The translations under genes and the position numbers were made by a program. DNA of 21,823 nucleotides from a virus. The notes below the pieces were generated by a model. That model had not been told where the DNA came from. It made no database searches and was given only the letters and a program-made list of their open reading frames with translations. The stretch spans positions 1 to 21,823 of the IMG/VR virus record IMGVR_UViG_3300035688_000386. One strand, given 5' to 3'. This document shows, piece after piece, positions 1 through 21,823 of the stretch; position 1 is the stretch's first letter, and the number at the start of each line of letters is the position of its first letter.

Positions 1-170
1 ATCTCGGAACTCTTCACGACCTCACCGGTCTCGGTGATGATCCCCGACGCGAGCGTGTCATCCTCGCGCTTTGCCAGCTGCTTCTCTTCTGCCGGCTTTC
101 CGTGCGTGATTTGAAACGAATGAGAATGAGAATGTTTCTCTCCGTGCTCACTCTTGGATTTCTTTGACAT
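1..170 (-). CDS. small charged phage protein, 3' end outside window
   Basis: The reading frame opens at ATG 170 behind a good ribosome site (AGAGGAGG, about 5 bases before the start) and stays open to the window edge, so only the N-terminal 56 residues are seen. They are rich in Lys, Glu, His and Ser, with an HSHSHS run at about residues 13-18, and have no membrane segment or recognised domain. The start lies inside the preceding gene (stop at 148-150), a 23-base overlap that suggests translational coupling. It is the last of a group of very small genes downstream of the major capsid gene. I do not recognise the family. A small virion or head-associated protein is possible, from position only. 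Confidence 0.55.
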   Translation of the reverse strand, partial: MSKKSKSEHGEKHSHSHSFQITHGKPAEEKQLAKREDDTLASGIITETGEVVKSSE

Positions 171-303
171 CTTTGGCCTCCTCTGGTTGATCGACCGGTT
201 TGTCTAACGTGGGCCCGGTCGGGATTTGTATAGACGGACCTTTAGGTGTATCGACGATCGATCCACCAAACTTCACATCAGGATCTTGTGGACGATCGTT
301 CAT
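148..303 (-). CDS. small proline-rich phage protein, 51 aa
   Basis: ATG at 303 has a strong ribosome site (GAGGAG with a 3-base spacer), and the frame ends with TGA at 148-150. The product is 51 residues, starts MNDRPQDPDVKF and is rich in Pro, Asp, Gly and Thr with a Glu/Lys-rich tail. It is probably largely disordered. It resembles in style, though not clearly in sequence, the proline-rich small proteins encoded at 5.1-6.4 kb. It overlaps the next gene by 23 bases. No domain is recognised; a small virion-associated protein is a guess from context. Confidence 0.5.
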   Translation of the reverse strand: MNDRPQDPDVKFGGSIVDTPKGPSIQIPTGPTLDKPVDQPEEAKDVKEIQE

Positions 304-396
304 TATCTCCTCGATTAAAGGCGGCGGGGCGGGAGACAGAAACAGCAGCCCGGTTTTTATACCGCAACCGTGGCGGAGAATTGCTGCCAGATCACG

Positions 397-573
397 TCAC
401 CGCGCCCCAGGCCAAAGGCCCACACACACAAACGCCAAAGCCCGAAGGCCGGAGATAGTGTGGGCCGCCAACGAGTCGAGGGCGGTTCCATGGCAAAGCC
501 AGGGTTTGCCCTCGACAACCAAAGCGCCACTCGAATCCACAAAAGTGGGATCGTGCTTGAACGGCAGGGACAT
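397..573 (-). CDS. small phage protein, 58 aa, function unknown
   Basis: ATG at 573 is preceded by GAGGAG with a 4-base spacer, and the frame ends at TGA 397-399. The product is 58 residues. Its N-terminal half (MSLPFKHDPTFVDSSG, then ALVVEGKPW) reads like a real protein; the C-terminal half is hydrophobic and Gly/Ala-rich but without a clear membrane helix. The call rests mainly on the ribosome site and the codon pattern. It lies downstream of the capsid gene in the same direction. No family is recognised. Confidence 0.45.
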   Translation of the reverse strand: MSLPFKHDPTFVDSSGALVVEGKPWLCHGTALDSLAAHTISGLRALAFVCVGLWPGAR

Positions 574-617
574 TGCTCTCCTCGTTGACCGGACGGGGGG
601 ATCGCAGTCGAGGCCAG

Positions 618-757
618 TCAGAGCGGGCGCTCAAAAAACGACCCGTTGGTGTTGATGCCAAACAAGTTGACATCGACGGGTCGCAAGGCCACCCCAGCTT
701 CACACCGAAGCGGGAAAGGACCAAAGTCCTGTGGCCAAACATTGAAAACAAAAGCAT
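618..757 (-). pseudogene. small gene with apparent frameshift after its start
   Basis: A promoter-like element (764-793) and GGAG lie directly before ATG 757, but the frame of that ATG gives an unconvincing protein. The frame one base back is open and reads as a plausible peptide: FNVWPQDFGPFPL, then EAGVALRPVDVNLFG, ending NGSFFERPL with TGA at 618-620. That frame has no ATG, GTG or TTG near its 5' end. The simplest reading is one inserted or missing base within T-rich positions about 743-757, from assembly error or decay. A -1 frameshift is a less likely alternative, since no canonical slippery heptamer is present. The intact product would be about 46 residues, function unknown. Confidence 0.4.
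633..683 (-). terminator. long-loop hairpin followed by U-tract, possible terminator
   Basis: On the minus strand an 8-base stem (CGACCCGT pairing with ACGGGTCG, 676-683 with 639-646) is followed directly by six T (633-638). The 29-base loop can itself fold a 6-pair stem (GATGTC with GGCATC, one G-T pair). It would fit a terminator downstream of the capsid gene. The same bases, however, code for a plausible peptide in one frame, so the pairing may be incidental. Confidence 0.3.
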
Positions 758-763
758 GTCTCC

Positions 764-793
764 TTACTACGACTACGTGGTGGACGCGGTCAA
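764..793 (-). promoter_or_regulatory. promoter-like element, TTGACC-N18-TAGTAA
   Basis: The -35 box TTGACC lies at 788-793 and the -10 box TAGTAA at 764-769, with an 18-base spacer. It belongs to a set of eight similar elements in the window. Here the -10 box is only 6 bases from ATG 757, so a start 6-8 bases downstream would give a leaderless or nearly leaderless message. Confidence 0.45.
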
Positions 794-848
794 GAGAAGG
801 CTAGATCTACCGCGTCCACCCGGGGAGTAGATGACTCCCGATTGTCGG

Positions 849-2282
849 TTATGCGTGCTCTACCACTACGCTTCTCTTATACCTCTCGGCTCCACCGGTC
901 GTGATGTCAGTGCGGGCAGGCCAATCGCCGCAGAACTTCCACGAGACCGACACCTGGTCTTGCAGGCGGTCGAGAGGAGCGCGGATGATCAGTTGCACGC
1001 GGTCGGTGTTGACCTCGATCGCGTTGTTCGTGATCCTGAACTGTCCGGTCCTTCCGGTCACACCTGCCTCGCTGAGGAACGCCCCACCGATCAGGTCGAT
1101 GTAATACTCATGGATGAGACCCTGACCGAGGAAGAGCGGACGATGGATTTCCACGCCCGTTGTCGACAAGCCCGTGCTGTAAAGCTCACCCGGGAACGGA
1201 TCGTTCTCATCGAACGGAACGGCCGGAGGTGTGACGGTCGCAAGATCGACCGTCGCGGGTTGAGGACATTCACTGTTGCGGAAGGCCAACGTGCCGAGGA
1301 ACTGGCCAAGACAGAACTGCTTGTAAAGCACATAGTCCGGCAAGCCAGTGTTCAGCCGTTGAAATTCTGCATCTGCGAAGATCTGCGTCTGAGAGATCGG
1401 GTCCATGTGGCAGTGGAAGCATCCGTCAGGAAACTCGCTGACGTTGTTGTTCCACATCTTTGCCACCGCCTCGCGCCATTGCGCGAGCTTCCACACATCG
1501 CCCGAGCCGACGTCGACAACCGAGTTGCCTCCGCCAGGTCGGACGATCGCAGACCGATCGTCTGCAATCACATACGCGCGGTGGGCCACCGAGGTGGTTC
1601 CGACCGACAACGTGAGCGTGCCTGGTCCAGTCTCGTCTCCAGCGTTATCGGCTGTCGCTCCAGTGACCAACCGAGAAACTTCCGCGCCGTTGTCCCACAG
1701 CTTGATCTTCAGCGGGTTGTTCGCCGACACTGGATCAAATCTGACCGGAGAACCGGTCGACAGATCTGGACGGCGGGCTCGCGTGAACCCGTTGATCGAG
1801 TTGACATACAGAGACGTCCCGCTCTGCGGGGTCGACCCGTCAGAGCTGATCGCGACGGTGCTGCCAGACAGCGCAGCCGCATACAGACGATTTCGTACCA
1901 CCCGGTTCATCGACTGGGCGGCCCCGAGGCCCATCTGATGGGCGGCCCGGAGGAATTGATTGGCGATCGCTACGTAGCTTGTCGGCAAGTCTACGTCATC
2001 GGTGTCCGCGTACTTCTCGATCGTCATCGACCACTGCTCATATGGCTGCTTTGACGGAACTGGATCCGTGCCGGCCGATAGCGGCTTTTGTTTTGACTTG
2101 CGCAGACCGACGCCGGTGAAGATCATGCTATCACCGACGTTGCCGGGGAAGAGCACTGGTGTGGCCTCACCGCGGAAGAGCATGCGCGGGAAGAGCGCAT
2201 CGTGGAACGCGCGCTCAAGCGCGCCTTCTTGGACGAGGGGGCGAATTTCGGGAGATTGAGTTATCAAAGAAAAGTCCACCAA
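849..2282 (-). CDS. major capsid protein
   Basis: The 477-residue product has the layout of a tailed-phage coat protein that forms the procapsid lattice. The N-terminal segment (LVQEGALERAFHDALFPR, about 16-33) is followed by a central mostly-strand region with RNRLYAAALSGST at 130-142 and a strand-rich C-terminus ending YKRSVVVEHA. It lies two genes after a scaffold-like gene, the usual order. The best start is TTG 2282: GGAG sits 7 bases upstream, inside the last codons of the preceding HNH-like gene. GTG 2279 is the alternative. The N-terminus looks intact, so an internal ATG is unlikely. The assignment rests on position, length and sequence style; no family-specific signature was checked. 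Confidence 0.75.
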   Translation of the reverse strand: MVDFSLITQSPEIRPLVQEGALERAFHDALFPRMLFRGEATPVLFPGNVGDSMIFTGVGLRKSKQKPLSAGTDPVPSKQPYEQWSMTIEKYADTDDVDLPTSYVAIANQFLRAAHQMGLGAAQSMNRVVRNRLYAAALSGSTVAISSDGSTPQSGTSLYVNSINGFTRARRPDLSTGSPVRFDPVSANNPLKIKLWDNGAEVSRLVTGATADNAGDETGPGTLTLSVGTTSVAHRAYVIADDRSAIVRPGGGNSVVDVGSGDVWKLAQWREAVAKMWNNNVSEFPDGCFHCHMDPISQTQIFADAEFQRLNTGLPDYVLYKQFCLGQFLGTLAFRNSECPQPATVDLATVTPPAVPFDENDPFPGELYSTGLSTTGVEIHRPLFLGQGLIHEYYIDLIGGAFLSEAGVTGRTGQFRITNNAIEVNTDRVQLIIRAPLDRLQDQVSVSWKFCGDWPARTDITTGGAERYKRSVVVEHA

Positions 2283-2283
2283 A

Positions 2284-2598
2284 TTAGTTCTCCATGGGCT
2301 GTTTGTTTGTTATCTTGGCTTTCATCAAAACTTCCGACAAAGATACCCCAACAGAGTCAGCCCATTCGTTGGGATCCTTATCGTGTTTTTTAAAGTTACA
2401 CTTCTGACACGCGGGGACGATGTTTCCGATCGTGTGTGCGCTAGCACCATACTTCACCAGCGGATACACATTCTGGCAGCACTCCGCACACCACGAATAC
2501 GCTCCATCTTTTCCATCCCCCCACCTGCGGACATAGAATGACGCTAGCGGCTTGGTCTTTCCGCACTGCGTACATTTTTTATGTCTTTGTCGCGTCAT
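2284..2598 (-). CDS. HNH endonuclease-like protein, first catalytic His missing
   Basis: This 104-residue protein begins with a zinc-binding segment (C9, C12, C37, C40) and continues with the second half of an HNH module, HTIGNIVPACQKCN at 55-68. In related phage HNH proteins the module starts with a DH or HH pair before IPLSKGG. Here that place reads NVYPLVKYG and the histidine is absent, as if the block between the zinc fingers and the NIVPAC segment had been deleted. It sits between scaffold and major capsid genes, a typical insertion place for HNH genes. ATG 2598 has GGAGAGG about 9 bases upstream. Its last codons carry the ribosome site of the capsid gene. Nuclease activity is doubtful. 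Confidence 0.7.
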   Translation of the reverse strand: MTRQRHKKCTQCGKTKPLASFYVRRWGDGKDGAYSWCAECCQNVYPLVKYGASAHTIGNIVPACQKCNFKKHDKDPNEWADSVGVSLSEVLMKAKITNKQPMEN

Positions 2599-2700
2599 CC
2601 GGGCGAGCCTCTCCGTCGCGTGTTTAATAAACCCACTTTGACTTTTTACTGCGACAGTCGCAGGTCAAACGCGAAAAGGATCGCCGGAAGACCGCGCCAA

Positions 2701-3579
2701 CTAGATGCCCGGGTGTTGAAGCCCGCGTACAGCCAGATAGCGGTTGTATTCTTCCGTCGTCATTTTTCTCACGTCGACCTTTCCAGCCCCAGCGCCCGTG
2801 ATCGTCGCGGCCGCCGTAGACGGAGGAGTCGGTGCTCCACCTACTCCTGTCCCGGTTGTCAGCGGCAGTGTGACCTCATTGAACACGTGTGGGGCTGTCT
2901 GCTTGAGTCCTCGGAAATACTCCGTCTCGTCAAACTTTTTTAGCAGCTCGGGGTCCATACCCCTCACGTGATGCGCCAATAGATGGAGTGCGTAGTCGAT
3001 GTCCCGCACGCCCACCTGGGCGGCCTGCGTTCTCAACACGATCTCGGCCTCAAGCGCGGCGGCCTTCCGTTCGGCATCTTTTCGGCCGTCGGATTCACTT
3101 CGAGCGCGCTGTCGCAGTTGGTCGAGCTCGCGCTGGAGTCGCGCGGACTCACGAACCTGCCGGTCATTGGCGTGCCGGTCTGGCTTGCCGTTGACCTTCG
3201 GGATCGCGTCTGGTTTCGTCTGGGGATCCGTGTGCAATGTTGTCGGCTTTCCCGCCGACTTGATCGCCGCCTGCATTTCCTCGACCGACGCATAGCCGGC
3301 CTGCTTGGCAAACTCCGCTAGGGCTTCTGCACGACCCTTTGATCGTGCTTGCTCTTTGAGTTTTCCAAACTGATCGGTCGTCAAATAATGGACTTTCTTT
3401 CCATCTTTGACGGTCGTCGGTTCTACAGGAGACGCCGTCGTCGAGACCGGCGTGGTATCCCCGGGGGTCGTCACCTGTGGCGTCGGATGTGCCGGTGCCG
3501 TAGTCGCTGGAACGGGTGTGCCCGCGGCCGGTGCTGTTGCTGGTTCTGTCGCTACTGTTGTTCCTGTCGTGCTCGCCAT
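2701..3579 (-). CDS. putative head scaffolding protein
   Basis: The 292-residue product has the usual scaffold layout. An Ala/Pro/Thr-rich disordered N-terminus (1-58) leads to a mixed helical region, a strongly charged coiled-coil-like stretch rich in Arg, Glu, Gln and Ala (about 139-190), and a Gly/Ala/Pro-rich linker before a short C-terminal segment MTTEEYNRYLAVRGLQ. Scaffolds act inside the procapsid and their C-terminus commonly contacts coat protein. The gene precedes the capsid gene, as expected. ATG 3579 follows GAGG with a 5-base spacer. A promoter-like element lies 160 bases upstream with an unusually structured leader. A minor head protein is the alternative. Confidence 0.65.
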   Translation of the reverse strand: MASTTGTTVATEPATAPAAGTPVPATTAPAHPTPQVTTPGDTTPVSTTASPVEPTTVKDGKKVHYLTTDQFGKLKEQARSKGRAEALAEFAKQAGYASVEEMQAAIKSAGKPTTLHTDPQTKPDAIPKVNGKPDRHANDRQVRESARLQRELDQLRQRARSESDGRKDAERKAAALEAEIVLRTQAAQVGVRDIDYALHLLAHHVRGMDPELLKKFDETEYFRGLKQTAPHVFNEVTLPLTTGTGVGGAPTPPSTAAATITGAGAGKVDVRKMTTEEYNRYLAVRGLQHPGI

Positions 3580-3785
3580 CGCGTCCTCGAGATCCTTGCT
3601 ACGATTGCGTCGTGGGTCTCCAGCATTTAACCGCTGCTGTCACGTATGACAACGTCGATCTTTGCCAGGCTCCGTCTGCGCTCGCAGCGAGCTGAAATTC
3701 GCGATCTCGGTTTCCTGAGATCGCTACAGTTATACGGTACGCTACTACGGCAGGGAGGATAGAAAAGTCAACCAACCTATGTCGA
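3580..3785 (-). other. 206-base leader of the scaffold-capsid operon with several palindromes
   Basis: No gene is seen here. Reading toward the scaffold gene, a promoter-like element is followed by three perfect inverted repeats. These are GCGATCTC/GAGATCGC with an 8-base loop (3701-3724), GCTCGC/GCGAGC around one base (3680-3692), and TGTCA/TGACA around four bases (3638-3651). None is followed by a T-run, so they do not look like terminators. They may be operators, an RNA leader structure or a processing site. Confidence 0.5.
3742..3771 (-). promoter_or_regulatory. promoter-like element, TTGACT-N18-TAGTAG
   Basis: The -35 TTGACT is at 3766-3771 and the -10 TAGTAG at 3742-3747, spacer 18 bases. 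It would drive scaffold, HNH-like and major capsid genes. Unlike the other elements, it leaves a long leader of roughly 155 bases. Confidence 0.6.
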
Positions 3786-4193
3786 TCAGGAGATTGGGGC
3801 GAACACGTCTGTCATATCGACGTCGGATCGCGGAATGTACTCAAGGACGAACCCCGAGACAGTCCCCTCGAACGTGATGGTCTTCCCATCGTCGCTGAGT
3901 CTCGCTACGGTCGCGGACAGTGTTGCAGCAGCGTCACCGATCATCCGGACACCGAATGCGGCTGTGTCTTTCACGGTGACGCGCAGGGCGATGATCGCCA
4001 AGATCGGAGGATTGTGACCGTGCTCATGGTCTGTGATGTCGTGTGCGGCCGCGAGCGTCATACCCGTCTTGGTTATTTTCAGGGGGGTCAGGAGCGTCCC
4101 GAGCTTCACCTTACGCAGGGCATCGGCCAGTGTCTCCGGGTTGGCTTTGTCGAGAACAACTTGGAGGGTCTGAACTTCGTTTGTTGTCGTCAT
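3786..4193 (-). CDS. putative structural protein, paralog of the preceding gene
   Basis: The 135-residue product is clearly similar over its full length to the protein at 4253-4657. Shared blocks include LDKANPETLADALR, VKLGT, TPLK, LSDDG and EYIPRSDVD near the C-terminus; by eye roughly half the positions match. The predicted content is an N-terminal helix and then mostly strands. The gene lies just before the scaffold gene, consistent with a head decoration, cement or minor virion protein, but the fold is not recognised. ATG 4193 has AGGATCG about 5 bases upstream. The 59-base gap before it holds a small hairpin (GCGCC/GGCGC, 4208-4221) and a TAGAAT box without a convincing -35. Confidence 0.65.
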   Translation of the reverse strand: MTTTNEVQTLQVVLDKANPETLADALRKVKLGTLLTPLKITKTGMTLAAAHDITDHEHGHNPPILAIIALRVTVKDTAAFGVRMIGDAAATLSATVARLSDDGKTITFEGTVSGFVLEYIPRSDVDMTDVFAPIS

Positions 4194-4252
4194 CGTCGAT
4201 CCTATGTGCGCCGTCTGGCGCTCTCAGGCGTTAAAATTTATTCTACTCGAAC

Positions 4253-4657
4253 TCAATCCCGCTTGAACGCCGACGTGATGTCGACGTCAGAGCGCGGGAT
4301 ATACTCGATCACGAAATCTTCGACATGGGCTTCAAATGTCAGGGTCGTCCCATCGTCAGACAGAGCCACCACCGTCGCACTCGGTGTCGCCCCAACATCG
4401 CCGACCATCCTTGCTCCAGCGGCGGCCGCACCAGCCGTGACGTTCAGGGCGATGATCATGAGAACTGGCGGCATGTTGTCGTGCTCGGCGTCCGTCAGAT
4501 CATGAACTTCTGCGCCCGTGAGGCTGGCAAAAGTTTTCTTAAGGGGTGTCAAGATCGTCCCGAGTTTAACCCGTCTCAGTGCATCCGCCAGCGTCTCCGG
4601 ATTCGCCTTGTCGAGAATTGCGGCGATGCTTTCAAATACGGTCGTGGTGCTCATCAT
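4253..4657 (-). CDS. putative structural protein, first of a tandem paralog pair
   Basis: This 134-residue protein starts at ATG 4657 with AAGGAG and a 3-base spacer; the second ATG would also be in frame. It shares with its neighbour (3786-4193) the N-terminal helix LDKANPETLADALRR, the VKLGTILTPLK block, a central Ala/Gly-rich strand region and the C-terminal EYIPRSDVD motif. The pair probably arose by duplication. It is the first gene after a promoter-like element whose -35 box overlaps the stop of the preceding gene. A virion (head) protein is likely from position among head genes; the exact role is unknown. Confidence 0.65.
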   Translation of the reverse strand: MMSTTTVFESIAAILDKANPETLADALRRVKLGTILTPLKKTFASLTGAEVHDLTDAEHDNMPPVLMIIALNVTAGAAAAGARMVGDVGATPSATVVALSDDGTTLTFEAHVEDFVIEYIPRSDVDITSAFKRD

Positions 4658-4672
4658 TTTCTCCTTGTCGGT

Positions 4673-4701
4673 CTACTACGAAACCTCACGCCCAACGTCA
4701 A
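4673..4701 (-). promoter_or_regulatory. promoter-like element, TTGACG-N17-TAGTAG
   Basis: The -35 TTGACG is at 4696-4701 and the -10 TAGTAG at 4673-4678. The TGA stop of the upstream gene (4698-4700) is part of the -35 box. Only 15 bases separate the -10 from ATG 4657, so the leader would be about 8-10 bases and consist of little more than the ribosome site. Confidence 0.65.
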
Positions 4702-5078
4702 GCTTTCTCGCCGAGGAATACCCGGACAGTCGTCAACAGCGCGGGCGTACGTGTCAGAGAGATCGCGGTTATCGGGTCTCCCTCGCTGATGAGAATCAAT
4801 ACCTTGTCGACCGGGACGATCTGGGCGATCCCCGCGACACTCGTCAGCTTGGCCAACACTTTCCCCTCGATCGCTTTGAGAATAACAATGTGTGCGCTGG
4901 TGATCCCACCCATCGGGACGGCCGCCAGTGCGTCGGTTGTCAACTTGACGTCGAAGACCGACCGCTTGTCGAGCGTCATCTGCTCGTCGATCGGTGCGGG
5001 TGTGCTCGGGTCGAGTGAGGTATCGCCAGATAGAGGGTCGGCCAGATAACTACCAGCTAATGAAAATTGGTATGACAC
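4698..5078 (-). CDS. putative virion-associated beta-rich protein
   Basis: The 126-residue product is mostly short hydrophobic strands. The second half has a recognisable layout: a strand pair (AHIVILKAIEGKVLAKLTSVAG), the turn QIVPVDKVLILIS, a short ITAISLTRTP segment and the ending VRVFLGEKA. Small proteins of this style, ending in a hydrophobic strand and FLGE, occur beside head genes in other tailed phages; I place it there by memory of style, not by search. No signal peptide or membrane segment is visible. It follows the small proline-rich gene ending at 5085 with a 6-base gap. A neck, decoration or minor head protein is the best guess. Confidence 0.6.
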   Translation of the reverse strand: MSYQFSLAGSYLADPLSGDTSLDPSTPAPIDEQMTLDKRSVFDVKLTTDALAAVPMGGITSAHIVILKAIEGKVLAKLTSVAGIAQIVPVDKVLILISEGDPITAISLTRTPALLTTVRVFLGEKA

Positions 5079-5084
5079 GACCGC

Positions 5085-5282
5085 CTACTTGCCGGGAGTG
5101 TTCAACACCATTGGTTGCGGATCTTTGCCTTTCGGCAAATTTGCTTGCGGGAGTCGCTGTTCAACCGGAACTCCCTCGGTCGCATCTTTGTATGTCCCGT
5201 GGTCTTTGTCATACTGTGTGACCACGTCCTTGGTCGGCTTATCCGCGCCAACTCCTGCAAACTTTTCGCTGTTCGTCTCCAT
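5085..5282 (-). CDS. small charged protein with C-terminal PMVLN motif
   Basis: The product has 65 residues, is hydrophilic, and ends PQPMVLNTPGK. Three ATG codons stand in a row at 5288-5280 directly after AGGAG. Only the third (5282) has a normal 6-base spacer, so I start there. Its N-terminal half (NSEKF, KPTKDVVTQYDKDHGTYKD) resembles the next small protein upstream (5319-5486: NSKDF, KPDQITTKTYDDKYGKF), which makes the two paralogs. A short hairpin (GACCC/GGGTC, 5303-5316) lies between them. Function unknown; a small virion-associated protein is possible. Confidence 0.6.
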   Translation of the reverse strand: METNSEKFAGVGADKPTKDVVTQYDKDHGTYKDATEGVPVEQRLPQANLPKGKDPQPMVLNTPGK

Positions 5283-5318
5283 CATCATCTCCTGTATTCG
5301 CAGACCCGCGTGGGTCAG

Positions 5319-5486
5319 CTACTTCAATTGAACCGGTTGAGGAGAGGCCGGCAACACCTTGGGCGTCGGCGAGCTCGGCGGCAACGCGGTATCCTCTTGG
5401 AACTTTCCGTACTTGTCGTCGTACGTCTTGGTTGTGATCTGGTCGGGCTTACTTCCGAAGTCTTTGCTGTTCGGGTTCTCACACAT
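5319..5486 (-). CDS. small charged protein, 55 aa, paralog of neighbour
   Basis: ATG 5486 follows GAGG with a 6-base spacer, and the frame ends with TAG at 5319-5321. The 55-residue product has a charged N-terminal half resembling the protein at 5085-5282 (shared pattern NS-K/E-F, then KP and a Y-D-K-G motif). The tail is proline-rich and ends QPVQLK, comparable to the VLN/VLD endings of nearby small proteins. It is first behind a promoter-like element. No domain is recognised. Confidence 0.6.
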   Translation of the reverse strand: MCENPNSKDFGSKPDQITTKTYDDKYGKFQEDTALPPSSPTPKVLPASPQPVQLK

Positions 5487-5506
5487 GAATCACCTCGTGA
5501 TTGTCT

Positions 5507-5536
5507 CTACTACGACACCAAGAACACCGTGGTCAA
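5507..5536 (-). promoter_or_regulatory. promoter-like element, TTGACC-N18-TAGTAG
   Basis: The -35 TTGACC is at 5531-5536, just past the stop of the gene ending at 5538, and the -10 TAGTAG is at 5507-5512. The -10 lies 20 bases before ATG 5486, giving a leader of about 14 bases that starts near the ribosome site. Confidence 0.6.
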
Positions 5537-5537
5537 G

Positions 5538-5771
5538 CTACTTGTCGAGCACCATCGGGTTCGGCACGTCGATCGACTTCGGACCAACAGAGGTCACGCC
5601 CGGATCTGGGTCCTCATACGTTCCCGCCGGCATACTCGGGCCGACCGGGTGGCCTCCCTGCGGATTATAGTTTGCCTCATCGTCCGCGAAGTGTTGGGGG
5701 TCGGTCCCCTTCTCGATCGAGAGTTTCCTGAGAGTGCGATGAGGGACATCTGGTCCTTTGTGCGGTGCCAT
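5538..5771 (-). CDS. small proline-rich protein with C-terminal PMVLDK
   Basis: The product has 77 residues and is rich in Pro, Asp, Gly and His, with no predicted membrane or globular domain, so it is probably disordered. It ends VPNPMVLDK, matching the PMVLN ending at 5085 and the PFVLN ending at 6202. ATG 5771 has GGAG about 6 bases upstream. It lies 9 bases after the stop of the GGRY-motif gene (5781) and is probably co-transcribed with it. Function unknown; the shared C-terminal tag suggests a shared binding partner. Confidence 0.6.
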   Translation of the reverse strand: MAPHKGPDVPHRTLRKLSIEKGTDPQHFADDEANYNPQGGHPVGPSMPAGTYEDPDPGVTSVGPKSIDVPNPMVLDK

Positions 5772-5780
5772 GATCTTCTC

Positions 5781-6200
5781 CTACTTTCTTCGTGGTTCGT
5801 TAAGGTGGGCGGACAATGGCAGACCACCGACGAATCTTTGATTTTTAAGATGACCGACTACGACGGGTCCCGGGTTGCTCCGCTCATAGATCTTCATTCC
5901 CGTCGATGAAACGTGATAGCGACCTCCGCGTGGTCCGGTCTCGACGGCGGCACGTTCTCGCTCTAGTTTTGTGACTGCGAGCTGATGCGGAGCCATAAAA
6001 TCGGCACGACGTGTCAATGACATCTTGTGCTCGTCGGCCATGGACAGGGCGGCACGGTGTTGTTTTAACTTCTGATCTATCTCTTCGAGCTTTTTTGTCT
6101 GGGCCCTGAAATTTGGTTTGTCTCTTCCATAGTAGGTTTCCAACCTGGACTGAAATTCTCTTTCGGCAGACAGATCGCGTTCTCGTCTAGAATTTTTCAA
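5781..6200 (-). CDS. coiled-coil protein with GPRGGRY-type C-terminal motif
   Basis: I start this at TTG 6200, behind AAGG with a 6-base spacer, because the longer frame upstream runs through the preceding gene in another frame and reads as non-protein. The 139-residue product has a charged helical region (about 10-95, rich in Arg, Glu, Lys, Gln) and then TGPRGGRYHVSSTGMKIY. Similar GGRYY-S-TG-K-Y segments end some phage minor head (MuF-type) proteins, as I remember them, so this may be a head-associated companion of the MuF-like gene at 7279. The start overlaps the SD region of the gene before it by a few bases. Exact function unknown. Confidence 0.55.
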   Translation of the reverse strand: MKNSRRERDLSAEREFQSRLETYYGRDKPNFRAQTKKLEEIDQKLKQHRAALSMADEHKMSLTRRADFMAPHQLAVTKLERERAAVETGPRGGRYHVSSTGMKIYERSNPGPVVVGHLKNQRFVGGLPLSAHLNEPRRK

Positions 6201-6201
6201 G

Positions 6202-6411
6202 CTACACCTTCGGGTTGAGCACGAACGGGGTCTCACCAGCATCTGTGGACTTCGGCTCTGGTAGACCGATCGTCCCGAGGTCGCCCTTGCCCACGCGCTC
6301 TGGATGTTCGGGTGGGAGCGCGAAGTTCTTTGCGCTTCCAGGATAATCACTTTCGATCAACTTGACTCCCGGTCGCACAAGTGTGGGCTCGTCGGTCAGT
6401 GGGTTTTTCAT
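6202..6411 (-). CDS. small proline-rich protein with C-terminal PFVLN motif
   Basis: The product has 69 residues, rich in Pro, Gly, Glu and Lys, and ends ETPFVLNPKV. As in the gene at 5085, three ATG codons (6417-6409) directly follow GGAG; only the third (6411) has a normal spacer, so I start there. Related C-terminal endings occur at 5085 and 5538. It is first behind a promoter-like element, and its stop is 2 bases before the TTG start of the next gene, consistent with coupling. No known domain. Confidence 0.6.
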   Translation of the reverse strand: MKNPLTDEPTLVRPGVKLIESDYPGSAKNFALPPEHPERVGKGDLGTIGLPEPKSTDAGETPFVLNPKV

Positions 6412-6431
6412 CATCATCTCCTACGGCTCGT

Positions 6432-6460
6432 CTACTACACGGGCAAAGAGTTATCGTCAA
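6432..6460 (-). promoter_or_regulatory. promoter-like element, TTGACG-N17-TAGTAG
   Basis: The -35 TTGACG is at 6455-6460 and the -10 TAGTAG at 6432-6437. The TGA stop (6457-6459) of the upstream gene forms part of the -35 box. The -10 is 20 bases from ATG 6411. Confidence 0.65.
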
Positions 6461-6726
6461 CGTCCGCCAGTGAGTGCCGAATACATAAGCTTTGCATGGT
6501 AGCGCTTTCGCGCCTCCTCGCCGTTGAATTTAAAATTCGGATCAACCTGTTCCAGCCTCTCTCTAGGATTTGGAGGAGGTAGGCCGTCTCTGATGGCCAT
6601 CACGCACGCACTGGACGAGATTCCATGGTTGGCGAGCGAGACGGCGGCAGAGATCTCCGACGCGTCTTCTACGTGGCCAACGCGTCGGACTTCAAGATCG
6701 ATCTGCAGATAGATAGTCCATCCCAT
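6457..6726 (-). CDS. small unknown phage protein, 89 aa
   Basis: The product is 89 residues with a mixed alpha/beta pattern: MGWTIYLQIDLEV strand, DASEISAAVSLANHG helix, SSACVMAIRDGLPPP, and a C-terminal helix ending ALTGGR. The ribosome site is weak. ATG 6726 lies 9 bases after the stop of the gene before it, so translation probably depends on coupling to that gene. Position places it among head or neck proteins, but the family is not recognised. Confidence 0.55.
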   Translation of the reverse strand: MGWTIYLQIDLEVRRVGHVEDASEISAAVSLANHGISSSACVMAIRDGLPPPNPRERLEQVDPNFKFNGEEARKRYHAKLMYSALTGGR

Positions 6727-6737
6727 CTAAGCGCTGT

Positions 6738-7160
6738 CTACTTCTTGCCGCCCGCGATCGACCCGCCCATCTTCTTGTAAACGTGCGTCACGACAGCATA
6801 TGGCTGGTCATATTTCTCTGACCTGCCATCCTCATCGACGCCCACGGCTTCTTTGGCGCGACTCCAGATGTCCTCATCATCCACCCATTGAGGAGGATTA
6901 TTCTCGGCCGTAACTTTCTTCGCCAACTTCATCAGCCGACGATCGCCCTTCCCCCGACTGATCTTCTCGGCGATCTCGTCGACATCCACCTCCGGATCTT
7001 CGTCTTCATCGTCGTCGGTCTCACCCTCATCATCGCCCTGGTCGGCAGTCTCATCGTCTTTGTCCTCCGGCTCTGGCTTCGGCCTTTCTTTCGGAGTGAA
7101 TGGGCTGCGCGTACGTTGACGAGCGAATTCCTGCAACTGTTTGGGTGGGATCCTAGACAT
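6738..7160 (-). CDS. acidic phage protein with conserved C-terminal Trp-Lys segment
   Basis: I start at ATG 7160 (MSRIPPKQLQEF) because AAGGAG stands 7 bases before it and a promoter-like element just upstream; the extension to 7211 would run through the promoter. The 140-residue product has a basic start, a very acidic stretch (about 30-68, nearly all Asp and Glu) and a C-terminal block DIWSRAKEAVG ... YAVVTHVYKKMGG. Short segments of the W-KA-...-V-IYKKMGG type recur in phage structural genes as I remember them. It may bind basic partners or DNA-free head interior surfaces; function is not established. Confidence 0.6.
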   Translation of the reverse strand: MSRIPPKQLQEFARQRTRSPFTPKERPKPEPEDKDDETADQGDDEGETDDDEDEDPEVDVDEIAEKISRGKGDRRLMKLAKKVTAENNPPQWVDDEDIWSRAKEAVGVDEDGRSEKYDQPYAVVTHVYKKMGGSIAGGKK

Positions 7161-7182
7161 TGAGTTTCTCCTTGATGCCCTA

Positions 7183-7211
7183 CTACTACGTCGGCCCGCG
7201 AAGTCGGTCAA
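7183..7211 (-). promoter_or_regulatory. promoter-like element, TTGACC-N17-TAGTAG
   Basis: The -35 TTGACC is at 7206-7211 and the -10 TAGTAG at 7183-7188. The TAG triplet occurs three times in a row (down to 7180), so a second register with a 20-base spacer also exists. ATG 7160 lies 22 bases downstream, behind AAGGAG. Confidence 0.6.
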
Positions 7212-7278
7212 GGATCGGGATGGCAGGGTCGGGTGCGGCTCGTCGAGTGTAGATTCCCAAGAGTGGCGCTGTAAAAAA

Positions 7279-8256
7279 TTACAGGAATATTCTATGGCCG
7301 TCTTGCCAGCGCCACCCAGGAATTCCCCAGTCGCGACGCCATGGGATGAGCGAGCTGCGATCGTTGGGTCTCATAGGTGGGTGAGCCCACGACCGACCGA
7401 CGAATCGCGCACACGCCTTGAGCTCTTTCGGGTCGTCAAGAAGATCCGCATAGTCGTTGGGGAAGATGAACATGCTACCAGGTGGGACAACCTGTCCGTG
7501 CATTACAACAGAATCACCGGCCACCCTGAGATCGAGTCTCTGGCCGGTCGCATCGTCTATGTATTCCGTCCATCTCATCTCCAGGTCTGGCAGCTCCTCG
7601 GCCGACGCCTCGATCGCGTCCGCCTGTGCGCTATTGTAAGCCCAAAGCGACTCTGTCCGGACAATCCGCTCGGCCTGCCACCGCCCATCGCCCAGTGCGT
7701 CCATCACGTCGTCGATCGTTTCGCCCATCGACCGGCCGGACAGGAGTGCCAACGACATCACCTGTTCTGTCGCATCAGCCGCCCGGACTGCCATCTTTGC
7801 CGACAATTCTGTGTGTGCGGCGTGCATGCGATGCTTCCGGATCAATGATGCAGGGCTGTCTCCGTGAATGATTCCAGAAAACCTGCCCGCCTCATCGATC
7901 GGCAGGATGACCTCGGCGCCCCGAAAGTGTCGCTCGAGACGTGCAATGTCCTTAGAGACCGCCCGGACCGCCTCGACCTGGGCCTCGCGAGTCAGATCCC
8001 CCAGGTGCCCGGCAAGTCTGAGGGTGAGCAGCGCCTGGCCTTGTTTGACCTGAGCTAGAAAAATTCTGAGTTGGTGGGCCGTGAACTGATTGCTTGACCG
8101 TCCTCCGAGAGCTCGCAGACGACGTTCGACCAGTCGGACGACATCATCATAGAGATCCCTGGCTCGTCTCACTCCGCCGCGCTCGACCACGCGAGCCAGA
8201 CGCCGTCGATGTTCGTTGAGGATGGACTCAATAGGGGATGGTTTTTTGAGGGCCAT
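7279..8256 (-). CDS. MuF-like head morphogenesis protein
   Basis: I start at ATG 8256 (MALKKPSPIES), which overlaps the TGA of the preceding gene by one base (TGATG). The 325-residue protein has a long helical N-terminal region and a MuF-type C-terminal region. That region carries an Arg-Thr-Glu motif with RTESLWAYNSAQ at about 200-211 and a DDATGQRLDLR...H block at about 234-253 that matches the usual D-x-R ... H pattern. Proteins of this family (Mu gpF / SPP1 gp7) are minor head proteins near the portal, present in a few copies. The usual order is portal followed closely by MuF; here eight genes, including a sugar-modification cassette, lie between them. The stop falls in a small hairpin (7269-7284). 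Confidence 0.75.
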   Translation of the reverse strand: MALKKPSPIESILNEHRRRLARVVERGGVRRARDLYDDVVRLVERRLRALGGRSSNQFTAHQLRIFLAQVKQGQALLTLRLAGHLGDLTREAQVEAVRAVSKDIARLERHFRGAEVILPIDEAGRFSGIIHGDSPASLIRKHRMHAAHTELSAKMAVRAADATEQVMSLALLSGRSMGETIDDVMDALGDGRWQAERIVRTESLWAYNSAQADAIEASAEELPDLEMRWTEYIDDATGQRLDLRVAGDSVVMHGQVVPPGSMFIFPNDYADLLDDPKELKACARFVGRSWAHPPMRPNDRSSLIPWRRDWGIPGWRWQDGHRIFL

Positions 8257-9890
8257 CAACCGCACCACAATCCAGAGCAAGCCAGACAGACTGCCGGCAA
8301 TTTTCTGTCGCCCGTCTGGCACAATCTCAAGGCAGAAAAATATTGTCCCCGCCAATCAATGTGCTCAACGCGACCATTATCGGAGGACGGTCCGGCGCAT
8401 CTCCTGCAGCCGGTGATTGACCCATCGCCGTCGACTCCGATCACACGAAAAGGAGACGCACATCTTAATGGTGTCGGTGAGTCGAACACGATTGGCACTG
8501 GCCAGAGGTCGACAATAGAAGAGTTCGTCAACTCTCGGGCTTTCTCGATCTCGTGCGCCTCATCACTTCCCTCGATGATCGCGTTAGCTCGAAAATACCT
8601 TGACTCATGCCCGCCATGGGGGAGCAGACTGAATAGTCGAACATGCCGAGCGCCGAGCAAGACCGACAAGTCGATGAACTCCCGAATCTTCGCCGCATTC
8701 CTACGGGTGATCACAAACGAGACAGCGGTCTCTACCCCCGCACGCACACACGCGCGGATACCAGAGAGAACTGCATCAAATTGGTCGACTCTGGTCATCA
8801 GCGCGTATTCTTCTCTTGTCGATGAATTAAGCGAGACGTTGACGAACACGGGATGGGATAGGGCAATCTCATCGACTCTCTTCTGCAGAAGAACCCCGTT
8901 GGTGAACAAACTGAATCTGATTCCCCTCTTCAACAACACACCCATGACACCCGACAGTCCAGGGTGGAGCAGCGGCTCGCCGAACCCACCGATTGAACAC
9001 TCTCGGATCGTCGGAAAGCGGTCGATCATTTTCTCGACAGTCAAGGGCGCTATGTCCGCAAACTTCCGAACTCCGGATTCCTGGCGGAGGCAGAACTCGC
9101 ATTTCAGATTGCACCTCGATGTCGGGTAGACGATCAACTCTGTCGGACCGTCAGAAAATTCTCCGACGTAAGAGGCAATCCGACGATAGTCCTGGTTGGC
9201 CTCCCGAAAATCTATCTCACGCTCTTCTGCGGATGTCCCGACAAGCCCGGCGATCGCACCGAGATATGCCGCCTGGTTGATCGGCGTCGGAACCTCCCGC
9301 CATCGGAGTTCTAGCACGCGCGGGTAGTCTGCTACCCACGCCATCCATGGATAACGACGGTGTTTGTGCATCAATCTCTGCCATCGACGGAACGCCATCT
9401 CGGGAGTCTGGAGAGAATAGTGAAGACCGACACATCCATCACGATCGTGTGGTACGTCTGAGAGGAACGTCCTGTATCCTCTGGATTCTAGATCTTTAAC
9501 TTGTGGAACCTCACACGACATCACATCCGACCTGTATGGGGTACTGCGCATCAGAGAGAGTCGGTAGCACTTGAGACCGACGATCGGTCGATCTTCCGCG
9601 TCGCCCCATAGCCAGGAAATATAGATGGCCGTCTTTTCAGACTGAGACTTTAGACCCTCGTAGACCGTCCTGATCGCCCGCGGGTTCAACAACATATCGG
9701 CGTCGACCTGCACGTAATAGTCGGTCTGACACCGATCGATCATCTGCTGGAATGCGACGTTCAGCGGTGCGACGTCGTGTATGATCTCAAGCGTAAACTC
9801 ACAATCCTGGTTGTAGAGTCGTCTTAAACACGTAGGCGTTGACGGCTCTCCAGTGGTGATCAAAAAAACCGTAAGGTCTGCTTTTGACAT
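8256..9890 (-). CDS. fusion of GT2-type glycosyltransferase and radical SAM/SPASM enzyme
   Basis: The 544-residue product has two parts. Residues about 5-215 look like a GT-A glycosyltransferase, with a strand-helix start, the segment TDYYVQVDADMLL (DAD metal motif at 63-65) and no membrane helix. Residues about 245-544 are a radical SAM enzyme. The CX3CX2C cluster is C260, C264 and C267, followed by GGFGEP at 301-306 and a SPASM-like cysteine-rich tail (C477, C495, C498, C524, C535, C538, C543) that may bind an auxiliary FeS cluster. SPASM enzymes usually modify peptides, sometimes sugars. One protein could therefore transfer a sugar and perform radical chemistry on the same substrate. ATG 9890 follows AAGG, just after the upstream GT stop. 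Confidence 0.75.
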   Translation of the reverse strand: MSKADLTVFLITTGEPSTPTCLRRLYNQDCEFTLEIIHDVAPLNVAFQQMIDRCQTDYYVQVDADMLLNPRAIRTVYEGLKSQSEKTAIYISWLWGDAEDRPIVGLKCYRLSLMRSTPYRSDVMSCEVPQVKDLESRGYRTFLSDVPHDRDGCVGLHYSLQTPEMAFRRWQRLMHKHRRYPWMAWVADYPRVLELRWREVPTPINQAAYLGAIAGLVGTSAEEREIDFREANQDYRRIASYVGEFSDGPTELIVYPTSRCNLKCEFCLRQESGVRKFADIAPLTVEKMIDRFPTIRECSIGGFGEPLLHPGLSGVMGVLLKRGIRFSLFTNGVLLQKRVDEIALSHPVFVNVSLNSSTREEYALMTRVDQFDAVLSGIRACVRAGVETAVSFVITRRNAAKIREFIDLSVLLGARHVRLFSLLPHGGHESRYFRANAIIEGSDEAHEIEKARELTNSSIVDLWPVPIVFDSPTPLRCASPFRVIGVDGDGSITGCRRCAGPSSDNGRVEHIDWRGQYFSALRLCQTGDRKLPAVCLACSGLWCG

Positions 9891-9896
9891 CGTGCC

Positions 9897-10850
9897 TTAT
9901 CCTATCGCGAGCGCTCTCTCCAAACACGTCCTCCAGCTCTTGACCCTGATAGTCCAGTCGTATGTCATGGCCGACAATCTCGCCCGGTCACCCATTGAGT
10001 TTATTTTTGGATCGATCGACATACGGGAGATCGCGTCGGCAAACGCATCGACAGACCTGTCGACGATACGGCCATTCTGACAGTCGACGACGATATTCGG
10101 GACGATCCCCACGTTGGTTGAGATCACTGGCCTCCCACAGGCCATCGCCTCCAATATTGGGTTAGGTGTCCCCTCGGTCTTGCTCGCGCATAGACAGACG
10201 GAGATCCTTGAATACCAGGATGGCATCTCGTCCGGCGGTATCTGTCTCTCCACCCGGTCGGCGACAAGCAGCGGTACTCCAGCCCGTGAGCATGCCTCAC
10301 GAATAATTTTTACCCCCTTGACGTCCGGGTTGAACGGCGGCGGATTGTAGTATGGACAGTGATCGCTATTCCCGACCCACCCGACGGTGAACTTGTCCGG
10401 CAGTGGCATTTGACAAAACACATTGGTGTCCACCCCGTCCTCTACTAGACAGACTGGCAGGTTACCGTGTGGAACAACCCGACCAAGCCATTCGTTAGAG
10501 ACGGCCAGCAAGTTTGCGTGCTTGAGGGCGAGTGCGAACTTTACATTGCCGACGTTCTTCCACTCTCCGATCGAGTCGTCAGTCCATGAATATCCATCAT
10601 AGACACACAAGATTGTCCTGTTCGCTCGAACGCGCGCCATGCTGTTGTAAAGAGCCGATGGCCACCAAAAAAGCACAAGCAGATCAACACGAATTTTAGG
10701 ACCGGGCTTCTCCAGCTCCGACAGACAGCAGACGGAGAAATCAAACTCATCCGAGAGTGCGGAGACGATCTGTCTGGTCGTCCGATCGAACGCCCAGCCC
10801 AGACTATCAATGACGAGCAGAACTTTTGGTTTTAAGAGAGGGCGGTCCAT
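9897..10850 (-). CDS. GT-B glycosyltransferase (GT4-like), second of a tandem pair
   Basis: I start at ATG 10850, behind GGAGG with an 8-base spacer, overlapping the previous gene by 19 bases. The 317-residue protein has an N-terminal Rossmann-like start (KPKVLLVIDSLGWAFD), an EDGVDTNVF segment at 137-145, FTVGWVGNS, and the nucleotide-sugar site EGTPNPILEAMACGRPV at 226-242 typical of GT4. Such enzymes move a sugar from a nucleotide donor; donor and acceptor cannot be read from sequence. It is clearly paralogous to the gene before it (shared GWAFD, FWW, YDG-SWT, EDGVDT, VGWVGNS, EGTPNP). Confidence 0.8.
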   Translation of the reverse strand: MDRPLLKPKVLLVIDSLGWAFDRTTRQIVSALSDEFDFSVCCLSELEKPGPKIRVDLLVLFWWPSALYNSMARVRANRTILCVYDGYSWTDDSIGEWKNVGNVKFALALKHANLLAVSNEWLGRVVPHGNLPVCLVEDGVDTNVFCQMPLPDKFTVGWVGNSDHCPYYNPPPFNPDVKGVKIIREACSRAGVPLLVADRVERQIPPDEMPSWYSRISVCLCASKTEGTPNPILEAMACGRPVISTNVGIVPNIVVDCQNGRIVDRSVDAFADAISRMSIDPKINSMGDRARLSAMTYDWTIRVKSWRTCLERALAIG

Positions 10851-11743
10851 AAGGCGGTCCTCCAGTAGGATATTTTGGACCGCCAATCATGCGCCTCTGC
10901 CGCAAGTCGCGCAAGCTTTCCCATATGATGCAGGTCGTGATGATCTTTGAGTTTCGTCAGGGCATCGACGATCGAATCGACACACCTGTTGACGACATAT
11001 CCGTTGCGCTCGTTGATGACCACCCGGCGGACCAACCCGACGTTGGTCGTGATGACGGGTCGACCGCACGCCATCGCCTCAAGCACTGGATTGGGTGTCC
11101 CCTCGCACGAGCTGGCACACACATAGGCGGAGATCTTTGAATACCAGTCGGGCATCTGCTCGAATGCGATCTTTCGAGCTCGCCCCTGCCTGCCGGCGAC
11201 GTCCAGGGTGATCAGACGGACGCCCGCACGATCACATGCCTCGACGATCAACTCCAACCCCTTGATCCCCCTAGATGATGACCTGCTTGCCCCGTGAGAA
11301 CTATTACCCACCCAGCCGACCGCGAATTCTTCTGGCCACTGTCCGGTCGGCCTGAATAGTTCGGTGTCTACCCCGTCCTCGATTATCGTGACCGGCTTAA
11401 TCGACCAGGGGATGATCCGTGCGAGCGCCTCGTTGGCGACAGCGAGAAGGTCAGACTGTAGATAGTTCAGACGAAATTGGCGCATCCCATCCTCGGTCGT
11501 CCACGAGTGGCCATCGTACAGACAGGTGAGGACGCGCTTGACCTTCAGGTTCGCACGCAAAAGCGATGCATAGCCCCACCAAAAAACGACCACCATGTCG
11601 GTCTCGCCCTCAACTATCCTGTCTTGTATCCCGACAGAGAAGTCGAACTCGTGGCCTAAGTGTCGGATGAGTGTCTGGGCAATATGGTCGAACGCCCAGC
11701 CGGGGCGGTCGATGGCGAGCAGGACGCGCGGTATTGACGACAT
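10832..11743 (-). CDS. GT-B glycosyltransferase (GT4-like), first of a tandem pair
   Basis: I start at ATG 11743; the TTG just before it is possible, and the ribosome site is weak either way. The 303-residue product has the same layout as its downstream paralog: PRVLLAIDRPGWAFD at the N-terminus, VVVFWWG, CLYDGHSW, EDGVDTELF at 122-130, AVGWVGNS, and EGTPNPVLEAMACGRPV at 214-230 with the conserved Glu pair of GT4 enzymes. No membrane segment is present, so it should be cytosolic. Its gene follows the unknown gene at 11774 by 30 bases and overlaps the next GT by 19 bases. The three sugar genes form one cassette. Confidence 0.8.
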   Translation of the reverse strand: MSSIPRVLLAIDRPGWAFDHIAQTLIRHLGHEFDFSVGIQDRIVEGETDMVVVFWWGYASLLRANLKVKRVLTCLYDGHSWTTEDGMRQFRLNYLQSDLLAVANEALARIIPWSIKPVTIIEDGVDTELFRPTGQWPEEFAVGWVGNSSHGASRSSSRGIKGLELIVEACDRAGVRLITLDVAGRQGRARKIAFEQMPDWYSKISAYVCASSCEGTPNPVLEAMACGRPVITTNVGLVRRVVINERNGYVVNRCVDSIVDALTKLKDHHDLHHMGKLARLAAEAHDWRSKISYWRTALWTALS

Positions 11744-11773
11744 CAAAGCTTGTGTCTCGGTCCGGGGTCGCGA

Positions 11774-12259
11774 CTAGGCAATCACCCACGCTCCGCCGGC
11801 GATCGTGACGGTCTTGATCTCTCCGGTCGTCTGGTCGTAGAAGCGCATCGAGTTGACCAGCGGGGGGTTCGACCCGTCGATGACGATGAATGATGTTCCG
11901 CTTCCAACGTACATTGCCGGCGCGCCGATCACCAGCTTGTCGGCGTCCATGTCGTCAACGTTGGTGACGTCCTGGTCGTGCATGTCGAGTGCCGAGGATG
12001 CAGCTCCGATGGCGGTCTTGACCGCCGTAAATCCAACGGCCGCTTCGAGCGAGGCGAGCGTCACCGCGTCTGCCTGACCGTCCGGGACAGTCTTGAGCCT
12101 CATATCTGTCGGAATATTCGAGGCCCCACCGAATGCGGTGATCACGGCCGACTTTGTGGCCGCGATGATCACGCTAGCGTTCGGGGCGAGAATTCTTGAC
12201 TCGTAAGGGGCCGGGAGCGGCATGTTGCTTTCAGAGTAGTTGGTTACCATACAGGCCAT
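11774..12259 (-). CDS. unknown phage protein, possibly virion-associated
   Basis: The 161-residue protein begins MACMVTNYSESNMPLPAPYESRIL and continues with an Ala/Val-rich central region (APNASVIIAATKSAVITAFGG), a helical middle part and a strand-rich end (FIVIDGSNPP, MRFYDQTTGEIKTVTI). The C-terminal style recalls short beta-repeat virion proteins, but I recognise no family. ATG 12259 has AAGGA about 8 bases upstream. It stands directly downstream of a promoter-like element and upstream of the glycosyltransferases, so a protein that is itself glycosylated is a natural but untested idea. Confidence 0.55.
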   Translation of the reverse strand: MACMVTNYSESNMPLPAPYESRILAPNASVIIAATKSAVITAFGGASNIPTDMRLKTVPDGQADAVTLASLEAAVGFTAVKTAIGAASSALDMHDQDVTNVDDMDADKLVIGAPAMYVGSGTSFIVIDGSNPPLVNSMRFYDQTTGEIKTVTIAGGAWVIA

Positions 12260-12301
12260 GGTTCAATTCCTTTTTTATGAGTGTTCTCGATCAACGGATG
12301 T

Positions 12302-12330
12302 CTACTACGAGAGCACAACGATAAGGTCAA
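12302..12330 (-). promoter_or_regulatory. promoter-like element, TTGACC-N17-TAGTAG
   Basis: The -35 TTGACC is at 12325-12330 and the -10 TAGTAG at 12302-12307. The TGA stop (12327-12329) of the upstream cysteine-cluster gene lies inside the -35 box. It would drive the gene at 11774 and the sugar-modification cassette; the leader would be about 36 bases. Confidence 0.65.
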
Positions 12331-12755
12331 GCCTCGTCGTCTTCTGCTTCTTCTGGCTGTTCGTCTTTTGTCTGACCACCGGTCGCCTCGAACTCCTCGG
12401 ACGGAGGAAATCTTTGAGATGATGGGTCGGAGGGCGCGAACAAACAACAGCATCCATGATCGCGGTCGACCGCCGCGCGGACCTGCTCGTGTAGACACAC
12501 ACCGTCGTCGGTCGCAAACCTACAGGTGCCGCACGAGAATGCACCGGCCTGATCGACCAGCTCAACATAATTGACGGACGGGCAGAGTAGGCGGGCTTTC
12601 TGGGCCTCATCGCTCACGGGGTCGGCGAGTGCGTCGCGGATTTCCTCCGCCTCATCTTCGTCAAACCGTTGTGTTCCGCCGGGGGGAGTGATTTCAAGAG
12701 AATTCCATCTCTGTGGACTCTGTAGGAATGCTTGGAGCTTTTTAATGTCGATCAT
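12327..12755 (-). CDS. cysteine-cluster phage protein, possible metal or FeS binding
   Basis: I start at ATG 12755, which follows AAGGAG with a 7-base spacer and overlaps the HNH gene by 14 bases; a longer in-frame extension would run through that gene. The 142-residue product has an acidic N-terminal helix region, then a cluster of cysteines (C58, C75, C78, C87, C102, C103, C104) within GTCRFATDDGVC ... DHGCCCLFAP, and a Glu-rich tail. The spacing suggests a zinc or iron-sulfur site, and small proteins of this style occur beside phage structural genes as I recall them. No enzyme activity can be inferred. Confidence 0.6.
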   Translation of the reverse strand: MIDIKKLQAFLQSPQRWNSLEITPPGGTQRFDEDEAEEIRDALADPVSDEAQKARLLCPSVNYVELVDQAGAFSCGTCRFATDDGVCLHEQVRAAVDRDHGCCCLFAPSDPSSQRFPPSEEFEATGGQTKDEQPEEAEDDEA

Positions 12756-13185
12756 GATTTTTCTCCTTGTTGATCTCCGACTTTGGCTCGTTCGCCCGAT
12801 CTTCGTCATGAATATCGTCGTGACACCCGGGAGATCCGTCCGGCTGGTCCGCACATAATGTCACGAGATTTTTTGGATCATTTTTTTTGCCCATCTTCGC
12901 GAGATACTTTGACTGAGGATTATCGAGGTGTCCTTTGTGGTGCAGTGTCAGATTCTTTTTTGCCGAACATCTCTTGCACTGATAGTGGTCACGCCTGAAA
13001 ACATACAGGCATAAAGACGAAGGAAGTCCGCCCTTTCCGTCACTCTCAAGCGTCGCCCCGTGCTCTTTGGCTTCCCTCTGTAGTATCTTGAGCGCGCGAA
13101 TCTCGTCTGGGCTCTGTCTGTCCTCGCGTTTTTTCTTCTCCGACTCTCGATTTTCAGTCACAAGTTTTTTTAGCGCTTCTCCCAC
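12742..13185 (-). CDS. HNH endonuclease
   Basis: This 147-residue protein has a charged helical N-terminus and a complete HNH module: two cysteines (C70, C73), the HH pair (H82, H83), the NLVTLC block (N106-C111), and C121 with H122 and H126. HNH proteins of this type lie beside terminase genes in many tailed phages and may act in packaging-linked cleavage or as homing nucleases. GTG 13185 is used, with GGAG 6 bases upstream overlapping the TGA of the gene before it. Compared with the HNH-like gene at 2284, this one keeps the first catalytic histidines. Confidence 0.8.
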   Translation of the reverse strand: MGEALKKLVTENRESEKKKREDRQSPDEIRALKILQREAKEHGATLESDGKGGLPSSLCLYVFRRDHYQCKRCSAKKNLTLHHKGHLDNPQSKYLAKMGKKNDPKNLVTLCADQPDGSPGCHDDIHDEDRANEPKSEINKEKNHDRH

Positions 13186-13188
13186 GGC

Positions 13189-13719
13189 TCACTCCTTGAC
13201 GGTCGTCTTTGTCTCACACACGGTCTCGTCTGTCTTCGCCGGCGCGATCGTCTCCGTCTTTGCCATGTTCCTGACCGCCGTCTCGACCGTCTCTGTCACC
13301 TGGGCACTCACGGGATTAAGATTTTCTGGAGGCTCAAGGATCTCGACGAGCAATGATTCCCGGAGAGCGCGTGGAATTCGTCTTGACGGGTGCGCGGCCG
13401 CCCGCTCGGCCGCCGGGCGACACCGATCACACGTGCCGACATCGGAGATGACCGCCAAGTCGCCGAACTTGGTCGGGATGGTTGGCACCACTCCGGGCGT
13501 CGGGCTGTTGACCATCAATGCGCCCAGTAGATCTGGCGCATGGGCGAGCAGATCTTTGATTGGCGCGAGTGTGCGAATCCGCGTCGATGCCGGTCGACCG
13601 CAGCCAAGGCATGGTCGGCGCACGCCGAGCGCGATATGGAGCTCGCGTGGGGTCATCAACCCACCCATAAATTTCTTGACCTGCGTTGGCCATCGTTTTT
13701 TGCCGTTAATTTTTTTCAT
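13189..13719 (-). CDS. putative zinc-ribbon phage protein
   Basis: The product is 176 residues: a basic start, a helical segment with MTPRELHIALG, and two CxxC pairs (C37/C40 and C97/C100) that could bind one zinc ion. The last third is low-complexity, rich in Thr, Glu, Val and Ala. ATG 13719 has GGAG with an 8-base spacer, but that site can pair with TCTCC just upstream to form a hairpin. The stop overlaps the HNH gene's ribosome site. Function unknown. Confidence 0.6.
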   Translation of the reverse strand: MKKINGKKRWPTQVKKFMGGLMTPRELHIALGVRRPCLGCGRPASTRIRTLAPIKDLLAHAPDLLGALMVNSPTPGVVPTIPTKFGDLAVISDVGTCDRCRPAAERAAAHPSRRIPRALRESLLVEILEPPENLNPVSAQVTETVETAVRNMAKTETIAPAKTDETVCETKTTVKE

Positions 13720-13725
13720 GGACAG

Positions 13726-13740
13726 ATCTCCCGCGCGGAG
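13726..13740 (-). promoter_or_regulatory. hairpin covering the ribosome site of the zinc-ribbon gene
   Basis: On the minus strand TCTCC pairs with GGAGA around a GCGCG loop, and the GGGAG ribosome site of the gene starting at 13719 forms its 3' arm. A second perfect hairpin (ATCGCC/GGCGAT with a 4-base loop) lies just before it at 13744-13759. Together they fill most of the 49-base gap after the HAD gene and could limit translation. Confidence 0.4.
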
Positions 13741-13743
13741 ACC

Positions 13744-13759
13744 ATCGCCTTTAGGCGAT
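13744..13759 (-). repeat. small perfect hairpin in intergenic gap
   Basis: The minus strand reads ATCGCC TAAA GGCGAT, a 6-pair stem with a 4-base loop. No T-run follows, so a terminator is unlikely. It directly precedes the hairpin that covers the next ribosome site. Confidence 0.5.
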
Positions 13760-13768
13760 TGTGATTGT

Positions 13769-14248
13769 TCAACGCGGCCTCCTCTTTTTTGATCTCGGTT
13801 GGAGTTCTCCGTAAATAAATGCTACACGATCCAATGAGACAGCCTGACATCCAAGACCGAGCTTGACCGCCCGATCATCCAAAAAGAGATCCACACATGG
13901 TTTTCCCTGACGACCGTCGTCCACTGCGTCAAAAACACCGGGAAGCTCGATCGCAACAAAATCTAGCATCTGTTGATAGCGTGCCTCGTTGATCGGCCTC
14001 ATGCGCTCCCACCGCTCACGGTCGACCTTGCGGACGCTCGCCCGGACGAGCGGGTCAAATTGAGAATCCTCACGTAATGATCTGTTGGCGCGCGCGGAAT
14101 ATAATAATAGCACGTGGCCGGCCCGCTTGAGCGCGAGCAGACACTCGCGTGCGTGAGGCATGAACCGGAGGGGCGTCTCGATGTCCTCGTATGCTCGGCC
14201 GTCCATAGAAACGATCGACCCATCGAAATCAAAAGCGATTATCACCAC
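13769..14248 (-). CDS. HAD-superfamily phosphatase-like protein
   Basis: The 159-residue protein carries the HAD hydrolase motifs in order: I, DFDGS at 7-11 with nucleophile D7 and acid D9; II, a strand ending in S51 (LLLYSAR); a candidate Lys at K117; and IV, FLDDRA with D124 and D125. It is short and appears to lack a cap domain. Phage members are often nucleotide or polynucleotide phosphatases, but the substrate is not visible here. GTG 14248 overlaps the TAG of the gene before it by one base (TAGTG). Confidence 0.75.
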   Translation of the reverse strand: MVIIAFDFDGSIVSMDGRAYEDIETPLRFMPHARECLLALKRAGHVLLLYSARANRSLREDSQFDPLVRASVRKVDRERWERMRPINEARYQQMLDFVAIELPGVFDAVDDGRQGKPCVDLFLDDRAVKLGLGCQAVSLDRVAFIYGELQPRSKKRRPR

Positions 14249-14511
14249 TAACCCCTGTTCTTGTCGTGTGCCATCGTCTTCTGCTCATCTCCTGCGAAAT
14301 TTTCTTGCTTGTGCTCTCCTGTCACTCTCCGGACGAGCTGGTATGTGCTGAGTAACTTCTCCATAAGTGACGCATGGCGAGCTTCGACGCTGTGGATATG
14401 CGATGACATTCGCCACAGACGGATCTCCTGCAGTAAGACGATGAGCAGAGTTGTTGATGACAAGGTAGCTTGCCACCCCTCGACGAGAAACCATTGTGCA
14501 AACACGTTCAC
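14248..14511 (-). CDS. small protein with one predicted membrane segment
   Basis: The product has 87 residues. Residues about 12-32 (GWQATLSSTTLLIVLLQEIRLW) are hydrophobic enough for a membrane helix near the N-terminus. The rest is charged, with a helix that may form a coiled coil (HSVEARHASLMEKLLSTYQLVRRV). The GTG start at 14511 overlaps the portal stop by four bases, a coupled arrangement. A holin-like or spanin-like role is conceivable from the single membrane segment, but the position inside the head module does not support it. Function unknown. Confidence 0.55.
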   Translation of the reverse strand: MNVFAQWFLVEGWQATLSSTTLLIVLLQEIRLWRMSSHIHSVEARHASLMEKLLSTYQLVRRVTGEHKQENFAGDEQKTMAHDKNRG

Positions 14512-16241
14512 TCTTCATCACCAGCACCTTCTTCTGAGTAGTTGTCCTCTGTCGTATTATCGTCTCTTGACCCTCCGAACATTCTCGATGCCATCGCCTC
14601 TTCTCGCTCTGCCACCTCGGACTTGATTTTGTCGAGCATCATATGGATGTCTTCGACGCGGAAATACTCTGCAACGAACCTGGCCGCGTGCTCGATGTCG
14701 ATGAGCTTGCCGGCGACGGCCGCAACGGCCGCCCTGACGGCCAGATCAATGTCGGCCAGCAAGGGCTCGAAGTAGTGCGGCCACTGAATGCTCATCATGC
14801 CGCCCTCTCCGAGCTCGTGGTCGATCATCTTGGCTTCTCCCGTTTCCTCGTTGACAACTTTTTTCTTCGGCAGATTGATGACCTGTCTGACGATCTTTCC
14901 CGTCTCTGGGTCGGTCGTAACTGTCGTCTGTGCTTTCCTGACGGCCGCGACCAACATGTCACACAAGAGAATGATCCCGTTCTGCCCATACTGCTCGCGC
15001 AACACGTCTGCCTTGGCGATCATCGCCGCATACTTGCGCTCTATCTCGGTCGCCGTCCTCGCCGACGCGTCCTGGGCCGACGCGTCTAACACACACTGGG
15101 TGACCTCAAGCACGAATGCTCGGAATTTGTCGGCCAGATCCTCGGCCGCCTTTGGACCGGTCGCCGAGATCTCCATGTAGTTGGCGCCCCCGCCCTTCTC
15201 GACCTTGATCGCGTTGTTGTTCCCCTTCTTAACGTCCACCATGTTTTTTGCGTCGGTACTTATGACGACCGTCGGATCCGTATTGGCGATGATCGCACCA
15301 TTGGCGGACGAGAGAAGCGTATCGATCGCATCGATCATCTCGAACGCGCCCAAACAGTCAGGGTCACCGTCGATGTCGTCATCGAGGGGTTGGTTTTGAA
15401 TCCAGACGACCGGACAGAATCCAAGACCATGCTTGACCTGCTTTTGGGCCTGCCAATCAGGCTCTTCTCCATCTCCGACGGGTGCTGGCGCGTAGAGCGT
15501 GTCGGCCTCAATGTCGATCGTTCTCCTGTACCAATATGGGATCTCTTTCCAGACGCCCGTCACGTCTCGTTCTTCTTGGGGGTACATATAACGAATCTCG
15601 ATCGACTTGAGCTTGAAGGTCGACCGGTCGAGCCAGGCGGGCTCACACCACCTGGGGTCGAACGTCTCAAACATGACCTTGCCAGCGACGAACTGAAAGC
15701 CGATGACGGCCGTCCCGACCGCCCCACCGAACGTGCGGGCCTTGATCATCCGCGCCCATAATCGTCCGCTGTCGACCAGTGCGTTCACATAGTCCTCGGT
15801 CTTTGGATCTCCCTCGACCTTGATCGCTGGGTGACGCTTTTCTGAGAACAACAGGCCGGTGAATCGATCGACGATGACCCTTCCGAGCGCGTAGGGCGCC
15901 GTCGGCTTACGAAACTTTACGGGCATCATCTGAGCACCGGCGTCGACAAAGCCGGGCGGGATAGTCACCTGGGTGGCGATCGCTTCATGCTCGATCGGTG
16001 AGGTTGACTGTGATCCGTCCCAATTATAGGCGCGCGCCGCATACTTGGCGCACCGATAGACAGACCACAGATAGTTGAGCTCTTGCTGTCGTGGGCTCAG
16101 ACCAAGCCGCTTGATCCGCTCGCTCGTCTGGGCGGACGTCTCGGATGGTTTGATCCCGCTGCCGGAGTTGATGAACTTCTCGGCGATGCCCATGAGCATC
16201 TGCCGGGCAAGACCGGGTGCCCTGATCGTCCCGCTGCTCAT
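14508..16241 (-). CDS. portal protein
   Basis: The 577-residue product follows the terminase and has the length and layout of a portal, the ring at the capsid vertex through which DNA enters. An N-terminal mixed region is followed by a strand-rich part (RSTFKLKSIEIRYMYP, EIPYWYRRTIDIE), long helices in the second half (AEDLADKFRAFVLEVTQCVLD, IERKYAAMIAKADVLREQYG) and an acidic C-terminus. It starts at ATG 16241, with GGAG 6 bases upstream overlapping the stop of the gene before it; a GTG one codon earlier is the alternative. Confidence 0.8.
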   Translation of the reverse strand: MSSGTIRAPGLARQMLMGIAEKFINSGSGIKPSETSAQTSERIKRLGLSPRQQELNYLWSVYRCAKYAARAYNWDGSQSTSPIEHEAIATQVTIPPGFVDAGAQMMPVKFRKPTAPYALGRVIVDRFTGLLFSEKRHPAIKVEGDPKTEDYVNALVDSGRLWARMIKARTFGGAVGTAVIGFQFVAGKVMFETFDPRWCEPAWLDRSTFKLKSIEIRYMYPQEERDVTGVWKEIPYWYRRTIDIEADTLYAPAPVGDGEEPDWQAQKQVKHGLGFCPVVWIQNQPLDDDIDGDPDCLGAFEMIDAIDTLLSSANGAIIANTDPTVVISTDAKNMVDVKKGNNNAIKVEKGGGANYMEISATGPKAAEDLADKFRAFVLEVTQCVLDASAQDASARTATEIERKYAAMIAKADVLREQYGQNGIILLCDMLVAAVRKAQTTVTTDPETGKIVRQVINLPKKKVVNEETGEAKMIDHELGEGGMMSIQWPHYFEPLLADIDLAVRAAVAAVAGKLIDIEHAARFVAEYFRVEDIHMMLDKIKSEVAEREEAMASRMFGGSRDDNTTEDNYSEEGAGDEE

Positions 16242-16244
16242 CAC

Positions 16245-16658
16245 TTACTCCGATCTGTCGGATGTCGGATCGTCTTGTCTTGCGATCGATCGGTCGCCCA
16301 GGAGGGCGGCCACGCGTGCGAGTTCAAGTGCGGCGGAGACGACGGCCAGACATTTCTCTGCCTTATCCGGATTCGGAATATCAACAGAGGTTTTCTTTTC
16401 TTCGGGATTACAAGAAATACTTGCAAACGGTCGAGCATACCAACCGGCGGCCAACGTGAACGCCTGAGCAACCTCAAGCAGGTTGATCGATAATAATTTT
16501 GACGAGCCCTCTATTCTTTCGTCCATCTTGGCAAGCCCACGAAGATTGTCGATGATCGTCTGGGCGGACGCATGGGCGACAGAATCAAGAACTTTTCTCT
16601 TCTGGTCGTCTGCGTGTGCCTTGTCGAGTTCTAAGCCTGAAAGAGTTGCGTCTGCCAT
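16245..16658 (-). CDS. unknown phage protein between terminase and portal
   Basis: The product has 137 residues, mainly helical, with no recognised domain (MADATLSGLELDKAHADDQK at the start; INLLEVAQAFTLAAGWYARP in the middle; CLAVVSAALELARVAALLGD near the end). ATG 16658 follows AGAGG with a 5-base spacer and lies behind a promoter-like element. The stop abuts the portal ribosome site. A small head-completion or packaging helper is possible from position only. Confidence 0.55.
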   Translation of the reverse strand: MADATLSGLELDKAHADDQKRKVLDSVAHASAQTIIDNLRGLAKMDERIEGSSKLLSINLLEVAQAFTLAAGWYARPFASISCNPEEKKTSVDIPNPDKAEKCLAVVSAALELARVAALLGDRSIARQDDPTSDRSE

Positions 16659-16683
16659 GTTGACCTCTTGGTTGGTTTGACCT

Positions 16684-16712
16684 CTACTACACCGACAGCG
16701 TTAGCGTGACAA
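16684..16712 (-). promoter_or_regulatory. promoter-like element, TTGTCA-N17-TAGTAG
   Basis: The -35 TTGTCA is at 16707-16712, inside the last codons of the terminase gene, and the -10 TAGTAG is at 16684-16689. It is the only copy whose -35 box differs from TTGAC. The -10 lies 25 bases before ATG 16658. It would drive the portal transcription unit. Confidence 0.6.
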
Positions 16713-18131
16713 CAGATTCAACCGACCGACCTCCATGACTGGCGCCGGCGCTTCTTTTGCGTACGTGAGGGCCAGTGCGTCTGCCTCGTTAGGCGAGGCC
16801 ATCTGGCGGGCCTTCATGTCTTCCTTACTCTCAATCTGGATGAGTCCGCGTGATGTCGGCTTCCACTTGATTGACGCCAGCTGGGCGGCCAGATCTTCGT
16901 CGTCGATGTCCAGATTTCCGGCCTCGGCGTCCTCCCGGATTGTCCAGTACCATTCTGCACGGGCGTTTAAAAATCTTTCTTTGTCGACCGGAGATCCTCC
17001 GGCGTTGGCGGCCACTGCCGGGCGACCGAGTTCGTTCAGTCGGTCGAACACACCCGAGCCAATTCCGATAACGTCGATGTTCGCCTTGACCGCCTTAGAT
17101 TCGTCGAGATGCATGACGACCTTGCCGGTCAACGTCATCGTGTCGGTCTTGACGATCTTCTCGCACACACGCGCACGTGCTCCGCGGCGAGCGAGGATGA
17201 TCGACTTGTCTCCACCAAAGCGTGCGACGTCTACACCGAGAATCGTGGGTGCGCCCTGAGCGACCTCGGACTCTCGCAACATCGCCGCCTCGACCAGGTG
17301 GAGGGGAATAAGCGCGTCTGAGGACGACTGTGGGAACTCGGCGAGTACGCGCGAACGGTAGAACGGACTCTCGTTTCCCCACCGTTTGTACTTGTCCGCC
17401 ACCCACCCGGGAGAGACGAGCGAGGGGTATGGTAGGGGTCCCTTGATTTTCTTCTGCCACTCTCCCGACGCGATGTCCTCCTCGACAATCCCGAACTCCG
17501 TGAAGTTCGGTGTATCATAGGCGCTGATCTTGATCTTGTTGGTCCCCGGATTTTTAAACTCATCAAAAAATCGACCGGCCGTGTCTGTCGGGTTGCCGAT
17601 AGAAAGCATGCGGCACGAGTCTGTCGTGAGTACGCCCTCGGCTGAGTCCCAGATTGACCGGTCGACGCCGGCGGCCTCATCGAAGACAACAAGCACGCGC
17701 TTTGCCGAGTGGAGCCCCTGAAATGCATTGGGGTCGTTGGTGGAAAACCCTAGAGCATACCAGCCGTCTTTGATCCTCAGAGCAGTCGTGAGCATCCGCC
17801 CGCTCAACGGTTGTTTTGAACCGGAGTGGGCCATCCGTATCTCTTGCCAGAGAACATTTCTGACCTGTCTGAATGTTGGTGCCGTCGTCAGTGCGACAGA
17901 ACCAGGCTCGCCCATCCACCAAAGGACAGCACGTGCGGCCAGCCAGCTCTTACCAGTCGCGTGGGCGCTCCTGACGGCCGTCCGAGAATTTGAGACCAGG
18001 GAGTTGATGATCTCCTCTTGTTTGGACCATGGCCTAGCGCCCAGCCACTCTCGGACAAAGAGAGATGGATCGGCCTTTGCGCTCTCGATAAACAGCCGCT
18101 GATTTTTATTTAGTTTTTTGATCCGCCGCAC
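16701..18131 (-). CDS. terL: terminase large subunit
   Basis: This is the packaging motor: an N-terminal ATPase that drives DNA into the head and a C-terminal nuclease that cuts concatemers. It starts at GTG 18131, since the longer frame runs through the small-subunit gene; the ribosome site is weak and coupling is likely (26-base overlap). The 476-residue protein shows a Walker A-like SAHATGKS at 55-62, Walker B VLVVFDEA at 146-153, a coupling segment SIGNPT at 177-182, and the RNase H-like nuclease start GVDVARFGGD at 299-308, with further acidic residues near DALALTYA at the end. Length fits the family. Confidence 0.9.
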   Translation of the reverse strand: MRRIKKLNKNQRLFIESAKADPSLFVREWLGARPWSKQEEIINSLVSNSRTAVRSAHATGKSWLAARAVLWWMGEPGSVALTTAPTFRQVRNVLWQEIRMAHSGSKQPLSGRMLTTALRIKDGWYALGFSTNDPNAFQGLHSAKRVLVVFDEAAGVDRSIWDSAEGVLTTDSCRMLSIGNPTDTAGRFFDEFKNPGTNKIKISAYDTPNFTEFGIVEEDIASGEWQKKIKGPLPYPSLVSPGWVADKYKRWGNESPFYRSRVLAEFPQSSSDALIPLHLVEAAMLRESEVAQGAPTILGVDVARFGGDKSIILARRGARARVCEKIVKTDTMTLTGKVVMHLDESKAVKANIDVIGIGSGVFDRLNELGRPAVAANAGGSPVDKERFLNARAEWYWTIREDAEAGNLDIDDEDLAAQLASIKWKPTSRGLIQIESKEDMKARQMASPNEADALALTYAKEAPAPVMEVGRLNLLSR

Positions 18132-18615
18132 GCTCGGCCGCCACGCGTTCTGCAAGTTCGTAGAATGATTCTGTCTGCTGGGTCTTGATCGGTCCACCGC
18201 CTGGACCAGAGATCTCCGCACGATCTTTCCGACCCCATTTTTTTGGATTCTTCCGCTCAAGACGCCAGGCGGCCGCACACCAATTTTTTGCGGAGGCACG
18301 GCGGATGATCTCCAGGTCCGACGCCTCGGACGTTGCCCTTGCTTTTTTTAATGCCAACCAAAAGTTACGAAAGATGGCCTCATCTCGTGAGGGATTGGCA
18401 AGCCTGGCCCTGATCATCCTCTTGTGCTCACGCGCACCTCGGCGCATCCACCGCCGGATGTTCTCCATTGGGCAGCCGGAATAGTCCGCCGCGGTCTCCA
18501 GATAATTTCCTGCCTTGAGCATCATCTCGATCGTTGTCTGTAATTCCGGCGTAAGTTCCCTCGGCCGTCCCATCTTTCTTCCACGCTTGGGACCTTTCTG
18601 ATTATGCCGCGGCAT
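18106..18615 (-). CDS. terS: terminase small subunit
   Basis: This is the DNA-recognition partner of the large terminase. I start at ATG 18615; ATG 18633 inside the end of the previous gene is an alternative. The 169-residue product has a basic N-terminus, a helix-turn-helix around 37-58 (GNYLETAADYSGCPMENIRRWMRRG), a helical centre, and the segment AAWRLERKNPKKWGRKD typical of this class, followed by a short tail. It begins 6 bases after the stop of the radical SAM gene and overlaps the large subunit. Confidence 0.8.
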   Translation of the reverse strand: MPRHNQKGPKRGRKMGRPRELTPELQTTIEMMLKAGNYLETAADYSGCPMENIRRWMRRGAREHKRMIRARLANPSRDEAIFRNFWLALKKARATSEASDLEIIRRASAKNWCAAAWRLERKNPKKWGRKDRAEISGPGGGPIKTQQTESFYELAERVAAERAADQKTK

Positions 18616-18620
18616 TGCAA

Positions 18621-20030
18621 CTAGTCCCACCATCTCTTCTTGATCTTTATTGTAGGCTCTATGTTCGACCATGGCGGAGACTCGTCGATGTTCCATTGTC
18701 GTACAAGATTTTCCGGATCGTATCCAACGGATGAAAGCGCGGCCTCGATCTGTTTTCCGGCCCTCCACGCTTGTTTCCCGCTTGCCGTGAAAATACGCTG
18801 CCCGGCCGTAGCGAGCCAATGGATAATACGGGAAGTGCGCTCGTCGCCACGTATGGTCAATGCCTGAGCAAGACGGGCCGGTGGCGGCGCCACGCCACCG
18901 CGTGCGGCGATGACAATGTTCTTGAGGCGTGGCCAGTTTTGCTTCTTCCCTGGGTGGACAATAGGTAAATGTGAAAAATCAGCATAGGGGTGGATAGGGC
19001 AGCCCCACATTGGCGTGTGAATGGCCGGCGAAAAACTCGACGTGGACAAGAATAGCACGAAGCTATTATGCAGCGCCCGATCGACTTCTGCAAGCGAATC
19101 CCAGAATTCAATCACATCGTCGCGGGTTTCACCCGGCAAATCGCCGATCATGTAGCAGGTTGCCGATCGCATAGGCTCGCCTTTGAGATTCTGCAGTTCA
19201 GTAGCTACGTAGATCAAACCATCAACAAGCGCTTTGCGGCTCGTGACTTTGTGAAATCTGCGGCGCGTGCGTTCCGAGAATCCCTCCACGCCGAATCGTA
19301 CACAGTCAATGCGTTTAAATTTGCGTACCATATCAAGCCGTGTATCGCTGCCAATGTTGTGCTTTCCAAGCTCCAATACGAGCGCGTTCACCTCCCTAAG
19401 CTGCGAGTAGTTGGTTCGGTTCGGGGCAAACAGGGCAACCTGCGTCGTATCGCAAGAACGCAACGCCCTCGCCACATCTTCAAAAGGCTGTTCGCGATAC
19501 GGTTTCGAGAACGCGAGCTGACAAAACGGACAACGATTCTTGCAACCACGGGCCAGCTCGATACGGGTGATTCGACTTTTGCGGTCCTCGACATAAACTT
19601 CGGCTGGTATTATTTCCATCACGGCCTGTTTGCATGGTTTTGTTGGATGCCACACGCCAATGATGCCATAGGGTTCATGTCCGCGCTCAAGCGTTTTGAG
19701 CACTTCAACGATACACGCCTCCCCATCCCCGATAATTGCATAGTGGAAATAGCCTGTCAGTGGTCTTGGGTTGGCAGCCGCCATGCCACCGATAATAATC
19801 ATTGGCTTGCGTTTGCGAGGATCGATACCAAGTTGCCGCAACCACCAAACGAATTCATAGCAATCCTTCCACCAATACAGCGAGACAAAGAGATAGTCGG
19901 CATCTCTAACCGTTCGATGATCTGCTTTTAGGATCGTCGCCTTGGGAAATGCTCTTTTTACCGAGTTGAGCACGACGCTCAAGCCAAGCGTTTGTGTCGA
20001 GTTTCCGAACGCTAACACCGCAATTTTCAT
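18621..20030 (-). CDS. radical SAM protein with degenerate B12-binding-like N-terminus
   Basis: I start at ATG 20030 (GGGAT about 5 bases upstream; GTG 20036 also possible). The 469-residue product has an N-terminal Rossmann-like region (residues about 1-115: KIAVLAFGNSTQ..., IIIGGMAA, YAIIGDGE) like B12-dependent radical SAM enzymes, but without their DxHxxG cobalt motif. A radical SAM core follows, with CX3CX2C at C163, C167 and C170 in ARGCKNRCPFCQ, which makes 5'-deoxyadenosyl radical. The later part (about 330-469) is unassigned. Its N-terminal 42 codons overlap the ParB-like gene in another frame. It lies directly before the terminase. The substrate is unknown. Confidence 0.75.
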   Translation of the reverse strand: MKIAVLAFGNSTQTLGLSVVLNSVKRAFPKATILKADHRTVRDADYLFVSLYWWKDCYEFVWWLRQLGIDPRKRKPMIIIGGMAAANPRPLTGYFHYAIIGDGEACIVEVLKTLERGHEPYGIIGVWHPTKPCKQAVMEIIPAEVYVEDRKSRITRIELARGCKNRCPFCQLAFSKPYREQPFEDVARALRSCDTTQVALFAPNRTNYSQLREVNALVLELGKHNIGSDTRLDMVRKFKRIDCVRFGVEGFSERTRRRFHKVTSRKALVDGLIYVATELQNLKGEPMRSATCYMIGDLPGETRDDVIEFWDSLAEVDRALHNSFVLFLSTSSFSPAIHTPMWGCPIHPYADFSHLPIVHPGKKQNWPRLKNIVIAARGGVAPPPARLAQALTIRGDERTSRIIHWLATAGQRIFTASGKQAWRAGKQIEAALSSVGYDPENLVRQWNIDESPPWSNIEPTIKIKKRWWD

Positions 20031-20610
20031 GCTCACATCCCACTACATAGCCGCCAAAACCCTCGGAAATGGTGACCAGTTCTTTCTTTGCCTTCGCTGC
20101 CGCATCTGCCGCAACAAACACCGCAAAGCGTGTCAACGTTCCTTTGGCTGCAATGGTGCCATCCCCGACGTCTGGTAGTGGCACGTCTTGGATTAAAGCA
20201 TCCAATCGCAACGCTGAAAAATCTTCCTCTCCAATATCGATCTTGATCTCGGACAGAAGTGCGTCCAGGTCCGGAGTGAACTCGCCAGAGATGGCCATCG
20301 AGTTTGCCACAATGTTCGCTGTCTTCTCTTTCTCGATCGGCCAGTCAACCGTGCGCACGGGGAATCTTTCGCCGCCAGACGTAACGACAGCACCACCAAC
20401 AAGTTTGCATCCCCCGGCCTTGAGTGCCACAAGCCGTTGGTGCCCGGCGACAAGGTGGCCTGTGCGCTTGTTCCAGACCAGACCCGACACGTCTCCAAAT
20501 TGTTTAAGCGAGTGTTGGAGTCCAACAAGCGCATCAATCGAAATCTTTCGAGGGTTGTAGGGCGCTGGTTTCAGGTCGTCGATGCTTGTCAGCTTTCTAT
20601 TGTCACCCAT
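19906..20610 (-). CDS. ParB/Srx-fold nuclease-like protein
   Basis: This 234-residue protein begins with a ParB N-terminal fold (IDDLKPAPYNPRKIS at 10-24, then GHQRLVALKAGG at 56-67), found in phage proteins near methylases or terminases and sometimes having nuclease or NTP-binding activity. The middle part (IEKEKTANIVANSMAISGEF) fits the same family. The last about 41 residues are in a segment that overlaps the radical SAM gene in another frame by 125 bases, which is unusually long. ATG 20610 has a weak ribosome site (GAAG). Role in phage DNA metabolism is likely, not proven. Confidence 0.7.
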   Translation of the reverse strand: MGDNRKLTSIDDLKPAPYNPRKISIDALVGLQHSLKQFGDVSGLVWNKRTGHLVAGHQRLVALKAGGCKLVGGAVVTSGGERFPVRTVDWPIEKEKTANIVANSMAISGEFTPDLDALLSEIKIDIGEEDFSALRLDALIQDVPLPDVGDGTIAAKGTLTRFAVFVAADAAAKAKKELVTISEGFGGYVVGCEHENCGVSVRKLDTNAWLERRAQLGKKSISQGDDPKSRSSNG

Positions 20611-20640
20611 AATCTTCGTCGAATATACAGAACAGGATCC

Positions 20641-21159
20641 TTAAACACAAGACGGATAGAGTCCCTCAAGTTTCTGCATAGCATCATCAGCCCCACATCC
20701 ACAAATCCATGACCACCGGGCAGTCTTGAATTTCTCCCGCCATTCTTTTTGGTTTGGGCTCAAGGCCTTCTCGGTCTGGTCTGATCGCTTCATCTCAAGC
20801 GCCGTCGGCATGCCCGTCTTGGGCGATGGGGTGACGATGATTAAGTCAGGGACACCGGCGGCAGCCCCGATAAGTTTAGAGAGATGACCACGTCGACGGC
20901 CGGCTTCGGTCGAGCCGTCGACAAGCCTGTTCGGGACGCTGAAGTAGACGAGACGCTTTGCGTCAAGCCACTGACAAACCAGCCGCTGTTCTTTCCACTC
21001 GCTTGGCACCCCAGACGCCGGGTGCCCGCCGACATGCTCGAGCTCACGACCGGCGTCCCGTTCGGCCAGCCTCTGATCTTCGACCGACAAAGAATTGTGC
21101 CTTTCTTCGAACCGACAGAGGGCGGACATGATCCTGGCTTTATGCCCAGCCGTGGTCAA
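20641..21159 (-). CDS. VRR-NUC domain nuclease
   Basis: The 172-residue product has a VRR-NUC (PD-(D/E)XK-type) nuclease core: EWKEQRLVCQWLDAKRL at 54-70, GVPDL at 102-106 with the catalytic Asp, LEMKR at 121-125 (E122, K124), LSPNQKEW at 133-140, then a GCGADDAMQKLE ending. Such nucleases act on branched or flap DNA in replication and repair. I use TTG 21159, which overlaps the previous stop (TTTTGA) with AAGGA upstream; ATG 21129 is an alternative that would remove ten N-terminal residues outside the domain. Confidence 0.8.
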   Translation of the reverse strand: MTTAGHKARIMSALCRFEERHNSLSVEDQRLAERDAGRELEHVGGHPASGVPSEWKEQRLVCQWLDAKRLVYFSVPNRLVDGSTEAGRRRGHLSKLIGAAAGVPDLIIVTPSPKTGMPTALEMKRSDQTEKALSPNQKEWREKFKTARWSWICGCGADDAMQKLEGLYPSCV

Positions 21160-21823
21160 AATGGGACGTCCTTATCATCATCATCTACTACATCTAATTC
21201 ACCAATATAACCAGTTTCACCAGTACCATAACATATACGTGTGGAGTCGGAATGTTGATCATGTAACGCCGTAGTGTTTTCTTTTGTATGTAGGGGTATA
21301 TGCTGTTGGCCGGTTAAACTGTGTATTTTGGTGAATTGGGTTGTTGAGTCAGGACCAGTATGTGTTGTTTCACTGGTTAACTCGGGTTTTTTGGTGAATT
21401 GGTCAATTTCTCCCGGAACAATGGCGATCATTCTGACCATGTTGCCGTCGGCCCTTACTTGAAGTGTTTTGCGTCCATCACTGCAGACCAACAATCCGCG
21501 CTCATACCACTGCCTGATAGCCGACCGAGAGTCATATCCCGCCCTGGACAATTCCTCTATCAGCCGATTTTTAAAAAAACCGATCCATGCAATATCCCAA
21601 CGCCCGATCCACCCACCGGGCGGCGTTTTTGGTTCTTCTGAGGGCCCACAGAAAAGTCCTTTGTTTCGATATGCCCATTCGAGTGCGTGTTGCCTTGCTT
21701 CGGCTGCTCTGTCTGCTTCAATTGCCCCCTCGATTAAGGTTGGAAGAATCTCCTTGACTGACCAGGTTGTTTTCCATGGGAACAAGAGGGCCTGGTGTGC
21801 CAGCCTGCACGTCAGTTCAAGCA
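21156..21823 (-). CDS. C-terminal part of primase/helicase-like protein, 5' end outside window
   Basis: The frame is open to the window edge, so the N-terminus is missing; about 222 residues are visible. The segment GYDSRSAIRQWYERGLLVCSDGRKTLQVRADGNMVRMIAI resembles the C-terminal end of DUF927-type phage replication proteins, where a short winged region closes the ATPase. I make this match from memory of the pattern, so it is tentative. The last about 80 residues are different: low-complexity, Thr- and His-rich, encoded by AT-rich DNA with a repeated QFTK...LT element, and ending DVVDDDDKDVPF. That tail may be a linker or a recent addition. Position before a VRR-NUC nuclease fits a replication module. 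Confidence 0.45.
   Translation of the reverse strand, partial: LELTCRLAHQALLFPWKTTWSVKEILPTLIEGAIEADRAAEARQHALEWAYRNKGLFCGPSEEPKTPPGGWIGRWDIAWIGFFKNRLIEELSRAGYDSRSAIRQWYERGLLVCSDGRKTLQVRADGNMVRMIAIVPGEIDQFTKKPELTSETTHTGPDSTTQFTKIHSLTGQQHIPLHTKENTTALHDQHSDSTRICYGTGETGYIGELDVVDDDDKDVPF

Follow-up and report, generated by a model that had tools for sequence, protein, structure and literature searches.

The stretch of DNA analysed here (21,823 nucleotides, referred to throughout as the window) is catalogued in IMG/VR as a virus, and along its minus strand runs a series of genes that are ordinary for a tailed phage (Table 1). Within this run, an open reading frame read from 9890 to 8256 encodes P0001, a protein of 544 residues. 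A sequence-only reading had proposed this frame and had suggested that it joins a GT-A domain to a radical SAM domain. The frame is confirmed on the minus strand, and the pairing is borne out by the Pfam Radical_SAM match and by the model and fold matches of the N-terminal domain. The gene is a single open frame with its catalytic motifs intact, and the opposite (plus) strand of the interval is dense with stop codons.

Table 1. Positions in the window of the fusion gene, its predicted domains and motifs, and neighbouring genes
Feature	Position	Strand	Evidence or remark
GT-A–radical SAM fusion protein, 544 aa (P0001)	8256..9890	(-)	
Predicted GT-A (GT2-like) glycosyltransferase domain, residues 1-240	9171..9890	(-)	AlphaFold model, Foldseek
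DxD motif D63-A64-D65	9696..9704	(-)	
Radical SAM core, residues ~249-430	8601..9146	(-)	PF04055 E=7.1e-17
CX3CX2C motif C260/C264/C267, SAM-binding [4Fe-4S]	9090..9113	(-)	
Predicted C-terminal twitch-type domain, Cys 477, 495, 535, 538	8277..8462	(-)	
TGATG overlap, fusion-gene stop / MuF-like gene start	8254..8258	(-)	sequence
MuF-like head morphogenesis / minor head protein	7279..8256	(-)	phrog_2468 E=2.2e-6
GT4 glycosyltransferase, EX7E motif EGTPNPILE	9897..10850	(-)	PF13692 E=1.9e-18
GT4 glycosyltransferase, EX7E motif EGTPNPVLE	10832..11743	(-)	PF13692 E=8.3e-17
161-aa protein	11774..12259	(-)	directly upstream of GT4 pair
Major head protein	849..2282	(-)	phrog_1357 E=1.7e-9
Portal protein	14508..16244	(-)	SPP1_portal E=5e-7
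Terminase large subunit	16701..18299	(-)	phrog_2 E=2.3e-37

The fusion gene starts 7 bases past the stop codon of a GT4 glycosyltransferase gene, which in turn overlaps a second GT4 gene. At its other end, its stop codon and the start codon (ATG) of the MuF-like head gene overlap by one base in the sequence TGATG, an arrangement predicted to couple the translation of the two. Together with the 7-base gap, this overlap shows the module to be an integral part of the structural operon. None of the three enzymes in the window has a strong membrane segment (maximum Kyte-Doolittle 1.34). Pfam and PHROG gave no match for the 161-aa protein encoded beside the GT4 pair; by position alone it might be speculated to be a possible virion acceptor.

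Two other regions of the window may be mentioned. A second radical SAM gene (18621-20036, minus strand), with matches of the Radical_SAM_N2 and B12-binding type, lies just before the terminase genes and overlaps a ParB-like gene (19906-20610, minus strand). Another contig, L004, is 99.5% identical to the window across window positions 12940-19311, the fusion gene lying beyond its reach. In L004 a segment of ~1.7 kb (98-1811) replaces window positions 19312-20553 and reads, by eye, as an IS200/IS605-like pair of a 144-aa TnpA-like and a 398-aa TnpB-like protein. The insert takes the place of the C-terminal part of ParB and of ~242 residues at the start of the second radical SAM protein, and is apparently a natural disruption of both genes. 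Elsewhere, a tandem paralogous pair (3786-4193 and 4253-4657, minus strand; ~135 aa each) possibly encodes decoration or tail proteins.

The two halves of the fusion protein

Residues 1-240 are not matched by the Pfam glycosyltransferase models, GT2 included. As a profile of the domain also matched no sequence in the PDB, a comparison of folds was needed. The AlphaFold model of these residues, built from an alignment of seven sequences, has a pLDDT of 91.7, and nearly all of the best 50 PDB fold matches listed by Foldseek are GT-A glycosyltransferases, among them PcManGT, WrtF, SpsA, TarP and chondroitin polymerase. The suggestion that this region folds as a glycosyltransferase is therefore upheld. 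Comparison of a profile of 17 distinct homologues with Pfam-verified and GT2-like domains gave an hhalign E of 1.6e-5 and a probability of 79%, where control profiles of GT4 and radical SAM gave 0.31 and 0.18 (about 0.2-0.3% probability). The DAD motif is found exactly at residues 63-65, as had been noted from the sequence; Asp63 and Asp65 are invariant across the 17 distinct homologues, and the surrounding motif, Q-[VI]-D-x-D-M, is likewise invariant in 17/17. On the basis of sequence, model and comparison we assign the N-terminal half to the GT-A (GT2-like) glycosyltransferases, its DxD metal and nucleotide-sugar site being intact. While it shares the fold and the invariant DxD with the GT2 and GT-A enzymes SpsA, PcManGT, WrtF and TarP, it differs from them in lying below the detection of Pfam GT2, with a TM score of ~0.5, and it forms a phage family of its own, whose members mostly follow a GT4 or are joined to one in a single protein.

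The second half belongs to the radical SAM superfamily, with a CX3CX2C motif inside a PF04055 domain that scores above the curated cut-off (residues 255-408; 62.5 bits against 29.5). The three cysteines of the motif are again exactly where they had been placed, and they are aligned in all ten radical SAM sequences compared. The model of the whole protein has a pLDDT of 90.1 and a pTM of 0.78, and its top Foldseek match in the PDB is BlsE (7vob, E=9.6e-14), with SkfB, DesII, SuiB, PqqE and MoaA also matched and anSME among the best. These matches mix enzymes acting on sugars (BlsE, DesII) with enzymes acting on peptides (SkfB, SuiB, PqqE) and do not separate the two.

The C-terminal tail had been described as SPASM-like with seven cysteines. 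Seven cysteines are indeed present past residue 470 (477, 495, 498, 524, 535, 538 and 543), but only those at 477, 495, 535 and 538 are kept in all ten sequences. A SPASM domain has the pattern CX9-15GX4C-gap-CX2CX5CX3C-gap-C and holds two auxiliary clusters, the twitch domain being its truncation with one cluster (PMC6231123). The first half of the pattern fits at 477-495 with a spacing within range (C477-x17-C495, containing GX4C), while at the second half C535 and C538 form a CX2C, the motif CX2CX5CX3C is absent from the tail, and the Pfam SPASM model (PF13186) gives no match. The SPASM part of the description was therefore rejected. Ligands of a twitch cluster are three or four cysteines, situated before and after a β-hairpin with two more after a helix, and the order in the tail is Cys477, a hairpin (strands 483-486 and 491-493), Cys495, a helix (516-525), Cys535 and Cys538. 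With four conserved cysteines around a hairpin and helix and no CX2CX5CX3C, the tail is predicted to be of the twitch type and to provide the site for one auxiliary cluster with four cysteine ligands in a pattern like that of BtrN, whose auxiliary cluster has four (PMC9012708).

BtrN, the 2-deoxy-scyllo-inosamine dehydrogenase of the butirosin pathway, resembles the phage protein, as do other twitch enzymes, in its CX3CX2C core and C-terminal four-cysteine site, and its substrate is carbohydrate-like. Unlike the phage protein it has no glycosyltransferase domain, and it is absent among the best 50 fold matches listed. Among the solved structures nearest in fold to the radical SAM half are those of BlsE, a cytosylglucuronate decarboxylase (7vob, as above), and DesII, a TDP-sugar deaminase (8hzv, 3e-12), both of which work on nucleotide-bound sugars. 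Neither is fused to a glycosyltransferase, however, the identity is ~20%, and the fusion protein falls far below every cut-off of the NCBIfam equivalogs for BlsE (38.5 against 400 bits), MoaA and PqqE.

Recurrence of the join and the company it keeps

To gather related loci, viral contigs were scanned several times and cellular genomes once, and the loci obtained were then searched with profiles in all six frames. Single-sequence searches of viral contigs, with the full protein or a 68-aa piece of the radical SAM domain, gave nothing useful, and it was a four-sequence alignment of the radical SAM domain that opened the family to detection. Tblastn in phages and plasmids returned generic radical SAM matches only; the phage records MT837634 and MT837344 found in this way were dismissed as generic SPASM/MoaA matches.

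The GT-A domain is found in 16 distinct contigs, the window included, and in seven of them it is fused to the radical SAM domain (the window, L009 (=L010), L011, L089, L170, L187 and L192). The four closest fusions are 38-44% identical to the window protein over its full length. Two fusions are longer, that of L009 (=L010) having the order GT2-GT4-GTA-rSAM in 1204 aa and that of L170 the order GT4-GTA-rSAM. In L173 and L178 a GT4-GT4-GTA arrangement is followed immediately by a separate radical SAM gene, and in L198 a weaker radical SAM gene lies next door to the GT-A gene. The SAM-cluster motif of L009/L010 reads CNFKCVFGTTPC (CX3CX6C), not CX3CX2C. As the window is a single metagenomic contig and the near-identical L004 stops short of the fusion gene, the fusion might have been an artefact of assembly or annotation, or a decayed gene. 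This can effectively be dismissed: the identical join in six other distinct contigs, all with full-length fusions, excludes both chance and a fusion made during assembly, and the frame is single and open with intact motifs. The join, on whose presence in relatives the sequence-only reading had hung, thus recurs six times fused and twice more as adjacent genes. The trees are too weakly supported for a count of fusion events.

In the remaining six of the 16 contigs (L188-190, L191, L193, L194, L195/197 and L196) no radical SAM domain was detected, though these records may be fragments. Because all six have the GT-A domain with a GT4, the radical step appears not to be essential to the module. 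The GT4 is more constant: a gene of the same GT4 family (at least 40 bits) is present at 14/16 GT-A loci, against 2/77 viral loci with radical SAM only, and at the other two, L009 and L170, Pfam places a GT4 inside the fusion, so that GT4 accompanies GT-A in 16/16. That GT4 glycosyltransferases go with the GT-A domain in every relative and that the radical half is optional goes beyond what the sequence-only reading had noted. The radical SAM domains of the module belong to a clade that scores 250-412 bits, other radical SAM proteins reaching at most 137, and that is separated from the others by a branch supported at 97/93. Members of this clade also occur without the GT-A domain (L012, L175/176 and L177).

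A scan of 84,980 cellular species, keyed on radical SAM motifs and so covering only such GT-A domains as are joined to them, yielded a single full-length relative: L089, from a Bipolaricaulota MAG. Its fusion gene lies just downstream of a phage TerL (phrog_38, 4e-97) and portal (phrog_146, 6e-50), and the N-terminal domain was found in 1/100 Bipolaricaulota genomes searched, the other 99 being without it, so that an origin as a host gene was rejected. The long cellular relatives of the radical SAM half consist of radical SAM and SPASM domains with no glycosyltransferase. The fusion and its module thus look phage-specific.

The late-gene setting recurs, with TerL and portal in L089, portal and tape measure in L170, the major head protein in L173, and sheath, tape measure and major head protein nearby in L193 and L196. 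The gene directly after the fusion gene in L011 (9856-11226) has an intein splicing domain just below the Pfam cut-off, and its product is likely a structural protein. In L009 (9581-10720) and L170 (11353-12618) the downstream gene seems to join a ParB/sulfiredoxin-like segment, recognised by eye, to a methyltransferase domain, detected by Pfam in L009 only. That the enzymes glycosylate and modify the bases of phage DNA seems highly improbable. Phage glycosyltransferases are capable of DNA hypermodification, according to work cited in PMC12619734, and the window has its second radical SAM gene adjoining a ParB-like gene; against this, genes of the thymidylate synthase or hydroxymethylase type occur in 1/19 module-bearing records only and the module sits among structural genes.

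Other neighbours point to the making of a glycan. NAD-dependent sugar epimerases lie beside the module in L089, L178 and L187, and methyltransferases near it in L009, L011 and L187. Sulfotransferase-like genes lie beside it in L089 (9365-10273), L187 (11687-12517) and L192 (12414-13307), with matches that are weak and below the Pfam cut-off; their presence in three distinct contigs makes a sulfated phage glycan possible. The clade members without GT-A are accompanied by a cytidylyltransferase in L175 and L177, NeuB in L177 and glycosyltransferases in L012. In L177 the NeuB and cytidylyltransferase genes near the radical SAM gene occupy 7824-8534 and 11284-12138, possibly a phage-encoded nonulosonic acid pathway.

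Because of these sulfotransferase-like, epimerase, methyltransferase, cytidylyltransferase and NeuB neighbours, the genomic context would favour a sugar over a peptide as substrate of the radical SAM domain, even though the fold matches include both kinds. The competing idea is a two-step, RiPP-like process in which a peptide or a protein of the virion is altered by the radical SAM half (through crosslinking, epimerisation or thioether formation) and also receives a sugar from the GT half. It would agree with SkfB, SuiB, PqqE and anSME being among the best fold matches and with the frequent peptide-directed activity of SPASM and twitch enzymes (PMC6231123). We consider it unlikely, since GT-A (1-240) and radical SAM with twitch (~249-544) leave no room for a separate peptide-recognition (RRE) domain, no conserved precursor-like short ORF was identified, and radical SAM proteins of the same clade without GT-A adjoin the NDP-sugar genes just described.

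A proposed role in virion glycosylation

We propose that the fusion is a bifunctional, phage-specific glycan enzyme within a GT4 + GT-A + radical SAM module that makes a virion glycan edited by radical chemistry, a reading to which we give about an even chance of being right. In this scheme, two soluble GT4 enzymes and the GT-A domain would assemble a short cytoplasmic glycan at a late stage of infection. The fused radical SAM domain would generate a 5'-deoxyadenosyl radical and abstract hydrogen from a carbon of the glycan's sugar, and the auxiliary cluster would take up the electron; the sugar would thereby be dehydrogenated, epimerised or rearranged in some other way, much as BtrN acts on 2-deoxy-scyllo-inosamine. 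The acceptor would most likely be a head or tail protein of the virion, which is favoured because in the window the module shows translational coupling to head morphogenesis genes, and in relatives it lies amid genes for portal, capsid, sheath and tape measure. Only tentatively do we suggest the more specific form, in which one and the same polypeptide would attach a sugar to a virion protein and afterwards alter that sugar through radical SAM chemistry. The sequence-only reading had likewise supposed that a sugar could be added first and the sugar or the peptide altered next.

In other settings, phage glycosyltransferases are also known to act on host surface glycans or on DNA, and phage glycosyltransferase clusters are usually classed as generic surface or DNA modifiers. 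It seems rather doubtful that the module remodels host cell-surface polysaccharide, for superinfection exclusion or a change of serotype, instead of the virion. Glycosyltransferase clusters of pelagimyophages have been interpreted in that way (PMC7029224), and epimerases, NeuB and sulfotransferase-like genes occur near the module in relatives, but the module in the window is within a structural run and translationally coupled to the MuF-like head gene, its three enzymes are without a strong membrane segment, and no flippase or GtrA-like gene came to notice beside it.

Phage-encoded glycosyltransferases are present here and in mycobacteriophages, where they are thought to decorate the structural proteins of capsid and tail tube (work cited in PMC12619734). 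Pelagimyophages have glycosyltransferases and radical SAM genes in a shared hypervariable region beside tail fibre genes, though as separate cassettes, with no fusion or functional link proposed in the portion of PMC7029224 drawn on. Both domains of the fusion are already known. No characterised phage protein of this domain order was found in the open-licence literature, in keeping with what had been supposed from the sequence, nor was any published description of a GT–radical SAM fusion, of a phage-restricted GT-A family or of a GT4 + GT-A + radical SAM module, all of which appear to be undescribed. To our knowledge, the described virion glycosylation systems of the mycobacteriophage type include no radical SAM enzyme.

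A conserved fusion of GT-A with a predicted twitch radical SAM domain, accompanied by GT4 in every case and often located among structural genes, suggests both a particular chemistry that can be tested, the radical editing of a sugar, and a particular target, the virion. The work also defines a phage-restricted GT-A family missed by Pfam, and the combination of GT4, GT-A and radical SAM is a marker for finding such phages, which probably employ the fusion in making an unusual sugar decoration, its most likely site being the phage particle itself. If the more specific form of the proposal is true, the particle would carry a glycan beyond recognition by enzymes of the host and the environment, and both the virion modification and the GT–radical SAM tandem enzyme would be of a new kind.
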